Part shown: positions 1-64,000 of the stretch, piece after piece
Layout: each line of letters begins with the position of its first letter
Numbering within the stretch: position 1 is the stretch's first letter
Assembly: GCF_032050975.1 (NCBI RefSeq)
Contig: NZ_CP116967.1
Span: forward strand, 2,725,001 to 2,789,000
DNA: 64,000 nt
Source of the DNA: Candidatus Nitrospira allomarina
Lineage (GTDB): Bacteria > Nitrospirota > Nitrospiria > Nitrospirales > UBA8639
Reading direction: 5' to 3'
The notes under the pieces: model-generated
What the model was told of the DNA's origin: nothing
Database searches by the model: none
Seen by the model: the letters and a program-made list of their open reading frames with translations, nothing else
Position numbers and translations under genes: made by a program

Positions 1-680
1 TTATTCTGCCGGGAAGCAAAACGACGATTGCCGATTTGGAATATCTGCGGAAGGGTGGATTCGAAGAGGCGCTTATGGCGCATGTTCAACGTGGAAACGA
101 GATGATGGGTGTCTGTGGGGGATTTCAGATGCTAGGCAAAGAGATCACGGATCCACAGCATGTGGAAACCGGCGGTTCGACGAAAGGATTGGGGTTGCTG
201 GAAGTCGAGACTGAATTGCTTGCTCACAAAAAAACCGTGCAAGTCCGTGCCCGCTCCGTACCGGAGTCCTGGGGGCATGAATATCTGGTTGAGGGGTATG
301 AAATTCATATGGGGAACACGAGGACTGTGCATCGCATTCCGTCCTGCTTTCGGATTCTTACGGGTCAGGTGCCACGTTCTGTTGATGAGCCAGAATCAAG
401 AGTCGATGGAGCGATGAGTCTGGACGGGCGCGTCTGGGGGACCTACATTCATGGGGTCTTTGACCAACCGGAATTTCGTCGTCAATGGTTGAATCGGGTC
501 CGGGTTCGCAAGGGTCTCGCGCCCCTTGGCTTGGAAATTTCAGAGGAGGTTTCACAGCGAATGTCACAGGCATTGAATCGTTGGGCTGACCATCTAGAGG
601 CCCATCTTGATGTGAAACTCATTTTTTCAGCATTGGGGTTAGAGGGTTCTTCTCCAGACCGGCCCCATACATCGAAATGA
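1..680 (+). CDS. cobQ: Cobyric acid synthase (glutamine amidotransferase part), 5'-truncated by window edge
   Basis: The reading frame is open from base 3, so the gene starts before the window; only the C-terminal glutamine amidotransferase half is present. The first readable residues (ILPGSKTTIADLEYLR) match the family's conserved stretch before the amidotransferase domain. The nucleophile motif VCGGFQMLG and a downstream TYIHGVF motif carrying the catalytic His are visible, as is YEIHMGNT. The enzyme uses glutamine and ATP to amidate four carboxylates of adenosylcobyrinic acid a,c-diamide. A TTG at 36 could pass for a start but is internal to the conserved domain. It probably ends a cobalamin operon lying upstream of the window. 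The CbiA enzyme at 7576 has a similar amidotransferase domain but catalyses a different step. Confidence 0.93.
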   Translation, partial: ILPGSKTTIADLEYLRKGGFEEALMAHVQRGNEMMGVCGGFQMLGKEITDPQHVETGGSTKGLGLLEVETELLAHKKTVQVRARSVPESWGHEYLVEGYEIHMGNTRTVHRIPSCFRILTGQVPRSVDEPESRVDGAMSLDGRVWGTYIHGVFDQPEFRRQWLNRVRVRKGLAPLGLEISEEVSQRMSQALNRWADHLEAHLDVKLIFSALGLEGSSPDRPHTSK

Positions 681-740
681 AGAGGTGTGGATATATTTTT
701 TGGGAAGCCTGTCCTACTCAGATCCTATCGGGGTAGAGGG

Positions 741-746
741 TATAAT
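741..746 (+). promoter_or_regulatory. Perfect -10 hexamer just before the YihY gene
   Basis: TATAAT lies only 8 bases before the ATG at 755, so transcription would begin almost at the start codon. No convincing -35 box is seen at the normal distance. The site is either a promoter for a leaderless mRNA or a chance match. Confidence 0.35.
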
Positions 747-754
747 ACAGACCG

Positions 755-1675
755 ATGAGGTACGATCAAAAATTTTTATGGAAACTTGATGAGCCGGGGC
801 ATCATAAATCGGCTTGGCCCAGAAGGCCTGGGAGCTGGTGGGCATTGGCGAAAGAGGTGTGGGCCGCCTCATGCGAAGACGATGTGTTTGGACGGGCGGC
901 ACAACTGGGATTTTATTTTTTGTTAGCGGCATTTCCCGCCATGTTGGGAGTGACGTCGCTCATTGGCATGTTACCCAGACAGGTGGTCGTCCCCAATGTC
1001 ATGCCATACGCCCGGGAAGTACTTCCCGCAGAATCCTTGGTCCTTGTTGAACGCTATGTCGAACAGATGATTCAGGGCAGTGGGGGAGGACTGTTTTCCC
1101 TGAGTCTTCTCGGTTCACTGTGGGCGGCTTCCTGGGGAATGATGGCGATTATCAATACCTTAAATGCTGTCTATGGGGTAAAAGAAACCCGACCGATTTG
1201 GAAAGCCGGGATCACTGCCGTCTTGCTGACGCTAGGGGCTGCGGTGTTTTTTATCACCTCGTTAATCCTGATTCTGGCCGGTGAAGAAGTAAGTCAATGG
1301 GTAACAGCAGTGACGGGGTTTGAGTGGTGGTCAACGCTAGGTTGGCCCCTGTTGCAGTGGCCGATCATTGTGTTTCTTATGCTGATGGCTATTAACCTGG
1401 TCTATTATTGGGCGCCGAACAGCGATCAGGAATGGCAGTGGATGAAACCGGGCTCCATGCTTGCGGTTTTTCTCTGGATTATCCTATCCCTGGGGCTAAA
1501 ATTTTATGTGGAGAATTTTATTAATTACAACGCGGTCTATGGACCCATTACGGGAGTGATTATCCTGATGATGTGGCTGTATGTCGGTGGGCTGACTCTT
1601 TTGATCGGTGGAGAGCTTAACTTCATCCTCAAACGTCCTGACACCATGGATGGATCTGTTTCGTCAGAAAACTGA
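755..1675 (+). CDS. YihY/BrkB-family inner-membrane protein
   Basis: A 306-residue polytopic protein. After a soluble N-terminal stretch of about 40 residues it has about six hydrophobic segments. The conserved AQLGFYFLLAAFPAMLG block near residue 50 and the C-terminal VYGPITGVIILMMWLYVGG block with GGELN are typical of the YihY/UPF0761 family. The family is widespread and was once annotated as ribonuclease BN; its role is still unclear and a transport function is only suspected. No Shine-Dalgarno is seen before the ATG and no later in-frame ATG precedes the conserved core. It sits alone between cobQ and the btu operon, with no functional link to cobalamin visible. Confidence 0.85.
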   Translation: MRYDQKFLWKLDEPGHHKSAWPRRPGSWWALAKEVWAASCEDDVFGRAAQLGFYFLLAAFPAMLGVTSLIGMLPRQVVVPNVMPYAREVLPAESLVLVERYVEQMIQGSGGGLFSLSLLGSLWAASWGMMAIINTLNAVYGVKETRPIWKAGITAVLLTLGAAVFFITSLILILAGEEVSQWVTAVTGFEWWSTLGWPLLQWPIIVFLMLMAINLVYYWAPNSDQEWQWMKPGSMLAVFLWIILSLGLKFYVENFINYNAVYGPITGVIILMMWLYVGGLTLLIGGELNFILKRPDTMDGSVSSEN

Positions 1676-1891
1676 CCCGGAAGTCTATGCATCTTTGCAT
1701 CCACCACCGCTTGCATCATGATGCGCAGGGCGGGGCGTCGTTATTGCCGAGCTGGAATGGAATCCCCTAATCGTGAGCCGGTTAAGTCCAGGAGCTTCGT
1801 TTAAGGTGGGGGGGGATTGCAAAGGCCGGTTTGGGGGGATCGTTAAAACAGACAACCTCGCGCCGGCCGACAATCCCTGAAATGCGATTTC

Positions 1892-1921
1892 TTGACAAAG
1901 CGGCTCCGTCCCTCCTACATT
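1892..1921 (+). promoter_or_regulatory. Sigma-70-type promoter for the btuFCD riboswitch transcript
   Basis: TTGACA (1892-1897) and TACATT (1916-1921) are separated by 18 bases. A start near 1928 would place the transcript's 5' end just before the cobalamin riboswitch, as expected for a riboswitch-controlled operon. Confidence 0.55.
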
Positions 1922-1929
1922 CTCCCAAA

Positions 1930-2095
1930 ACATATGCGGAATGAATGATGGGAAGCAGGTGCAATTCCCGCGCGGTCCCGCCGCTGTAACTGAGGACGAA
2001 CCCGCGAAAGCCACTGTCCGGATCTGGTCGTGATATTCGGATGGGAAGGCGCGGATAGTAGGTTACTCACTCAGGAGCCAGAATACCTCATTCGT
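1930..2095 (+). promoter_or_regulatory. Cobalamin riboswitch upstream of btuFCD
   Basis: The conserved adenosylcobalamin-aptamer blocks occur in order: GGGAAGCAGGTGCAA with TCCCG from about 1950, GGTCCCGCCGCTGTAAC up to 1990, GCCACTG at 2010-2016, GGGAAGGC at 2043-2050, and the B12 box CAGGAGCCAGAATACC at about 2072-2087. The btuF start lies about 50 bases downstream, so ligand binding could mask its ribosome-binding region or terminate transcription. Boundaries are approximate. Confidence 0.92.
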
Positions 2096-2137
2096 TCCAA
2101 GACCAATGTTCCCTCGTGGGCTGGGGAAGTGGTGAGG

Positions 2138-3187
2138 ATGAAGAATCGGGTGCAATCCTCAAGGTTGTGTAAGCCTTGGGGATTTTTTATTTTGAGCCTC
2201 TGTGTTCGCCATATGGTCTTGGGATTCGTGGCCTGGTGGGCGATTTTTCACTGCGCGTTTTCGAGTGATGTGGTGTTGGCCTTTGAGGGAGAGACGATGA
2301 AACGGCGCCAACAGGGTATTTTAACGGGTATGCCCTTCATGGCCAATGTGGCTCCACGCACGTTTGTCGATGATCTTGGCCGAAAGCTCTATCTGGCCAA
2401 AATCCCTCAGCGTATTGTCTCCCTTGCCCCAAGTGTGACGGAAATTCTTTTTGCCATCGGGTTGAATGAGGAAGTCGTGGGGGTGACCGAATTCTGCGAT
2501 TTCCCTCCCGAGGCCTTGACCAAGCCGAAGGTGGGTTATGCCACTCCCAATCTTGAGAGTATTGTGAGTCTGCAACCCCAACTGGTCTTGGCGCCTCGAT
2601 CGTTCCTGCGTGTGGACCTTCTCAATAAATTGGAACAATTGAAGATTCCCACCTTTATTTTTGACCCGCATACGGTTGAAGACATTTTTGCCCACATTCA
2701 GTTGTTAGGACGCATGGTCGGTCATTCTGAAGAAGCCAATGCCCAGGCTGCCCTCATGCGGAAACAATTAAGCAACCTATCAAATCGATTGGCGGATCTG
2801 CCTCGCCCCTCATTGTTGTATGTCTTGAATTCCGAACCTTTGATCACCGTGGGCCCCGGTAGTTTTATTCACCGCCTCATTGAACTGGCGGGTGGCAGAA
2901 ATGCGGCGGATCAGGCGAGCGCACCGTATCCGCGTCTGACAATGGAAGAAGTCTTGCGACAAAATCCGGATATCCTCCTCTTTCCGTCCGGTCGGCAGGA
3001 AGGGATTCCTCAGTCTGAGCAGGATGCCTGGCGACGGTGGACAACGCTTTCCGCAGTCCAACACGGCAAGTTGTTTGAAGTGGACAGCGACCTCCTGAAT
3101 CGTCCTGGCCCACGAATTATTGAAGGGCTGAAGGAATTAGTGAAGATCCTGCATCCGGAGGTCTATCAGGATGAAATGTCGAATTGA
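2138..3187 (+). CDS. btuF: Cobalamin ABC transporter, substrate-binding protein (BtuF-like)
   Basis: A periplasmic helical-backbone binding protein that would deliver B12 to the BtuCD permease. The open frame extends upstream into the riboswitch, so I place the start at the ATG at 2138, which follows a GGTGAG-like site and gives 349 residues. The N-terminus has basic residues and a long hydrophobic stretch (roughly residues 12-45) that should act as a signal or anchor. The mature part begins with RTFVDDLGRKL and the family blocks PQRIVSLAPSVTEILFAIG and EFCDFPPEA. It is followed after about 107 bases by the permease gene. The riboswitch makes cobalamin the likely ligand; by sequence alone a siderophore-type binding protein would look similar. 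Confidence 0.88.
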   Translation: MKNRVQSSRLCKPWGFFILSLCVRHMVLGFVAWWAIFHCAFSSDVVLAFEGETMKRRQQGILTGMPFMANVAPRTFVDDLGRKLYLAKIPQRIVSLAPSVTEILFAIGLNEEVVGVTEFCDFPPEALTKPKVGYATPNLESIVSLQPQLVLAPRSFLRVDLLNKLEQLKIPTFIFDPHTVEDIFAHIQLLGRMVGHSEEANAQAALMRKQLSNLSNRLADLPRPSLLYVLNSEPLITVGPGSFIHRLIELAGGRNAADQASAPYPRLTMEEVLRQNPDILLFPSGRQEGIPQSEQDAWRRWTTLSAVQHGKLFEVDSDLLNRPGPRIIEGLKELVKILHPEVYQDEMSN

Positions 3188-3294
3188 AACCTCCCGTCTG
3201 GATCATCATGATTCGGCAATGGAGTACGTCATCCTATTTCCGCTTCTGAATCGATTACGCAGTCGTGTTTAGCGATTCAAGGAAGAAAACCCTG

Positions 3295-4449
3295 GTGGTG
3301 AAACCCATGGCAAAAGTTCCGCCATTCACCATTTCCCCATCTTCAAAGGTGTCGAGTAAGTGGGGTCAGGAATCTCCGCCCTTGCCATTCGCGATATCAT
3401 CATTGCCCACCCTGACGATCCGGGGCTGGCTCGTGTCTGTGGGTATCTCGTTGGTATTGGCTGTCTTGGCACTTCTCCTCTGTCTGGGTTTTGGGACCGA
3501 GCCGATTCCCTTCTCACGGATCTGGTCCATTCTGGTTGGGACACTGCCGGGGGCCGAGTCCAGTCGTGCCGGGACAGATCCGACAACGGTCATTCTGCTT
3601 CAGGTTCGTTTGCCACGGCTGCTATTGGCCTTTTTCGTTGGGGGTAGTCTGGCGATGGTCGGCGTCGCACTACAGGCCTTGTTGCGAAATCCCCTGGCCG
3701 ATCCGTTTATCATCGGGATCTCCAGCGGAGCGGCGTTAGGGGCGGCGATTGCGCTGTTGTTTGGCGTGGGAATTTCTGTCTTGAGTGTGTCGGCTTTGCC
3801 GGTATGTGCCTTTGCCGGGGCGTTACTGTCTTTGGTGATCATGTATCGGATTTCATCCGTGGGGTTTGGCTTTTCGATTTATACGTTATTGTTGGCCGGG
3901 GTTGTGCTGAATGCGATTTTTTCCGCGTTCATCATGTTTCTGACCAGTGTGGCTGATCCCAATCGGGCGTTCGGGATGTATGCCTGGTTGATGGGATCGT
4001 TAACCGGTCCTGATTATCCCACACTTGGTGTCCTGGCGTTATATCTTGGAATGGGTTTGATGATTTTGGCGACGCAAGCGCAATCGTTGAATCTTCTGAC
4101 CCTTGGCGAGGAAACGGCCCGATCCTTAGGGGTGGAAGTTGAGCGAGTCAAAAAACTGGTGTTTGTTGCCGCGGCGCTTCTGACCGGGGCGGTGGTGAGT
4201 TTTAGCGGGATCATCGGGTTTGTGGGGCTGATCGTGCCGCATGCCGTCCGCCTGGTTTTGAGTGCCGATCATCGTCTTTTACTCCCGGCTGCGGGATTTG
4301 TGGGAGGCATGTTTCTGATGTTGGCTGATACTGTGGCGCGGACGGCCCTGAGTCCAAGTGAATTTCCTGTCGGTGTGGTGACGGCACTGGTGGGGGGACC
4401 GGTGTTTTTATACCTACTCACCACTCGTAACCTGCGGGTGGGGAGGTGA
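3295..4449 (+). CDS. btuC: Cobalamin ABC transporter, permease (BtuC/FecCD family)
   Basis: The inner-membrane permease of the B12 importer, with about ten hydrophobic segments. Family blocks include RLPRLLLAFFVGGSLAMVG, LQALLRNPLADPFIIGIS and, near the C-terminus, SGIIGFVGLIVPHAVR. The start is uncertain: a GTG at 3295 has AAGGAAG nine bases upstream, while an ATG at 3307 and a GTG at 3265 are alternatives with weaker sites. An N-terminal tail of about 40 residues before the first membrane helix is long for the family. The stop overlaps the btuD start by one base, so the two are translationally coupled. Confidence 0.9.
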   Translation: MVKPMAKVPPFTISPSSKVSSKWGQESPPLPFAISSLPTLTIRGWLVSVGISLVLAVLALLLCLGFGTEPIPFSRIWSILVGTLPGAESSRAGTDPTTVILLQVRLPRLLLAFFVGGSLAMVGVALQALLRNPLADPFIIGISSGAALGAAIALLFGVGISVLSVSALPVCAFAGALLSLVIMYRISSVGFGFSIYTLLLAGVVLNAIFSAFIMFLTSVADPNRAFGMYAWLMGSLTGPDYPTLGVLALYLGMGLMILATQAQSLNLLTLGEETARSLGVEVERVKKLVFVAAALLTGAVVSFSGIIGFVGLIVPHAVRLVLSADHRLLLPAAGFVGGMFLMLADTVARTALSPSEFPVGVVTALVGGPVFLYLLTTRNLRVGR

Positions 4450-5279
4450 TGATGGACTCCGGAAATGTACTCCCTGGGCCGGCGTACGCTCTTCGAGACG
4501 TGACCTTTGGCTATGGCACCCGTTTCCGCGATCACTCGGAGCCGGTATTGAAGGCCGTCACATGCTCGATCGATTCCGGAAAAATCCTTGGAATTCTTGG
4601 CCCCAATGGTTCCGGAAAAAGTACGTTACTGAAGCTCCTCGCGAAAGTTTTCCATCCCCGGTCCGGTACGATTGAGTTGTTCGGGAATCCCATTTCAGTT
4701 CTGTCCCAGGCTGAGGTAGCCAGGCAAGTGGCCCTGGTTCCGCAGGAGACCATGCAGATTTTTCCCTTTACCATCGCAGAAATGGTGCTGATGGGACGAT
4801 TTCCTCACCATCGGGGGTGGGGTGGCTGGCATTGGGAGGATTCGGATGACTGGCAAATCGCGCATCAGGCTATGGAAGACCTGGATGTTACGCACCTGGG
4901 GTCCAGGCTGGTCACGGATGTGTCGGGAGGTGAACGTCAGCGGGCAGTGATTGCCCGTGCCCTTACTCAGGAGCCTCAGATCTTGCTTTTGGACGAGCCG
5001 ACCGCTTTTTTGGATTTGCACCATCAGTTGGATATTGCGCGAATTCTTCGGCGGCTCAATAGGGAGCGTGCCCTCACGGTGATTCTGGTGTCTCATGATT
5101 TGAATCTGGCGAGTCAATACTGTGATCGACTGATGTTGTTACACCATGGACAGATTGTGAAGGTTGGATCTCCTTTAGAAGTCCTGCGTCCTGACCTGTT
5201 GGAATCGGTGTACGGGTGCCCGGTTCTTATCGATGGTCATCCTCAATCAGGTTTACCCCGCGTGTCGTTGCCGGTGTAA
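4449..5279 (+). CDS. btuD: Cobalamin ABC transporter, ATPase (BtuD-like)
   Basis: The cytoplasmic ATPase that powers the BtuC permease, 276 residues. Walker A is GPNGSGKSTLLKLL, the signature is VSGGERQRAVIARAL, and Walker B is ILLLDEPTAFLDL followed by the switch histidine in VILVSHD. The ATG at 4449 overlaps the last base of the btuC stop and has GGGAGGTG just upstream. The region of insertion between the Q-loop and the signature is rich in Trp, His and Gly (residues about 115-130). The operon probably ends here, since a second riboswitch lies directly downstream. Confidence 0.93.
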   Translation: MMDSGNVLPGPAYALRDVTFGYGTRFRDHSEPVLKAVTCSIDSGKILGILGPNGSGKSTLLKLLAKVFHPRSGTIELFGNPISVLSQAEVARQVALVPQETMQIFPFTIAEMVLMGRFPHHRGWGGWHWEDSDDWQIAHQAMEDLDVTHLGSRLVTDVSGGERQRAVIARALTQEPQILLLDEPTAFLDLHHQLDIARILRRLNRERALTVILVSHDLNLASQYCDRLMLLHHGQIVKVGSPLEVLRPDLLESVYGCPVLIDGHPQSGLPRVSLPV

Positions 5280-5349
5280 GCGAGTGGACCATTATCGTGT
5301 GTTGTGTGTGGGTATCGGTATTAACCATTTAATAAAGGAGTAGGGTATT

Positions 5350-5512
5350 TAGAGGAAAAACGACGGTTGTGACGGGGAAGCTGGTGTAAGTCCAGCACGG
5401 TGCCGCCACTGTAAGCGGGGAGTAATTCTGCAAGAGTCCATTGTGGAGATGGTGTCCATGAGAAGGCGCAGAAACGCGATGATCCGCAAGTCAGGATACC
5501 CGACAATCAGTC
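5350..5512 (+). promoter_or_regulatory. Cobalamin riboswitch upstream of the btuB-cobalamin assembly operon
   Basis: Aptamer blocks are visible in order: GACGGGGAAGCTGGTGTAAGTCC from about 5371, GGTGCCGCCACTGTAAGCGGGG from about 5399, GAGAAGGCGC near 5460-5470, and the B12-box-like AAGTCAGGATACC at about 5488-5500. It ends about 28 bases before the GGGAGGTG ribosome-binding site of btuB. It should repress btuB and the following biosynthetic genes when adenosylcobalamin is plentiful. Confidence 0.92.
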
Positions 5513-5551
5513 ACTTCCATAAGACCCCTTCGTGCGAAAGGGAGGTGGATC

Positions 5552-7579
5552 ATGTTTTCAGGGTTTCCGCGTTCATATTTTCTCGTCGTTTGTTGTCGAA
5601 GTTTGGGATTGTTCGTCATAAATCTATTCTTTCCAATCATGGTATCGGCAGCGGATTCTCACCATTCTGAGCCTGTCACGGAATTAGACCCCATGGTGGT
5701 GACGGCTACGAAGACGCCAGTTCCTCTTAGCCAGGTCACGAGTGCAGTTGAGGTCATCACAGAAGAGAGCATGCAACGCCGACACAGTCGAACGCTTGTG
5801 GATGCCATCAGTTTGAGCCAGGGTGTGTCGACGTTTTCCTCCGGTGGACCAGGCACGAACAATACGGTGAGGATTCGCGGAGGGAGTTCCGCTCAAACGT
5901 TGGTGCTGATTGATGGGGCCATTGTGAACAGTGCGACACTCGGGGAGTTTAATTTTGGTACCGTGACCACGGACAACATCGAATCCGTGACCGTCTTGCG
6001 CGGGGCGCAGAGCATGCTGTGGGGTTCTGATGCTGCCGGTGGGGTGGTCGACATTCGAACCAAGCGAGGTACGGGTGAGCCGGTTGCCAGAATCTTTTCA
6101 GAGTATGGGTCCTATAATTCGATTCGAGAAGGAGGAAGTTTTGCCGGACAAATGGGACTGGTAGACTTTTCTGCCACGTTGACGCGGTGGGATATGACCA
6201 AATTTTCTTCGGTGAATTACCGGCGTGGGGCAACTGAACGGGATGCGTTTCGTAATTGGCAGGCGTCTTCGTTGTTAGGGGTGAAGGGGCCGTGGGACGG
6301 GCGGTTGGAATTGGCGTTCCGCTGGATCAACAACGACATCGATCTCGATAGTCCCAGTACATTCGGCGGTCCTTTCGATGTATTCAAAGCGAAATCCGCG
6401 AATGAACAATTTATTTATAGCGGGAGTTATCATCAACCGATCACTGACTGGTGGGACCAGAAGATTACCTTCGCGCATGCCCAGGAAAGGTTAATCACTC
6501 AGGCCGGGGATAACCAACGTAGCATTACCACCGGGTTGGAGAGTACGCCTGGAGCGTTTAATAATTCAGATATTCGAACCAAAAGCAATCGGATTGAATG
6601 GCAGAGTAATTTCAAAATCGGGAAGCCTCTCCTTTTGACCGTTGGTTATCAATACCGAGAACAAATTGGAGAAAATAAAGGCACGTTTTCTGAAAAAACG
6701 CTTTCAAGTAATGCCGGATTTGCACAGCTCCAATTGAATTTGTTTGACCGGTTTTTTGCCACCGGGGGATTCCGACAGGATTCCTATAATAGCTTTGGCG
6801 ATGCGACGACCTATCGTGTGACAGGGGCGTATCTTCTCAAAGAAACCGGCACGAAACTTCGGACCAGTTATGCCACCGGATTTCGAGCTCCATCGATAAA
6901 TGAATTATTTTTCCCGAATTTCGGGAACCCGAATCTCAAGCCGGAAAAAAGTCAAAGCTTCGATATCGGAATCGATCAACAATTTTGGGACAAGCGAGTT
7001 ACGATAAGTGGTGGATATTTCTGGAACCGCTATCGGCAACTTATTGTTACGGCGTTTGACCCTGCAGGCTGTGCATCACTCAGCCCTTTTGGGTTTTGCG
7101 CACAGAACATCGGGTCCGCGAAAAGTCAGGGGTGGGAGGGGAGCGCGAAACTTGTCCTGGCTGAAGGGCTTCCCTATATGAAGTTGCTGGATCTTCAGGG
7201 ACAATACACCTATACGATCACGAGAGACCTGGAGACGGGAGCCCGGCTGCCTCGTTGGCCGGTTCACCAAGGGAGCGTTGTGGTGACCTATCAACCCATC
7301 AATCCCTTGAGGATGACCACAACCTTCCGCTATGTGGGTTCTCGATTTAATACAACTGGCGATCAACAGCCACTCCCGGATTTTTATGTCATCAACTTCT
7401 CCGTGTCGTATGACATTACGCCTTCCCTGCAAGGGTATGTCCGTGTAGACAATATTCTGAACCGGCATTATGAAGAAGTGCTGTACTTCGGCACTCCGGT
7501 GCGGTCGGTGTTCGGAGGTGTTCGAGTGACGTTTGATCTACCGGTTTCAAAGCCTTCCAGTGCGAGCGGAAACTCATGA
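5552..7579 (+). CDS. btuB: TonB-dependent outer-membrane receptor for cobalamin (BtuB)
   Basis: A 675-residue outer-membrane barrel that imports corrinoids using TonB energy. An N-terminal signal sequence (hydrophobic residues about 9-34) is followed by a TonB-box-like segment DPMVVTATK (47-54). The plug domain (about 55-170) contains VRIRGGSSAQTLVLIDG and VTVLRGAQSMLWGSDAAGGVV. The rest is beta-barrel, with the conserved YATGFRAPSINELFF-type segment and a C-terminal aromatic strand. The ATG at 5552 has GGGAGGTG eight bases upstream. Riboswitch control and the following cobalamin genes identify the substrate. The stop overlaps the cbiA start (ATGA). Confidence 0.93.
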   Translation: MFSGFPRSYFLVVCCRSLGLFVINLFFPIMVSAADSHHSEPVTELDPMVVTATKTPVPLSQVTSAVEVITEESMQRRHSRTLVDAISLSQGVSTFSSGGPGTNNTVRIRGGSSAQTLVLIDGAIVNSATLGEFNFGTVTTDNIESVTVLRGAQSMLWGSDAAGGVVDIRTKRGTGEPVARIFSEYGSYNSIREGGSFAGQMGLVDFSATLTRWDMTKFSSVNYRRGATERDAFRNWQASSLLGVKGPWDGRLELAFRWINNDIDLDSPSTFGGPFDVFKAKSANEQFIYSGSYHQPITDWWDQKITFAHAQERLITQAGDNQRSITTGLESTPGAFNNSDIRTKSNRIEWQSNFKIGKPLLLTVGYQYREQIGENKGTFSEKTLSSNAGFAQLQLNLFDRFFATGGFRQDSYNSFGDATTYRVTGAYLLKETGTKLRTSYATGFRAPSINELFFPNFGNPNLKPEKSQSFDIGIDQQFWDKRVTISGGYFWNRYRQLIVTAFDPAGCASLSPFGFCAQNIGSAKSQGWEGSAKLVLAEGLPYMKLLDLQGQYTYTITRDLETGARLPRWPVHQGSVVVTYQPINPLRMTTTFRYVGSRFNTTGDQQPLPDFYVINFSVSYDITPSLQGYVRVDNILNRHYEEVLYFGTPVRSVFGGVRVTFDLPVSKPSSASGNS

Positions 7580-8973
7580 GCTTTCCGAGGCTCGTCATTG
7601 CGGGCACCCATAGTGGCGTCGGCAAAACGACGGTGACGTTAGCCTTGTTGGCTGCCTTTCGGGCTCTGGGTCGCACGGTTCAACCGTTTAAAGTCGGGCC
7701 GGATTTTCTGGATCCAGGGCATCATCAGTTGGCCAGTGGCCGGGAATCCCGGAACCTGGACGGGTGGATGCTCGGGGCAGTATTGAACCGAACGATTTTT
7801 CAAGAAGCGGCTCATGGAGCCGACCTCTCGATCATTGAAGGCATGATGGGTCTCTTTGATGGAAGTTCTCCGGTCAAGGAAACGGGGAGCACGGCTGAAT
7901 TGGCTCACCAACTGAATGCGCCGATTCTCCTGGTCGTGGATGGGAGTGCCATGGCCCGCTCGGCAGCCGCAATGGTCTATGGCTATGCAAAGTTCGATTC
8001 TTCCTTGCAGGTGGCCGGTGTGATATTTAACCGCCTTAACAGTGAAGGCCATTTCCTGTTATTAAAAGAGGCCGTAGAACAAGAAACCCGTATTCCGGTT
8101 GTGGGGTATCTTCGCACTGATTCGGATGTGACTATAGGTGATCGGCATTTGGGATTACGGACGGCATTGGAAAATTCCAGGAATGAATGGTATTCCAAAC
8201 TCGGTGAATTGGCTTCCGCAACAATCGATCTGGTTCGCGTTGAACGGTTAGCTCAGGCCAGTCCGGACATGCCCGTCACAAATTCCGGTAGGCCGGCTAA
8301 AAACTCCAGGCCGGTGAATCGATCTGTAAGAGTCGGAGTGGCTTTTGATCCGGCTTTTTGCTTTTACTATCCGGAGAACCTTCAACTCCTTCAAGCGGCA
8401 GGTGGGGAGTTGGTCCGGTTTTCTCCCATGCATGATGCGGCACTTCCCGATGTGGATCTGGTGTATCTGGGAGGAGGCTATCCGGAGATTTACGCGGACG
8501 TGTTACAACGGAACATGGCCATGCGTCAGTCTATTCAGGCATTTGCGGCAAGGGGCGGAGTGGTCTATGCAGAATGTGGCGGTTTGATGTATTTGGCAAA
8601 AACCCTCAGTGATTTTGATGGAACGGTGTACGACATGGTCGGAGTGATCCCGGCTGAAACGGCCATGAGCCGGACCCAGATGACTTTGGGGTATCGTGAG
8701 TTGACCGTGGCTTGCGGAGGACCTCTTGGAGAACAAGGAGTACGGATTCGTGGGCATGAGTTTCACTATTCGACCCTTCACCCCAAGGGAGATCTGAAAT
8801 TTCTCGGTCATCTTACTGACGCGCAGGGACGGGACCGGGGAGGAGATGGTATTGCGGTAGGGAATGTCATCGCCCTGTATACCCATTTGCATTTTTCCAG
8901 TCACCCCCATGTTCCTTCGGCTTTGATCGAAGCGGCAAGCGGTGAAACTGCGATGAGAGGGAGTAAACTATGA
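7576..8973 (+). CDS. cbiA: Cobyrinic acid a,c-diamide synthase
   Basis: A glutamine-dependent amidotransferase that converts cobyrinic acid to its a,c-diamide with ATP. The N-terminal DTBS-like ATPase domain begins with GTHSGVGKTTVTLALL (P-loop, about residues 11-26), followed by KVGPDFLDPGHH and IEGMMGLFDG. A linker at about 235-250 is rich in Asn, Arg and Pro. The C-terminal amidotransferase domain (about 255-465) shows YLGGGYPE, the nucleophile region YAECGGLMYL and a late GHEFHYS motif. Length (465) is normal. It overlaps both btuB and cobO by four bases, indicating one coupled operon. Confidence 0.95.
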   Translation: MSFPRLVIAGTHSGVGKTTVTLALLAAFRALGRTVQPFKVGPDFLDPGHHQLASGRESRNLDGWMLGAVLNRTIFQEAAHGADLSIIEGMMGLFDGSSPVKETGSTAELAHQLNAPILLVVDGSAMARSAAAMVYGYAKFDSSLQVAGVIFNRLNSEGHFLLLKEAVEQETRIPVVGYLRTDSDVTIGDRHLGLRTALENSRNEWYSKLGELASATIDLVRVERLAQASPDMPVTNSGRPAKNSRPVNRSVRVGVAFDPAFCFYYPENLQLLQAAGGELVRFSPMHDAALPDVDLVYLGGGYPEIYADVLQRNMAMRQSIQAFAARGGVVYAECGGLMYLAKTLSDFDGTVYDMVGVIPAETAMSRTQMTLGYRELTVACGGPLGEQGVRIRGHEFHYSTLHPKGDLKFLGHLTDAQGRDRGGDGIAVGNVIALYTHLHFSSHPHVPSALIEAASGETAMRGSKL

Positions 8974-9566
8974 GCGATCAAGTGCATCAGGCCCGCATGG
9001 AACGGTTGAAGTCCTCTGTGGATCGACGAATTGCTGCGGCACAGGAAGAAAAGGGTCTCTTAATGGTTCACACGGGTGCAGGCAAAGGAAAAACCACCGC
9101 GGCTTTGGGTATGGCCATCCGATGCCTCGGACATGGCATGAACGTGGCGGTCGTGCAATTTATCAAAGGGGCCATAGATACTGCGGAAGAACGAATACTG
9201 AAGAGCTTCGGCCAGCAGGTGGTATTTCTTCGAATGGGTGAAGGGTATACCTGGGAAACCCAGGATCGGGAACGGGATGCACAGGTGGCTCAAAAGGCAT
9301 GGGCAGAAGTCGAAACGATTCTTCAAGATCCATTCTTTGGCATGGTCATTCTGGATGAACTGAATATCGCCATCCATCATGAATATGTTTCGCTTGAACA
9401 AGTGCTGAAGGCCGTGACTCAGCGTCCTCCCACACTTCATGTGGTCATTACCGGACGGGGTGCGAAACCGGAGCTTATCGAAGCCGCCGACCTGGTTTCG
9501 GAAATGAAGATGATTAAGCATCCCTTTCGCAATGGCATCAAGGCTCAAAAAGGAGTCGAATTTTGA
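8970..9566 (+). CDS. cobO: Cob(I)yrinic acid a,c-diamide adenosyltransferase (CobO/BtuR type)
   Basis: It transfers the 5'-deoxyadenosyl group of ATP to cobalt of reduced corrinoids. The protein has 198 residues. The P-loop-like GAGKGKTTAALGMAIR (about residues 37-52) and QFIKGAIDTAEERIL follow the family pattern, and VILDELNIAIHH and VITGRGAKPELIEAADLVSEM are further family signatures. It overlaps cbiA by four bases and bluB by four bases. A second, unrelated adenosyltransferase of the PduO type lies at 11114, so the locus has two enzyme classes for one reaction. Confidence 0.96.
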   Translation: MSDQVHQARMERLKSSVDRRIAAAQEEKGLLMVHTGAGKGKTTAALGMAIRCLGHGMNVAVVQFIKGAIDTAEERILKSFGQQVVFLRMGEGYTWETQDRERDAQVAQKAWAEVETILQDPFFGMVILDELNIAIHHEYVSLEQVLKAVTQRPPTLHVVITGRGAKPELIEAADLVSEMKMIKHPFRNGIKAQKGVEF

Positions 9567-10282
9567 AACAGAGTATCTCTCAAAACGGGGGGGGCTTTTC
9601 CGCTGAAGAGCGAGAAGCCGTCTATCGTGCAATATTTGAACGACGGGATGTTCGCCGGGATTTTCTTTCTGATTCGATTCCCGATCATATTCTTCAACGG
9701 CTGTTATTGGCCTCTCATCATGCGGGTTCTGTGGGATTTATGCAGCCATGGGATTTTCTGGTCATTCGTCGCCCCGAGACCAAACAAGCCGTTAAAGATC
9801 TATTCCTTCAGGCGAATAAAGAGGCGGCTCTTCGATATGAAGGACCGGAAGCCGATCTGTACCGTGGACTTAAGCTGGAGGGCATTCAGGAAGCTCCCGT
9901 GAATATCTGTGTGACCTGTTCCCGGGACCGGGGTGGCCCATCCGTGTTAGGTCGTGCCACGGCTCCCGAAACCGATTTGTATAGTACATGCTGTGCCATT
10001 CAAAACCTCTGGCTTGCGGCACGAGCCGAAGGTATTGGGGTCGGTTGGGTGTCCATTCTGGATTATGATCTTTTAAAGAAAGTCTTAGGCATTCCTCCAG
10101 CTGTTTGGGTGGTTGCCTACTTGTGTGTTGGATATGTGAAGGGCTTTGCTCATCAACCGGATCTTGAAAAAGCAGGATGGCGGAAACGAATGTCACTTGA
10201 GGAACTCGTGCATTATGAAAGGTGGGGAAAGCGGGGTGGTGATGAATCCGCCATTTCTGGTCCCGACCTCAAGTCCGAATAA
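9563..10282 (+). CDS. bluB: 5,6-dimethylbenzimidazole synthase (BluB)
   Basis: A flavin-destructase of the nitroreductase fold that cleaves FMN with oxygen to make 5,6-dimethylbenzimidazole, the lower ligand of B12. The 239-residue product shows FERRDVRRDF, HHAGSVGFMQPWDF, CAIQNLWLAARAEGIGVGWVSI and YLCVGYV. The likely start is the TTG at 9563, overlapping the cobO stop; no ATG lies near it. Oxygen dependence of the family implies that the host makes true B12 under oxic conditions. The product would feed CobT, encoded further along the same operon. Confidence 0.93.
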   Translation: MKQSISQNGGGFSAEEREAVYRAIFERRDVRRDFLSDSIPDHILQRLLLASHHAGSVGFMQPWDFLVIRRPETKQAVKDLFLQANKEAALRYEGPEADLYRGLKLEGIQEAPVNICVTCSRDRGGPSVLGRATAPETDLYSTCCAIQNLWLAARAEGIGVGWVSILDYDLLKKVLGIPPAVWVVAYLCVGYVKGFAHQPDLEKAGWRKRMSLEELVHYERWGKRGGDESAISGPDLKSE

Positions 10283-10331
10283 GACGGTTGTCGTATGCGT
10301 GGAATCGGGGAGGAAATAAGTCGGTGAAGAG

Positions 10332-11027
10332 ATGATCTCTCCACTTCAGATCGATCTGCGACCCAATTGTCTGATTGCCCGGTTTCCAGGGATGTTCACG
10401 TGTTTGAGTTGGGCGCCCTGGAATGGTGGGGAAGCTTCCGCTTCCGGGGTCGCCAATTTTCAAGTAGGCCGTAACGGATCTTCCCCGGCGGCCACGCCGG
10501 CGGAAGATTTGGGGATTTTATTGAAAGCCCACTCTCTTATTCCCGAAGAGACCATCGGATTAATGACTGCTGCGACTGTGGGTGCATTTGCCAACCGTTT
10601 TCTCTATTCATCGGGGGCCTGGGTGCATGTCCTTGTGACTGTCGGATTATCGAATGCCCGCTCCATCCTTGACGAGGCCGATGTTGAGCTGGGACATCAA
10701 ACCCGTTCTTCCGGGACGGTCAATGTGGTGGTGGCGACCAATGCCCTTCCCACAATTGCCGGACGTATCGAGGCGATACATATTGCCTCCTCAGCAAAAA
10801 CCGCAGCGTTTCGAGATCGCGGTGTCACCAGTCGCAAGTCCAATCTTCCTGCGGACCTCACAGGTACCGATTGTCTCGTGGTAGGGGCCAGCGGTGAAAT
10901 TGAAGAAGATCATTGTGGCCTTCACACGGTTCTCGGGGAAATGATTGCTCGTGCCGTATATACGTCGGTGTCAGAAGGGATCGCGAAAAGCAGGAAGGCT
11001 GAGGTCTTGAGGTCGTATAATTATTAA
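10332..11027 (+). CDS. cbiZ: Adenosylcobinamide amidohydrolase (CbiZ)
   Basis: CbiZ removes the aminopropanol-containing tail of adenosylcobinamide or pseudo-B12 to give adenosylcobyric acid, which can be rebuilt with another lower ligand. The 231-residue product contains IGLMTAATVGAFANRF, VTVGLSNARS, TVNVVVATNALP and TDCLVVGASG, all typical of the family. The ATG at 10332 follows GGTGAAGAG. It lies 49 bases after bluB in the same direction. It is unusual in an operon that also encodes nucleotide-loop assembly and suggests corrinoid remodelling. Confidence 0.88.
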   Translation: MISPLQIDLRPNCLIARFPGMFTCLSWAPWNGGEASASGVANFQVGRNGSSPAATPAEDLGILLKAHSLIPEETIGLMTAATVGAFANRFLYSSGAWVHVLVTVGLSNARSILDEADVELGHQTRSSGTVNVVVATNALPTIAGRIEAIHIASSAKTAAFRDRGVTSRKSNLPADLTGTDCLVVGASGEIEEDHCGLHTVLGEMIARAVYTSVSEGIAKSRKAEVLRSYNY

Positions 11028-11113
11028 CCATCCGATGGTGATAACATTGTTCTTTCCCCCTACAGGACTAGGGACCAGGCGAATTATTCAACTTTTTCCT
11101 GGAGAATTCTACA

Positions 11114-11713
11114 ATGAGGATATCTAAAGTGTATACCCGTACAGGTGATGCGGGGAAAACTCGATTGGCCGGCGGGCAGGAGGTCTGGAAAGATTCCGTT
11201 CGGGTGGAAGCCTACGGCACGGTGGATGAATTGAATTCAATGCTTGGCTTGGCTCGTGTGGCGAATGGACAAGCCGGAACCAATGTTGAGGTGTCTGAGC
11301 GTATGGGCACCATCTTAAAGTGGGTGCAAAATAAATTGTTTGATTTGGGTGGGATCCTCGCCACAGCCCAGGGGGAATCGTTTCCGAATATGCCGACTGT
11401 GACATCGGAAGATGTCGCCCACTTGGAACATCTTATCGATGAGTGCCAAAAAGATCTGACGCCATTGAAGGAATTTATTTTGCCTGGCGGAGGGCAACTC
11501 GCCGCATTACTGCATGTGGCCCGTACAATCGGTCGTCGTGCTGAACGGCTTTGCGTCACCCTGTCGAAGGAAGAATCAATTGACAAGGAATTGGTCATTT
11601 TTCTCAATCGGCTGAGTGACGCGTTGTTTGTGTTTGCGCGTTGGGTCTCGAAAAAGCAGGGAGAAGCTGAATTTCTGTGGGAACGGGAACCGGCAACCTC
11701 TCAAAAGACGTAA
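11114..11713 (+). CDS. pduO: ATP:cob(I)alamin adenosyltransferase (PduO type)
   Basis: A helical-bundle, trimer-forming adenosyltransferase of 199 residues. The N-terminal KVYTRTGDAGKTRLAGG is the ATP-binding signature, followed by RVEAYGTVDELNSMLG. The C-terminal half has FILPGGGQLAALLHVARTIGRRAER and NRLSDALFVFARW. The start ATG has TGGAGAA nine bases upstream. It sits between cbiZ and cobU in the cobalamin operon, 86 bases after cbiZ. CobO at 8970 performs the same chemistry with a different fold; one may act on imported B12 and the other on biosynthetic intermediates, which is an inference. Confidence 0.94.
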   Translation: MRISKVYTRTGDAGKTRLAGGQEVWKDSVRVEAYGTVDELNSMLGLARVANGQAGTNVEVSERMGTILKWVQNKLFDLGGILATAQGESFPNMPTVTSEDVAHLEHLIDECQKDLTPLKEFILPGGGQLAALLHVARTIGRRAERLCVTLSKEESIDKELVIFLNRLSDALFVFARWVSKKQGEAEFLWEREPATSQKT

Positions 11714-11792
11714 CGTTGGCCCCTTTCGGGTATCGGTGTATAGAGCATATGCCGGGATGATGGCATAGTTTGATGCGAGGAGGAAAAATTTC

Positions 11793-12410
11793 ATGCGTTC
11801 CGTCCGTCAACCACATCAGCGTTCGGCGAGAGATTCGTTCTTTTCGCCGGTAGCTGTTTCCGGTCCTCGCCTGGCCCAGAAAAAAACTCATGTGCCGTCA
11901 AAGCTGATTTTTGTCCTTGGAGGGGCGCGGTCGGGGAAAAGTTCTTTTGCCTTACAACAGGGAAAGGTCAAAGCCCCTCGGGCATTCGTTGCAACGGGAG
12001 AGCCGTTCGACCTGGAAATGGCCGGTCGAATTCAGAAACATCAGCGGTCGCGGGGCCGTGGTTGGGTGACCATTGAAATTCCTACCAGGATTTCCGAATG
12101 GTTGGCCGAGCAGGGATCAGGCTATCCCAGTATAGTTGTGGATTGTTTAACACTGTGGCTGAATAATCTCTTGCGAGATAAGGTGCGACCTTCGCAAATC
12201 CCAACGCATGTCAGGGCCTTCCTTCGGGCGGCTCGCGCCTGTCCCGGTCAGATTGTCGTAGTCAGTAATGAGTTGGGTCTCGGGTTGGTGCCCGGGGATG
12301 CGATCAGCCGATCATTTCGAGATGTGGCAGGCCGGACGAATCAACTGGTTGCGGCTGAAGCTGATGAAGTCTATTTTCTGGTGAGTGGGCTGCCCCTCAG
12401 ACTGAAGTAA
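11793..12410 (+). CDS. cobU: Adenosylcobinamide kinase / adenosylcobinamide-phosphate guanylyltransferase
   Basis: A bifunctional enzyme that phosphorylates adenosylcobinamide and then makes adenosylcobinamide-GDP. The P-loop GGARSGKSSFALQ lies at about residues 44-56, followed by the ATGEPFDLEMAGRIQKHQ segment and VVVSNELGLGLVPGD with SRSFRDVAGRTNQ. The ATG at 11793 has GAGGAGG upstream. This start gives an N-terminal extension of about 35 residues, basic and Ser-rich, that most family members lack. It lies three bases before cobT. Together with CbiB, CobS and CobT it completes the nucleotide loop. Confidence 0.94.
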   Translation: MRSVRQPHQRSARDSFFSPVAVSGPRLAQKKTHVPSKLIFVLGGARSGKSSFALQQGKVKAPRAFVATGEPFDLEMAGRIQKHQRSRGRGWVTIEIPTRISEWLAEQGSGYPSIVVDCLTLWLNNLLRDKVRPSQIPTHVRAFLRAARACPGQIVVVSNELGLGLVPGDAISRSFRDVAGRTNQLVAAEADEVYFLVSGLPLRLK

Positions 12411-12413
12411 CCG

Positions 12414-13502
12414 ATGAGCTATTCTTCTCCGTTCATTCAGGAAACTCTCTCGGCGATTCAACCGGTCTCACAGGCAGGTCTGTGTCGCGCCCAAGCGTTA
12501 TGGGACCGACTGACGAAACCTCAGGGCAGCCTTGGCCGGCTTGAGTCCTTAGGGGCTCAATACGTGGCGATAACCCTGTCGCTTCCCGTAAACAAACCGG
12601 ATGCGATGATGTTTGTTCTGGCTGCCGATCATGGTGTGACAGGAGAAGGGGTGAGCGCGTATCCCTCATCCGTCACGGTACAAATGGTCAAGAATTTTTT
12701 GCAAGGCGGGGCCGCGATTAATGTTCTAGCTCGTCAGATTGGAACCCAGGTTCGCGTGGTGGATATGGGCGTTCAAGAGGACATGGGTGCACCACCCGGT
12801 TTGTGGGTGAGAAAGGTCGGGTTGGGAACCCGCAATATGTGTGAAGGCCCTGCCATGAGTCGTGAACAAGCCATCCAAAGTGTGGAAGAAGGTATCCGTC
12901 TTGTCCAGGAAGCCTATGCTGACGGGATCCGGTTAATCGGAATCGGAGAAATGGGCATTGGGAATACCACCATCAGCAGTGCCATTACAGCAGTCATGAC
13001 GCGTCATCCTGTGGCCGACGTGACCGGGAAAGGCACAGGAGTTGATGCGTTGCAATTGGCGAAAAAGATTCAGGTGATTGAGCGGAGCATTCAACACAAT
13101 GCACCGGACGGTCAGGATCCTTTGGATGTGCTGGCGAAGGTGGGAGGATTTGAAATCGGCGGATTGGTAGGAATTCTTTTGGGCGGGGCGGCATGTCGCG
13201 TGCCTGTGGTCCTGGATGGATTCATTACCGGAGCTGCTGCCTTGCTGGCCGTCGCCCTGGAACCCCGTTGCCATGCCTACATGATCCCTTCCCATGTCTC
13301 GGCGGAACCCGGACATCGTTTGGCCATGGACTCGTTAGGGTTTCGCCCGCTGTTGGATTTGGATCTTCGGCTTGGGGAGGGCACAGGAGCCTGTTTGGCT
13401 ATCGGATTGCTTCAATCGAGTTTGGCCTGTTTAACGCAAATGGCTACATTTGAAAGTGCGGGCGTGGATGAGGCCGTACGACCCTTTCCGGAAATGGCAT
13501 GA
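12414..13502 (+). CDS. cobT: Nicotinate-nucleotide:dimethylbenzimidazole phosphoribosyltransferase
   Basis: It activates dimethylbenzimidazole to alpha-ribazole phosphate using nicotinate mononucleotide. The 362-residue product contains KPQGSLGRLE, FVLAADHGVTGEGVSAYPSS, GEMGIGNTT and, near the C-terminus, LDLRLGEGTGACLA carrying the catalytic Glu. Full family length. The substrate would come from BluB at 9563. The stop overlaps the cobS start by four bases (ATGA), so the two are coupled. Confidence 0.96.
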   Translation: MSYSSPFIQETLSAIQPVSQAGLCRAQALWDRLTKPQGSLGRLESLGAQYVAITLSLPVNKPDAMMFVLAADHGVTGEGVSAYPSSVTVQMVKNFLQGGAAINVLARQIGTQVRVVDMGVQEDMGAPPGLWVRKVGLGTRNMCEGPAMSREQAIQSVEEGIRLVQEAYADGIRLIGIGEMGIGNTTISSAITAVMTRHPVADVTGKGTGVDALQLAKKIQVIERSIQHNAPDGQDPLDVLAKVGGFEIGGLVGILLGGAACRVPVVLDGFITGAAALLAVALEPRCHAYMIPSHVSAEPGHRLAMDSLGFRPLLDLDLRLGEGTGACLAIGLLQSSLACLTQMATFESAGVDEAVRPFPEMA

Positions 13503-14275
13503 GGAGTTTATGGGCTTCGTTTTCTTTGGCGTGGCACCTTCTGACAACCATTCCTCTTCCAGGAGGTTCGGGTACGAATATTCCATTAGAGACGTTTGGA
13601 GCTTCCCTTCGCTGGTTTCCGTTTATTGGATTTTTGCTTGGCGCGAGCCTTGTCATGATCGATCGATTATTGGAGAGCGTCTTTCCTCCCGTACTTTTGA
13701 ATATGGTGATGCTGACTCTCTACGTGCTGGTCACGGGAGGTCTCCATCTCGATGGGTGGGCCGATACGGTTGATGCTCTTTCAGGGGGAAGGGATCCTGA
13801 TCATCGGTTGATGATTCTCCGGGATTCCCGAATCGGCGCCCTTGGGGCCACAGGGTTGCTGGTGATTCTTGGGCTTCGCTATGCCGGACTTCTGGCCCTG
13901 CCTGTAGGTTTTCGAGAGGGCATGTTGTTCTGTATGCCGGCTATCGGGCGATGGGCGATGGTGATCGGTTGCTGGGGTGTTGTCTATCCACGATCGGAAG
14001 GGTTGGCTGCGCAGTTTATTCGGACGGTGACGTGGCGCGATGTTCTGGCGGCTACAACGGTTGTGGGATTGGGGTTGTGGGGAATGTTCGATGCGGTCAC
14101 AGCGGCTATGCTGATGATAGTCGTGTGCCTTGTGATTCGATCTGTAGTCTGGTGGATCTCCAAAAAGTTTGGCGGTATCACGGGAGATGTGCTGGGAGCG
14201 ATGAATGAGGGGATCGAAGTGCTCTTTCTGATCTTGGGTCCGGTCCTCCTCGTGTATTCAGAGTTTGGGGAATAA
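13499..14275 (+). CDS. cobS: Adenosylcobinamide-GDP ribazoletransferase (cobalamin synthase)
   Basis: An inner-membrane enzyme that joins adenosylcobinamide-GDP to alpha-ribazole (or its phosphate) to give adenosylcobalamin. The 258-residue protein has six or seven hydrophobic segments. The conserved GGLHLDGWADTVDALSGGRD motif and LRDSRIGALGATG carry the acidic metal-binding and substrate residues. Further hydrophobic segments and a GGITGDVLGAMNE motif near the C-terminus match the family. It overlaps cobT and precedes the small CWC gene by 37 bases. Confidence 0.95.
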   Translation: MRSLWASFSLAWHLLTTIPLPGGSGTNIPLETFGASLRWFPFIGFLLGASLVMIDRLLESVFPPVLLNMVMLTLYVLVTGGLHLDGWADTVDALSGGRDPDHRLMILRDSRIGALGATGLLVILGLRYAGLLALPVGFREGMLFCMPAIGRWAMVIGCWGVVYPRSEGLAAQFIRTVTWRDVLAATTVVGLGLWGMFDAVTAAMLMIVVCLVIRSVVWWISKKFGGITGDVLGAMNEGIEVLFLILGPVLLVYSEFGE

Positions 14276-14312
14276 TTAACAGGGCCATTCATGGACGGGA
14301 GGCCGATTTATC

Positions 14313-14519
14313 ATGACACGAACCTATCCTAAACAGTGCGAACGTTGCGGTCGAGCTTTTGAGTGCGGACTCTCCCGATGTTGGTGTAAAGATGTCCCCG
14401 TGAGCGATGCCCAATATGACAGCATCGCGAAACGTTATGATGACTGCGTGTGTCCGACCTGTCTTGCAGAATTGACTGAAAACATCTCTGCCCCTTCCGG
14501 TTCAAAATTCCCGGGTTAA
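14313..14519 (+). CDS. Small cysteine-rich CWC-family protein
   Basis: A 68-residue protein with eight cysteines: C9 and C12 (CxxC), C18, C23 and C25 (the CWC motif), and C45, C47 and C50 (CxCxxC). This spacing matches the cysteine-rich CWC family, whose function I do not know; the pattern suggests binding of one or two metal ions. It lies between cobS and cbiB, with only two bases before the cbiB start, so it is probably co-expressed with the last cobalamin steps. A role in metal handling is an inference from position alone. Confidence 0.8.
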   Translation: MTRTYPKQCERCGRAFECGLSRCWCKDVPVSDAQYDSIAKRYDDCVCPTCLAELTENISAPSGSKFPG

Positions 14520-14521
14520 CG

Positions 14522-15478
14522 GTGGCGGATGACCTGACGGGGTTCAAATTCCTGGCGGTGTGCGCCCTTGATCTGATGGTAGGCGATCCTCGCTGGTTGC
14601 CTCATCCCGTTCGCCTGATGGGGTTCATCATTCAAGTATATGAAGGCCTGACGTTAGAGCGAATCTCAAGCCCATGGATAAAAAGAACGGCCGGTTTTGG
14701 ATTGGCCGTGGGGCTTCCCCTTGGATGCTTTTTTGTGACCCAGAGCATCTTGGAATGGGCTGAACTGGTCCATGAACAATTCGGCATCGTGATATGGGTG
14801 GTGTTGGGCTCTACCACTCTTGCCGGTCGGGATTTATGGGTTCACGCCATGCGGGTCCATCGGGCATTGAGAATGGGGTCACTCGTATCGGCTCGGGTTG
14901 AGGTCGGCCGGCTAGTAGGTCGGGACACCGCCGACCTTTCAGAAGAAGGGATTGTTCGGGCGACAGTGGAATCCGTATCTGAGAATACCTCCGATGGCAT
15001 CGTGGCGCCGCTGATCTATCTCGCGTTTGGAGGACCTGCCTGTGCCATGGCCTATAAAGCAATCAGTACGTTGGACTCGATGGTTGGTTATCGTACCGAT
15101 CGTTATCGTGACTTTGGATGGGCATCCGCACGAGCCGATGATCTCGTCAATTGGGTCCCTGCTCGGCTTACAGCGGTGGCTATGAGTGTCGCGGCGGCGA
15201 TTCGATTGGGCTCCGGCCTCTCAGCCTGGCAAATCTGTCGACGGGATGCGCGGCGTCACCCCAGCCCGAATAGTGGATGGCCCGAAGCGGCCATGGCTGG
15301 TGCCCTTGGTGTTCAACTCGGTGGAAGTAATATGTATGGAGGGGTGCTAGAAGCACGCGCCAGGTTAGGTGATCCCATTGCACCATGTTCCATAGCGCTC
15401 ATTCCTGTGGCGTTACAAGTCATGGGAATGGCCTATGGGATACTGGTTATGGGGATCATGGCTTGGGTGATGTGGTGA
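14522..15478 (+). CDS. cbiB: Adenosylcobinamide-phosphate synthase (CbiB)
   Basis: An inner-membrane enzyme that condenses adenosylcobyric acid with the aminopropanol (phosphate) side chain. The 318-residue product starts at a GTG two bases after the CWC stop. Family motifs are LDLMVGDPRWLPHPVRLMG near the N-terminus, the central TVESVSENTSDGIVAPLIYLAFGGP and AYKAISTLDSMVGYR, and RDARRHPSPNSGWPEAAMAGALGVQLGG. Several hydrophobic segments are present. The following cobD probably starts inside its last bases. Confidence 0.94.
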   Translation: MADDLTGFKFLAVCALDLMVGDPRWLPHPVRLMGFIIQVYEGLTLERISSPWIKRTAGFGLAVGLPLGCFFVTQSILEWAELVHEQFGIVIWVVLGSTTLAGRDLWVHAMRVHRALRMGSLVSARVEVGRLVGRDTADLSEEGIVRATVESVSENTSDGIVAPLIYLAFGGPACAMAYKAISTLDSMVGYRTDRYRDFGWASARADDLVNWVPARLTAVAMSVAAAIRLGSGLSAWQICRRDARRHPSPNSGWPEAAMAGALGVQLGGSNMYGGVLEARARLGDPIAPCSIALIPVALQVMGMAYGILVMGIMAWVMW

Positions 15479-16587
15479 CTCAGCCGGTTGTGCATGGGGG
15501 GCAGGTTCATCAAATCGCAAAGGCGCTCGGCCGGCCGGTGGACTCCTTCATTGATTTCAGTGCCAGTATTAATCCGTTTGGTCCACCCTCCTCAGTGTTG
15601 AATGCGATGCAGCAAGCTTTACCTGCTTGCGGACATTATCCCGATCCAACTGCCGAAGATTTGCGCACGCGCCTGGCCAAAGAGCATGGGGTCTCATCGG
15701 ACTCCATTGTGTTGGGTAACGGGTCGTCTGAATTGATTCGGATCTTACCCCGGGCTCTGTCCCTTTGCCAGGGATATGTGGCAGGTCCGACGTTCATGGA
15801 GTATGAGGCGTCTCTTCATATCGCAGGTGCGCGCTGTACGTATGTCCTGGCCACGTCGGGGGAAAAGTATGCTCCTCCCCTGGGACAGCTTTCGCTTCTG
15901 GTGGACGGTATCCAAAAGCACACGTTCAGGAACGAGGAATCATTTACGGCTGTGTTTATTTGTAATCCGAACAGTCCAACAGGAAGAGTGGTTTCGGCCC
16001 GATCTCTTCGAACCCTTTATCGGCAAATTGAACAAGCCGGGCTTTGGATGGTGGTTGACGAAGCCTTTATTGATTTTTGCCCCTCCCATTCCCTCATTAA
16101 AGAAATTTCGAACGCCCGACGATTGCTTATTCTCAGAAGTTTTACGAAATTTTATGGTATGCCAGGAATTCGTCTCGGATACTTGGTAGGAGCGCCGGAG
16201 ACGGTTACCATTATCCGTCGGCTCCTCCCTCCGTGGTCGGTCAGCCATTTTGCCCAAGAGGCCGGTGTCGCGGCATTGGATGACGTCAAGTACCGGCTGC
16301 GAAGTGTGAAGTTTATGCAACAGGAACGACAACGATTTATGACGCGATTACGTGGTGTCCCTGGACTGCGGATCATTCCGGCATCCGCGAATTTTGTGAT
16401 GGTGGAATTACCTTCGAAATGTGTGACAGCCGATCTTGTTTCAGGACTGACACGACAGGGAATCCTCGTTCGGGATTGCCAAACATTTTCCGGAATGACT
16501 CAGCCGGCACTTCGCCTTGCCATTCGCTACCCACGTGATAATAATAGGGTGATACATGCCTTAAAAGAGACATTACGGGACAGCTGA
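15475..16587 (+). CDS. cobD: L-threonine-O-3-phosphate decarboxylase (CobD), class I/II aminotransferase fold
   Basis: A PLP enzyme that makes (R)-1-amino-2-propanol phosphate for CbiB. The open frame reaches back to 15385, but the family N-terminus (HGGQVHQIAKALG then DFSASINPFGPP) and a GTGA overlap with the cbiB stop favour the GTG at 15475; the GTG at 15472 is equally possible. That gives 370 residues. The PLP lysine lies in LRSFTKFYGMPGIRLGY, and CNPNSPTGRVV and VVDEAFIDF are further fold motifs. Histidinol-phosphate aminotransferase is the closest alternative, but the cobalamin context decides for CobD. Confidence 0.9.
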   Translation: MTQPVVHGGQVHQIAKALGRPVDSFIDFSASINPFGPPSSVLNAMQQALPACGHYPDPTAEDLRTRLAKEHGVSSDSIVLGNGSSELIRILPRALSLCQGYVAGPTFMEYEASLHIAGARCTYVLATSGEKYAPPLGQLSLLVDGIQKHTFRNEESFTAVFICNPNSPTGRVVSARSLRTLYRQIEQAGLWMVVDEAFIDFCPSHSLIKEISNARRLLILRSFTKFYGMPGIRLGYLVGAPETVTIIRRLLPPWSVSHFAQEAGVAALDDVKYRLRSVKFMQQERQRFMTRLRGVPGLRIIPASANFVMVELPSKCVTADLVSGLTRQGILVRDCQTFSGMTQPALRLAIRYPRDNNRVIHALKETLRDS

Positions 16588-16799
16588 AATTAAGAACCAG
16601 CAGACGGAAGATTGGCTGTATGGGATTGTTCAAACAGGTGGATGTTTCAGGGAAAAGTCAAGCGCAGGAGGCACATAGGAATCATGTGTGCTATAACACT
16701 AAGAGGACGGCGGTCGTCACATGATCGGATGTTTCTGGATCCGGAATGATGCATTCTCGTTAAAAAAGAAATTTTTAAAGACCACAATGGATAACAGGC

Positions 16800-17324
16800 A
16801 TGTCGACTCAATTTAAAAAGGTCATCGGGTATCTTCTCGTTGTTCTGCTGGTCGTAGGATTTTTTCTGCTGTATCGCTATGTTCAGCCGGCGGGGTATCA
16901 CCTTCCAGATGACCCGCTTGCGTTGGAAGCGTTAGAGTTGGTCAAAAAGCACCGATCCCGGCAAGGCTATACGCTGGACGAAGCGGTTCAATTAATGGTG
17001 GATGATTTAAAAACTAAAGGTATTCCGTTTCATGAAGGAGATTGGCAGGTAGCCGCACAGGGCGAGGATAAATATATGGTACGTAAAATTGTGCGGGAAA
17101 AGGGTTCCGTGGAATGGATCGAGCGGGAATATGCTTGGAGAGTGGATAGCAAAGAAAAGTCGATTCGAGTGATCTCGTTAGCCGCCCAACAATTGATGCC
17201 GTTTGAGAATTTGCCGCCCCTTCCCCATGGCGATCAAATTTCATCCCTTTCGGGCATGAGGCTGCAATTACCTGTTATGAGCCAGTTCGAAGAAGAGTCT
17301 GCTAGGGGCGTTCTTACCATTTAA
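16800..17324 (+). CDS. Membrane-anchored protein of unknown function
   Basis: I do not recognise this 174-residue protein. A single hydrophobic helix (about residues 9-27, with Val- and Leu-rich sequence) follows a short basic N-terminus, so the remaining 145 residues probably face the periplasm. The soluble part is charged and contains a central segment RKIVREKGSVEWIEREYAWRVD with alternating hydrophobic residues that looks like beta strands. A Pro-rich patch (LPPLPHG) lies near the C-terminus. It is separated from cobD by about 210 bases and faces the Rieske gene tail to tail, so it appears to be a single transcription unit. Confidence 0.7.
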   Translation: MSTQFKKVIGYLLVVLLVVGFFLLYRYVQPAGYHLPDDPLALEALELVKKHRSRQGYTLDEAVQLMVDDLKTKGIPFHEGDWQVAAQGEDKYMVRKIVREKGSVEWIEREYAWRVDSKEKSIRVISLAAQQLMPFENLPPLPHGDQISSLSGMRLQLPVMSQFEEESARGVLTI

Positions 17325-17439
17325 ACACCTTACTGGATCTACCTGGGTGTCTTGGAGTTACCGCGATCTGCGTTGTGGTGAATGGGCAGTGAAAGTGTTG
17401 GTAGAATGGGCTTTTCCACATTCCAGAGTTTTTAGTATT

Positions 17440-17784
17440 CTATAATTGCCTATTCTCACCTGTTGGTGTGGCGACGTGGATGATGCCATCAACCACCTGT
17501 ACTTCATAACACGGCACGTTCCAGCTCGGGCTCGGGTTTTTTTGGCAAACCCCGGTTTTAATATCAAACTTCCATCCGTGCCAGGGGCATTCGACGAAGT
17601 TTCCCTCTACGAATCCCTCTCCCAGTGGCCCTCCGGCATGGGGACAGGTATTATCAAGGGCATAGATCACACCTTCGACATTACATAAGGCAATACCGTG
17701 ATCCTGGAGCTCAATACTTTGGCAGGTGCCTGGAGGGAGATCTTGAATCTTGGCGACTGGATGGAAGTTCAAGGGCATGGTCAT
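17440..17784 (-). CDS. Rieske-type [2Fe-2S] ferredoxin
   Basis: A 114-residue soluble Rieske protein. The cluster ligands are visible as CPHAGGPLGEG (Cys47, His49) and CPWHGWKFD (Cys66, His69). The spacing and length match small electron carriers of the nitrite-reductase-small-subunit or dioxygenase-ferredoxin type rather than the membrane Rieske of cytochrome bc complexes, since no N-terminal helix is present. No oxygenase or reductase partner is encoded nearby, so its redox partner cannot be named. Confidence 0.9.
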   Translation of the reverse strand: MTMPLNFHPVAKIQDLPPGTCQSIELQDHGIALCNVEGVIYALDNTCPHAGGPLGEGFVEGNFVECPWHGWKFDIKTGVCQKNPSPSWNVPCYEVQVVDGIIHVATPTGENRQL

Positions 17785-17924
17785 CTATAAGCGGCCAAAA
17801 CCCCTAATATATCAACTTCTTCCTGGCGCAACAAGACCCCTATGGTCTCTCTTGATTCTCTTGATTCGTCGGTGATATAGGAACAGGGTTTCCCAATCCG
17901 GCGAGGTTTTTAGAGTACGTTTGT

Positions 17925-18461
17925 ATGGAAATGACCCTCCTACTCAATGCTACCTATGAGCCATTGCGAGTTGTGCATTGGCAAAAAGCCATCAATTTGT
18001 TATGGCAAGGAAAAGTCGAAGTCCTTGAATTTTATGATCGGGATATTCGAGGGGTGTCCATTTCCTTTAAATTGCCTTCCGTGATGCGTCTTCTCAACAT
18101 GGTCAAGCTTCGTTCGAATCATCATGCGGTAAAATTTTCTCGTATCAATATTTTTACCCGTGACCGGTATACCTGCCAATATTGCTACGCACGGTTTCGC
18201 ACTGAAGAATTGACATTTGATCATGTGGTGCCTATTGCCAAAGGTGGGAAGAAAACCTGGGAAAACATTGTGACGGCATGTTGGCGTTGTAATAACCGGA
18301 AAAGCGGGCGTGTTCCCCATGAGGCAGGGATGAAATTACTCAAGGAGCCCGTCAAGCCTAAATGGACCCCCCGGCTGACACTGATGATCGGTATCCGCCA
18401 CGCTCCGGAAAGTTGGCGGGATTATTTATACTGGAATGTGGAATTGGATGCGGATTCCTAG
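17925..18461 (+). CDS. HNH endonuclease family protein
   Basis: A 178-residue protein with the HNH nuclease core in its middle: C84xxC87, the DH pair at 99-100 (LTFDHVVPIAKGG), WENIVTACWRCNNRKSGR with Cys119 and Cys122. The N-terminal part (LLLNATYEPLRVVHWQKAINLLWQGKVEV) is typical of a widespread chromosomal HNH subfamily that stands alone in many genomes and has no known target. It is not next to a methylase, toxin or phage gene, so a restriction or mobile-element role has no support here. Confidence 0.88.
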   Translation: MEMTLLLNATYEPLRVVHWQKAINLLWQGKVEVLEFYDRDIRGVSISFKLPSVMRLLNMVKLRSNHHAVKFSRINIFTRDRYTCQYCYARFRTEELTFDHVVPIAKGGKKTWENIVTACWRCNNRKSGRVPHEAGMKLLKEPVKPKWTPRLTLMIGIRHAPESWRDYLYWNVELDADS

Positions 18462-18491
18462 ATTCTCTTGCTCTCCTGGTTCCTGATGGTT

Positions 18492-18526
18492 GTCACCGGG
18501 GCCATCGTTCTTTGGTCCCCGGTGAC
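18492..18526. terminator. Strong hairpin after the HNH gene
   Basis: GTCACCGGGG (18492-18501) is perfectly complementary to CCCCGGTGAC (18517-18526); an inner CCA/TGG can extend the stem. It lies about 30 bases after the HNH stop. No U-tract follows, so it may stabilise the 3' end or act as a non-canonical terminator. Confidence 0.5.
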
Positions 18527-18667
18527 GGACTGCCTAAAGCGGAACTTCATGCTCTCACATAAAGCGAATCCGACGCCTTGCCGGACCCGAGCAGGAATGG
18601 TGCGCGATGAGTTGAGGCATCCCTACTCTGTCTCTTTTTCCCCGATTCCCTGAAAATGTTCATCAAT

Positions 18668-18713
18668 GACCCGAATAGGTAGGACGCTCAGGAGTTATCT
18701 GCCAATTCGGGTC
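18668..18713. repeat. Inverted repeat beyond the small zinc-ribbon gene
   Basis: GACCCGAAT (18668-18676) and ATTCGGGTC (18705-18713) are perfect inverted copies separated by 28 bases. It lies 27 bases past the stop of the minus-strand gene at 18741-18893 and may form its transcript end. No U-tract is seen on either strand. Confidence 0.35.
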
Positions 18714-18740
18714 GAACGATTGAGGAATCAAACGCTTGCG

Positions 18741-18893
18741 CTACGAGACTTCGATGAGAGGAATCGGTGCCCGCTCGGCTTGTTTCCGTAGGCCACAATT
18801 AATACACCAGAACACCAGAAGAGACATTCCTGATTCCATGTCGACTTCCCGATCGAGCAACATCGTTCCTTGGCATTTTTCACAGCGATACAT
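18741..18893 (-). CDS. Small zinc-ribbon-like protein (50 residues)
   Basis: A short minus-strand gene begins with ATG at 18893 and ends with TAG at 18741. The protein starts MYRCEKCQGTMLL and carries a second pair in VFWCINCGLRK, giving CxxC at 4-7 and CxxC at 30-33, the pattern of a one-zinc ribbon. An AGGAG site lies eight bases before the ATG. Small stand-alone ribbons of this sort (rubredoxin-like or transcription-factor-like) are common, and I cannot assign a function. The good ribosome-binding site and the clean Cys pairs argue against chance. Confidence 0.75.
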   Translation of the reverse strand: MYRCEKCQGTMLLDREVDMESGMSLLVFWCINCGLRKQAERAPIPLIEVS

Positions 18894-19316
18894 AGATGAA
18901 TCTCCTGTGGTTCTACCGGTCAGGCTTTAAGGAGTCTTCAGAATCAACAGGGAAAAAGAGCGTACAGGCGTTTGGCCGAGAAAATGAATGAGGACCAAAA
19001 AATGAATAAAGCCTTGAGCACTGATTCTTCAGACGCGCTGACTCGGAATGTGAATAAAAAATTGCATGGTCCTGAATGAAGGAATCCCAAAAAAGAGGGG
19101 CAATCTACCATAGGCAAAAAGGTAAAAGCTATGGAATTCAAGTGGAAAATGAGAATAGGGGAGGCATGGTCGAGGTTTTGACTTAGAGAGGAAATGGAGT
19201 GAAGATTTGAGCATCATCTGGCGGTTGATGCGGAAGAGTCTGTCAAGGGAGCATAGTCTGATTCTCACGAAAGTATTTTTGATGATGATTCAACACCGAC
19301 GCTGGCATGGGAGGTT
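18894..19316. other. Intergenic stretch without a supported gene
   Basis: This gap separates the minus-strand zinc-ribbon gene from the plus-strand metallopeptidase gene, so promoters for both should lie in it. I see no clear sigma-70 box pair, hairpin or coding signal. Short minus-strand open frames here encode Phe/Ser-rich sequence with no domain and no ribosome-binding site. Confidence 0.5.
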
Positions 19317-20372
19317 GTGAGTTTGGATCTTTTGCCGGATTTTCAGCCCCCTGTCCCCGCAGAGCCTGAATGGGTTTCCTGGACTGATGAACAGTTGTTG
19401 AATCTCCGGTTGTCCGATTTGAAGATCCGCATTTCCGGAACTGAATTGGGTCAATGCATCCGTCAGTTATACCGGGAATTGAAAGATCACGGGTTAGTGT
19501 TTCGCCCCCATGTCTGGTTGTCCGACGATTGGTATTCGCCTGATGGCACGCCGGGTCTTGCCGTGCCGTTCTATATGGGGCATCCGCGGTTAGCAAAGCT
19601 GGAACTTAATCAAATGTTGGAAGTGGAGGGCGGGACCCCCGAATGGTGTATGCGGATTCTTCGACACGAAACGGGCCATGCGATTGAGAATGCCTACCGC
19701 TTACGGCGGCGGCGTAGCCGGCAACAAATGTTCGGGCATACTTCGGTTCCGTATCCCGATTGTTATTTGCCAAAGCCCTATAGTAAAAGTTTTGTGTTGC
19801 ATCTTGATATGTGGTATGCCCAGAGTCATCCAGACGAGGATTTTGCCGAAACCTTTGCCGTCTGGCTCACCCCGCACTCCCATTGGCGTGAGCGTTATGC
19901 CGGGTGGCCGGCACTTAAAAAATTGGAATATATGGACGGCCTGATGAAGGAGTTGGCGGGGGTTGCGCCAATTGTGACAACCAGGGAGCAGGTGGACCCT
20001 ATACAGCGCCTGCACAAAACGCTCCGGGAACATTATCAGGACAAGAGGGAACGGTATGGACTGGACTACCCAAACTTTTATGACCGGGACCTGCGGCGTC
20101 TCTTTTCGGGAGATCCGGATCAATCGGCAAATCCGTCCGCGGAGAATTTTATCAGGAAATTCAGAAAAGAAGTTCGCCGGAAAGTCGCGGCATGGACGGG
20201 AGAGTATCAATATACCATTGATCAAGTTTTACAAGATATGATGGCACATTGCCGTGAACGGAATTTGCGGTTAGCTGTTCCTGAAGAGCAGGCAAAAGTG
20301 GATTTTACGATTTTATTGACGGTGCAAACGATGAACTATTTGCACGGTGGACGCCATCGGGTGGTGTTATGA
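19317..20372 (+). CDS. Putative zinc-binding metallopeptidase (HETGH)
   Basis: A 351-residue protein with the zinc-protease motif RHETGHAIENAY (HETGH at residues 117-121). A downstream DEDFAETFAVWL (about 173-184) offers an acidic third zinc ligand, the arrangement of gluzincin-like enzymes. It resembles the uncharacterised putative zinc-binding metallopeptidase family. No signal peptide is seen, so it should be cytoplasmic. The start is either the GTG at 19317 or the TTG at 19323; a GGGAGG lies just before both. Its stop overlaps the start of the ATP-grasp gene (ATGA), so the two are coupled and probably act on the same substrate. The substrate is unknown. Confidence 0.8.
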   Translation: MSLDLLPDFQPPVPAEPEWVSWTDEQLLNLRLSDLKIRISGTELGQCIRQLYRELKDHGLVFRPHVWLSDDWYSPDGTPGLAVPFYMGHPRLAKLELNQMLEVEGGTPEWCMRILRHETGHAIENAYRLRRRRSRQQMFGHTSVPYPDCYLPKPYSKSFVLHLDMWYAQSHPDEDFAETFAVWLTPHSHWRERYAGWPALKKLEYMDGLMKELAGVAPIVTTREQVDPIQRLHKTLREHYQDKRERYGLDYPNFYDRDLRRLFSGDPDQSANPSAENFIRKFRKEVRRKVAAWTGEYQYTIDQVLQDMMAHCRERNLRLAVPEEQAKVDFTILLTVQTMNYLHGGRHRVVL

Positions 20373-21391
20373 GGAAGCTTCGCGTCATGGCCCTTATGCA
20401 TCAGGATCTCGTGCCCCCCGATGATGTGGAGCATGCCGATTTGGCTGAGGTTGAATGGAAAACCGAATTTGATGTGGTCTCCACGCTGCGGGATCTTGGC
20501 CATGAGGTTATGGCTGTCGGTGTCAGGGATGATTTAAGCGTGATTGACAAACTGGTAACGGATTGGAAACCCCACATTGCTTTCAATTTGCTGGAAGAAT
20601 TCAATGGCAATCCGGAGTTCGATCAAAATGTCGTGTCCTATTTGGAGCTCCTGGGAGTTCCCTATACCGGGTGTAATCCCAAGGGGCTCGTGCTCACTCG
20701 GGATAAAGGCTGGTCAAAAAAAATCATGGCCTACCATGGCATCCGATGCCCGGAGTTTGTGGTCTATCCACTGGGGCGAGTGATCAAGTGGGCAGAAGAG
20801 TTTCCCTTTCCGGTCATTGTCAAATCCATTAGTGAAGAAGCGTCTCTCGGCATTTCTCAAGCCTCTATCGTCCATGACGAAGACAAACTCAAAGAACGTG
20901 TTGAGTTTGTGCATCAGAGTGTGGGCACGAGCGTCATTGTCGAGCGGTACATTGAAGGACGGGAACTCTATGTGGGCGTGTTAGGTAATCGACGATTGCA
21001 AGCCCTGCCGGTTTGGGAGCTGCACTTGAAAAATCTTCCTCCTGATGCTTTGCCGATTGCCACGGCCCGGGTGAAATGGAGCACGAAATATCAAAAAAAA
21101 TATGGAATTCAATCGGGTGAGGTTGAGGGGTTACATCCCAAGCTGGTGCGGCATATTCAACAAACGGCCAAACGGGTTTTTCATATTTTGGGATTAAACG
21201 GCTATGCCCGAATGGATTTTCGGTTGGATCCCCAAGAGCAGCTGTATATATTGGAAGCCAATCCCAATGCCCAACTGGCCTATGGCGAAGATCTCGCCGA
21301 GTCGGCTGAACGAGCCGGTATTTCCTATGAAGCCCTAATTCAACGAATCCTGAATATCGGTCTGAGCTGGAAGCCTGAAAGCCAGCGGTAG
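20369..21391 (+). CDS. ATP-grasp ligase related to D-alanine-D-alanine ligase
   Basis: A 340-residue ATP-grasp enzyme. The N-terminal domain (about 1-95) ends with VVSYLELLGVPYTGCNPKG, typical of D-Ala-D-Ala ligases. The central domain has FPVIVKSISEEASLGIS and VIVERYIEGRELYVGVLG, and the C-terminal catalytic part has ARMDFRLD and YILEANPNAQLAYGEDL, where Asp, Glu and Asn bind magnesium. It should join a carboxylate to an amine at the cost of ATP. Coupling to the preceding metallopeptidase, not to cell-wall genes, suggests a peptide ligase other than the housekeeping Ddl. The product is unknown. Confidence 0.82.
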   Translation: MRKLRVMALMHQDLVPPDDVEHADLAEVEWKTEFDVVSTLRDLGHEVMAVGVRDDLSVIDKLVTDWKPHIAFNLLEEFNGNPEFDQNVVSYLELLGVPYTGCNPKGLVLTRDKGWSKKIMAYHGIRCPEFVVYPLGRVIKWAEEFPFPVIVKSISEEASLGISQASIVHDEDKLKERVEFVHQSVGTSVIVERYIEGRELYVGVLGNRRLQALPVWELHLKNLPPDALPIATARVKWSTKYQKKYGIQSGEVEGLHPKLVRHIQQTAKRVFHILGLNGYARMDFRLDPQEQLYILEANPNAQLAYGEDLAESAERAGISYEALIQRILNIGLSWKPESQR

Positions 21392-21437
21392 CGGGGATTT
21401 TGAAAAACCTGCCTCGAGCAAAGTCGAAAGGTTAGTC

Positions 21438-21472
21438 GGGCAGGACTATCTTGCCCATTGTCTTTTGTTTTT
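21438..21472 (+). terminator. Possible intrinsic terminator after the ATP-grasp gene
   Basis: GGGCA (21438-21442) pairs with TGCCC (21452-21456), with a nine-base loop, followed by a T-rich run (ATTGTCTTTTGTTTTT). The stem is short, so the call is tentative. It lies between two convergent genes. Confidence 0.4.
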
Positions 21473-21590
21473 AGAAATAACCGCAGGAAAATTTCCTTGA
21501 TTCCCTGTTTTATTTCTTAGAGAAGCAGAATTTTCTAAGATTATTGTAAAATTTCAAAGGTGGATTCGTTTATTTGAGCGCAGAGCATGG

Positions 21591-24116
21591 TCAAGAGTTC
21601 TTTAATCCTGCCTGCCAAGTGGCAAGGGCCAATAATGGGAAGTAGTGGGAGTACAAATGGTATTTCAAATAGAAAACGTTAGGGAATCCGGTTCCTGTCA
21701 TGAGTTCCTCGTCCCACTCTCCTTGCTGATTCTGATTGGTGAGCAGCCAGTCGATTCCACGATGAACGGGTTTTGAGGTTCGATCGCCAGCCGCTTCAAG
21801 TGCAAGTAAGGCCCAGGCTGTTTGTGAAGGTGTGCTTGAGGCTGGAACGAATTCCTGCTTTTCATAGCTGGCACAGCTTTCCCCCCAACCGCCATCCTGA
21901 TTTTGGATTGAGCGCACCCAGGTGGCAGCACGCTGGATTGCGGCGTTTGCAGTCGGGGAGCCACTTGCGCGAAGGCCACGCACGGCGAGGAATGTCCCAT
22001 AGGTATAATTTACGCCCCAGCGTCCATCCCAACTCCCGTTGGGTTGTTGATGGCCCAAAAGAAATTGGACGGCACGCGCGATTGCCGGGTGTTGGTATGT
22101 GTAATCACGCCGACAGAGTGCCTCTAACACCCGCCCCGTTATATCAGGGCAGCTGGGATCAAGCATGGCATTGTGGTCTGCGAATGGGACCTTATTCAGT
22201 AAGGCCCAATTATTATCCACATCAAAGGCAGCCCAACCCCCGTCTGAGGATTGCATCCCTAATAACCAGTTGATGGCACGACCTTCGGCGCGGGTCTGCC
22301 GGTCGGGATCAGAGGCCTTGGCATGCTGTAGGGCCAACAAGACCATGGCGGTATCGTCGATGTCCGGGTAGAGTTCATTCGCAAATTGGAAAGGCCATCC
22401 TCCAGGCTGCAAATCCGGTCGCTTGACCGACCAGTCTCCTTTGCGGCGAATCTCTTTGCTCAATAACCAATCGGCTGCCCGCTGCATGGCTTGCGGTTCA
22501 CCGACACCGAGTTCTCCTAATGCAAACATTGAAATAGCGGTATCCCATACCGGGGACAAGCTGGGCTGAAACTGCAGAGCATCTTCCTTCTCAAGAATGA
22601 GCCCTTCAAGCTGGCCAAGTGTGTCAATGAAGTCCGGGTGGTCCCGCTCATAACCCAGAGCATCCATCGCCATGAGGGCATACATCATTCCTGGAAAAAT
22701 CGCTCCCAATCCATCCGTGAACCGCATGTGATCTAACATCCACTTCTCCGCTTCGCGTATCGCTTTGGCCCGAACATCCTTAAAGCCCCGCTTTTCCCAG
22801 AGTTTCAAGATCTTGTCTACCTGATGAAACAGGAGAGAAAAGGGATCTTTTTTGGGGAGTCTCAGTTTTCGATTGGGCACCATGAGTTCGTCAACGGTCC
22901 AATTTCCTGGCACTGTGTGTTGTACTCCGGACGCTTGAAGAATGGAGAGGGGGACGACGATGGCCCGACTCCACGATGAAATTTCATACAAGACATTTCC
23001 AGGGATAAGGACGAGTTCAGGTGGAACACTCGGTGTGTACTTTCTTGGGAAGAGACCAAACATGCTCAGGTTATTCTTCGTGTAGCTATTGGTGGCTTGA
23101 AGACCTCCAAGGGCAAGAATGCGTTCACGCGCACGTTGCATAAGCGGTTGGTCGGGATCATAGCCCCCAACTCGAAGCGCCACATATGCACGGGTCGTGG
23201 CGTTTACTTCGGCCGGTCCTTCCGTATAAATGTTCCATCCACCATCTGAAAGTTGCCGGTCAAGGATGGTGCGGATGGCTTCCTTGACTTTGGTCTGAAT
23301 TCTTGGCTCCCACACACCGTTCTCTGGTGGATAGAGCCAGAGTAAAAGTAATACGTAGTCGGATTCCAATGTGGTGTCGGCGGTTAAATCGCCCTGCCAA
23401 AACCCTCGCGGATTTTGTTTCGCCAGTAGTGCACGCGCAGAAGTTTGGGTGGGTTGGTAGGCTTGGCGTTCGAGTTCCTCCACATGTGACTTAAAGGAAG
23501 CCAATTCCGCGAAGGCGTCATTAGGCGGTGTGGGTATGGTGGTTGCGGACGTGTCTCTCATGGGTTCTCCTGATTGTGTGTGAGATTGGATCTCCAAAAC
23601 AAATGTGGCTCGTTGCTCGCGCGTGGGAGGCGCTAATCCTAATGCCTCGCTGAACCAGAGCCCTTCGACAGCCAGCCGCCCTAGAAGGGAACGAGTCGGA
23701 TCAACGGTATTGGCCAGAAAAATGCTCTGCCAATTTTGATACCGCTCTCGAATGGGCTCGAGTAGATGGGGGTTGATGGAAAAAGCTGCCATGAGAATGG
23801 AGGCAATTTCTTCTCCTCGAAGGGACCGATTATGGACGGGATTGTCGACAATCTCATGGCCAAGAGCCATGCCGGGATGCTCCTCATGAATGGAGCTAGT
23901 GAGAAATTCTCCAACCTGTTTGCGTTCCAAATCCTGTATGAGTAACTCTATGAGCCCCGCGAGTAACTGTTCCTTACCCTCAAAATGATAGAGTAAGCCG
24001 CCTTTGCTGATACCGGCTTCTCTAGCGACATGCTCGAGTGTCAAACCACTGACCCCGTTTCGTCCCAACAGGTCTATGGCGGTCTCAAGGATCAAATAGC
24101 GTGTTGAAGTTAGCAT
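21591..24116 (-). CDS. shc: TetR-type regulator fused in frame to squalene-hopene cyclase
   Basis: One 841-residue frame. Residues 1-185 are a TetR-family regulator: helix-turn-helix LTLEHVAREAGISKGGLLYHF (about 24-44) and a helical ligand domain. Residues 186-841 are a complete squalene-hopene cyclase of normal length, with the catalytic DIDDTA (585-590) and QW repeats such as QSSDGGWAAFDVDNNW and QNQDGGWGES. The cyclase folds squalene into hopene, the hopanoid precursor, at the membrane. No stop separates the parts. An internal ATG at 23561 (residue 186, MRDTSATT) has AGGAG five bases upstream, so the cyclase could also be made alone. The first ATG has no Shine-Dalgarno but is preceded immediately by in-frame stops. 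A fusion of regulator and enzyme is unusual; see findings. Confidence 0.9.
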   Translation of the reverse strand: MLTSTRYLILETAIDLLGRNGVSGLTLEHVAREAGISKGGLLYHFEGKEQLLAGLIELLIQDLERKQVGEFLTSSIHEEHPGMALGHEIVDNPVHNRSLRGEEIASILMAAFSINPHLLEPIRERYQNWQSIFLANTVDPTRSLLGRLAVEGLWFSEALGLAPPTREQRATFVLEIQSHTQSGEPMRDTSATTIPTPPNDAFAELASFKSHVEELERQAYQPTQTSARALLAKQNPRGFWQGDLTADTTLESDYVLLLLWLYPPENGVWEPRIQTKVKEAIRTILDRQLSDGGWNIYTEGPAEVNATTRAYVALRVGGYDPDQPLMQRARERILALGGLQATNSYTKNNLSMFGLFPRKYTPSVPPELVLIPGNVLYEISSWSRAIVVPLSILQASGVQHTVPGNWTVDELMVPNRKLRLPKKDPFSLLFHQVDKILKLWEKRGFKDVRAKAIREAEKWMLDHMRFTDGLGAIFPGMMYALMAMDALGYERDHPDFIDTLGQLEGLILEKEDALQFQPSLSPVWDTAISMFALGELGVGEPQAMQRAADWLLSKEIRRKGDWSVKRPDLQPGGWPFQFANELYPDIDDTAMVLLALQHAKASDPDRQTRAEGRAINWLLGMQSSDGGWAAFDVDNNWALLNKVPFADHNAMLDPSCPDITGRVLEALCRRDYTYQHPAIARAVQFLLGHQQPNGSWDGRWGVNYTYGTFLAVRGLRASGSPTANAAIQRAATWVRSIQNQDGGWGESCASYEKQEFVPASSTPSQTAWALLALEAAGDRTSKPVHRGIDWLLTNQNQQGEWDEELMTGTGFPNVFYLKYHLYSHYFPLLALATWQAGLKNS

Positions 24117-24142
24117 GGATTATTACTGTGGATTATTACTGT
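24117..24142. repeat. Tandem 13-bp direct repeat before the TetR-cyclase start codon
   Basis: GGATTATTACTGT occurs twice head to tail (24117-24129 and 24130-24142), directly abutting the start codon of the minus-strand TetR-cyclase gene. It occupies the place where a Shine-Dalgarno would be expected. It could be an operator or a recent duplication. Confidence 0.7.
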
Positions 24143-24177
24143 ACCGTCTGGCTGGTTTAGTTTCAATCGAAAATTTT

Positions 24178-24189
24178 TGTTTGTAAACA
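24178..24189. promoter_or_regulatory. Candidate operator dyad upstream of the TetR-cyclase gene
   Basis: TGTTTGTAAACA is a near-palindrome with TGTTT and AAACA arms, 62 bases before the start codon. TetR regulators often bind such dyads in their own promoters. The arms are short and the assignment is speculative. Confidence 0.25.
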
Positions 24190-24376
24190 CTAGGTATGAA
24201 GAGAGGACGATCCGGGCTGGTTTAAAGTCGGGCCGCAAATAATTGATGAAAATGGCATTCACCATGCCAATGGGAATAGGAAGCTTGGCATCCTTTTGGT
24301 CCACAAAATAACTGCCTCGAATTTCGGGGACTTTGTATCATTGGCAGAAGCTCAGAGAAGAAAGTGGGGTAGGAAG

Positions 24377-24730
24377 TTAATTAAACGCCAGAAAACGGTC
24401 GCAACCGTCGATGATGTTTGAGAGAATAACCAAGCCGCAAAAGGTCACTTCCTTACCATATCCGTCGGTGGAGATGTGATGTTGTTGGCATCCATAGGCA
24501 CACACAAATAGTTTTAGGCCGTTCTTCGCCAACTCCGGAAATCTCGGGTCCTCTAGGTTTCTGACTCCCTCATCAATGAAATACAAATAGGTATCTACTT
24601 TATTAGCTAACGCGGTTTTGGAGAGTTGGTAGACTGTCTCTGCATTGGGATGTTCGGGTGAGGTAGAGAGCAGGAGGCCTAATTTTTTATTGGCGAGAGT
24701 AGAATTGGCTATGATTGTAGTGGAGTCCAT
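24377..24730 (-). CDS. DsrE/DsrF-like small sulfur-relay protein
   Basis: A 117-residue DsrE-fold protein. KLGLLLSTSPEHPNAETVYQLSKTAL and DTYLYFIDEGVRNL match the N-terminal half of the family, where a strand is followed by a helix. Cys77 and Cys81 in LFVCAYGCQQH occupy the region of the active cysteine, and Cys98 and Cys110 follow. Such proteins carry persulfide or are of unknown role; none of the usual partners (DsrF, DsrH, TusE) is nearby. It is transcribed divergently from the molybdopterin genes, whose synthesis also needs sulfur transfer, but a link is only suggestive. Confidence 0.78.
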   Translation of the reverse strand: MDSTTIIANSTLANKKLGLLLSTSPEHPNAETVYQLSKTALANKVDTYLYFIDEGVRNLEDPRFPELAKNGLKLFVCAYGCQQHHISTDGYGKEVTFCGLVILSNIIDGCDRFLAFN

Positions 24731-24765
24731 GGGAGAAACCCTCGAATAATAAGGTTTTACGACTG

Positions 24766-24794
24766 TTTATAGGTGGAATGAGCTTGACTGTCAA
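24766..24794 (-). promoter_or_regulatory. Sigma-70 promoter for the DsrE-like gene
   Basis: On the minus strand TTGACA (24794-24789) is followed after 17 bases by TATAAA (24771-24766). Both boxes and the spacing are near consensus. The gene start lies about 36 bases further on. Confidence 0.75.
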
Positions 24795-24820
24795 GAGAAT
24801 ATTCAGGAGAGATGTTTTGC

Positions 24821-24850
24821 TTGACGTCGTTTTTCCTCTGTCTTTATAAT
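24821..24850 (+). promoter_or_regulatory. Sigma-70 promoter for the moaCDEA operon
   Basis: TTGACG (24821-24826) and a perfect TATAAT (24845-24850) are separated by 18 bases. The expected start near 24857 leaves a leader of about 36 bases before moaC, so no room exists for a molybdenum-cofactor riboswitch. Confidence 0.75.
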
Positions 24851-24892
24851 TTACTGATTTTCAAGAGAAATTTTCATGTCTGATTATTTTTG

Positions 24893-25399
24893 ATGATGGA
24901 AAATCTTACGCATTTTAATGAGTCCGGACGGGCTCGAATGGTTGATGTGACGGACAAGCCTCCGACCGAGCGTGTAGCGGTGGCAGAGGGAAAAGTGTTT
25001 GTCCTGCCGGAAACCCTTGAAAAAATTCATGCAGGTCGGATTGCGAAGGGTGATGTGCTGGCCGTGGCTCAAGTGGCCGGCGTGATGGGGGCCAAACGGA
25101 CTCCGGATTTGATCCCGATGTGCCATCCTTTACTTCTCACAGGAGTGGATGTTGACTTCAAAGAAGACTCTCTGCCTAATTCGGATGGACGGTGTGTCAT
25201 TACGATTGTAGCAACGGTGAAAACCACCGGAAATACCGGAGTGGAAATGGAAGCCATGACCGCTGTTTCCGTGGCAGCTCTGACGATTTACGATATGTGT
25301 AAGGCGGTAGATAAAGGCATGGAGTTTGGAGAGGTAGCCCTGGTTTCAAAATCCGGAGGAAAGTCAGGAACATATATCCGTGTGCAAAAAGACAGATAG
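24893..25399 (+). CDS. moaC: Cyclic pyranopterin monophosphate synthase (MoaC)
   Basis: It acts with MoaA in the first step of molybdenum-cofactor synthesis, converting the MoaA product into cyclic pyranopterin monophosphate. The family blocks [41 protein letters not shown] and [27 protein letters not shown] are all present. The start is the ATG at 24893 or 24896, with no clear Shine-Dalgarno. A product of about 168 residues is normal. It is first in moaC-moaD-moaE-moaA. Confidence 0.96.
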
Positions 25400-25446
25400 G
25401 AAAGATGATGTTCATTCTTCCAGCTTGATCGTGGGAATTGTAAATT

Positions 25447-25704
25447 GTGAAGATTAAATTATTCGGGATGTTAAAGACCATGATTCCTGGAAGTAAGGAT
25501 TTAGACGTGGCCTTTTCTGAAGGTGACCAGGTCAAGGATCTGGTTTATACCATACAGAGGGAGTATCCTCAGGTTGGTGAATTGCTCGAAAAGAAAAAAG
25601 TGCTGGTGTCGGTGAACCAGGAAATTGCTCATTGGGACACGGTGCTGGATACGGCTGATGAGGTCGCATTATTGCCTCCTTTCGCGGGAGGATCAGGCGA
25701 ATAA
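25447..25704 (+). CDS. moaD: Molybdopterin synthase small subunit (MoaD), with extra C-terminal residues
   Basis: A ubiquitin-like sulfur carrier of 85 residues that starts with GTG. The fold pattern MKIKLFGMLK, VKDLVYTIQREYP and DTADEVALLPPFAGG fits MoaD. In active MoaD the C-terminal Gly-Gly is the very end, because its carboxylate is adenylated and turned into a thiocarboxylate. Here Gly-Gly is followed by Ser-Gly-Glu before the stop, so the protein would need trimming, or it deviates from the family. MoaE follows after 25 bases. Confidence 0.9.
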   Translation: MKIKLFGMLKTMIPGSKDLDVAFSEGDQVKDLVYTIQREYPQVGELLEKKKVLVSVNQEIAHWDTVLDTADEVALLPPFAGGSGE

Positions 25705-25729
25705 TGAGCTCAGGAGAAAGGGCAATCCG

Positions 25730-26173
25730 ATGGCTGTTGAATTAGAAGAAAGTATGCTGGTTCGGGTGCAACTGGAAAATTTCTCAATTGATGAAGAATT
25801 GAATCGAGTGAGGTCCCGGTCCCGTCGAATCGGGGGTATTGCTATGTTTTTGGGTACGGCTCGTGATCGTTCCAAGGGTCGAGACGTAAGTTCCATGAGT
25901 TTTGATCATTACGAAGGGATGGCCCAGAAAAAACTCAAAGAAATCCGAGAACAGGCACTTCGTGATTTTGCCATCATTGAGGCATTGGTCCTCCATCGCT
26001 ATGGTCCCATTGAAATTGGTGAAAATATTGTGCTGATCATTGTTGGCGCTGAGCATCGTGCCGATGCGTTTAAGGCTTGCCAATGGTGTATTGATGAACT
26101 CAAAAAAATAACTCCAATCTGGAAAATGGAAACGACGCCGGAAGGCGAAGTGTGGGTGGAGGAACACCCATAA
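25730..26173 (+). CDS. moaE: Molybdopterin synthase catalytic subunit (MoaE)
   Basis: The large subunit that, with thiocarboxylated MoaD, inserts two sulfurs into cyclic pyranopterin monophosphate. The frame is open further upstream, but the ATG at 25730 has AGGAG ten or so bases before it and fits the family length (147 residues). Conserved parts are GGIAMFLGTARDRSKGRDVSSM, HRYGPIEIGENIVLIIVGAEHRADAF and the lysine-rich LKKITPIWKMETTPEGEVWVEE. The stop overlaps moaA by one base. Confidence 0.94.
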   Translation: MAVELEESMLVRVQLENFSIDEELNRVRSRSRRIGGIAMFLGTARDRSKGRDVSSMSFDHYEGMAQKKLKEIREQALRDFAIIEALVLHRYGPIEIGENIVLIIVGAEHRADAFKACQWCIDELKKITPIWKMETTPEGEVWVEEHP

Positions 26174-27234
26174 TGGATGGGGGGGGAGCCGTGACTCTGC
26201 CGGATGCGGTCAAAGATGTCTGGGGACGTCCTTTACGATCCTTGCGGGTGTCCGTGACCGATCGATGCAATTTACGGTGTCAGTACTGTATGCCTGAGGA
26301 AAATTATGTGTGGCTTCCTCGGGAAAATCTGTTGACGTTTGAAGAAATCGCTTTCCTGACGAATGTGTTTTCCGATCGGGGAATTGATCGCGTGCGTATT
26401 ACCGGGGGCGAGCCTCTATTACGCAATAACGTGGCGGAACTCATCAAAATGCTTCGTCAAAACTCTCGCATTCATGATATTGCGATGACCACCAATGGGG
26501 TGTTGTTGAGTGAACAGGCGCAGGCCCTTTTTGACGCCGGGCTCCATCGGGTCACGGTGAGTCTGGATACGTTGAAGCCCGAGCGGTTTAAAGCGCTGAC
26601 TCGACGCGATACATTGGACAGAGTGTTGGAAGGCATTGCTTCAGTGGGACGGGTCGGGTTCACAGGGTTGAAGCTGGACACGGTCGCCATGAAGGGATAC
26701 AACGAAGATGAAGTCATTCCCTTGCTTGAATACGGCAAGCGGGTCAACGGAGAAGTGCGTTTTATCGAATATATGGATGTAGGCGGAGCCAATGACTGGT
26801 CCGCGGAAAAGGTTCTTTCCCGGAAAGAGATCTTGAAGATGGTCGGGGAGTATTATGGTTCCGTCGAGCCCGTGGAGGAGGTCAGTTCGGCTCCTGCACA
26901 GCGATTCCGGTTATCAGATGGAACAATATTTGGTATTATTTCTTCCACTACTGTCCCTTTTTGTTCGACATGTGACCGGAGTCGGTTGACGGCTGACGGG
27001 ATGTGGTATTTGTGTTTGTATGCCAAAACCGGCATTGACCTTCGCAAGCTCATTCGAATGGAACGATCACAAACAGATATTCTCTCCATCATCCAGTCTG
27101 TCTGGGAATCCCGACAAGATCGGGGGGCGGAAGAACGCAAAGAGCTTGAACAGGTCAGTGGCCGTGGCCGGTACATTGACATTGAGCGATTGCGCCAAGA
27201 TCCGCATTTGGAAATGCATGCAAGGGGAGGCTGA
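26173..27234 (+). CDS. moaA: GTP 3',8-cyclase (MoaA), radical SAM enzyme
   Basis: It rearranges GTP in the first step of molybdopterin synthesis. The SAM-binding cluster motif is CNLRCQYC (Cys32, 36, 39 from this start), followed by RVRITGGEPLLR. The C-terminal cluster motif is seen in VPFCSTCDRSRLTADG with the later LCLYAK. The protein ends in Gly-Gly as MoaA should. The ATG at 26173 overlaps the moaE stop and has GGAGG ten bases upstream; a GTG at 26152 is a less likely start. Confidence 0.96.
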   Translation: MDGGGAVTLPDAVKDVWGRPLRSLRVSVTDRCNLRCQYCMPEENYVWLPRENLLTFEEIAFLTNVFSDRGIDRVRITGGEPLLRNNVAELIKMLRQNSRIHDIAMTTNGVLLSEQAQALFDAGLHRVTVSLDTLKPERFKALTRRDTLDRVLEGIASVGRVGFTGLKLDTVAMKGYNEDEVIPLLEYGKRVNGEVRFIEYMDVGGANDWSAEKVLSRKEILKMVGEYYGSVEPVEEVSSAPAQRFRLSDGTIFGIISSTTVPFCSTCDRSRLTADGMWYLCLYAKTGIDLRKLIRMERSQTDILSIIQSVWESRQDRGAEERKELEQVSGRGRYIDIERLRQDPHLEMHARGG

Positions 27235-27507
27235 TCCCCCGCGTTTCCTCCATATTCCGTGTCGCGTCCTCCTCCTGCCAGTATCCCCCAACAGCCTGGG
27301 AGTTAGAGGTGCCTTCTTCGACTGATTCTTGCCGGTTCAACCTCCCTATGGTAATGTCCTGTGTCGTGACCGAAGACTGTGTCGGAGTCCATGATTCCTT
27401 GTTGTGTTCTTTCCCTGCCTTTTTCGCATTTTCTTTATCTCAGCCAGATCTGTATTTAGGTTCGCGTGCGTTGCGTTCATGAAAGAAGCTTAAGGATAGA
27501 CTGATTT

Positions 27508-28368
27508 ATGGGATGGTTTAAACGGAATAAAAACACGGATCCCGAAGGTACGTCCATTAAAATCGTGGAAGGGATGTGGGTTAAATGCGCAGTGTGTCGC
27601 GCCATAATTTTTAAACGCGAGATTGAGCGAAACTTAAAAGTCTGCCCGAAATGCCAATACCATTTCCCGCTATCGGTTGGTGAGCGATTGGAATTGATCG
27701 TCGATCCTGGTTCATTCGAGGAATGGGATGAAGATTTAGTTCCAGGAGATCCCCTACAATTTGTGGACACATTGCCGTACCGCAAGCGCATTCACAAGGC
27801 CCAAGAAAAAACGGGAAAAAAAGAAGCAATTTTGACCGGGCGATGCCAAATTGGCAGGAAACCCGTGGCGCTTGGAATTTTTGACTTTTCATTTATGGGT
27901 GGGAGCATGGGATCGGTGGTCGGCGAGAAAATTTGTCGGGCAATCGACCACGCGCTGACGGAGCATATGCCATTTTTGTTGGTCACGACTTCCGGTGGCG
28001 CACGAATGCAAGAGGGGACTTTGTCACTCATGCAAATGGCCAAAACCGCGTCAACTTTGGCCAAATTACAAGAGGCTCGAATGCCCTTTGTTGTCCTGTT
28101 AACGGATCCGACCTTTGGGGGGGTCACTGCCAGTGTCGCAATGTTAGGGGATATCATTCTAGCGGAACCGAAGGCGCTGATTGGGTTTGCCGGCCCACGG
28201 GTCATAGAACAAACGATCAAAGAACATTTGCCTGAAGGCTTTCAGCGTGCTGAGTTTTTGTTGGAACATGGCATGGTTGATCATATCGTGGAACGAAAAA
28301 CTCTCAAGCCAACCCTGGAAACGTTGCTTTCGCATTGCGTCACAGAAGTCTCTTCCTCTTCGGGGTAA
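27508..28368 (+). CDS. accD: Acetyl-CoA carboxylase carboxyltransferase subunit beta
   Basis: It transfers the carboxyl group from carboxybiotin to acetyl-CoA, together with AccA, giving malonyl-CoA for fatty acids. The 286-residue product has the N-terminal four-Cys zinc finger (Cys27, 30, 46, 49) and the carboxyltransferase core FSFMGGSMGSVVGEKICRAID, TSGGARMQEGTLSLMQMAK and LTDPTFGGVTAS. Full length and intact. It is followed by folC, as is common in many bacteria. The 273-base gap before it shows no clear regulatory motif. Confidence 0.97.
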   Translation: MGWFKRNKNTDPEGTSIKIVEGMWVKCAVCRAIIFKREIERNLKVCPKCQYHFPLSVGERLELIVDPGSFEEWDEDLVPGDPLQFVDTLPYRKRIHKAQEKTGKKEAILTGRCQIGRKPVALGIFDFSFMGGSMGSVVGEKICRAIDHALTEHMPFLLVTTSGGARMQEGTLSLMQMAKTASTLAKLQEARMPFVVLLTDPTFGGVTASVAMLGDIILAEPKALIGFAGPRVIEQTIKEHLPEGFQRAEFLLEHGMVDHIVERKTLKPTLETLLSHCVTEVSSSSG

Positions 28369-28467
28369 TGGCCGAAAGGTCAGGCTCTCCTTGTGCTCCT
28401 GTGGATCTCAACAGCCATGACGATGGGCTATCCCGTTCATGGTGAGAGCCATACGTTGTAGTTATTA

Positions 28468-29808
28468 TTGATACGAAATCTCCTTCCCTTTATTGTCTCC
28501 CGCCCAGTTTCGATTCCTGTGGCTAGCTATCCAGAAACGCTTAACTATCTTTTCTCCTTGCACCGGTTTGGTATCAAGCTCGGCCTGGAAGCCATTACCG
28601 ATATTCTTGGCAGGCTGGGGAATCCTCAGCACCGATATCCCACCCTGCATGTTGCCGGTACGAACGGGAAGGGTTCTTCCTCAGCCATGCTGGCCAGGAT
28701 CCTTGAAGCGAGCGGGTACCGGGTTGGTCTGTATACTTCCCCGCATTTGATTGATTTTCGAGAGCGCATACGTGTTCAGGGAACAGACATTTCGGAAGAA
28801 TCAGTTTGTGCCCTGACTGACCAGATGCGGCGAATCGCCAATCCCCTCACAACCCTCACATTTTTTGAATTTACGACCGCGCTGGCTTTTCTACATTTTC
28901 AACACCAACAAGTGGACATTGCGGTGGTAGAAGTCGGGATGGGCGGACAGTTTGATGCGACCAATGTGTTGAGCCCCATGGGTGCTTTGATAACGGGGAT
29001 TAGTTTTGATCATGAGGCCTATTTGGGAGACTCTCTTCAGAAGATTGCGAGGGAGAAAGCCGGCATCATTACACAAAAATCTCCGGTGGTATTGGGACCC
29101 ATGCCGAAAGATATTCTTCATATTTTTGAGACCCAGGCCAGGAAGTGGCAGGCACCCTGCTTTCGGATGGGGCAGGAGTTTTCCCTTCTGGAAACCAGCG
29201 CAACGACTTTTACCTATCAAGGGCCGGGATGGACTCTTCCAGGCCTGCAGACGAATTTGCCCGGCCGGCATCAGTTGGTGAATGCGACCAATGCTCTTGC
29301 GTTATTGGAGACGGCCGTCGATGGCACATTCCCTATTTCACCGTCGGCCATCCGGACCGGTTTGCAAGACGTGAGATGGAGAGGTCGATTAGAAATTGTG
29401 CAACAAAATCCACTTCTGCTTCTGGATGGCGCGCACAATCTTGCGGCTGCTCACGTGTTATTTGACTTTCTCCACTCACAAATTCATGATGGCGCGGGAC
29501 GAAAACTCATTTTGGTGGTTGGGATGATGCGCGACAAGAATCTTCAGGAATTTCTGCGTGTGTTCATTCCAATTGTAGACCACCTAATTCTCACCCAGCC
29601 ACGGATAGAAAGGGCGGCGTCGGTAGATGAGCTCAATCAGGCCGTCGATCATAAAAATCTTGTGCCGTGTTTACTTGCAGATTCATGGGAGGCTGTTTGC
29701 AGGGCCAAAGACATCTCGAATCCCACAGACGTGATCTGTGTGACCGGGTCGTTATTTCTGGTTGGGGAGGTACTCAATCGGCTCACTCAGCCTGGTTTTC
29801 CAACGTGA
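28468..29808 (+). CDS. folC: Bifunctional dihydrofolate synthase / folylpolyglutamate synthase
   Basis: A Mur-ligase-fold enzyme that adds glutamate to dihydropteroate and folates. The P-loop HVAGTNGKGSSSAMLARIL and the following YTSPHLIDFRERIRVQG are diagnostic, as are VEVGMGGQFDATNVL and LLLDGAHNLAAAHVL. The open frame begins with TTG at 28468; the next candidate is a GTG at 28519. Neither has a clear Shine-Dalgarno, and the family N-terminus (LNYLFSLHRFGIKLG) fits either. The stop overlaps the likely lptD start. Confidence 0.95.
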   Translation: MIRNLLPFIVSRPVSIPVASYPETLNYLFSLHRFGIKLGLEAITDILGRLGNPQHRYPTLHVAGTNGKGSSSAMLARILEASGYRVGLYTSPHLIDFRERIRVQGTDISEESVCALTDQMRRIANPLTTLTFFEFTTALAFLHFQHQQVDIAVVEVGMGGQFDATNVLSPMGALITGISFDHEAYLGDSLQKIAREKAGIITQKSPVVLGPMPKDILHIFETQARKWQAPCFRMGQEFSLLETSATTFTYQGPGWTLPGLQTNLPGRHQLVNATNALALLETAVDGTFPISPSAIRTGLQDVRWRGRLEIVQQNPLLLLDGAHNLAAAHVLFDFLHSQIHDGAGRKLILVVGMMRDKNLQEFLRVFIPIVDHLILTQPRIERAASVDELNQAVDHKNLVPCLLADSWEAVCRAKDISNPTDVICVTGSLFLVGEVLNRLTQPGFPT

Positions 29809-32102
29809 CGTATGCGAACCTGGGAGATGACCGGTGTGTTCTCTCGCGCCGGTCTCATGGATTGATACTTGGTATATTGATCTTCATCACGATACTGACC
29901 GCGGGAGAAACCGTGTTCGGGCAATCGGACGCCTCCGTTGTTGAATCCGAGGAAGTCCCTGCAGCATCCTCAGCTGAGAAGGACTCTGCTGAATCAACCT
30001 CACAGGGAGTTCCCGTCACGATAAATGCCGACCGAATTGAATATGATAATGATCGGGAAGAGTATCATGCTACCGGGGCTGTGGATATCACACGTGGACC
30101 CATTCATCTCAATGCGGATGAAGCCACCCTCCAAAAGCTCACGGGGCGTCTCACAGCGCGTGGTCATGTGCATTTACGAGATGTGAAGGCCGATATCTGG
30201 TCGGAAGAGCTTGAGCTCAATCTCAATACCGAAGCGGGAGTGATCACGAATGGCAATATTTTTCTCAAGGAGCAGAATTCCTTTGTGACGGGGCGACGGC
30301 TTCAGCGTTTTTCTGAGACCCATTATCGGATCAAGGAGGGTTCCTTTACCAATTGTGATGCGAAGAATGGCGAGATTCCAGCCTGGCGATTTAACTTTCA
30401 TGATATGGATGTGGAATATGAGGACAGTTTGTTTGGGAAGGGCGTATGGTTCAATGTGAACGATGTGCCGGTCATCCCCCTTCCCACCTTCCGATATCCG
30501 CTGGGCGCTTCTCGAAAAAGCGGATTCTTATTTCCTACGACCGGGTATAATACGCAATTCGGTTACCAGTATCGGCAGGGGTATTTTTGGGCCATCAATC
30601 CCAGCAATGATTTAACCATTTCCCCCCAAATCTTAACGGAGCGTGGAGGAGGTGCGGATCTGGAATATCGCTATATGTGGAATCGGCTCACAAAGGGAGA
30701 ATGGTTGATACGCTCGCTCTATGATACCCAGCAACATCGTGGGCGAGCCGAAGTTCGAGGAGCTCATGCTCAGCAATTCAACCCTGATTTGTCGTTACGA
30801 ATGCGCGCCAATTTTTCAAGTGATCGAACGGTCTTGCAAAATTTTAGCAGCTCCGGGACTCAACGGGCTTTACCCAGCCAAGAGTCCCATCTCACTATTT
30901 TGCAACGGCTTGATCATGGAGCGTTCTATCTTACCGGCCAATATATTCAGCCGTTAGCCACCGGCGGGAATTCGACCTTTCAGCGGTTACCCGAAATCGG
31001 ACATCGCTTCATGAATCCCAGTGTCCTGGGCAGTCCCATATCGCTGACTGCGGAAACGACTGCGGTGCAATTTCACAGGCAGACAGGATTCGATGTCGGT
31101 CGGATCGATGTGATGCCGGGACTGTCAATGGAAGGGCTCCATCTGGGGCATGCATTGGGATTCCGTCCCCAGGTGAAGTTTCGTGAAGTAGGCTATACGC
31201 GGGGGCTCACGGAGAAATCAGCCCAACATCGTGAAACCTTTTGGGTTGGGGCTGAATTGTTCTCGAATGTCTCGAAACGGTTTTCCTTCGGCGATGGGAA
31301 TTGGATCCGTCATTCTCTACAACCGAATGTGATTTATGAGTATGTGCCGCAGACGAAACAATCGGAATTAGTTCAAATCGATGCCGTGGATGATTTAATC
31401 CAAAAGAGTTTGGTGACCTATTCCTTGAAAAATCGTCTAAGCCAAATTGGTGGCGGAAAATCCAATGCCTGGTTGGATCTGTTCTTTGCCCAAAGTTATC
31501 ATGTGGCCAATCCCCCACCCCTCGCCTCCCGGTTTTCGGATATCTGGACACGGGGGCATTTTCATTCACCGGTCGATTCCTCAGCCTTCATCTCGGCCTT
31601 TAATCTGAGGGTCGATGCCTTTTACGATCCGAATAGGAAATATTTTTCTCAGATGAACACCGATGTGCTCATCCAAAGCCGGCAGACATGGTATATGACC
31701 GTTGGTCAGCGGTACACCAAAGAAGGAACGAGAGTCCGCCGGGGAGATATTTGGAATCCCGTGTCGTTTAATGAAGTGTTGGCTCCGGATGAGGAAATCC
31801 TCTATCTCACGACTGGAGGTGGAGTGCGTTTGCCCTATGGTGTGACCGTAGGCACCAAGTGGTATCACGACTTACGAACGGGACAGACGGCGGAATGGGA
31901 TGTGGTCGGACTCTACCAGAATCCCTGTCGCTGTTTTTCCCTCGGGCTCACGTATACCCGACTTCCTGACCGCTCACAATTTGAATTTCTCATCAGCTTG
32001 ACCGGGTTGTGGGGGACCCAAGGGCATGGGACGCAATTAATGAAACTGATCTTGGGCCCCATCATGGCAGGAGAGCGTGGAATTCCTTGGGACTATCGCT
32101 AA
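29805..32102 (+). CDS. lptD: LPS-assembly protein LptD
   Basis: The outer-membrane translocon that inserts lipopolysaccharide at the cell surface. I place the start at a GTG (29805) overlapping the folC stop (GTGA); it gives 765 residues and a signal peptide (LILGILIFITILTAGETVFGQ). Residues about 75-190 form the OstA/LptA-like jellyroll (VTINADRIEYDNDREEYHATG, then NADEATLQKLTG), and the rest is beta-barrel, beginning after PVIPLPTFRYPLGASRKSGFLFP. The C-terminus contains PCRCFSLGLTYTRLPD. An acidic Ser/Glu-rich linker precedes the jellyroll. The gene shows that the host makes LPS. Confidence 0.92.
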   Translation: MTYANLGDDRCVLSRRSHGLILGILIFITILTAGETVFGQSDASVVESEEVPAASSAEKDSAESTSQGVPVTINADRIEYDNDREEYHATGAVDITRGPIHLNADEATLQKLTGRLTARGHVHLRDVKADIWSEELELNLNTEAGVITNGNIFLKEQNSFVTGRRLQRFSETHYRIKEGSFTNCDAKNGEIPAWRFNFHDMDVEYEDSLFGKGVWFNVNDVPVIPLPTFRYPLGASRKSGFLFPTTGYNTQFGYQYRQGYFWAINPSNDLTISPQILTERGGGADLEYRYMWNRLTKGEWLIRSLYDTQQHRGRAEVRGAHAQQFNPDLSLRMRANFSSDRTVLQNFSSSGTQRALPSQESHLTILQRLDHGAFYLTGQYIQPLATGGNSTFQRLPEIGHRFMNPSVLGSPISLTAETTAVQFHRQTGFDVGRIDVMPGLSMEGLHLGHALGFRPQVKFREVGYTRGLTEKSAQHRETFWVGAELFSNVSKRFSFGDGNWIRHSLQPNVIYEYVPQTKQSELVQIDAVDDLIQKSLVTYSLKNRLSQIGGGKSNAWLDLFFAQSYHVANPPPLASRFSDIWTRGHFHSPVDSSAFISAFNLRVDAFYDPNRKYFSQMNTDVLIQSRQTWYMTVGQRYTKEGTRVRRGDIWNPVSFNEVLAPDEEILYLTTGGGVRLPYGVTVGTKWYHDLRTGQTAEWDVVGLYQNPCRCFSLGLTYTRLPDRSQFEFLISLTGLWGTQGHGTQLMKLILGPIMAGERGIPWDYR

Positions 32103-32107
32103 CCGTC

Positions 32108-32752
32108 ATGCGGATTTTACCTATGCGAATGTGCACGGTCCCGGTGGTGATTCTATGGAGTTTAGCCGTCTGGCCACTTCATGCCTGGTCGCAAGAAGTC
32201 GTGACTGATCAGGTCACCATCACGTCGGCAAGAGGACAGCTGTTTGGCATCACGTCCGGCGAGGGAATTGCCAGGAAGGTGTTAGCGTCGGGGGAAGACG
32301 TGCTGGTGGTTGAAAGCAAAGGTGTGACGGGATATGTTCAGACAACCACACGGTTGCTCGGATTTTCAGGTCGGTTACAACGGTGGGCGGACATGAATCT
32401 TTCCTCGGCGGAGGAAGTGATCGCTGCCACAGTCACTCCCAAAATGATTATTGTGCAAGGTCAACAGGCGGCCTACGGTTTTCAAAGTGATCTTGGTCGT
32501 TGGAAACGAGAACCTTGGGGGGCCGGAGAGGTGTTGGTGAAGAGTATCGTGAATGACTATGTGGCCGTGCACATTACCAATCGACGGGCTTTGGGATTTT
32601 CGGCGTTGACCGGAGGGTTTTTTTCACAAGATCTTCCATCCGGCAATACGATTGACCAGACGGAAGCCAATGCGAATATTGTGATCATCCACCTGTCAGG
32701 CCTGATGTTGGTGTTTCGATCCGGCTTAGCGGTTTGGACGGTATTGCCCTGA
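32108..32752 (+). CDS. Exported protein of unknown function downstream of lptD
   Basis: I do not recognise this 214-residue protein. From the ATG at 32108, six bases after lptD (an ATG at 32123 is possible), the N-terminus VPVVILWSLAVWPLHAWSQ is a signal peptide with a plausible cleavage after WSQ or earlier. The mature part alternates hydrophobic and polar residues (LVVESKGVTGYVQTTTRLLG, VVHITNRRALGFSAL), as in repeated beta-strand hairpins of about 45 residues, possibly propeller-like. Position suggests co-transcription with lptD and a periplasmic or envelope role, which is an inference. Confidence 0.72.
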   Translation: MRILPMRMCTVPVVILWSLAVWPLHAWSQEVVTDQVTITSARGQLFGITSGEGIARKVLASGEDVLVVESKGVTGYVQTTTRLLGFSGRLQRWADMNLSSAEEVIAATVTPKMIIVQGQQAAYGFQSDLGRWKREPWGAGEVLVKSIVNDYVAVHITNRRALGFSALTGGFFSQDLPSGNTIDQTEANANIVIIHLSGLMLVFRSGLAVWTVLP

Positions 32753-32980
32753 TTAATTGGAGGCAGGGCTACTGGCCAATTCCGTGTGTTTGGTCACGCC
32801 CGGGTAATCCACCCCAATAGGGCTGTTTGAGCAATAACGGCTCCACCAGTCAATGACTTCCTGAAGAAAAGGATCTTCCGGCCCTGTGGCAAAAAGATGA
32901 CCGTAGAGATAGCCGGTTTGGGTATCAAAGAGGATGAATATCGGCATGGGAGCGGGTTGTGGAAGTTGTGGCGTGTCCAT
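32753..32980 (-). CDS. Small hypothetical protein (75 residues)
   Basis: A minus-strand frame that abuts the stop of the preceding gene tail to tail. The product starts with a Pro-rich segment (MDTPQLPQPAPMPIF) and continues IFILFDTQTGYLYGHLFATG, with aromatic and acidic residues in EVIDWWSRYC. Composition is protein-like, but no ribosome-binding site is seen at either of the first two ATGs and no family is recognised. It could be a chance frame. Confidence 0.45.
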   Translation of the reverse strand: MDTPQLPQPAPMPIFILFDTQTGYLYGHLFATGPEDPFLQEVIDWWSRYCSNSPIGVDYPGVTKHTELASSPASN

Positions 32981-33269
32981 GGGTCGTCGGGATCGTGCGT
33001 CAGAGGTTCATTCCGTTTTTCTCTAGGTATTCTTGTCGGAACGTGTTGGGTATTTCTTAAATATACCTATGGATCAGGGGTTTTAATCGCTCATGGAGAA
33101 TGTGGGTCTCTTCGAGGACTATAAGGCGAGGGGCAAAGACCCTGTAAGGATTGGGGCAAAATTAAAAACGACGCTTGACCTTCCCCGTCAAATGGGGTAG
33201 CTATGTTCCTTTACTGTACAACCGAGTCAACGGTATGTGCGTTTACCTGGGCTGAGAGGGAGGCTATTC

Positions 33270-34730
33270 ATGGATGCGTTCGATTCTGCTGGATCAGCTA
33301 TCGCGAAGCAGGTTGCCAGGATCCTGCTGGTTGAAGATGAAATCGATGTGCGGGAGTCTATCAGGTTGCAGCTTGAGGATGAGGGACATCAGGTTGTGGA
33401 CACGGAATCCGGCGCCGACGCCTTGGTTCTGGCCGAGTCTTCCCAGTTCGATATTGTCTTGACCGACGTGATGATTCCTGACATCAACGGAATTGAGTTG
33501 GTCCAGCGCATTACGCAACTTCCAAATCATCCGGTCATGATCGTCATGACGGGATATGGGTCGGTAGAGATGGCGGTAAAAGCAATTAAAGCCGGGGCCT
33601 TTGATTTTCTCTCAAAACCCTTTTCCATGGATGTGCTGAGTGCCACGCTTGCCAGTGCCTTACGCGTCAAGTGTCTTCAGGACGAGAATGTCGAATTGAA
33701 AAAAACCGTCAAAGGCCAATTTAGTTTAGGAAAACTCATTAGCTCCAGTCAGGTGATGCAAGAAGTGTTTCAGCTGATCGACTGCGTGGCGGATACCGAT
33801 AGCACCGTGCTGATTTTAGGAGAAAGTGGCACCGGCAAAGAATTAATTGCTCAGACCATTCATTGTCATAGTATGCGGCGCCAGGGAAGCCTGATTCCTG
33901 TTAATTGCGGAGCGATTCCCGAGGCATTATTAGAAAGTGAATTGTTCGGTCATGAGAAAGGGGCGTTTACCGGAGCGGTCGCATCTCGAGTCGGACGATT
34001 TGAGTTGGCGACGGGAGGCACAATTTTCCTTGATGAAATCGGAGATCTGAGTCCCCCGCTCCAAGTCAAACTCCTTCGGGTCCTACAAGAGCGAACGTTT
34101 GAACGAGTAGGGGGTACTCGAACATATAAATCGGATGCTCGGGTTATTGCCGCCACGAACCAAGACCTTGAAACGCTGGTGGCTGCGAAACAATTTCGCG
34201 AGGATTTGTTTTACCGGTTAAACGTGGTGCCGGTTCTGGTTCCTCCTCTCCGGCATCGGGTCGAAGATATCCCGCTCTTGCTCCAGCATTTCATCACGAT
34301 GTTCAATGATCGCCGGAAAGCGGAACTTACCGGAGTGGCCGATGAGGCGATGAGTCTTTTATGTGAATATCCCTGGCCGGGAAATGTTCGTGAACTCGGA
34401 AACATCGTCGAGCGGATTGCCATTTTGAAACGGCGGGGGATGATCGTCCCCGAAGATTTGCCGGAAAAAATCCGGCGATTACCCTCCTCTCATCTCCCCA
34501 CCATGCCGGCGGCAATTCCCGTGGCCGGGATGGACCTCTCCAGAACGGTTGAGGAGTTTGAAAACCGGTTGATTCTTGAAGCGCTCGAGCGAACGAATTG
34601 GGTCAAAAGTAAAGCGGCTCGTCTTCTGCAAATCAATCGCACCACCCTCATTGAAAAGCTAAAAAAGAAATCACTGGCCGAAGTGGTTGCACAACGCGCG
34701 ACCCCATCGGAAGATCTGGCCGACGTGTAA
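33270..34730 (+). CDS. Sigma-54-dependent NtrC-type response regulator (flagellar regulator, FleQ/FlrC-like)
   Basis: A 486-residue activator of sigma-54 RNA polymerase. The receiver domain (about 15-130) has acidic residues in VEDE, the phospho-acceptor Asp66 in TDVMIPD and a Lys in FLSKPFS. The AAA+ domain has Walker A GESGTGKE (184-191), the sigma-54-contacting GAFTGA loop (231-236) and GTIFLDEIGDLSPPLQ. A Fis-type helix-turn-helix ends the protein (KSKAARLLQINRTTLIEKLKKK). I use the ATG at 33270, with GGGAGG upstream, rather than the GTG at 33237. It heads the flagellar region and, with the regulator at 38194, probably acts on the sigma-54 promoters before flgB and fliL. Confidence 0.92.
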   Translation: MDAFDSAGSAIAKQVARILLVEDEIDVRESIRLQLEDEGHQVVDTESGADALVLAESSQFDIVLTDVMIPDINGIELVQRITQLPNHPVMIVMTGYGSVEMAVKAIKAGAFDFLSKPFSMDVLSATLASALRVKCLQDENVELKKTVKGQFSLGKLISSSQVMQEVFQLIDCVADTDSTVLILGESGTGKELIAQTIHCHSMRRQGSLIPVNCGAIPEALLESELFGHEKGAFTGAVASRVGRFELATGGTIFLDEIGDLSPPLQVKLLRVLQERTFERVGGTRTYKSDARVIAATNQDLETLVAAKQFREDLFYRLNVVPVLVPPLRHRVEDIPLLLQHFITMFNDRRKAELTGVADEAMSLLCEYPWPGNVRELGNIVERIAILKRRGMIVPEDLPEKIRRLPSSHLPTMPAAIPVAGMDLSRTVEEFENRLILEALERTNWVKSKAARLLQINRTTLIEKLKKKSLAEVVAQRATPSEDLADV

Positions 34731-34941
34731 CAATCGAGCACGCCCGGCCTTCCTGCCGTCCTCCCATTCCGAACAAGCCTGAGGTTCTGACCATTCCGTC
34801 AACTCCTTGACGTCGGCAATATTGTCCGTTCGTCGTCGTCCTTGCAAAACTTCCTGGTTTTTCAACGAAAACCCTGTCGTCGATTTTTTGCCATCGGCAA
34901 GAATGACTCCGGTCTAATTTTTGCTGAAGAGGTCTATCAGG

Positions 34942-37038
34942 TTGGAGCAGAAACCAAAAGTGAGGAAATGTACTTGGATTGCCCTGTTGTGTGTTTTCTG
35001 GCCCAGCGCAGTTTTGGGAGGCCCGTGTTCTGATTTTTCCTGGTACGTTTCCCGCGACATGGTTATGCCGGAAATTATTCGACAGGGACGGGATGCATTA
35101 CGCGCCGGACAACTCCTGGAAGCCAGAGAGATGTTTGCCACCTATCTAAAAGAGCAGGAGCATGGGCAGTTTGCAGAAGGGACCCGTTGGGTCCTGGCCT
35201 CTCTTCCTGATCCGTTGGATGAACCGGGTAGAGAAAAATTTCAACGCATCGAGCGTCTGCAAGCGATGAAAATGAGTGATCCGGAGAGTGTGTATGTCCC
35301 ATGGGCCGTGTGTGCCATGGGTAATGTGTATTGGGAGGCTGGATGGTTTTCAGAAGCCAGCGGAATATTCGAAGATTTTCTCCGGTCCTATCCCGATCAT
35401 CCGTTAGCGGGAGGAGTCATGGTTGAGGCCGGGCTAGGGTATCTGGGCAATAAGCAATATTTGGAAGCAGCACTGATTCTCAGACGAGTGGTAGAAGAAC
35501 CCAAGTGGAGTGGCCATCGCCTGAAGGCTGCATTAGGGTTGGCGGATGCCACGGCCATGGCGAAGGCGTGGAAGCAAGCCTACTACTGGTACCGGGTAGT
35601 TGAAGCCGAAAAGCCTGAACTCATTCGCCGGTCTGGGAATTCATCGTATCAGTATGGATTAACGGAACTTGCAGTTGGAAATCCCGCCCTGGCGATATCC
35701 AGATTTTTGTTGGCGGTGAATCTTCATCCCCACGAGGAACCATCCGGGATGGCCTTGAACCAAATATCAGAAAAATTACGGAAAGACGGGCATGAATATC
35801 TGGCCTTGTATTTTGCCGATCAAGCCCGACAACGTTTTCCCGACCAGGAACCCGGTCGACGTGGCCAGGCCGCGCTGACCAGATGGGTCGTGGCGTTTGT
35901 CACGCAGGAGCACGCCAAGGAGGACTGGGTCAAGGTATATCATCGGTTTGATGATTTGGAAATCTATCTCTCGCTCTCATGGGATTATGTTTTAGAAACG
36001 GCCGGAAAGCTTAGTCATGCTCTAGAAAGGGATGTGGCTGATGAGGGCCTGCTGTGGATGGGGCAAGCCTATCAGGCGCTAGGGGAATACGCCGATGCGG
36101 TTCAAACCTATACCCGCCTCATTCTCGTAACCTCGTCCGATGAGAGGCGTCAGGCAGGACAGGGTCGACTCGCCCGCTTGTTACAGCATCAGATTCGTTC
36201 CTTCTATGATTCGAAAGCCTGGGTGCCGTTACTCAAGTTTCACACCGACTATCAAGACGCCTTTCAGCTGGTGCCCTTGGAACGGGAGCGTCTCTTCATA
36301 GTGGCGCAAGCCTATCAGCAGGTGAACCTTCCGGCAGAAGCCTGGCATTGGTATGACCAACTCTTAAAGGAGTACCCTGACAGTCCCCTTCGGGAAGACA
36401 TTCGTCTTCAGCAGGTGGTGGTTGCTCAGGAACAGGGAAACACATCTTGGGTGCGAGAGGCGGGGGCGTCCTATCTCCGGGAGTTTCCCAACGGCCAGGG
36501 GCGTGGGCGGGTGGAGACCATTCTTGCCTTGGAAGCTCTCACGGACAAACGTTATGAAGAAGCCATACAAGCTTTCTCGGCGGCTCTCCAGCATGTGGAC
36601 GGTGAAATGGAGCAACGATATGTGCTCCGGAATCGGGCAGGCGCCTATCGAGCGCTCGGGCGGATGGAGTCCATGGTGCAAGACCTCCGACGGGTGGTGT
36701 CTATTCAACCCACGCAGGTTTCCGATGTCCTCCGTTTGGGGGATGCCATGTTTGATCATGGGGATTATGTCGAAGCCCAGCATCAGTACGATCAAGTCCT
36801 GGCCTATGAGGCGCCGCCGGCCTTGCACACCTGGGCCAAATATCGGTTAGCGGCCTCGCTTGAATACATGGGAAAGCCGGATGAAGCGGCCGCGCTGCTC
36901 GCTGAAATCCGTCAATTACAAACCCGTTCTCCAGAATTGGAACATACGATTCGTTCAGCTGCCACGGCGGTGTTGGATGAAATGTCCTCAAAAGAAATTC
37001 CACCAACCAGGATACCCGATGCCCCAATTCAATCCTAA
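34942..37038 (+). CDS. Large exported TPR-repeat protein in the flagellar regulatory cluster
   Basis: A protein of about 698 residues built mainly of tetratricopeptide-like helical pairs, for example EASGIFEDFLRSYPDHPLAG, PAEAWHWYDQLLKEYPDSP and GDYVEAQHQYDQVLAYE. Near the N-terminus CTWIALLCVFWPSAVLGGPC is a signal peptide, so it should be periplasmic or outer-membrane associated. The start is uncertain: the TTG at 34942 has AAGAGG nine bases upstream; TTG 34921 and GTG 34960 are alternatives. It ends 20 bases inside the histidine kinase gene, so the two are co-transcribed. A scaffold or sensor function with the kinase is an inference. Confidence 0.82.
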   Translation: MEQKPKVRKCTWIALLCVFWPSAVLGGPCSDFSWYVSRDMVMPEIIRQGRDALRAGQLLEAREMFATYLKEQEHGQFAEGTRWVLASLPDPLDEPGREKFQRIERLQAMKMSDPESVYVPWAVCAMGNVYWEAGWFSEASGIFEDFLRSYPDHPLAGGVMVEAGLGYLGNKQYLEAALILRRVVEEPKWSGHRLKAALGLADATAMAKAWKQAYYWYRVVEAEKPELIRRSGNSSYQYGLTELAVGNPALAISRFLLAVNLHPHEEPSGMALNQISEKLRKDGHEYLALYFADQARQRFPDQEPGRRGQAALTRWVVAFVTQEHAKEDWVKVYHRFDDLEIYLSLSWDYVLETAGKLSHALERDVADEGLLWMGQAYQALGEYADAVQTYTRLILVTSSDERRQAGQGRLARLLQHQIRSFYDSKAWVPLLKFHTDYQDAFQLVPLERERLFIVAQAYQQVNLPAEAWHWYDQLLKEYPDSPLREDIRLQQVVVAQEQGNTSWVREAGASYLREFPNGQGRGRVETILALEALTDKRYEEAIQAFSAALQHVDGEMEQRYVLRNRAGAYRALGRMESMVQDLRRVVSIQPTQVSDVLRLGDAMFDHGDYVEAQHQYDQVLAYEAPPALHTWAKYRLAASLEYMGKPDEAAALLAEIRQLQTRSPELEHTIRSAATAVLDEMSSKEIPPTRIPDAPIQS

Positions 37039-38182
37039 AACAATGATCGCTTTGAGTAGCAAGAGGAATGAGGAATTGAGCTGGCCGACACTTGACTCTA
37101 CCGCGGAACCGACGATCTCCAGTGAAACCCTCAGTCTGGCGCTCGAGGCCAAATATGCGGAAACGCAACGATTGCATCATCACCTGCATCGTTTGGTGAA
37201 AAGTCTTCCGTTGCCGGCTTTGCTCTATAACCGCAAAGGGCGGGTGGTGACGGCCAATCACGAGGCCCATGTGCTGATGGGAGGAATCGATTGGAAGAAG
37301 ATGAACTGGCAGGTTCAGGATCTCTGGGCAAACCTGGGATGGCCACCGGTTCCATTTTCCGACTGGAAGTGGAAGTCTGGCCGGATGTCCTGTTGGGATT
37401 GTCCATTAGGAGGGATGGATCAACCGTCCAGTCTGACGGTTCGGTATTTCAAATACGAAGGGGATGCGCACAGTGGATGGACGGAACAGATTCAACGTTT
37501 GGCGACCATAGGAGAACAGGTTGGGCGGCTGGCGCATGATATTCGAAACCCCCTGGCGAGTATTGAATGGTTTGCCACACTTTTGGGGCGCGAGAGTCCA
37601 TCCGGGAAGGGACGTCAAGAGCTGGCGGATCAATTACTTCACGCCATTCGTTCATTAGATGGACTGGTCTCGAATCTCTTAACATCCACCACGCCATTGA
37701 AGGGTGATCGGCAGTGCGTGAACCTCTTGGAACTGTTGGATGATGTGGAGCTTTTGGCCACATTTCCCCTCAGAACCAAACGGCTGACCATTCACCGGCA
37801 GCGAGAAGCCTCGCTCCTCGAGATCTTGGGACATGAGCAGTTATTAAAACAGGCTCTCTTGAATCTGCTCCTGAATGCCATTCAGGCCTCTCCGCCTGAG
37901 GGTCATATTGAGATTCAGTGCCGGCGGACTTCTCGGCCGGTTCCGGGAAGGGACGCCTCCACCGGAGTCAATGGCGTGGCATTGAGTATTCGCGATGAAG
38001 GATGTGGCATGTCGGAAGAAGAACTCACCCGGGTTTTTCAGCCATTTTATTCGAAACGTCAGGGAGGGACCGGCCTGGGACTCCCGATCGTGAAAGACAT
38101 TATGCAGGTGCATCAAGGCATGATTGAGATGGAGAGCCTGACCGGCAAAGGAACGACCGTCAAACTATTTTTTCCTCAATAA
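37019..38182 (+). CDS. Sensor histidine kinase (FlrB/FleS-like)
   Basis: A 387-residue kinase. The open frame extends upstream inside the TPR gene, but the ATG at 37019 is the sensible start. A PAS-like segment (about 60-110, LPLPALLYNRKGRVVTANHEA) precedes the phospho-accepting His in VGRLAHDIRNPLASIEWF. The ATPase domain has the N-box LLNLLLNAIQASP, then IRDEGCGMSEEEL and GGTGLGLPIVKDIM. No membrane helix is seen, so it senses a cytoplasmic cue, as FlrB-type kinases do. It lies 11 bases before its probable partner regulator. Confidence 0.9.
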   Translation: MPQFNPKTMIALSSKRNEELSWPTLDSTAEPTISSETLSLALEAKYAETQRLHHHLHRLVKSLPLPALLYNRKGRVVTANHEAHVLMGGIDWKKMNWQVQDLWANLGWPPVPFSDWKWKSGRMSCWDCPLGGMDQPSSLTVRYFKYEGDAHSGWTEQIQRLATIGEQVGRLAHDIRNPLASIEWFATLLGRESPSGKGRQELADQLLHAIRSLDGLVSNLLTSTTPLKGDRQCVNLLELLDDVELLATFPLRTKRLTIHRQREASLLEILGHEQLLKQALLNLLLNAIQASPPEGHIEIQCRRTSRPVPGRDASTGVNGVALSIRDEGCGMSEEELTRVFQPFYSKRQGGTGLGLPIVKDIMQVHQGMIEMESLTGKGTTVKLFFPQ

Positions 38183-38193
38183 AGGAGATTGGC

Positions 38194-39582
38194 ATGATCG
38201 ATACCGAGGGTGGAGTGGGCCGGGGTATTCTGGTCGTTGAAGATGATGAACAGTTGCAATCGGCCCTGACTCACGCGTTGAGTCAGCATGGGTATGCCGT
38301 CACGGTCGCCAGAGATGGCTATGAAGGATTGGAGCGGATGGAACGTGAGGCCCCATGGCTGGTGCTGACTGATCTGAATTTGCCCGGCAAAGGAGGGATG
38401 GATTTTTTACGAGAAGTCCGAAGCCAGGGTTACCATATGCCGGTGGTGGTTATGACTGCTTATGGTGGAGTGGATGCAGCCGTCGAGGCCCTCAAATATG
38501 GAGCAACCGATTTTCTTCAAAAACCCTTTCCCCTTGATCGTCTTGAAAAATTAGTTGACCAGTTGAAAGATGCGCAGCCTGTTTCGGGGCTGGAGGTTCT
38601 GAGAGAACAGGAACGATGTCGCCGTGAAGAGCCGCGTGAAGGATTTCTGACCAGGGATCCGAAAGTGTTGCACACTATCACCATGTTGGAGATGGTGGCG
38701 GCCAGCCCGGCAACCATTTTGATTCAAGGCGAAAGCGGCACGGGTAAGGAAGTCCTGGCCCGGCATGTCCATCGTCATAGTCCCAGGGCTTCTCAACCAT
38801 TTGTGGCGATCAATTGTGCCGCCCTGCCGGAAGGACTCTTGGAAAGTGAATTGTTTGGCTATGAAAAGGGGGCTTTTACCGGCGCGCTGGCGAGACGATG
38901 CGGCAAGTTTGAATTGGCCCACCAGGGAACGTTGTTGTTGGATGAAATCGGAGAAATGAGTTTGGGGTTACAAGCCAAATTACTCAGGGTCCTTCAAGAA
39001 CGTGAAGTGGATCGCCTTGGCTCCAGGCAGCCGGTGCAGGTGGATGTGCGGGTCATTGCCACGACTAATCGGAATCTGGCGCAGGAAGTTCAGGCCGGCC
39101 GGTTTCGTGAGGATGTGTATTACCGGCTGAGTGTCATGCCGTTTACCATTCCCCCGTTGCGTGATCGCCCGGAGGACGTTCAATTATTGGCGGAATATTT
39201 TGCCAACCGGTCATTGCGGCGAAACCGGCGCACGCCGTGCGAGATCTCAGAAGAGGCGATGGCTTATTTGAAACGGCGGCCGTGGCGAGGAAATGTACGC
39301 GAATTGGAAAATGTGATTGAGCGGGGTGTGTTATTAGCGGGCAATGGGCCATTACTGATTGAGCATTTTCAGTTTGAAGAACCCATGTTGGCGGCCAATC
39401 ATGCCAGTGCGCCAAGTGGGACTATCTGGGAAATGGAACGGGAACTTATTTTGAGAACTCTGGAGCGCCATGATGGAAATCGGACTCATGCGGCCAGGAC
39501 ATTGGGTATCAGTATTCGTACCTTACGGAATAAATTACGGGAATATCGACAGTTAAACGGGGGACTTTCCCTGGGTATTTAA
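38194..39582 (+). CDS. Sigma-54-dependent response regulator (FlrC/FleR-like)
   Basis: A 462-residue NtrC-type regulator and likely phosphate acceptor from the kinase before it. The receiver has Asp60 in LVLTDLNLPGKGG and Lys in FLQKPFP. The AAA+ domain has GESGTGKE (from 179), GAFTGA and GTLLLDEIGEMSLGLQ. A Fis-type helix-turn-helix closes it (NRTHAARTLGISIRTLRNKLREY). The ATG has AAAGGAG eight bases upstream. The kinase-regulator pair followed at once by flgB, with a sigma-54 promoter between, fits control of class III flagellar genes as known in Vibrio and Pseudomonas. Confidence 0.93.
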   Translation: MIDTEGGVGRGILVVEDDEQLQSALTHALSQHGYAVTVARDGYEGLERMEREAPWLVLTDLNLPGKGGMDFLREVRSQGYHMPVVVMTAYGGVDAAVEALKYGATDFLQKPFPLDRLEKLVDQLKDAQPVSGLEVLREQERCRREEPREGFLTRDPKVLHTITMLEMVAASPATILIQGESGTGKEVLARHVHRHSPRASQPFVAINCAALPEGLLESELFGYEKGAFTGALARRCGKFELAHQGTLLLDEIGEMSLGLQAKLLRVLQEREVDRLGSRQPVQVDVRVIATTNRNLAQEVQAGRFREDVYYRLSVMPFTIPPLRDRPEDVQLLAEYFANRSLRRNRRTPCEISEEAMAYLKRRPWRGNVRELENVIERGVLLAGNGPLLIEHFQFEEPMLAANHASAPSGTIWEMERELILRTLERHDGNRTHAARTLGISIRTLRNKLREYRQLNGGLSLGI

Positions 39583-39891
39583 GAAAAGGCAAGCGGAAGA
39601 ACATTTGAATGCCTCCCTTCTCCGGGTTGTGAGAAATGGCAGGAGTAAAGAGGAAAAAAATGCCGGTGCGGGCAAAAGTTACCTTGAAGCCATTAACGTA
39701 CGGTGTGAGAGTTGAGGAGCAAGAGGAATGCGGGAGGATCTCATTTCTTCCCGTCCTGTTCACTTCTTACTAATAATCTCTGGCATTGGTGTTGCTGCCT
39801 TGAGTCGGAACGTCAAGGTTTTCGCGGATCGGCAGCAGGGTAATCCAGGTGAAGGCACAGGAGAACATGAAAGTCGGGAAGGAGAGAAACC
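39583..39891. other. Intergenic region between flagellar regulator and flgB
   Basis: No gene is seen in these 309 bases. They hold the sigma-54 promoter at 39781-39796, and the 95 bases after it form the flgB leader. The first half is purine-rich, with short GAG/AAG tracts, and may carry activator sites that I cannot define. Confidence 0.6.
39781..39796 (+). promoter_or_regulatory. Sigma-54 promoter upstream of flgB
   Basis: TGGCATTGGTGTTGCT matches the sigma-54 consensus TGGCAC-N5-TTGCW except at the Y/R pair; the invariant GG and GC are exactly 10 bases apart. Transcription should start near 39808, 80-odd bases before flgB. Confidence 0.75.
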
Positions 39892-40308
39892 ATGATGATT
39901 TCCCCGTGGGATGAAGGCACGCGACTCTTTGAGCGGTCACTGGATGTCCGGAGCGGCATTCAGGAAACGATCGCCTCCAACATGGCCAACGAAGAAACGC
40001 CGGGCTACAAGGCCAGGGTCCTGCCTTTCCAAGAAACCTTCAATGCGGTTCTTCGAGGGGATGGTCCATTGGAGTCAGTTGTCACCAATCCAAAACATGT
40101 GCGCACTGTCTCAGAGGATTCCCGGATCTTTCAGCACACCATCAAACAGGATGCCGGAGCCGGGTTAGACGAGAATACCGTGAATCTGGAAAAAGAAATG
40201 ACTCTGATGGCGGAAAATACCTTGATGTATATGGCGGTCAGTCAATTCTTAAAAGGGCGCTTCGATGGCTGGAATACGGCCATTGATGGAGGTAGTGGCG
40301 GTAGATGA
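39892..40308 (+). CDS. flgB: Flagellar basal-body rod protein FlgB
   Basis: A proximal rod protein of 138 residues. The N-terminal block VRSGIQETIASNMANEETPGYKAR is the rod-protein signature (NxANxxTPGYKA), and the C-terminal helix VNLEKEMTLMAENTLMYMAVSQFL closes it. AAGGAG lies just before the ATG. It is first in flgB-flgC-fliE and probably transcribed from the sigma-54 promoter upstream. Confidence 0.96.
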   Translation: MMISPWDEGTRLFERSLDVRSGIQETIASNMANEETPGYKARVLPFQETFNAVLRGDGPLESVVTNPKHVRTVSEDSRIFQHTIKQDAGAGLDENTVNLEKEMTLMAENTLMYMAVSQFLKGRFDGWNTAIDGGSGGR

Positions 40309-40436
40309 ACTCCATTGAGCTCATGGTTCCCATTACGCTGATTCCAGGAAAGCCGGGAGAACAAGTGAAACGGGAAGTTGCTGAAGATGAGAAGGGTGTG
40401 AAGATCTGATATGGGTGTTGGAAAAAGGAGGTTACG

Positions 40437-40880
40437 ATGAATATTGATCGAGTGTTTTCGGTCGTGGGGTCTGCCTTGGATGCACAGCGGCAGCGGTTAA
40501 ATATCATTGCCAGCAATTTGGCCAATGCGGAATCCACCCGGACGCCGGAAGGGGGACCATACATCAGACGTGATGTCGTGTTTCAAGCCTCACCGGCAGG
40601 GCAGCGGTTTTCCAATGTATTTGCCAATGCCTTCGGCGACCAGTCCGAACCATCCGGGGTTCGGGTGACGGATGTGATCCAAGACGAGCGACCGCTAAGG
40701 ACCCTGTACGATCCCAGTCATCCCGATGCGGATGAACAGGGGTATGTACACCTTCCCAATGTAAATCCGATCGAGGAAATGGTCAATCTCATGTCGGCGA
40801 CCCGCGCCTACGAGGCCAATTTAGCCGTGATGGAAACCGGCAAGACGATGACGCTTCGTGCATTAGAAATGAGTCGTTAA
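40437..40880 (+). CDS. flgC: Flagellar basal-body rod protein FlgC
   Basis: A rod protein of 147 residues. The N-terminal block ALDAQRQRLNIIASNLANAESTRTPEGGPY and the C-terminal NVNPIEEMVNLMSATRAYEANLAVMETGKTM are both family signatures. An AAAGGAGG site lies close upstream of the ATG. A 128-base gap separates it from flgB, wider than elsewhere in the cluster and with nothing notable. Confidence 0.97.
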   Translation: MNIDRVFSVVGSALDAQRQRLNIIASNLANAESTRTPEGGPYIRRDVVFQASPAGQRFSNVFANAFGDQSEPSGVRVTDVIQDERPLRTLYDPSHPDADEQGYVHLPNVNPIEEMVNLMSATRAYEANLAVMETGKTMTLRALEMSR

Positions 40881-40914
40881 GGCTCTTCAATACTGAAGGA
40901 GGGAGAACGGCGAA

Positions 40915-41217
40915 ATGGACTATCTTCCGATAAAAAGCATTGAGAGTGTTTCGGAACCGTTTGGGGTCACTCCGCTCAAAGGCCCAGCCAGTCAGGACCA
41001 GGGATTCGGCGATCTCTTGAAAAAAGCGGTGGAGTCCGTCAATACCATGCAGCATGAGGCCGGACGTTTAGAAGAGGCCGTCGCCCGTGGAGAGAACGTC
41101 AACATACATCAAGCGGTCATTGCCGGGGAAAAGGCCGGTTTGTCATTTAAGCTGTTAATGCAGGTCAGAAATAAAGTGATTGATGCGTACCAGGAAATTA
41201 TGCGGATGCAAGTGTAA
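40915..41217 (+). CDS. fliE: Flagellar hook-basal body complex protein FliE
   Basis: A 100-residue adaptor between the MS ring and the rod. FGDLLKKAVESVNTMQHEAGRLEEAVARGENVNIHQAVIAGEKAGLSFKLLMQVRNKVIDAYQEIMRMQ covers the family core almost completely when read in segments. The ATG follows GGAGGG by about 10 bases. It is the third gene of flgB-flgC-fliE, with about 150 bases to fliF. Confidence 0.95.
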   Translation: MDYLPIKSIESVSEPFGVTPLKGPASQDQGFGDLLKKAVESVNTMQHEAGRLEEAVARGENVNIHQAVIAGEKAGLSFKLLMQVRNKVIDAYQEIMRMQV

Positions 41218-41364
41218 GAAATGGTTGAGCTGACGCTGCTGCGATCATGGCGGAGACCCCAATGAAAGAGAGCCGGCATCGGTCATATCGAGCACGACTC
41301 ATGGGTGTAAGACTGGGGCCAACATTTTTTCAATCAAGAGCGTTGAGCAAAACCCCTTAGCCTT

Positions 41365-42957
41365 ATGGATAGTCTCCTTAGTAATTTTCAAGCCTTAAGT
41401 TTAACGCAGCGGATCGGCGTGGTCGTCGTCCTGGCCTTAGCCCTGGCGACCATTCCGATGTTGATGATGGTCGGAAGGGCCCCTGAATTGGTGGTTTTGT
41501 TTTCTCAGCTCAATCCCGACGATACGCGTGCGATTATCCAGGAACTTGGCAAGCAAGGCGCCGTCTATGAGGTGGGTGAAGGCGGGAATACGATTAAAGT
41601 TCCCGCGGAACGAGTGCATGAATTGCGACTCCAGCTGGCCTCGTTAGGACTTCCGGAATCGGCTGGAGTGGGATTTGAAATATTCGATCGAACCGGGTTG
41701 GGCGTGACGCCTTTTACGCAACAAATGAATTATCGGCGTGCGCTTCAAGGAGAACTGGCTCGAACGATCGGGCAATTATCCCAGGTTGAGCGGGTCCGCG
41801 TGCATCTGGTGATGCCTGAGAAGCGTCTGTTCGCGACGGAACAAAAGCCAGCCCAGGCTGCCGTCGTTTTGACGCTCAAGCGTGGGGCTCCTCTTGGTGG
41901 CACGCAGGTTCAGGGGATCGTGCATTTAGTGGCCAGTAGCGTCGAAGGATTAGAGCCCGGCCAGGTGACGGTCGTGGACAATCACGGTCAGGTGCTCAGT
42001 CAAAACTCTGCGGATAGTGACGCTCAACTGACGGCTTCTCAAATTGAAACTCAACGACGGGTAGAACGGGATCTGGAGCAACGGGTGCAGACGATGTTGG
42101 ACCAGGTCTTGGGCCGGGACAAGTCTGTGATTCGGGTCACCGCGCCGTTGGAGTTTCGCCAAGTGGAAATCACCGAAGAAAGCTTTGATCCCAATAGCCA
42201 GGTGGTACGAAGCGAAAACCGGAGTCAGGAGAAGGTGCTGGAATCCGGTTCGACCCACGGGGGACCGGGTGTTCCGGGTGTCAGGAGCAATGTGCCCAGC
42301 GAGCTCAAGGCAGGAAACGGAACAGAGCAAAAGGAAGCCAAACGTAAAAATGAAACATTGAATTATGAAGTCAATCGTAAAGTGAGCAAAATCATTGAAC
42401 CGACCGGCGCCATTAAGCGGTTAAGCGTGGCGGTCTTAGTGGATGGGACCTATGAAGCGGCTCAGGGCGCTGAGGGACAGGGGACTGGGAATACCTCCGA
42501 AAAGAAATATGTGCCACGGCCTGAACAGGAAATCCAGAATCTGGTGCAAATTGTGAAAAAAGCGGTCGGATTCTCGGAAGAACGCGGGGATCAAATCGAA
42601 GTCATCAACGTGCCATTTGAATCTCCCACCATCCTTGAAGGTGAGGAGAGTCTGACGGCAGGTGTGCAATCGTTTCTGGCCTCCTGGGGTGGATTTTTGA
42701 AGCCTGTCCTCTTTTTCTTCCTGGGAGTGATGGTGTTGTGGTTTGTCGTTCGACCGATGGCGCTGAATCTCACGAAGCCCACCGCGGCAGCGGTGGTCCT
42801 GCCACAGAAAGGATTGCCGGCCACGGTGACCGAGTATGAAGCGGAAATTTCCGAAACCCCCCAGGAGCAAGCCATTAAACTGGCCGCAGATAATCCGGCT
42901 TCCGCTGCCCAAGTCATTCGAACCTGGATAAAGGAAGAGCAAGGAGAAAAGGCCTAA
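41365..42957 (+). CDS. fliF: Flagellar MS-ring protein FliF
   Basis: A 530-residue inner-membrane ring protein and base of the flagellum. The first hydrophobic helix lies at about 18-36 (VVVVLALALATIPMLMMVG) and the second at about 440-460 (FLKPVLFFFLGVMVLWFVV). The periplasmic part contains ELGKQGAVYEVGEGGNTIKVPAERVHELRLQLASLGLP and TQQMNYRRALQGELARTI, both conserved. The C-terminal tail (TPQEQAIKLAADNPASAAQVIRTWI) binds FliG. No Shine-Dalgarno is obvious. The fliG gene follows after three bases. Confidence 0.96.
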   Translation: MDSLLSNFQALSLTQRIGVVVVLALALATIPMLMMVGRAPELVVLFSQLNPDDTRAIIQELGKQGAVYEVGEGGNTIKVPAERVHELRLQLASLGLPESAGVGFEIFDRTGLGVTPFTQQMNYRRALQGELARTIGQLSQVERVRVHLVMPEKRLFATEQKPAQAAVVLTLKRGAPLGGTQVQGIVHLVASSVEGLEPGQVTVVDNHGQVLSQNSADSDAQLTASQIETQRRVERDLEQRVQTMLDQVLGRDKSVIRVTAPLEFRQVEITEESFDPNSQVVRSENRSQEKVLESGSTHGGPGVPGVRSNVPSELKAGNGTEQKEAKRKNETLNYEVNRKVSKIIEPTGAIKRLSVAVLVDGTYEAAQGAEGQGTGNTSEKKYVPRPEQEIQNLVQIVKKAVGFSEERGDQIEVINVPFESPTILEGEESLTAGVQSFLASWGGFLKPVLFFFLGVMVLWFVVRPMALNLTKPTAAAVVLPQKGLPATVTEYEAEISETPQEQAIKLAADNPASAAQVIRTWIKEEQGEKA

Positions 42958-42960
42958 TCC

Positions 42961-43956
42961 GTGAACAGTCAATTGTCCGGCTATGAAAAAGCCGCCATAT
43001 TGTTGCTGGCCATCGGGGAAACCGCCGCGGTGGAAGTGTTGAAAGTTCTCGAACAAAAGGATATTCGGCAGATTGGTGCGTATTTGGGAGCCTTGGTGAA
43101 TGTCGGACAGGACGAACATCGGCTGGTGTTAAAGGAATTCCGGGAATTGGCCGGGACGGCAGGTCTTTCCGTGGAAGGGAAAACCTATCTCTCAAAAATC
43201 CTCAATGCGGCTTTGGGTAAGGATAAAGCCCGTCGAATCCTGAGTTCCCTGAGCACCACCGAAAATGCCGGATTTGAAACCTTAAAATCCCTTGATGCGG
43301 CGTCAATTGCGAATTTATTGACCGGGGAACATCCTCAAACGGGCGCCTTGATTCTGGCCAATTTAGAATCCGATCATGCGGCTCAAATCTTGTCATTGCT
43401 TCCTGCAAATAAACGGGATGCCATTGTCTACCGGTTAGCCACCACAGAAGAAGTCTCGCCCAATATGTTGGACGAATTAAATGCCGTGCTTCAGGAGGAA
43501 TTGCGTCTGGGTTCTTCCAAAAATGCGGTGGCCGTGGGCGGGACTGGGCTGGTTGCCGAGATCCTGAATTCTGTGAAACGCAATGTGGAAGGGGAAATCC
43601 TGACCTCCCTGGAAAGCAAAAATCCGGAGATTGCCGAAGAAATCCGTGGGAAGATGTTTGTGTTCGAAGATCTGGAAAATATCGATGATCGAGGAATGCA
43701 GGAAGTGTTGCGTGAAGTCAGCAAAGAAGAATTACTGCTGGCTCTGAAACCGATCGATGGTCCACTCCGTGATAAATTCTTTAAGAATATGTCCAGCCGA
43801 GCGGCGGAATCTCTGAAGGAAGATATGGAGACTCGAGGCCCGGTCAAGCTGAGTGATGTGGAGACCGCTCAGCAGAACATTATTAAAACCGTTCAGCGCC
43901 TGGCAGGTGAGGGCCGCGTAGCTTTGGGAGGAAAGGGTGAGGAGCAAATGGTCTAA
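42961..43956 (+). CDS. fliG: Flagellar motor switch protein FliG
   Basis: A 331-residue rotor protein that couples stator force to rotation. It starts at a GTG three bases after fliF. The N-terminal block LSGYEKAAILLLAIGETAA, the middle LLTGEHPQTGALILANLESDHAAQILSLLP and the C-terminal DLENIDDRGMQEVLREVSKEELLLALK with FFKNMSSRAAESLKEDME are the three domains in order, including the charged torque helix. It overlaps the long form of the fliH frame. Confidence 0.96.
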   Translation: MNSQLSGYEKAAILLLAIGETAAVEVLKVLEQKDIRQIGAYLGALVNVGQDEHRLVLKEFRELAGTAGLSVEGKTYLSKILNAALGKDKARRILSSLSTTENAGFETLKSLDAASIANLLTGEHPQTGALILANLESDHAAQILSLLPANKRDAIVYRLATTEEVSPNMLDELNAVLQEELRLGSSKNAVAVGGTGLVAEILNSVKRNVEGEILTSLESKNPEIAEEIRGKMFVFEDLENIDDRGMQEVLREVSKEELLLALKPIDGPLRDKFFKNMSSRAAESLKEDMETRGPVKLSDVETAQQNIIKTVQRLAGEGRVALGGKGEEQMV

Positions 43957-43969
43957 GGTGCGCCCGCTT

Positions 43970-44575
43970 ATGGAACAGGATGACACAGTCAAACGTTTTC
44001 AGATGGTGGAATTAGTCCACAAAAGTGCGAAGCAGCGCGCCGAGGAGGCCCAACCTCATGATTGCAGGGAACTCCAACAAGCTGCGTTTGAGCGGGGACG
44101 CCAGGCCGGGATCGCCGAGGGGCGTGCCCAGTGTCAAGCCCAGGTGGAGGAGGAGATCAAAAAGGCGCTTCGATTAGCCAATCAGATTGGTCGGGCTCGG
44201 GTGATCGCATTAGAAGAACATGAACGGGATATTGTGGAGGTCGCGCTGGCGATTAGCAAAAAAATCCTGTTACGGGAATGTGAGATCGATAAAGAACTCG
44301 TGGTTCGACAAGTGCGTCAGGTTCTTGGACTGCTTCCCGACAAAACCTTAGTGACGCTAAAAGTCCATCCGCAAGACTTCAAAATCTTAGAGCCCCTTCG
44401 ACACACATTACGACCGGAGTGGGCCGATGGCGATCATCTGGCGCTTGAAGCTTATGATGAGGTGGACCCTGGGGGATGCCTGGTTGAGCAGGCCGGCCTC
44501 CTGTTCGATGCCAGGCTGACTCAACAACTGGCACTTGTAGCCAGCGAATTCGGATTGGAAGCACCCCGGTCATGA
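43970..44575 (+). CDS. fliH: Flagellar assembly protein FliH (export-ATPase regulator)
   Basis: A stator-like protein that binds the FliI ATPase. I use the ATG at 43970, preceded by AAGGTG; a GTG at 43937 inside fliG is possible. The product, about 201 residues, has a Glu/Gln-rich helix (ERGRQAGIAEGRAQCQAQVEEEIKKAL) with the Gly-x-x-x-Gly pattern typical of FliH and a C-terminal domain DIVEVALAISKKILLRECEI. The stop overlaps fliI by four bases. Confidence 0.9.
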   Translation: MEQDDTVKRFQMVELVHKSAKQRAEEAQPHDCRELQQAAFERGRQAGIAEGRAQCQAQVEEEIKKALRLANQIGRARVIALEEHERDIVEVALAISKKILLRECEIDKELVVRQVRQVLGLLPDKTLVTLKVHPQDFKILEPLRHTLRPEWADGDHLALEAYDEVDPGGCLVEQAGLLFDARLTQQLALVASEFGLEAPRS

Positions 44576-45915
44576 GCCTTGCCACAATTCAACAGCGTTT
44601 GGACGACATTGCTCCTGTGACGATTACCGGACGCGTCGTCAAAGCCGTGGGGCTGACTCTGGAAGGCACCGGCTTGGGGGCTTCGGTCGGTCAGCGATGC
44701 CATATCTTCAGCAAACGAGGGCAGTCGATGGTGGAGGGAGAAGTCATCGGATTTCGGGAGCAACGTGTGGTGGTCATGCCGTTCGGAGCTGTACGCGGCA
44801 TCGCCGCCGGAAACCTCATTCGCTACGATCCGACCTCTCCACGATTATTGGTCGGGCCTCAAATGTTGGGGCGAGTCGTGGATGGACTCGGGCAGCCGTT
44901 GGATGAAAAAGGGCCGCTGTCCCGTAGCCGCCGCTATGCGCTCTATGCGCCCGCTCCGGCGCCCATGCTCCGGGAGCGCATTACCACACCCATGGATTTG
45001 GGCGTACGAGCCATCAATGCCCTGCTGACCTGCGGGGTCGGCCAAAAGCTTGGGATTTTTGCCGGAAGCGGAGTCGGGAAAAGTGTCTTGATGGGAACGA
45101 TGTGTCGGCACACGTCCGCGGATGTGAACGTGATCGCACTGGTGGGTGAGCGAGGGCGGGAAGTGAGGGAATTTCTGGAACGGGACTTGGGCCGGGAAGG
45201 GCTCCGTCGTTCGGTGGTGGTGGTGGCCACCTCCGATCAATCCCCGTTGGTGCGGGTTCGGGCGGCGTTTGTGGCCACCGCTATTGCCGAGTTTTTTCGG
45301 GATCAGGGCAATCAGGTCCTGCTTCTGGTTGATTCCCTAACCCGGTTGGCGCATGCGCAACGGGAGGTGGGGCTGGCTGCCGGTGAACCGCCAACGACCA
45401 AAGGGTATCCGCCATCTGTCTTTACGCTCTTTCCTCAGGTCTTAGAGCGGGTGGGGCCGGTGGGCACGGGATCCATTACCGGTCTGTATACGGTGCTTGT
45501 GGACGGTGACGATTTAAACGATCCCATTGCCGATTCTATCCGGTCCATTTTAGACGGACACATTGTATTGACACGACGGTTGGCGATGCAAGGACATTTT
45601 CCCGCGATCGATGTCCTGCAAAGCGTGAGTCGGGTGATGTCGGATATCGCGTCAACCGCTCATCAGGATGCGGCCAGTTTTCTGGTGCAGATGATGGCCG
45701 AATACCGGAATGCGGAAGACCTCATTAATTTAGGGGCGTATCAATTAGGGACGAATCCTCGACTCGATGCGGCGATTCACATGAAGGGACCGATCGATGC
45801 CTTTCTCAGGCAACCACGCGAGGAAGGGGTGGGAATACCGGAAAGCTGCCAGGGTCTTGAAACGTTGGCACAACAGGGCCGGCGTCTTCTTGAGAGAAAG
45901 GGAAAGATCGTATGA
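44572..45915 (+). CDS. fliI: Flagellum-specific ATPase FliI
   Basis: The hexameric ATPase of the flagellar export apparatus. The 447-residue protein has the P-loop GSGVGKS (165-171) in IFAGSGVGKSVLMG, followed by ALVGERGREVREFLERDL, VLLLVDSLTRLAHAQREVGLAAGEPP and PPSVFTLFPQVLERVG, all conserved as in F1-ATPase beta-like enzymes. It overlaps fliH at its start and fliJ at its end (ATGA type), consistent with the FliH-FliI-FliJ complex. Confidence 0.97.
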   Translation: MSLATIQQRLDDIAPVTITGRVVKAVGLTLEGTGLGASVGQRCHIFSKRGQSMVEGEVIGFREQRVVVMPFGAVRGIAAGNLIRYDPTSPRLLVGPQMLGRVVDGLGQPLDEKGPLSRSRRYALYAPAPAPMLRERITTPMDLGVRAINALLTCGVGQKLGIFAGSGVGKSVLMGTMCRHTSADVNVIALVGERGREVREFLERDLGREGLRRSVVVVATSDQSPLVRVRAAFVATAIAEFFRDQGNQVLLLVDSLTRLAHAQREVGLAAGEPPTTKGYPPSVFTLFPQVLERVGPVGTGSITGLYTVLVDGDDLNDPIADSIRSILDGHIVLTRRLAMQGHFPAIDVLQSVSRVMSDIASTAHQDAASFLVQMMAEYRNAEDLINLGAYQLGTNPRLDAAIHMKGPIDAFLRQPREEGVGIPESCQGLETLAQQGRRLLERKGKIV

Positions 45916-46358
45916 ATTGGACGACATTACTCCGATTTCGAAAGCAAGTGGAAGACCTCGCCCGCGAAGAAGTGGTCTTGGCGGAATGGGAAAAAAGTCA
46001 GATCGTCTCGAAGCGGGATGACCTGATGGTTGAAATGGAAATGGTGGCCACTGAATTGGACCAAAGAATACGAGAGGGTACCGACAATATGATTGCTGAG
46101 CAACGCTATCAGTGGTTGGATCAAATCAGTACGGCCATTGAACAACAGAGCCAACAGATTCAGATTGCGGAAGCCAAGCTCGTTGATTTACGGGCCACAT
46201 TAAAAAAGGCCCATCATGCCAGACGTGTGGTGGAGTTGGTGATCGCCAAGAAGGAGGAAGAGGTCATGCAAAAAGTCGCCACACAGGAACAACAGATGCA
46301 GGAAGATGTGACGGCTCATGCGTATGCCACGTCTCAACTTGAAAAAATGATCCAATAG
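45912..46358 (+). CDS. fliJ: Flagellar export protein FliJ
   Basis: A 148-residue coiled-coil protein that forms the central stalk of the export ATPase. The whole sequence is predicted helical and rich in Glu, Lys and Gln (LRFRKQVEDLAREEVVLAEWEKSQ to MQKVATQEQQMQEDVTAHAY). Identity rests on size, coiled-coil character and the position directly after fliI, with which it overlaps by four bases. Confidence 0.88.
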   Translation: MNWTTLLRFRKQVEDLAREEVVLAEWEKSQIVSKRDDLMVEMEMVATELDQRIREGTDNMIAEQRYQWLDQISTAIEQQSQQIQIAEAKLVDLRATLKKAHHARRVVELVIAKKEEEVMQKVATQEQQMQEDVTAHAYATSQLEKMIQ

Positions 46359-46479
46359 GGAATGGAAATATGTCAAAAAAATTCTCTGTTCAGCCTATGC
46401 ATCATCTTGACCATCAACCCAACAATGGAGCCTTCAACATGGCTCGGGATGGAGGCCCGGCGGGGATCGAAAGGAATGA

Positions 46480-46565
46480 GGGGAGGTCAGGCGAAACGAG
46501 GCATCTTTTGGTTTCACGCTATACGGCTCACACCTCCCGTTTCCCGCTTCGCGCTTCACAGACCC
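46480..46565. repeat. Purine/pyrimidine hairpin element upstream of the MotE-like start
   Basis: A purine-rich arm (GAGGGGAGGTCAGGCGAAACG, 46479-46499 region) is followed by a pyrimidine-rich arm (ACCTCCCGTTTCCCGC and GCGCTTCAC) with partial complementarity. It resembles the elements at 53386, 57058 and 63813. It lies inside an upstream extension of the following open frame. Confidence 0.4.
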
Positions 46566-46609
46566 AGGAACGCGGCTGGCGGCAATTTTCAACACTCCTG
46601 AGTAGAACA

Positions 46610-47212
46610 ATGTTGCCTAGTCGATCACCCATTGTGTGGTGGGTGTTGGCCATGATCTTGTGGGCAACCACGGTCGGGTCCGTTCAAGAAACCCCGGAGG
46701 TGGGAACAACGGATTCATTTGAAAATCAAGCAGTTGAAAATGAGTTGAATGAGGAAGCGCCCAGTGCAGAAACCACATTATTGGAACAACTGCAATCGCG
46801 TCTCAAAGAGGTGGAAGAGAGGGAACGTGCTTTGCAACAACGTGAAGAACGGCTCATGGCACTCCAGCAGGACTTAGAGGCGCTGGCTGCACGACAAACC
46901 AAAGAGGGGAAACGGTTAGTGGGAGAGGCCTCTTCGCTAGCAGAAGAACAACGACGATATGTGGAACAGGATCCGGCGTTAATCCATTTAATCAAAATCT
47001 ATGAATCCATGGATCCCGAAGAAGCGGCGTTGCGAATCGCAGAAATGCGGGAAGGGTTAGCCCTGGATATTTTGGCATCGATCAAAGACAAAAAAGCCGC
47101 CGGGGTGTTAGCCGGAGTCGAACCGGTGAAAGCGGCTAGGTTATCTGAAGGCCTCCGGCGATATCGGGACATTAAGCTGCAACAACGCACTGATTCTCAA
47201 ACCAAGAAATAA
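46610..47212 (+). CDS. MotE-like coiled-coil flagellar protein
   Basis: About 200 residues from the ATG at 46610. The N-terminal hydrophobic segment (IVWWVLAMILWATTVG) is a signal anchor, followed by an acidic stretch, a long coiled coil (LEQLQSRLKEVEERERALQQREERLMALQQDLEAL) and a C-terminal MgtE-N-like domain (IKIYESMDPEEAALRIAEM, DILASIKDKKAAGVLAGV). This matches MotE-type chaperones of the stator or related proteins between fliJ and fliK. The frame stays open back to an ATG at 46370 with a possible ribosome site, but that part crosses a repeat element and has no domain. Confidence 0.8.
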   Translation: MLPSRSPIVWWVLAMILWATTVGSVQETPEVGTTDSFENQAVENELNEEAPSAETTLLEQLQSRLKEVEERERALQQREERLMALQQDLEALAARQTKEGKRLVGEASSLAEEQRRYVEQDPALIHLIKIYESMDPEEAALRIAEMREGLALDILASIKDKKAAGVLAGVEPVKAARLSEGLRRYRDIKLQQRTDSQTKK

Positions 47213-47215
47213 CCC

Positions 47216-48670
47216 ATGATCAATACTCTCCCACTCTTTTTTCGTTCTCCTGGGAATCCAATTCCAGTAAACAATCAGGCCGGCGAGATCAGTCTCGATC
47301 AGCCGAAGACGACTGGAAATCCTTCCAATAACCTGTTTGCCAAAATTTTTGGTGACCGGTCAGCGGCGGATTCTTCGTTTGCACGTCAGGCAGACACCAC
47401 TTCAGTCGTAGCTCAGCCGAAATTGTCCGATCTTGAGTCTTTTCTCGACACGCTGAATCTATCAGGTGAGGTCCAACCGTACCCGTATCATGTGACGTCG
47501 TTAGCGTCTGAAGGACTCGTACCTCTAGATGCGTCCCAGGAAGGACCGATCGTTGGTGGGTTCCTATCTCCACATGTCTTTTCTGCCGGAGGACCGCGAG
47601 CAGATGGAATACAAGGAACGCCCACCGGCAATCAGCCGGGCTTGCCATTCCCTACCAGTCCCTCCACTCAGCCGCCCCCCGTTGGGAACAGCCTTGCTGA
47701 AAAGGGGGCCGCGCACGTGGCAATCAATGTAAACGCGCAACAGGTTCTTCGAAATGTGGTCGAATCCCCCGGTAGAGAGCATCAAATAGAATCGGCTGCA
47801 GAACATGAAACGATTGTGGTGAAAACCCCGGTTCCTCTTCAGGATGCGGATAGGGTGGGGCTGAGAATACCTCCAACCTCGCTAACGACGTCTCAGGAGC
47901 CACTTAAACCAGAGGCCAATCTGGCCTTTCAAAAGCCAAAGCCGTTTGAACCCACGCCAGCGGGAATTGCCGATGTGGTTCAATCGAGTCAGAACCGATT
48001 GAAATACGCGAGTGGGATACCGTCCGTGCTGAGTGAATCGTCGGTGAATGGGAAAGAATCCTCAATTGGAATTCCCTTGGATCTTCTTAGAGAGGGTAAT
48101 GGATCTTCGATAGGGGATCGTTCCAGAGAGGATCTCGAGGCAACAGGGAAAATCGGGGGAAACGATCCTCATGGTGGGCAGGGGTTCAATTCAGGCATGG
48201 GCGGTTCCACCCATTCTCAGTCTGGGTTTTTGAACCAATCCTCACTTGCTTCCTCATCCGGTCAGGGTGTCCGAATGGCAGAGGAGCGGGTGCAGGATCT
48301 TCCCGGGCCGGCGCTTCAACGCCTCCAAATGGAAGTGCAACTTTCCGAAAATAATCGAGTGCAGATTGATGTGGGGGTTCAGCACCGTCAGGTCTATGCC
48401 AATTTGCTCATGGATCAGGCCACCTTGAAAAATCTGGCGGTCCAAAATGTTCCACAATTGGAAGAGCAATTGACCCAGGGCGAGATGGAGTTGCAGGAAT
48501 TTTCCGCAGAAGTCCGTGATCATCCCGGGGAGAAGGAGTCCAACACACAATCACATGGGCAGGGTACGCAGGCGAGCCAACGGGTAACCACGTCTCTTCA
48601 TCACACAACGGGAGCGCTTTCCCCTGTTGCGGTTCCTGCCGGGGACCATAGTTTGCACTTGGTGGCCTGA
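47216..48670 (+). CDS. fliK: Flagellar hook-length control protein FliK
   Basis: A 484-residue protein with a long low-complexity N-terminal part rich in Pro, Ser, Gln and Gly, as expected for the molecular ruler, and a compact C-terminal domain (about 370-445). The C-terminal stretch LQMEVQLSENNRVQIDVGVQHRQVYANLLMDQATLKNLAVQNVPQLEEQL is the hook-length control domain. It starts three bases after the MotE-like gene and lies before flgD, the usual place. The N-terminal part is likely to be poorly conserved. Confidence 0.9.
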   Translation: MINTLPLFFRSPGNPIPVNNQAGEISLDQPKTTGNPSNNLFAKIFGDRSAADSSFARQADTTSVVAQPKLSDLESFLDTLNLSGEVQPYPYHVTSLASEGLVPLDASQEGPIVGGFLSPHVFSAGGPRADGIQGTPTGNQPGLPFPTSPSTQPPPVGNSLAEKGAAHVAINVNAQQVLRNVVESPGREHQIESAAEHETIVVKTPVPLQDADRVGLRIPPTSLTTSQEPLKPEANLAFQKPKPFEPTPAGIADVVQSSQNRLKYASGIPSVLSESSVNGKESSIGIPLDLLREGNGSSIGDRSREDLEATGKIGGNDPHGGQGFNSGMGGSTHSQSGFLNQSSLASSSGQGVRMAEERVQDLPGPALQRLQMEVQLSENNRVQIDVGVQHRQVYANLLMDQATLKNLAVQNVPQLEEQLTQGEMELQEFSAEVRDHPGEKESNTQSHGQGTQASQRVTTSLHHTTGALSPVAVPAGDHSLHLVA

Positions 48671-48725
48671 CATTGAAGAGTGCTTTTGTGGATAAATGAC
48701 GGGATAAGGAAGGAATCTTGAGGCT

Positions 48726-49391
48726 ATGGATCCGATTACCGCAACACAATCCAGAACGAACGTCACAGCCAATGCCGGTGTTCAAGAGGCGGTATCGACG
48801 CTCGGGTCCGATGTCTTTCTTCGCTTGTTAGTCACGCAGTTGCAAAGTCAGGATCCCACCAACCCGCTTCAAAATGAGGATTTTGTGGCGCAGTTAGCCC
48901 AGTTCACCACGTTGGAGCAAACCACGAGTACCAATAAACTCCTGGAACGGTTGATCGCCCAGGATACACAACGGACACAACTGGATTTGGTAAATTTGAT
49001 TGGACGGACCGTGGTCAGTCAAGGCGATACGGTGAGTCTTGGAAAGGATGATGAGGCTACTCTGGCCTATGCGCTGAGTGGAACGGCCACCCGTGTGAAT
49101 ATTGAAGTCCTTGGTCCGAATCAAGAAGTCATCAGGAAACTCACATCCACGGACTTTGAAAAACCAGGTGCCCATCAGGTTCAATGGGATGGGCTAAATG
49201 AGGCGGGAGACCGGGTCCCCGAAGGCGTGTATCAGTTCAGAGTTAAAGCCGAAGATGCTAATAAGCAGCCAGTTTCGAACTTTACGTTTTCGCGTGAACG
49301 GGTCGGGAATATTGTTTTTGGGACGGAGAGTCCGGTGGTTCTGCAAAGCGGGAGAACCTTACACACTGAAGATATTATCTCCATATTATAA
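48726..49391 (+). CDS. flgD: Flagellar hook capping protein FlgD
   Basis: A 221-residue scaffold that caps the growing hook. The N-terminal FLRLLVTQLQSQDPTNPLQNEDFVAQLAQFTTLEQ is diagnostic, and VQWDGLNEAGDRVPEGVYQFRV is the Ig-like part of the C-terminal half. Length is normal. It follows fliK by 55 bases, and flgE follows 64 bases later. Confidence 0.96.
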   Translation: MDPITATQSRTNVTANAGVQEAVSTLGSDVFLRLLVTQLQSQDPTNPLQNEDFVAQLAQFTTLEQTTSTNKLLERLIAQDTQRTQLDLVNLIGRTVVSQGDTVSLGKDDEATLAYALSGTATRVNIEVLGPNQEVIRKLTSTDFEKPGAHQVQWDGLNEAGDRVPEGVYQFRVKAEDANKQPVSNFTFSRERVGNIVFGTESPVVLQSGRTLHTEDIISIL

Positions 49392-49455
49392 GAGGGACGG
49401 TGGTGGGCAACGAATCATGGGCCTTTGGCAAATGACACAGAAGGAGTAAGCACCA

Positions 49456-50787
49456 ATGGGAATTACCTCAGCATTTTTTTCAGCCACGAGTGGAATTAAC
49501 GCGACCAGCCGGGCGCTCACTGAAATCGGCAACAATATTGCGAATGCCCAAACCATAGGATTCAAGACCCGGACCGTATCCTTCGGTGATTTGTTTGGGG
49601 CGAATTTGGGCCTTGGAGGGGCATCGTCTGCATTAGTGGAGGGGCGGGGCGTACGCGTCCTGGGCGTTGATCCCAGTTTTACCCAGGGGTCGCTTCAAAC
49701 AACCTCAAATGCGTTGGACTTGGCTATCGATGGTGACGGGTTTTTTCAGGTGAGTGATGCCTCGGGCAATCCTTTTTTCTCGCGTGCGGGGCAATTCAAT
49801 GTTGACGCGAACGGCTATATTGTGAGTCCGGCCGGATTGCGACTTCAAGGATACCAGGCTGATGCGGTGGGAAATATAAATGTGGGAAGCACCGGGGACT
49901 TGGTTCTTACGACACAGCAACAAATTGGGTCGCCCACCGTCGATGTGAGCATGAGTGGAAATATTGATGCAACGGAACCAATCATTTCCCCCACAACAGC
50001 TCAACTCCTGGCCGATCCGTCAAATCCTTCAACTTCTCAGTTCAGCACTGGAGTTCGAGTGTATGATTCATTTGGTGTGGGGCATGATGTGACCGTATAT
50101 TTTGCTAAAACAGCCAATAATACTTGGGAATATAATGTAATTGCGAATCAAAGTGAAGTCACGGTTCCTCCAGCAAATGAAAATGTCACGACTGGCAATG
50201 CCTTAGTAGCACAAGGAACTCTGACGTTTAATTCAAATGGTTTATTGTTGACAGAAAGTGATCCTGCTGGGCATGCGATTTCATTTAACAATGGATCCAC
50301 TGCGCCGCAAACAATCATTTTTGATTTTGGAACAAGTATTACCACTGACGGTGGAACGGGAACTGATGGCATGTTGCAGCAAGGAGCTGCCTCCGTACTC
50401 TTAACCCTATCACAAGACGGGTTTGCGAATGGGACTCTTTCGAGCACGTCAATTTCTGAAGATGGATTGATTCAGGGACGGTTTTCCAACGGAACAACTC
50501 GCAACCTAGGGCAGGTGGCCCTGACACGTTTCATCAATCCTGATGGTCTGCAACCTATTGGAAAGAATTTGTTTATTCAATCCGGTGATTCCGGTACTCC
50601 CTTGGTAGGAACTCCAGGCTTGGGGTCATTTGGAAAAGTGATTTCGAGTACCTTGGAAGCCTCCAATGTGGATTTGGGTGAGGAATTAGTGAACATGATT
50701 ATCATGCAGCGTGGCTTCCAAGCCAATTCCCGAATCATCACCACGACCAATGACCTCCTGGGAGAACTTGTGAACCTGGCCCGTTAG
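49456..50787 (+). CDS. flgE: Flagellar hook protein FlgE
   Basis: The hook subunit, 443 residues. The N-terminal block TSGINATSRALTEIGNNIANAQTIGFKTR and the C-terminal block TLEASNVDLGEELVNMIIMQRGFQANSRIITTTNDLLGELVNL are conserved helices of the rod/hook family. Between them is the variable surface domain, rich in Thr, Asn and Gly, with LDLAIDGDGFFQVSDASGN near its start. An intrinsic terminator follows, so the flgB-flgE unit ends here. Confidence 0.97.
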   Translation: MGITSAFFSATSGINATSRALTEIGNNIANAQTIGFKTRTVSFGDLFGANLGLGGASSALVEGRGVRVLGVDPSFTQGSLQTTSNALDLAIDGDGFFQVSDASGNPFFSRAGQFNVDANGYIVSPAGLRLQGYQADAVGNINVGSTGDLVLTTQQQIGSPTVDVSMSGNIDATEPIISPTTAQLLADPSNPSTSQFSTGVRVYDSFGVGHDVTVYFAKTANNTWEYNVIANQSEVTVPPANENVTTGNALVAQGTLTFNSNGLLLTESDPAGHAISFNNGSTAPQTIIFDFGTSITTDGGTGTDGMLQQGAASVLLTLSQDGFANGTLSSTSISEDGLIQGRFSNGTTRNLGQVALTRFINPDGLQPIGKNLFIQSGDSGTPLVGTPGLGSFGKVISSTLEASNVDLGEELVNMIIMQRGFQANSRIITTTNDLLGELVNLAR

Positions 50788-50812
50788 ATTTTGACCGAGC
50801 ACGTGATTGATC

Positions 50813-50850
50813 AAGCCCCCAGGCAGGTGTTCCTGCCTGGGGGCTTTTTG
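50813..50850 (+). terminator. Strong intrinsic terminator after flgE
   Basis: AAGCCCCCAGGCAGG (50813-50827) pairs perfectly with CCTGCCTGGGGGCTT (50832-50846) around a TGTT loop, giving a 15-bp stem, followed by TTTTT at 50845-50849. This is the clearest transcription end in the window. Confidence 0.95.
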
Positions 50851-51244
50851 GGTTTTAGTAGAATGTTGAACAATCATGTCTCGTGAACTGTGCGGGGGAG
50901 GGTGTGAAGCGGAAAGATCCGTTTCTTTCTCATGGCTCCTTGCGTGTCACATGTTCCTCATCAACAGAAGATGGATGTCCGATGAACAATGTCGGTCATG
51001 ACGGAAAAGTGATCGATCCCCGTTTCACTCCTCATGTCTTACCTCCCTCCCTTTACGACTTACCCCTCACGATTCCGTAGACGAACCTGTCAAAGGTTCC
51101 CGCGAATTGCCAGGAAAATGACGAAATGGCCGGTCTCGTGTTGTTGCTGGGCGTAGGGTATGTAAAACACGACTGTGGAAGAAACATACGCATATTCAGT
51201 GTATTACAGGATTAGCCGCAGCGTGTCTACGTAGAAAAGTGGAG
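50851..51244. other. Intergenic region between flgE terminator and fliL promoter
   Basis: No supported gene. The first 230 bases hold alternating purine-rich and pyrimidine-rich stretches with GTGAAG, CCTCAT and CCTCACGATTCCG motifs (about 50896-51078), resembling the hairpin repeats seen elsewhere in the flagellar locus. The remainder shows no signal other than the sigma-54 site just downstream. Confidence 0.5.
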
Positions 51245-51260
51245 TGGCACAAAGGTTGCT
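51245..51260 (+). promoter_or_regulatory. Sigma-54 promoter upstream of fliL
   Basis: TGGCACAAAGGTTGCT matches the consensus TGGCACRN4TTGCW at every fixed position. Transcription should start near 51272, about 45 bases before fliL. It should drive fliL and the genes after it. Confidence 0.88.
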
Positions 51261-51316
51261 GACTTGGGAAGGGGAACGTGAGGGTCACAAAAATTCTTAG
51301 CGTGTGAGGTTGATGT

Positions 51317-51811
51317 ATGGCTGAAGAGGGTGACAAAGGGGAAGCCCCCGTTAAAGCCGGGGCCGGAAAAAAAATGCTGTTGATCATTATCGCGGGCGTT
51401 CTTCTTCTCGGTGGAGGGGGAGGCGCAGCCTGGTATTTCATGAGTGGGCAAGAGGAGAAGCCCGCCGAGCACGACGAACATGCCAAAGTCGAGACAGGTC
51501 ATGAAGAGCCCGGGCCGGTGATGGAGTTAGAGCCCTTTCTGTTGAATTTAGCGGACCGGGAGGAGCTGCGATTTTTAAAGGTAAGTATCAAACTCGAGTT
51601 AGACCGGCCTGAAGAAAAAACGGATTTTCAACACAAAATCCCGGCCATTCGTGACGCGTTGCTGGTGTTATTGAGCAGTAAAGAATCGCAATTACTCAGA
51701 ACAGTGAACGGAAAGCGCCGGGTGCGAGAAGAAATCATGACACGGGTGAACGGCGTCATGAGTAAAGGGAGAGTCGCGAATGTGTATTTTACTGATTTTA
51801 TTATTCAGTAG
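51317..51811 (+). CDS. fliL: Flagellar basal-body-associated protein FliL
   Basis: A 164-residue membrane protein that supports the stator. A cytoplasmic Lys-rich start (residues 1-17) is followed by a helix (about 18-38, MLLIIIAGVLLLGGGGGAAWYF) and a periplasmic domain with MELEPFLLNLADREELRFLKVSIKLEL and IRDALLVLLSSKESQLL. Length and order are typical. It stands first after the sigma-54 promoter and is followed by fliM, as in many flagellar loci. Confidence 0.93.
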   Translation: MAEEGDKGEAPVKAGAGKKMLLIIIAGVLLLGGGGGAAWYFMSGQEEKPAEHDEHAKVETGHEEPGPVMELEPFLLNLADREELRFLKVSIKLELDRPEEKTDFQHKIPAIRDALLVLLSSKESQLLRTVNGKRRVREEIMTRVNGVMSKGRVANVYFTDFIIQ

Positions 51812-51904
51812 AGCGTGAGGAGAAAGACATAGAAGGTCTGGAGTCCGGAATCAGAAAGAGGTGAGAAGAGGCAGCAGGGCTGTTTCTTTGTGCCACGTCC
51901 CAAC

Positions 51905-52894
51905 ATGGAAAAAATTCTTAGTCAGGATGAAGTTGATGCCCTTCTTCGGGGCGTGTCCGACGGTGCCGTGGAGACGGAACCTGAAGACCCGGTAGGTGCC
52001 GAACTAGAGGACGGACCGGTTCCGTATGATTTGGGGAATCAGGAATGGGTCGTTCGCGGGCGAATGCCGACCCTGGATGTGATTCATCAGCAATTTTCGC
52101 GTGGGTTCCGTCTCTCTTTGAGCGAGGTGCTTCGTAAGACCGCCGAGGTGACGGTCACGAACCAAACGGTGATGAAGTTCGGGGAGTTCACCAAACGTCT
52201 TCCTATTCCGGCCTACCTCCAGATTATCTCCATGGAGCCTCTTCGTGGCTTAGCGATGATCGCCACGGATGCGGCGACGGTCTATTTGCTGGTTGATCAT
52301 TTTTTCGGAGGAACCGGACAGACCCATGTAAAGCCGGAAGGGCAGGATTTTACCATCATTGAGCAGCGCGTGATGAAGAAGTTCATGCTGATGGGATTGG
52401 GAAATCTCCAAAGGGCCTGGGACCCTGTCCAAAAACTCCTCGTCAATGCGGTTCGGGTAGAAATGAATCCTCAGTTGGCTGCCATTGTGTTGCCGGCGGA
52501 TATCGTTATTGTGGTCACCCTGGGCATCGAATTGGGCAATTCGGTGGGGGATCTCCACCTCTGTCTTCCCTATGCGATGTTGGAACCGATTCGAGAACGG
52601 TTGCAGGTGAGTTTCCAGGGAGACTCGTTTGAAACGGATCATGGCTGGTTGAAACGATTTTCAGCCAGACTGAAGGAAGCCTATGTCACCCTGTCTGTGT
52701 GTTTGGGAGAAACGGAAATCTCGGTGGAGGAATTGATGCAATTTTCACCGGGCGATGTAATCGGCTTGAATCAAGGGACCACCCAGCTCCTCACAGCCAC
52801 AGTGGAAGGGGTGCCAAAGTTTCTTGGTTCTCCGGGAACGACAAAGGGCATGCAATCATTTCAGATTAAGGACATCATTCTGACGAGGGAGTAA
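51905..52894 (+). CDS. fliM: Flagellar motor switch protein FliM
   Basis: The C-ring protein that binds phosphorylated CheY. The family N-terminus EKILSQDEVDALLRGV favours the ATG at 51905; a GTG at 51890 is an alternative that adds five residues. About 329 residues follow the family: LDVIHQQFSRGFRLSLSEVLRKTAEV, the central domain, and a C-terminal SpoA-like domain (VSVCLGETEISVEELMQFSPGDVIGLNQ). The CheY-binding motif is at the very N-terminus. FliN follows after 61 bases. Confidence 0.95.
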   Translation: MEKILSQDEVDALLRGVSDGAVETEPEDPVGAELEDGPVPYDLGNQEWVVRGRMPTLDVIHQQFSRGFRLSLSEVLRKTAEVTVTNQTVMKFGEFTKRLPIPAYLQIISMEPLRGLAMIATDAATVYLLVDHFFGGTGQTHVKPEGQDFTIIEQRVMKKFMLMGLGNLQRAWDPVQKLLVNAVRVEMNPQLAAIVLPADIVIVVTLGIELGNSVGDLHLCLPYAMLEPIRERLQVSFQGDSFETDHGWLKRFSARLKEAYVTLSVCLGETEISVEELMQFSPGDVIGLNQGTTQLLTATVEGVPKFLGSPGTTKGMQSFQIKDIILTRE

Positions 52895-52955
52895 GGGCCG
52901 GTGAACGCGATAAGGTGCCGGCCAGTCACTGACGGTGGAAACCCGGAGATGAACG

Positions 52956-53381
52956 ATGAGTGAAGACGACAACATCGACATGGACACGTTTGATGCTGAG
53001 AAGGAAATGATGGAGGCGTTAGCGCAGGAAGCCGCTGCGAAAGAACAGAATGCTGGAGCGAAAAAGCAGGAGGTGGCGGCGAGTAGCAGCAGTCAAACGC
53101 CACAATTGCGTACGTCTCACGATCAGAACTTAAATCGTATCTTAGATATTCCGTTGGTGCTCTCTGCGCAACTGGGCAATACCCGCATGCTGATTAAGGA
53201 CTTATTGCAGTTAGGACCGGGTTCCATTGTTGAATTGGATAAACTGGCCGGTGAACCGTTGGAAGTGTTGGTGAATGAACGGTTAGTCGCGCGTGGTGAG
53301 GTGGTGATGGTGAATGAGAAATTCGGCATCCGTCTCACCGATGTGATTAGCCCGACCGAGCGTGTGAATAAACTTCGATAA
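52956..53381 (+). CDS. fliN: Flagellar motor switch protein FliN
   Basis: A 141-residue C-ring protein. The first 60 residues are acidic and Ala/Gln-rich and probably disordered. The C-terminal SpoA domain reads ILDIPLVLSAQLGNTRMLIKDLLQLGPGSIVELDKLAGEPLEVLVNERLVARGEVVMVNEKFGIRLTDVI in segments, the core of the family. The ATG lies downstream of a modest GGAGATG site. A hairpin element separates it from fliO. Confidence 0.95.
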   Translation: MSEDDNIDMDTFDAEKEMMEALAQEAAAKEQNAGAKKQEVAASSSSQTPQLRTSHDQNLNRILDIPLVLSAQLGNTRMLIKDLLQLGPGSIVELDKLAGEPLEVLVNERLVARGEVVMVNEKFGIRLTDVISPTERVNKLR

Positions 53382-53385
53382 GGAC

Positions 53386-53492
53386 GAAAGTGTGAAGGGA
53401 AAAGATAGAAGTAAATAGTTAAAAAGTAGAGAACAAGAAAAAGAAATCTTTTCCTGGTTCTCCTGACTCCTCACTTTTTCCTTCGTACTTTC
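53386..53492. repeat. Nested hairpin element between fliN and fliO
   Basis: Outer arms GAAAGTGTGAAGGGAAAAG (53386-53404) and CTTTTTCCTTCGTACTTTC (53474-53492) pair at 16 of 19 positions, the rest being mostly G-U capable. Inner arms GAGAACAAGAAAAAG (53429-53443) and CTTTTCCTGGTTCTC (53448-53462) pair at 13 of 15. The left side is purine-rich and the right side pyrimidine-rich. It could slow or end transcription inside the flagellar operon. Confidence 0.7.
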
Positions 53493-53504
53493 AACGAGAA
53501 CATT

Positions 53505-53939
53505 ATGGATCTTACCCATGAAGCGCTCAAAATGGCGGGCACCCTGGCCCTGGTGGTCCTGATCCTTCTTGGAGGATTAGCCTGGGTTCGGCGCACATTC
53601 GGGGAATTGCCGGGAAAGAGCGGCGATCCGGTGATGCGCATTTTAGGCGGACTCCGGGTCGGGACGGGAAAGCATATCATGCTCGTGGAGGTGGCCGGAG
53701 AAGTGTTGGTGTTGGGGACGACGGCCCGAGAGATGACGTTGCTGACGACCGTTGCGGATGCCGACCGGATTGATCGGCTCCGCTCCATTGGGAATCCGAT
53801 CGTCGGGCCGCTAGGTGCCTGGTTGGGGCAATGGACCAGACAGGCATTTGAGAAGTCCGAGCGAGGATCGGTGACCTCCGAACCGTCCATCCGAATGTCC
53901 AAAAGCGTCACACGGGTGAGGGGAGGAGAGAGGTCGTGA
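53505..53939 (+). CDS. fliO: Flagellar biosynthesis protein FliO
   Basis: A small membrane protein of 144 residues that helps assemble the FliP pore. A hydrophobic helix (about 8-27, MAGTLALVVLILLGGLAWV) is followed by a soluble domain with MRILGGLRVGTGKHIMLVEVAGEVLVLGTTAREMTLLT, the FliO-type core. Low conservation is normal for the family. Its stop overlaps fliP by four bases, and the order fliO-fliP-fliQ-fliR is standard. Confidence 0.88.
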   Translation: MDLTHEALKMAGTLALVVLILLGGLAWVRRTFGELPGKSGDPVMRILGGLRVGTGKHIMLVEVAGEVLVLGTTAREMTLLTTVADADRIDRLRSIGNPIVGPLGAWLGQWTRQAFEKSERGSVTSEPSIRMSKSVTRVRGGERS

Positions 53940-54715
53940 ACAACCCCTTTTGCGGGTTTCATGGAGGACGTGACTGTTGGCGACTGTTAGGCATGAGTCT
54001 GGTCATGGGACTGCCGACCTCGGCTTTTGCCCAGGCCACCAAGGATCCGGCGATCAGTTTGCAGGTATCCGGTTTGGACGGGACCGAACCATGGACCTTC
54101 GGGCTTCGTATCCTCTTTCTCCTGACGGCCTTAACGCTTGCCCCAGCCCTGTTGATGTTGGTGACGGCATTTACACGCGTCGTGATTGTTCTGGGTCTTC
54201 TTCGGCAGGCCTTGGGGACCATGCATGCACCACCGAATCAGGTGATGATTGGATTGGCCATGTTTTTGACGCTGTTTATTATGATGCCGGTGTGGGAACA
54301 GATTCGGGTCCAGGCCCTTAATCCGCTATTGGAACAGCAGGTGACACAGGAAGTGGCGCTTGATCGGGCCAAGATTCCGTTAAGAACGTTCATGCTGAAA
54401 CAAGTCCGGGAAAAGGATTTAACCTTGTTCGTGGAGATGGCGAAAGTTCCTCACCCTCAGACGCCCGATGATGTCCCGTTCCATGTCCTGGTGCCGGCGT
54501 TTGTCACGAGTGAATTGCGCACGGCGTTTCAAATCGGGTTTCTCATTTATGTGCCTTTCCTTGTGATCGATATGATTGTCGCCAGTATTTTAATGTCCAT
54601 GGGTATGATGATGCTGCCACCGATCATGATTTCTTTGCCGTTTAAATTGGTGTTGTTTGTGTTGGCTGATGGATGGTTTTTGGTCGTGGGAGCGCTGATG
54701 AATAGTTTTCAATAG
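53936..54715 (+). CDS. fliP: Flagellar export apparatus protein FliP
   Basis: A 259-residue inner-membrane pore component. The start is the GTG at 53936, overlapping the fliO stop. An N-terminal signal sequence (to about residue 33, ending SAFAQ) precedes the family blocks TAFTRVVIVLGLLRQALGTMHAPPNQVMIGLAMFLTLFIM, and ELRTAFQIGFLIYVPFLVIDMIVASILMSMGMMMLPP near the C-terminus. Length and motifs are complete. Confidence 0.97.
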   Translation: MNNPFCGFHGGRDCWRLLGMSLVMGLPTSAFAQATKDPAISLQVSGLDGTEPWTFGLRILFLLTALTLAPALLMLVTAFTRVVIVLGLLRQALGTMHAPPNQVMIGLAMFLTLFIMMPVWEQIRVQALNPLLEQQVTQEVALDRAKIPLRTFMLKQVREKDLTLFVEMAKVPHPQTPDDVPFHVLVPAFVTSELRTAFQIGFLIYVPFLVIDMIVASILMSMGMMMLPPIMISLPFKLVLFVLADGWFLVVGALMNSFQ

Positions 54716-54875
54716 GAAAATGCCGTCAGATGTAAAGCCTGAGGGGTAAGGGGTGTATCGGATGCCGGGTTGCAAGGATCGATGTTTGCTTCCGTTCCTC
54801 TATGCTGTATACCTCACGGTTTTTCTTCACGACTAATCGAGTGTTTTTCACGGCAAGACTGAAAGGGGTAAGGAG

Positions 54876-55145
54876 ATGACAACCGAAAGTGTCCTGAGCA
54901 TCGGTCAGGAAGCGATTCAAACAATCCTGCTTGTGGCGGGTCCAATGTTGGGTCTCAGCTTACTGGTCGGACTCTGTGTGAGTGCCTTTCAAGCCATGAC
55001 ACAAATTAACGAAATGACCCTCACCTTTTTGCCAAAGGTGGCCACCATGTTTGTGGTGCTCTTGGTGACATTCCCCTGGATGGTGGAAATCCTTGTGGGG
55101 TTCATGACGGGAGTATGGGCCAGGATACCCGAGTTTGCCCAATAA
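54876..55145 (+). CDS. fliQ: Flagellar export apparatus protein FliQ
   Basis: An 89-residue protein of two membrane helices (about 14-38 and 48-74) that joins FliP and FliR in the export gate. GQEAIQTILLVAGPMLGLSLLVGLCVSAFQAMTQINEMTLTFLPKVATMFVVLLV matches the family when read in segments. GTAAGGAG lies just before the ATG. A 160-base gap separates it from fliP, unusually wide for this pair. Confidence 0.96.
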   Translation: MTTESVLSIGQEAIQTILLVAGPMLGLSLLVGLCVSAFQAMTQINEMTLTFLPKVATMFVVLLVTFPWMVEILVGFMTGVWARIPEFAQ

Positions 55146-55208
55146 TCGAGGGAGTCGACCTGCGGCATGTATCAGAAAGATGTCCGGTAACCGGTGTTGC
55201 AATGGGAT

Positions 55209-55979
55209 ATGGCGATTCAGCAAGTGTGGCAATTTGTAGTCGTGCTCGTGCGCACGGCCGTTATCTTGTCGGCGTTACCGTTACTGGGTGGGCAATCGGT
55301 TCCGAGTCGCATCAAAATCGGCATGGCGGTGATCATCGCCATCCTGTTGATGCCCATCGTGACGTTTACCCTTCCTCCCGATTGGTTGGAACCTGGAAAT
55401 CTGGTGATCGTCTTGGGTGCCGAATTGCTTGTCGGCCTGGTCTTAGGTTTGGCCCTGCGATTACTCATGACTGCGGTGGAACTGGCGGGAAGTGTGATGG
55501 GCTTTCAAGTGGGGTTTGCCATGGCCGGAGTGTTGGACCCTGTCACGCAAGTGGAAACCCCGGTGTTCGGGCAATTACTGACTATTCTGGCAACCCTTTT
55601 GTACTTTCAAGTCGATGGGCATCATTTGGTGTTGTTGGCCTTGGGCAGTAGTTTTCTGTTGATCCCCCCCTTTGGCGCTCATCTGAGCGCCCCCCTACTG
55701 AGCGATGTGACTGAAGTAATTCAACGCACCTATGACACGGGAATGAAACTGGCCTTCCCCGTAATGGGAGCCACATTCTTGGTTCATTTCATCATGGGGA
55801 TTCTTGGCCGCCTGGTTCCCCAGATGAACGTGATGCTCACCAGTTTTCCCATTACGATTGCAGTCGGTTTGTTGGTGTTAGGCCTGGGTTTGCCCTTCAT
55901 CGCCTTGGTTTTTCAAGACTCCATTGTCGGGATGGAAACGGTCCTGTGGGACCTATTGCAGGAATTAGGGCATGGCTGA
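55209..55979 (+). CDS. fliR: Flagellar export apparatus protein FliR
   Basis: A membrane protein of the export gate, about 256 residues from the ATG at 55209; a GTG at 55194 is an alternative. It has about six hydrophobic segments; VVLVRTAVILSALPLLGGQSVPSRIKIGMAV and VGFQVGFAMAGVLDPVTQVETP are family blocks. Its stop overlaps the flhB start by eight bases, indicating coupled translation of the two membrane proteins. Confidence 0.93.
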   Translation: MAIQQVWQFVVVLVRTAVILSALPLLGGQSVPSRIKIGMAVIIAILLMPIVTFTLPPDWLEPGNLVIVLGAELLVGLVLGLALRLLMTAVELAGSVMGFQVGFAMAGVLDPVTQVETPVFGQLLTILATLLYFQVDGHHLVLLALGSSFLLIPPFGAHLSAPLLSDVTEVIQRTYDTGMKLAFPVMGATFLVHFIMGILGRLVPQMNVMLTSFPITIAVGLLVLGLGLPFIALVFQDSIVGMETVLWDLLQELGHG

Positions 55980-57048
55980 GAATAAAGACGGGGCGGATAA
56001 ATCAGAGCAACCGAGTCCGAAACGTTTAGCGGAGGCTCGTCGCAAAGGCCAAGTGCCGATGACCCGGGAATTGCCCTCGTTGTTTGTTTTGTTGGGTGGG
56101 GTCGGGCTGCTTTCACTGTGGGCGCCTCAGGCGTTTGTCCAATTTTTTGATCATTACCGACAGTGGTTGGCGCAAGCCGGAACCCTTCAGTTAGATGCGC
56201 AGTCCACACATGTCCTGTTGTTAAATATTGCCTATCAGGCTTTTGTTCCCCTGATTCCGTTCGGGCTCCTGGTCGGGGTATTTGCCTTTCTCGCCATTAT
56301 CCTGCAAACGGGACCACTTTGGATTGAAGAAGCCTTGCAACCCAAGGCGTCCAAATTGAATCCCTCCAATGGGTTGAAGCGCATTTTTTCCTGGAAAGGG
56401 GTCGTCGATCTTTTAAAGTCCTTGCTCAAATTAGCAGGGGTGAGTGGCATTGCCTATCTGATTCTGTCTCATAACCTGCTCGCGATTGTTCAACTTCCCC
56501 TCCTTGAGTTAACGGAGGCGGTTGGGGGTGTGTGGGGTCTCCTGGAGAACATAATGTGGTCGGTCGGAGGGTCCCTGCTCCTGTTGGCGATTATCGATTT
56601 CGTCTATCAGCGGTGGCAGCATACCGAAGATCACAAGATGACCAAACAGGAAGTAAAAGACGAGTCAAAGGATGTGGAAGGTGATCCGCAGATTCGATCC
56701 CGCCGGCTCAGTTTACAACGGGAACGTGCCCGACAACGAATGTTGCAGGCGGTGCCTAAGGCCGATGTGGTGATTACCAACCCGACTCACGTGGCTGTGG
56801 CGCTTAGGTATGAAACAGGAAAAATGGACGCTCCGGTGGTGGTGGCGAAGGGCGCCGGATTTATGGCGGACAAGATTAAGCAAATCGCGCGTCATGCGGG
56901 AGTGCCGATTATTGAAAACCGCAGTTTGGCTCGAGGACTGTATAAGGCCGTGAAAATCGGTCAAGAAGTGCCCAGTGCGTTGTATCAGGCGGCCGCTGAG
57001 GTGTTGGCCTATGTATATCGCCTGAAGAAAATGCATGAGGGAACGTGA
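55972..57048 (+). CDS. flhB: Flagellar export switch protein FlhB
   Basis: A 358-residue protein that changes export specificity from hook to filament. The N-terminal SEQPSPKRLAEARRKGQVPMTRE is conserved, four hydrophobic segments follow, and the cytoplasmic domain has the self-cleavage motif NPTH (270-273) in ADVVITNPTHVAVALRYE. Cleavage after Asn is therefore expected. The conserved VPIIENRSLARGLYKAVKIGQEVPSALYQAAAEVLAYVYRLK follows. It ends about 180 bases before flhA. Confidence 0.97.
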   Translation: MAENKDGADKSEQPSPKRLAEARRKGQVPMTRELPSLFVLLGGVGLLSLWAPQAFVQFFDHYRQWLAQAGTLQLDAQSTHVLLLNIAYQAFVPLIPFGLLVGVFAFLAIILQTGPLWIEEALQPKASKLNPSNGLKRIFSWKGVVDLLKSLLKLAGVSGIAYLILSHNLLAIVQLPLLELTEAVGGVWGLLENIMWSVGGSLLLLAIIDFVYQRWQHTEDHKMTKQEVKDESKDVEGDPQIRSRRLSLQRERARQRMLQAVPKADVVITNPTHVAVALRYETGKMDAPVVVAKGAGFMADKIKQIARHAGVPIIENRSLARGLYKAVKIGQEVPSALYQAAAEVLAYVYRLKKMHEGT

Positions 57049-57057
57049 AAGCGTGGG

Positions 57058-57164
57058 CCGTGAGGCGTAAGAAGTAAGGCGCGAGGCTTAGAGAAAAAGG
57101 AGATGTCAGCTACTTCTTGCTTCTGGCTCCTTGCTCCTTACCCTCTTCCCGTTACGCCTCGCGG
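57058..57164. repeat. Hairpin element between flhB and flhA
   Basis: CCGTGAGGCGTAA (57058-57070) and TTACGCCTCGCGG (57152-57164) are inverted copies with one mismatch. A second inner pair, GTAAGGCGCGA (57074-57084) with TTGCTCCTTAC (57131-57141), matches at 9 of 11. Purine-rich left and pyrimidine-rich right halves match the elements at 53386 and 63813. Confidence 0.7.
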
Positions 57165-57231
57165 GGTTGAGGAGAGTCATGTGGAAATCCATTACAACCA
57201 TATGAATCAGCGGTAACCGATTAAGGCACGC

Positions 57232-59340
57232 ATGGCATTTGATGCGCAAAAATTACGAGACGAACTGACCCCCGCGCATTATGGGGATGTCCTCTTGCCG
57301 ATCGGGGTGGTGGGGATGCTCCTCCTCATGCTCTTACCCCTTCCCTCCTTTCTGTTGGACCTTTTTTTATCCTTCAGTATTACGCTGGCTGTCTTGATTT
57401 TACTCGTGACCATGCATGCCGGGCGTCCGGCAGAATTTTCCGTCTTCCCCTCGGTGGTGTTACTCACCACGTTGTTCCGGCTTGCGCTGAACATTGCTTC
57501 GACGAGGGCCATTCTCATGCATGGGAACGAAGGCCCTGCTGCAGCCGGGCAGGTCATTGCCGTGTTTGGAGAGTTTGTGGTCGGGGGAAATTATGCGGTG
57601 GGCATTGTGGTCTTCTCCATTCTGGTCATTATCAATTTTGTGGTGATCACCAAGGGCGCCACCCGTATTGCGGAAGTCGCCGCGCGATTTACCCTGGATG
57701 CGATGCCAGGTCGGCAAATGAGTATCGATGCGGATCTGAATGCGGGGATCATTGACGAAGGGGAAGCGCGGAAACGCCGGGAGGCCATTTCACAGGAAGC
57801 CGATTTTTACGGATCGATGGACGGTGCCAGTAAGTTTGTTCGTGGCGATGCGATTGCCGCGTTGCTCATTATCTTCATCAACGTCATTGGTGGGTTGGGC
57901 ATCGGCGTGCTGGAGCATGGGATGTCCATCATTGACGCTGCTAAACGCTTCACCCTGCTGACGGTCGGGGACGCCATTGTGGCTCAAATCCCTGCCCTGA
58001 TTATGTCGACGGCTGCCGGTATCATCGTGACGAGGGTTTCGACCAAAACCAGCCTTGGGCGTGATTTAACCGATCAAATTTTTTTCAATCCCCATCTTGT
58101 GGCGGCCGTGGCCGGCATGTTGTTCTTTTTAGGATTTCTTCCCGGGCTGCCGCATGTGGCTTTTTTGTTGTTGGGATCGATGACCGCCGGTCTCGCCTAC
58201 GTATTGTGGAATCAGAAGCAAGAAGCCGCTCGCCTGAAAAATCTCCCCAAGAAAAAAGATCCGGCGATCCCCTCCGGCACGGAATCGGTGGATTCCGTGA
58301 CCCCGCCGGACCTTATGGAGTTGCATGTCGGTTATGGACTTGTGCCGTTTGTTGATCAAGCTCAGGGAGGGGAGTTGTTAGAACGGATTCGGGCTATCCG
58401 GCGCCAAACGGCCCTTGATATGGGATTTGTCGTGCCCGCCGTGCATATCCGGGATAATCTTCAACTCAAACCGCATGAGTACCATATTCTGTTGAAGGGG
58501 ATTCAGGTGGCCAAAGGAGAATTGGTGCCTCGGCATTTATTGGCCATCAATCCCGGTCATGCCAAAAAGGGTCTGCAAGGAAAGCCGGGAAAAGATCCGT
58601 GTTTCGGATTGCCGGCCGTCTGGATCGCTCCGACAGAAAAGGAGCGTGCTCAAATGGATGGCTATACGGTCGTCGATGGTCCGGCCATTATTGCCACGCA
58701 TATGACCGAATTTATTAAAACGAATGGGCATGAATTGCTGGGTCGGCAAGAGGTCCAGAATTTGCTGGATAACCTCGCTAAGACGTATCCCAAGGTGGTG
58801 GATGACTTGATTCCGACTCAAATATCGTTAGGAGCGGTGGTGAGAATCCTCAAGAATCTCTTGCGGGAACGAGTGTCGATCCGCGATTTGCGGACCATTT
58901 TGGAGACTGTTGCGGATTACACCACTCAGAGTAAGGATCCTGACACCCTGACCGAATATGCTCGGCAAAATTTATCCAGAACGATTTCGTCCCAATACGC
59001 CAATCCCGACGGATTACTGCAGGTGATTAGTCTGGATCCGATGCTGGATCGCCGCTTGATGGAGGCGATGCGGCCGAGTGGTAATGGAGAGCAAGGGGGG
59101 TTGCCTCCCAGTTTGTTGAATCAGGTGATTCTGTCGGTCCGTCAGGCCATTGAGCGGGTCGTGAGCCAAGGATATCAACCGGTGCTGTTATGTTCCCAGT
59201 CGATTCGATCCCAACTGTATCGCTTAGTCTCGCCGGGCGTGCATGCGCTGGCGGTACTTTCGCCGAATGAGTTGGACCCTAAAACTCAAATTCAAGCTAT
59301 TGAAGTTGTGAGGATGCCACATGAAGCTGAAACGGTTTGA
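57232..59340 (+). CDS. flhA: Flagellar export apparatus protein FlhA
   Basis: The largest export-gate protein, 702 residues. The N-terminal half has about eight hydrophobic segments and the FHIPEP-type loop RFTLDAMPGRQMSIDADLNAGIIDEGEARKRR. The C-terminal cytoplasmic domain begins near 340 and has LMELHVGYGLVPFVDQ and VPAVHIRDNLQLKPHEYHILLKGIQVAKGEL, with PKVVDDLIPTQISLGAVVRILKNLLRERVSIRDLRTILE near the end. Complete. It overlaps flhF by 20 bases. Confidence 0.97.
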   Translation: MAFDAQKLRDELTPAHYGDVLLPIGVVGMLLLMLLPLPSFLLDLFLSFSITLAVLILLVTMHAGRPAEFSVFPSVVLLTTLFRLALNIASTRAILMHGNEGPAAAGQVIAVFGEFVVGGNYAVGIVVFSILVIINFVVITKGATRIAEVAARFTLDAMPGRQMSIDADLNAGIIDEGEARKRREAISQEADFYGSMDGASKFVRGDAIAALLIIFINVIGGLGIGVLEHGMSIIDAAKRFTLLTVGDAIVAQIPALIMSTAAGIIVTRVSTKTSLGRDLTDQIFFNPHLVAAVAGMLFFLGFLPGLPHVAFLLLGSMTAGLAYVLWNQKQEAARLKNLPKKKDPAIPSGTESVDSVTPPDLMELHVGYGLVPFVDQAQGGELLERIRAIRRQTALDMGFVVPAVHIRDNLQLKPHEYHILLKGIQVAKGELVPRHLLAINPGHAKKGLQGKPGKDPCFGLPAVWIAPTEKERAQMDGYTVVDGPAIIATHMTEFIKTNGHELLGRQEVQNLLDNLAKTYPKVVDDLIPTQISLGAVVRILKNLLRERVSIRDLRTILETVADYTTQSKDPDTLTEYARQNLSRTISSQYANPDGLLQVISLDPMLDRRLMEAMRPSGNGEQGGLPPSLLNQVILSVRQAIERVVSQGYQPVLLCSQSIRSQLYRLVSPGVHALAVLSPNELDPKTQIQAIEVVRMPHEAETV

Positions 59341-60655
59341 AGCCCTTTCATTACAAGAAGCCCTCCAAGCGGTAAAAGCCGAACTGGGACCTGAGGCGGT
59401 CATCGTCTCGTCGCGTCGTATTCAAAAAGGGGGAGGCTTGTTCGGTCTGCTTAGTCAGTCCGTCATTGAGGTCACCGCGGCGGTGGATCGTTCGGCTCAG
59501 GCGGAGGAAGGCCCTGCCGCACGTGTTGATCGCTCCCTTCAGTCCCTTATGGCCAAACGTTTTGTGCCTGAAGTGCCGGTTCGTCAACCGGAACAACCCA
59601 AAACGGATGCCAGTTTTTCGGAAGCTCTTCAGGTGGCCACCGTACTCGATCCGGTGACTCAGAACCTCCAGGAGATGCGCCAGGAAATTCAACGGTTGCG
59701 GGAAGAACAACAAGATCCTGAACGGGTGTTAGGGCCCTTGCGACAGGAATTAGAAGGCTTGCGGATTGTGGTGGGACAAGTCTTGGGAAGTCAGATGGAC
59801 AAACGTGTTGAAGGGTTACCTGGAGACGTAATGGACGTCTACCAGTCCTTGGTGAGTCAGGGCGTGAATCCTCAGACTGCGCATCATCTGCTTCGTGCGG
59901 TAGTGGAAACGCTCGGGACAGCCGGCGTGGGAAATCGCGAAGCCATGAAAAGCCTGTTGTGGGAACGAATGGAGGAGACCGTAGCCGTCTCGGGTCCATC
60001 GGTGTCCAAGCATTACGGCCAAAAAGTGATGATGATGGTTGGGCCGACCGGCGTAGGGAAAACGACGACTATTGCCAAGCTGGCGGGGTTGGCCCGTCAA
60101 CAGGATGAGCATCGACGAACTGTGTTGATTACCCTGGATACGTATCGCGTGGCAGCGGTAGAGCAGCTTCGGGTGTTTGCAAAAATTTTAAAAATTCCCT
60201 TGGAGGTGGCCGTGTCCCACAAGGATTTTATGGAATGCATGGGGCGACATCAGCATGCGGATTTGCTGTTGATTGACACCGCGGGGCGAAGCCCCAAGGA
60301 CCAAGCCGGGTATGATGAATTACTCGCGATCACCCGAGGACAATTACACGTCGAAACGCATCTGGTGTTAGCCGCTCCCATGGCCGAGTCGGTGCAGATG
60401 GACACCATTCGCCGCTATCAAGCGGTTCCTATCCATAAGCTCATCATAACGAAACTGGATGAGGTATCTATGGGCGGCGGTCTGTATAACGTCTTGTCAC
60501 AGACGGGACTGCCGGTCTCTTATCTCTCTGCCGGGCAGCGTGTGCCTGAAGATTTAGCCATCGCTACCCGAACACGCCTCGTTGAATTGGCTTGGGGCCA
60601 TTCACCAGGTCAGGTCCTTCAAGAACGTGTGCCGTTAACGGGGGTGGCGCACTAA
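59321..60655 (+). CDS. flhF: Flagellar biosynthesis GTPase FlhF
   Basis: A 444-residue SRP-type GTPase that sets flagellum position and number. The N-terminal part MKLKRFEALSLQEALQAVKAELGPEAVIVSSRRI is the B domain of the family. Residues about 100-230 are a variable helical linker. The GTPase domain begins with GPTGVGKTTTIAKLAGLA (about 240) and has LITLDTYRVAAVEQLRVFAKIL, LLIDTAGRS and KLIITKLDE. Its start lies inside flhA and its stop overlaps flhG by one base. Confidence 0.96.
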   Translation: MKLKRFEALSLQEALQAVKAELGPEAVIVSSRRIQKGGGLFGLLSQSVIEVTAAVDRSAQAEEGPAARVDRSLQSLMAKRFVPEVPVRQPEQPKTDASFSEALQVATVLDPVTQNLQEMRQEIQRLREEQQDPERVLGPLRQELEGLRIVVGQVLGSQMDKRVEGLPGDVMDVYQSLVSQGVNPQTAHHLLRAVVETLGTAGVGNREAMKSLLWERMEETVAVSGPSVSKHYGQKVMMMVGPTGVGKTTTIAKLAGLARQQDEHRRTVLITLDTYRVAAVEQLRVFAKILKIPLEVAVSHKDFMECMGRHQHADLLLIDTAGRSPKDQAGYDELLAITRGQLHVETHLVLAAPMAESVQMDTIRRYQAVPIHKLIITKLDEVSMGGGLYNVLSQTGLPVSYLSAGQRVPEDLAIATRTRLVELAWGHSPGQVLQERVPLTGVAH

Positions 60656-61587
60656 TGGCCGGGTCATTATCCACACCGGTCCTGGTGCCTGGCGTCTCAG
60701 CGCAACGACGACTGGATCAAGCCAGTGGATTGCGTGCGGCCATGACTGCCAACCCACAGGATCCTTCACGGATTCAAGTGATTGCGGTCAGTTCCGGAAA
60801 AGGCGGGGTAGGAAAAAGTAATGTCGTCGCAAATTTAGCGGTGGCTGCGGCCCGGCAGGGACGGAAGGTCTTGATCATGGATGCGGATCTCGCCTTAGGA
60901 AACGTCGACATCCTCCTGGGCCTCACTCCGCAGTATACGATTGAGGATGTCCTCTCCGGGCAGCGAGGCTTGAAGGATGTCCTCGTGACCGGACCCGAGG
61001 GTATTCGCCTGTTGCCGGCGACCTCCGGAGGCCAGGCATTTACTCAGCTGACGCATGAGCAGCAACTCCATTTGCAATCGGCGTTTCTTCAGTTGGCGTC
61101 TCCGCCGGATTTGCTGCTCATTGATTGTGCGGCAGGGATTTCGGCCAATGTGCTGTACTTTAGTTTAGTGGCCCATGAAACACTGGTGGTGGTATCGCCG
61201 GACCCGACGTCTCTGACCGATGCGTATGCCCTGATCAAAATCCTTTCGACCCGCTATCACTTACGGACATTCCGCATGCTGGTCAACAAAGTGAAGCATA
61301 CCCAGGAAGGCAAAGATGTGTTTCGGAAGTTGAGTTTGGTGACGGACCGGTTTTTAAATATTTCGCTCGATTATCTCGGCTGTGTTCCCGCAGACGACTT
61401 TGTGACGATGGCCGTGGCTCAACAACGCGCGGTGTGCGATGTCTATCCGCGCGCCCCGGCGAGTCGAGCCTTTTCTTCGTTGGTGAAGACCCTCAATGAT
61501 TGGAGAGGAGATTGTTCCTGGCAGGGGGGCTTTCAACTGTTCGGTCCTGCTGCCTTGGGAGCCACTCGAACTGTGACGGAAGGATAA
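60655..61587 (+). CDS. flhG: MinD-like ATPase FlhG (FleN), flagellar number regulator
   Basis: A ParA/MinD-type ATPase that counteracts FlhF and, in relatives, binds the sigma-54 regulator FleQ. The 310-residue product starts with the ATG at 60655, overlapping the flhF stop. SSGKGGVGKSNVVANLAVA is the deviant Walker A; LIMDADLALGNVDILLGL, LLLIDCAAGISANVLYFS and VSPDPTSLTDAYALIKIL are typical, and LVNKVKHTQEGKDVFRKL follows. The pair flhF-flhG suggests polar flagellation. Confidence 0.95.
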   Translation: MAGSLSTPVLVPGVSAQRRLDQASGLRAAMTANPQDPSRIQVIAVSSGKGGVGKSNVVANLAVAAARQGRKVLIMDADLALGNVDILLGLTPQYTIEDVLSGQRGLKDVLVTGPEGIRLLPATSGGQAFTQLTHEQQLHLQSAFLQLASPPDLLLIDCAAGISANVLYFSLVAHETLVVVSPDPTSLTDAYALIKILSTRYHLRTFRMLVNKVKHTQEGKDVFRKLSLVTDRFLNISLDYLGCVPADDFVTMAVAQQRAVCDVYPRAPASRAFSSLVKTLNDWRGDCSWQGGFQLFGPAALGATRTVTEG

Positions 61588-61590
61588 CGT

Positions 61591-62385
61591 ATGAAACGTG
61601 GCGCGGTAACAACGGTTTCAGAGAGCCCGGTTTCGGAGAAACCGGCATCGTCCAATCCGACGAAACTTTCGCTTTCCACCCAGGAGCGTGAGACGTTGGT
61701 TCAGGAGTTTTTGCCGGTAATTAAATACATGGCTATGCGAATGGCCATGCGGGCGTCGAGTGGGCTCAATGTGGAAGATCTCATGAGTGCCGGGATGGTC
61801 GGGCTTCTGGATGCCCTGACGAAGTTCGATCCCTCACGAGAAATAAAATTTCGTACCTATGCTGAGTTTCGTATTCGTGGAGCGATGCTCGATGAAATCC
61901 GGGCGATGGACTGGGTCCCGCGGTCTCTTCGGGAACGCATCGGAAAAATTCAGCATGCGGCCAATGAATGGACGAAACGCAAAGGGCGTCCACCGACGGA
62001 GGATGAGCTCGCAGAATCCTTAGGCATGGAGGCTCAAGAGGTGGACGAGACTCTTTTGCAAGCCAAAGGAGCCGTCGTATTAAGTCTCGATGATTTGGGC
62101 TCCAATGATGAAGACTCCCATCCCATCTTGGATGCGCTGGCGGATCGAGACCAACCCTCCCCGTTGGAAACTTTGGTCTCGGAGGATGCCCGCCAGGCGT
62201 TGGTCGATGCCATTGAGCGATTGCCGGAACGTCAACGGTTGGTGCTGACCCTCTATTATTTTGAAGAGCTGACCATGAAAGAAATTGGAGTCGTATTGCA
62301 CGTCACGGAATCACGAATTTGTCAGTTACATGCCCAAGCCATGATTCGTCTGAAGGCCCTTCTCCATACCCGGCTTGGTCCGTAG
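61591..62385 (+). CDS. fliA: Flagellar sigma factor FliA (sigma-28)
   Basis: The sigma factor for late flagellar genes, 264 residues. Region 2 is seen in YMAMRMAMRASSGLNVEDLMSAGMVGLLDALTKFDPSREIKFRTYAEFRIRGAMLDEIRAMDWVPRS; region 3 in GRPPTEDELAESLGMEAQEV; region 4 in IERLPERQRLVLTLYYFEELTMKEIGVVLHVTESRICQLHAQA. These match the sigma-28 group. It starts three bases after flhG. No FlgM anti-sigma gene is present in the window. Confidence 0.95.
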   Translation: MKRGAVTTVSESPVSEKPASSNPTKLSLSTQERETLVQEFLPVIKYMAMRMAMRASSGLNVEDLMSAGMVGLLDALTKFDPSREIKFRTYAEFRIRGAMLDEIRAMDWVPRSLRERIGKIQHAANEWTKRKGRPPTEDELAESLGMEAQEVDETLLQAKGAVVLSLDDLGSNDEDSHPILDALADRDQPSPLETLVSEDARQALVDAIERLPERQRLVLTLYYFEELTMKEIGVVLHVTESRICQLHAQAMIRLKALLHTRLGP

Positions 62386-62497
62386 AAAGGCTTGAGGGGT
62401 ACGGCGGCAGATCTCAGGCGAAGGCAGCGACCCCTTTTCCGCCCAGCCCGACATTGTCATCGGGCATCGATCTTCAGTTCATGACCAATATCCTAAG

Positions 62498-62562
62498 CGT
62501 GAGGCATGAGTATGGTGAAGTACGGCGATCCGTTTTTCTTCTAATTTCCTGACACTTCACGT
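62498..62562. repeat. Hairpin-type element upstream of the SpoIIE-phosphatase gene
   Basis: GCGTGAGGCATGAG (from 62498) and the complement-like CCTGACACTTCACG (to about 62562) are partial inverted copies with a pyrimidine-rich right half. It shares GCGTGAGG and CTGACAC with the element at 63813. Pairing is imperfect. Confidence 0.4.
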
Positions 62563-62572
62563 TTCCCTTGTT

Positions 62573-63811
62573 ATGCAATTCCCGGATATCTCTGTGGGTT
62601 CAATGAAGCAGATGACGACCGAAAATGTCCTCGATATGAAAGCGCCTTTCGGCGATCCTCTTTATACCATTCTCATTGTGGATGATGAAAAAGTTGTGCG
62701 GATGGTCGCCAAGAAGCGTTTGGCCAAATTGCCGTGTCGGTTATTGGAGGCCGGTAGTGGGGAAGAAGCTCTGGCCATGCTGGATCAGGAACCGGTGGAT
62801 CTCATTCTATCGGATTGGGTCATGCCCGGTCTTGATGGTCCTGGACTTTGTGAAGCGATTAAACAGGATGAACGCTATCGCACGATCCATTTTATCCTGA
62901 TGACGGCATTGGACCACCCGACACAAATTGCCGAAGGGCTCAGCCGGGGAGCCGATGATTTTCTTTCCAAAACCGATTCCGATCATGAAATTGTCGCCAG
63001 AGTGTGCGCGGGCCTTCGAGCCCGGCAGTTGATGTTGTATGTGGAAAAGTCTAATCGGTTGTTATCACAAAAGCAGGCCGAATTAGACTCTGAACTCCGC
63101 TCGGCCTCCACCTTTGTGCGAGGTCTGCTTCCCCGGACCGGGGAAGTAATTCCTGGAGTGCGGGTGGAGTGGGAATTTTTGCCGTCGTCGCATTTGGGAG
63201 GAGATTTCTTTCAGATCGCCCGATGGGGCGACGACCATCTCGGTCTCATGGTGTTGGATATGTCGGGGCATGGGATCGGGCCGGCGTTGCGGGCTGTGTC
63301 GTTATCTCTGCTTTTCAAGGGAGACCACATGCAACAATTGTTTCCTTCCTACGATCCAGGTGAGATTCTGACGAGTCTGAACCAACAATATCCCATGAGC
63401 GATGATGGGGAGTACTTCACGATCTGGGTTGGGGTGTGGCAATGCTCCACGCGCCTTCTTCGATATGCGAGTGCGGGACATCCCGGTTCCATTGTTGTGA
63501 AAACCGACCGGTCGTCGATGATGTTGGGCGAGAGATCCTGGCCTATTGGTTTTTCGCGTAACGAGATATATGGAACTAATTCCATCTTCGTAAATTCCGG
63601 TGACCGGATGTATCTCTATAGTGATGGGATTTATGAGGTGATGAATTCTCAGGAGGAGATCTGGGGGAAAAAAAGGCTTCAGAAAGCACTTGAGGAGGTC
63701 GCCGGTCAGCCGATGCAGTCGGGATTGTCCCGTATTATCGAGCAGAGCCGGACATGGAATGCCAAAGGCGGGTTTGAGGATGACGTCGCGTTACTCGGAG
63801 TGGAGTTTTAG
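62573..63811 (+). CDS. Response regulator with SpoIIE-type PP2C phosphatase output
   Basis: A 412-residue protein. The receiver domain (about 33-150) has VDDEK, the phospho-acceptor Asp81 in ILSDWVMPG and a Lys in FLSKTDS. A coiled-coil linker (about 165-185, VEKSNRLLSQKQAELDSELRSAS) leads to a PP2C phosphatase of the SpoIIE type: SHLGGDFFQIARWGDDHLGLMVLDMSGHGIGPALRA and YSDGIYEVMNSQEEIWGKKRL carry the metal-binding Asp residues. Such proteins act on anti-sigma or anti-anti-sigma factors. Its position after fliA suggests control of flagellar or chemotactic genes, an inference. An ATG at 62603 is a possible later start. Confidence 0.9.
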   Translation: MQFPDISVGSMKQMTTENVLDMKAPFGDPLYTILIVDDEKVVRMVAKKRLAKLPCRLLEAGSGEEALAMLDQEPVDLILSDWVMPGLDGPGLCEAIKQDERYRTIHFILMTALDHPTQIAEGLSRGADDFLSKTDSDHEIVARVCAGLRARQLMLYVEKSNRLLSQKQAELDSELRSASTFVRGLLPRTGEVIPGVRVEWEFLPSSHLGGDFFQIARWGDDHLGLMVLDMSGHGIGPALRAVSLSLLFKGDHMQQLFPSYDPGEILTSLNQQYPMSDDGEYFTIWVGVWQCSTRLLRYASAGHPGSIVVKTDRSSMMLGERSWPIGFSRNEIYGTNSIFVNSGDRMYLYSDGIYEVMNSQEEIWGKKRLQKALEEVAGQPMQSGLSRIIEQSRTWNAKGGFEDDVALLGVEF

Positions 63812-63812
63812 G

Positions 63813-63885
63813 CGTGAGGAGTTAGCAGCAAGATACTTCTTTAGCCTTACGCTTCATCTCTCACGTTCCACCCTGACACCTCACG
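63813..63885. repeat. Hairpin element after the SpoIIE-phosphatase gene
   Basis: CGTGAGGAGTTAG (63813-63825) and CTGACACCTCACG (63873-63885) are inverted copies matching at 11 of 13 positions. The middle is pyrimidine-rich (CCTTACGCTTCATCTCTCACG). It begins one base after the stop codon's neighbourhood and belongs with the elements at 53386 and 57058. Confidence 0.6.
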
Positions 63886-63901
63886 ATTGGCTGTTGTCGA
63901 A

Positions 63902-64000
63902 ATGACAGGTATGACAAACACATTCTCCCGAATCCTATTGGTGGACGACGATGCGTCCAATCTGGATGTTCTTGTCGAATGTCTCAAGGATGAACCCTAT
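63902..64000 (+). CDS. Response regulator, 3' end outside the window
   Basis: The first 33 codons are visible. The sequence FSRILLVDDDASNLDVLVECLKD is the start of a receiver domain: the DDD cluster holds two metal-binding acidic residues, and the phospho-acceptor Asp would lie beyond the edge. The start is the ATG at 63902 or the one at 63911. The output domain cannot be told. It follows the SpoIIE-phosphatase gene in the same direction. Confidence 0.75.
   Translation, partial: MTGMTNTFSRILLVDDDASNLDVLVECLKDEPY

Follow-up and report, generated by a model that had tools for sequence, protein, structure and literature searches.

The gene discussed here raises a simple question: why should a transcriptional repressor and a lipid-forming enzyme share one polypeptide? 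It lies in a 64,000-nucleotide stretch of the Candidatus Nitrospira allomarina genome (the window), in which a regulator of the TetR family runs without interruption into a squalene-hopene cyclase (SHC). Hopanoids are cholesterol-like membrane lipids, and to our knowledge little is understood of how bacteria set their levels. Among the hits of open-access literature searches there was no description of a TetR regulator joined to an SHC, or of TetR control of hopanoids, and an earlier one is possible. The reading that we favour with reasonable confidence is that the gene encodes an autorepressing enzyme, with a TetR part acting on its own promoter and a C-terminal cyclase, which would have arisen from a coupled gene pair and then been transferred.

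The fused frame and its carriers

The fused tetR-shc gene (21591..24116, minus strand) is a single open frame of 841 codons with no stop. An earlier note on this DNA had described it as TetR joined to a full-length cyclase, and the re-read frame, Pfam and NCBIfam agree. The domain order in the 841-residue product is TetR_N (9-53), TetR_C_28 (102-173), SQHop_cyclase_N (225-511) and SQHop_cyclase_C (520-835), all four scoring above the Pfam gathering cut-offs. In the full-length structure model the cyclase is confident and the helix-turn-helix (HTH) has a pLDDT of about 85.

The uninterrupted fusion is found in 18 genomes, most of them metagenome-assembled (MAGs), comprising 16 Nitrospirales, which belong to a group of nitrite oxidisers, and two Bryobacterales from soil (Acidobacteriota). 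Closed genomes of cultured Nitrospirales strains are also available (PMC10579370). Within the genus the gene is carried by 13 of 21 genomes, that of the window included and with some copies cut by contig ends, and it is also present in one species of another genus; several of the 8/21 genus genomes without it are incomplete. No further kind of carrier appeared among 396 genomes sampled across the phylum. Scanning 84,980 species genomes brought to light two more Nitrospirales MAGs and, as a surprise, two Bryobacterales MAGs of the same architecture. The Bryobacterales fusions (about 60-61% identical) come from 2 of 257 genomes of that order, with no others. The fusion sits at different genomic locations in different clades, and comparison of these neighbourhoods revealed no conserved gene partners.

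Across the 18 genomes and two phyla, identity ranges from 60 to 98% and indels are in frame. A stop between the two domains in relatives, which the earlier note had held would speak against the fusion, occurs in 0/18 carriers and was seen only in distant unfused tetR-shc pairs. A frameshift introduced by sequencing or assembly, or a recent fusion in a single strain, is hardly conceivable: the sister arrangement of overlapping genes does differ by just a small frame change, but the frame is free of stops in 18 genomes of two phyla from several assembly projects, and both domains are under purifying selection. The relatives refute an artefact or single-strain mutation, and the fused frame is genuine.

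Elsewhere in the window, two cobalamin riboswitches (5330-5521 and 1950-2087, plus strand; Rfam) adjoin genes resembling those of a TonB receptor and of BtuF, within a cluster for uptake and late synthesis of corrinoids.

The cyclase part

The SHC domain (residues 225-835; 21612..23444, minus strand) is recognised by Pfam, NCBIfam and Foldseek. With the SHC equivalog TIGR01507 (cut-off 431) it scores 610 bits, and its model matches the Alicyclobacillus acidocaldarius enzyme (1SQC) with a target-normalised TM-score of 0.93. The catalytic motif DIDDTA, which the earlier note had rightly placed at residues 585-590 (22347..22364, minus strand), aligns to D374-D376-D377 of the Alicyclobacillus SHC. 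Like 1SQC, the fused enzyme has a complete fold, the DXDDTA acids (D585, D587, D588) and the active-site aromatics (W382, W524, F576, W700, F811, F815, Y819, Y822). Pairwise omega is 0.024-0.065, so that at about 0.05 the cyclase is under strong purifying selection.

Unlike the fused enzyme, 1SQC lacks an N-terminal regulator, and the two also differ by H451R, Y420F, E45D and changes at the E93, R127 and Q262 positions. We considered altered catalysis through H451R, R127N and the like and rejected it, as most of these substitutions are common to the housekeeping SHC of Nitrospirota or to ordinary acidobacterial SHCs; this residue comparison with other SHCs gave no sign of a new product.

The fused enzyme is a second paralogue and not the main hopanoid cyclase, because another cyclase lies inside the hopanoid (hpn) cluster. 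This housekeeping copy, which in Nitrospirota is 46% identical to the fused cyclase, sits in the window's genome among genes that, from reading their sequences rather than from a family search, we take to be hpnG-, mla-, dxs-, ispG- and hpnH-like; most relatives examined likewise carry a cyclase inside an hpn cluster. Two members of the genus possess a third cyclase of 38-40% identity (G010:C49:108038-109867 and G007:C70:19837-21633), located in G010 near the housekeeping SHC. A different enzyme join was noticed in a family-level relative, where a 1146-residue ORF (L201:663-4103, G033:C16) combines an FAD monooxygenase resembling squalene epoxidase (Pfam SE and FAD_binding_3) with an oxidosqualene-cyclase-like protein bearing a DCTAE motif and scoring 737 bits for TIGR03463, below the cut-off of 851. 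It is possibly a one-chain epoxidase-cyclase of bacterial sterol synthesis, and a similar long ORF is present in L202 (G023:C22).

The TetR part

Residues 1-185 (23562..24116, minus strand) comprise, by Pfam and the model, an HTH, ligand-binding helices and two C-terminal helices of the dimer type. Since both TetR_N (49.2 bits, cut-off 24) and TetR_C_28 (63.4 bits, cut-off 26.4) score above threshold, this is a complete TetR regulator and not a DNA-binding domain alone. Modelled by itself it reaches a pLDDT of 79.5, and its closest structural match is CgmR (2yve; Z 13.5, rmsd 3.5, 156 aligned residues, VIA-align), followed by SaFadR. With CgmR and other TetR/AcrR multidrug repressors it has in common the TetR_N fold, complete ligand-binding helices and a palindromic candidate operator at its own promoter; those proteins are free-standing, whereas here the chain runs on into an enzyme.

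The TetR_N HTH (residues 9-53; 23958..24092, minus strand), delimited by Pfam, alignments and omega, contains a nearly invariant recognition stretch, SKGGLLYH. Its pairwise omega of 0.03-0.07, against 0.11-0.28 for the ligand-binding part, shows it to be under strong purifying selection, as constrained as the cyclase. In Acidobacteriota, several tetR genes of this subfamily (L162, L166-L169), with a similar operator, stand upstream of membrane-fusion/efflux-like genes, and their position suggests that the regulator originally controlled efflux and was later recruited.

Candidate operator and promoter

Just upstream of the first ATG of every fused or paired gene lies a palindrome, CTATACCG-N6-CGGTATAG, which is degraded in the window. 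Its GACGGTA half-site is present in 26/26 upstream regions (those of fused, paired and related efflux-type tetR genes), in most of them at a distance of 5-13 nt from the first ATG, and it usually completes the palindrome. Pairing is 8/8 in L012, L013 and L074, where 0-1 of 500 shuffles did equally well. The window's version, an imperfect 22-bp palindrome CTAAACCA-gccaga-CGGTACAG (24139..24160, minus strand), keeps the right half conserved upstream of all 26 genes; the left half is degraded here and in close relatives to 5 of 8 pairs, or to fewer than in the region's best chance palindrome, so binding could be weak in this clade. Upstream of the fusions in L004 and L014 the right half of the operator is tandemly repeated.

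By sequence match, the candidate operator forms the spacer of a sigma-70-like promoter, TTGAAA-N17-TACAGT (24138..24166, minus strand). The -35-like match averages 4.3/6 over 25 loci, versus 2.5 in shuffles; a promoter consensus scan by itself found 3 where 2.7 were expected and is thus not evidence alone. In most loci 6-8 nt separate the end of the -10 hexamer from the ATG, and the mRNA is therefore likely leaderless or nearly so. The earlier note had pointed out that the first ATG has no Shine-Dalgarno, as is indeed the case, and a leaderless mRNA would account for this. In the window the stretch from -10 to ATG is 21 nt, lengthened by a 13-bp tandem duplication read from the sequence (ACAGTAATAATCC twice, between operator and ATG; 24117..24142, minus strand) that was not seen in the relatives compared, most of which have 6-8 nt there. 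The -10 of the two Bryobacterales fusions lies just 1 nt before the ATG, leaving their promoter or start assignment uncertain.

The palindrome at the gene's own promoter is the probable binding site of the TetR part. One might argue from the degraded left half-site in the window's clade that the TetR part has given up DNA binding and now serves the enzyme as a dimerisation or regulatory domain; we find this very improbable, given an HTH as constrained as the enzyme and the conservation of the right half-site and its spacing. The exact operator pattern occurs once in the window's genome, at the fusion gene, and genus-wide upstream of fusion genes and in one other place (G004). We found no second recognisable operator in the window's genome, where one-mismatch matches are at control level, and a distal regulon was rejected on these grounds. 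The same distribution bears on a reading in which a lipid or drug is the signal for the TetR part, other genes are its targets and the cyclase is a passenger. Efflux-type genes are indeed preceded by related TetRs that share the operator motif, and the best structural matches include a multidrug repressor (CgmR) and an acyl-CoA regulator (SaFadR), but the near-exclusive siting of the exact pattern at the fusion, together with the intact catalytic residues and low omega of the cyclase, makes such a role improbable.

The junction and the internal start

Residues 174-201 (23514..23597, minus strand) have a pLDDT below 50 in the full model and are therefore read as a flexible tether between the TetR part and the cyclase. 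Pairwise omega, mostly 0.2-0.6 in this linker, is nowhere higher in the gene. Within it lie the internal ATG of Met186 (23559..23561, minus strand) and the internal Shine-Dalgarno AGGAG (23567..23571, minus strand), both found where the earlier note had put them, at 23561 and five bases upstream. Met186 is homologous to the starts (MRE, MRD, MKE and others) of unfused cyclases (L082, L105, L191-L193, L106-L108). In all 11 analysed fusions that keep it, AGGA stands invariant five bases before its codon. As background, in the same 11 fusions 6/183 conserved fourfold codons are identical in all, as is 1 of 49 conserved glycine codons, namely the one in AGGA; the residue neighbouring the AGGA varies, yet its codon always ends in A. 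Conservation of the internal Shine-Dalgarno extends to the nucleotide level, and because so few synonymous sites are invariant, the internal start is probably used in these fusions, giving a free cyclase.

In one clade (L012, L013 and L015, the last on an incomplete contig) ACA or ACG stands in place of the Met186 codon, and the sequence near the junction offered no start preceded by a well-spaced Shine-Dalgarno. With both elements lost, the fused form alone is expected there. The proposal of the earlier note that the locus could give both fused and free cyclase thus gains from the conserved Shine-Dalgarno in most carriers and does not extend to these three species.

Judged by sequence comparison, the cyclase ancestrally started at the internal ATG, since unfused acidobacterial pairs begin their cyclase there. 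Read in the +1 frame, the window's gene still meets a stop at the junction ATGA, a remnant of the earlier overlap. Ancestry and nucleotide-level conservation of AGGA-N5-ATG would both suit a gene that works chiefly through the free cyclase, the fused frame being a by-product of the old overlap and the TetR needing no fusion. We consider this unlikely, though less so than the alternatives weighed above: the three species without the internal ATG and Shine-Dalgarno keep the fusion, and no stop between the domains has been regained in 18 genomes of two phyla.

Origin of the fusion

In four other acidobacteria tetR and shc are separate, overlapping genes, by the common 4-nt ATGA in L105 and by overlapping stop and start codons in L163, L164 and L165. 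These pairs have homologous parts and the same operator as the fusion, and differ from it in making two proteins instead of one; they look ancestral. In the tree the fused cyclase is nested inside acidobacterial cyclases, apart from the other Nitrospirota cyclase, and for this reason the fused gene was probably transferred from Acidobacteriota to Nitrospirales. That the fusion arose once is favoured, but with weak support (56/53 for TetR and 79/76 for the cyclase). A clade made up of all fused and paired cyclases, without stand-alone ones, was rejected (p-AU 1e-7), and the regulator has therefore been lost or gained more than once.

Proposed mechanism and significance

Under the autorepression that we favour, the TetR part would dimerise as TetR proteins do and bind the palindrome between -35 and -10 of its own promoter, lowering transcription, while the C-terminal cyclase, at the membrane, would turn squalene into hopene or a related triterpene. 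With the two parts covalently linked, repression would be tied to the amount of enzyme, and possibly also to ligand or membrane state, so that hopanoid synthesis would report to its own promoter. From the same mRNA the internal Shine-Dalgarno and ATG would also yield free cyclase in most carriers, with the fused form alone in one clade. The history envisaged begins in Acidobacteriota with a translationally coupled, overlapping tetR-shc pair under the same operator, which would have lost the frame difference at the overlap before horizontal transfer to Nitrospirales. A further step, which we put forward tentatively and would not bet on, is that the protein is a trigger enzyme: engagement of substrate or membrane would pull TetR off the operator, and the internal start would supply non-regulatory enzyme.

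The closest functional precedent, by analogy, would be the trifunctional proline utilisation A protein (PutA), an autogenous repressor and membrane enzyme that moves between DNA and membrane (PMC5293562). In both, a single chain begins with a DNA-binding domain and also holds a membrane-associated enzyme, and PutA represses its own regulon much as the fusion has, on the evidence of sequence, a candidate operator at its own promoter. PutA consists, however, of a ribbon-helix-helix and a flavoenzyme. Pfam finds neither the ribbon-helix-helix nor the proline catabolic domains in the fusion; as TetR and a terpene cyclase replace them, it is not a PutA by its parts and at most works like one.

A monotopic membrane enzyme appears here joined to a DNA-binding domain, as in PutA from entirely different parts, and the locus would illustrate how two overlapping genes, one for a regulator and one for an enzyme, can merge to encode one autoregulated protein and then pass from phylum to phylum. 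It also offers a compact, testable hypothesis for hopanoid control, with one gene, one palindrome, one promoter and unfused ancestors for comparison. If the trigger-enzyme reading is true, the enzyme would itself be the cell's gauge of squalene or of membrane demand.
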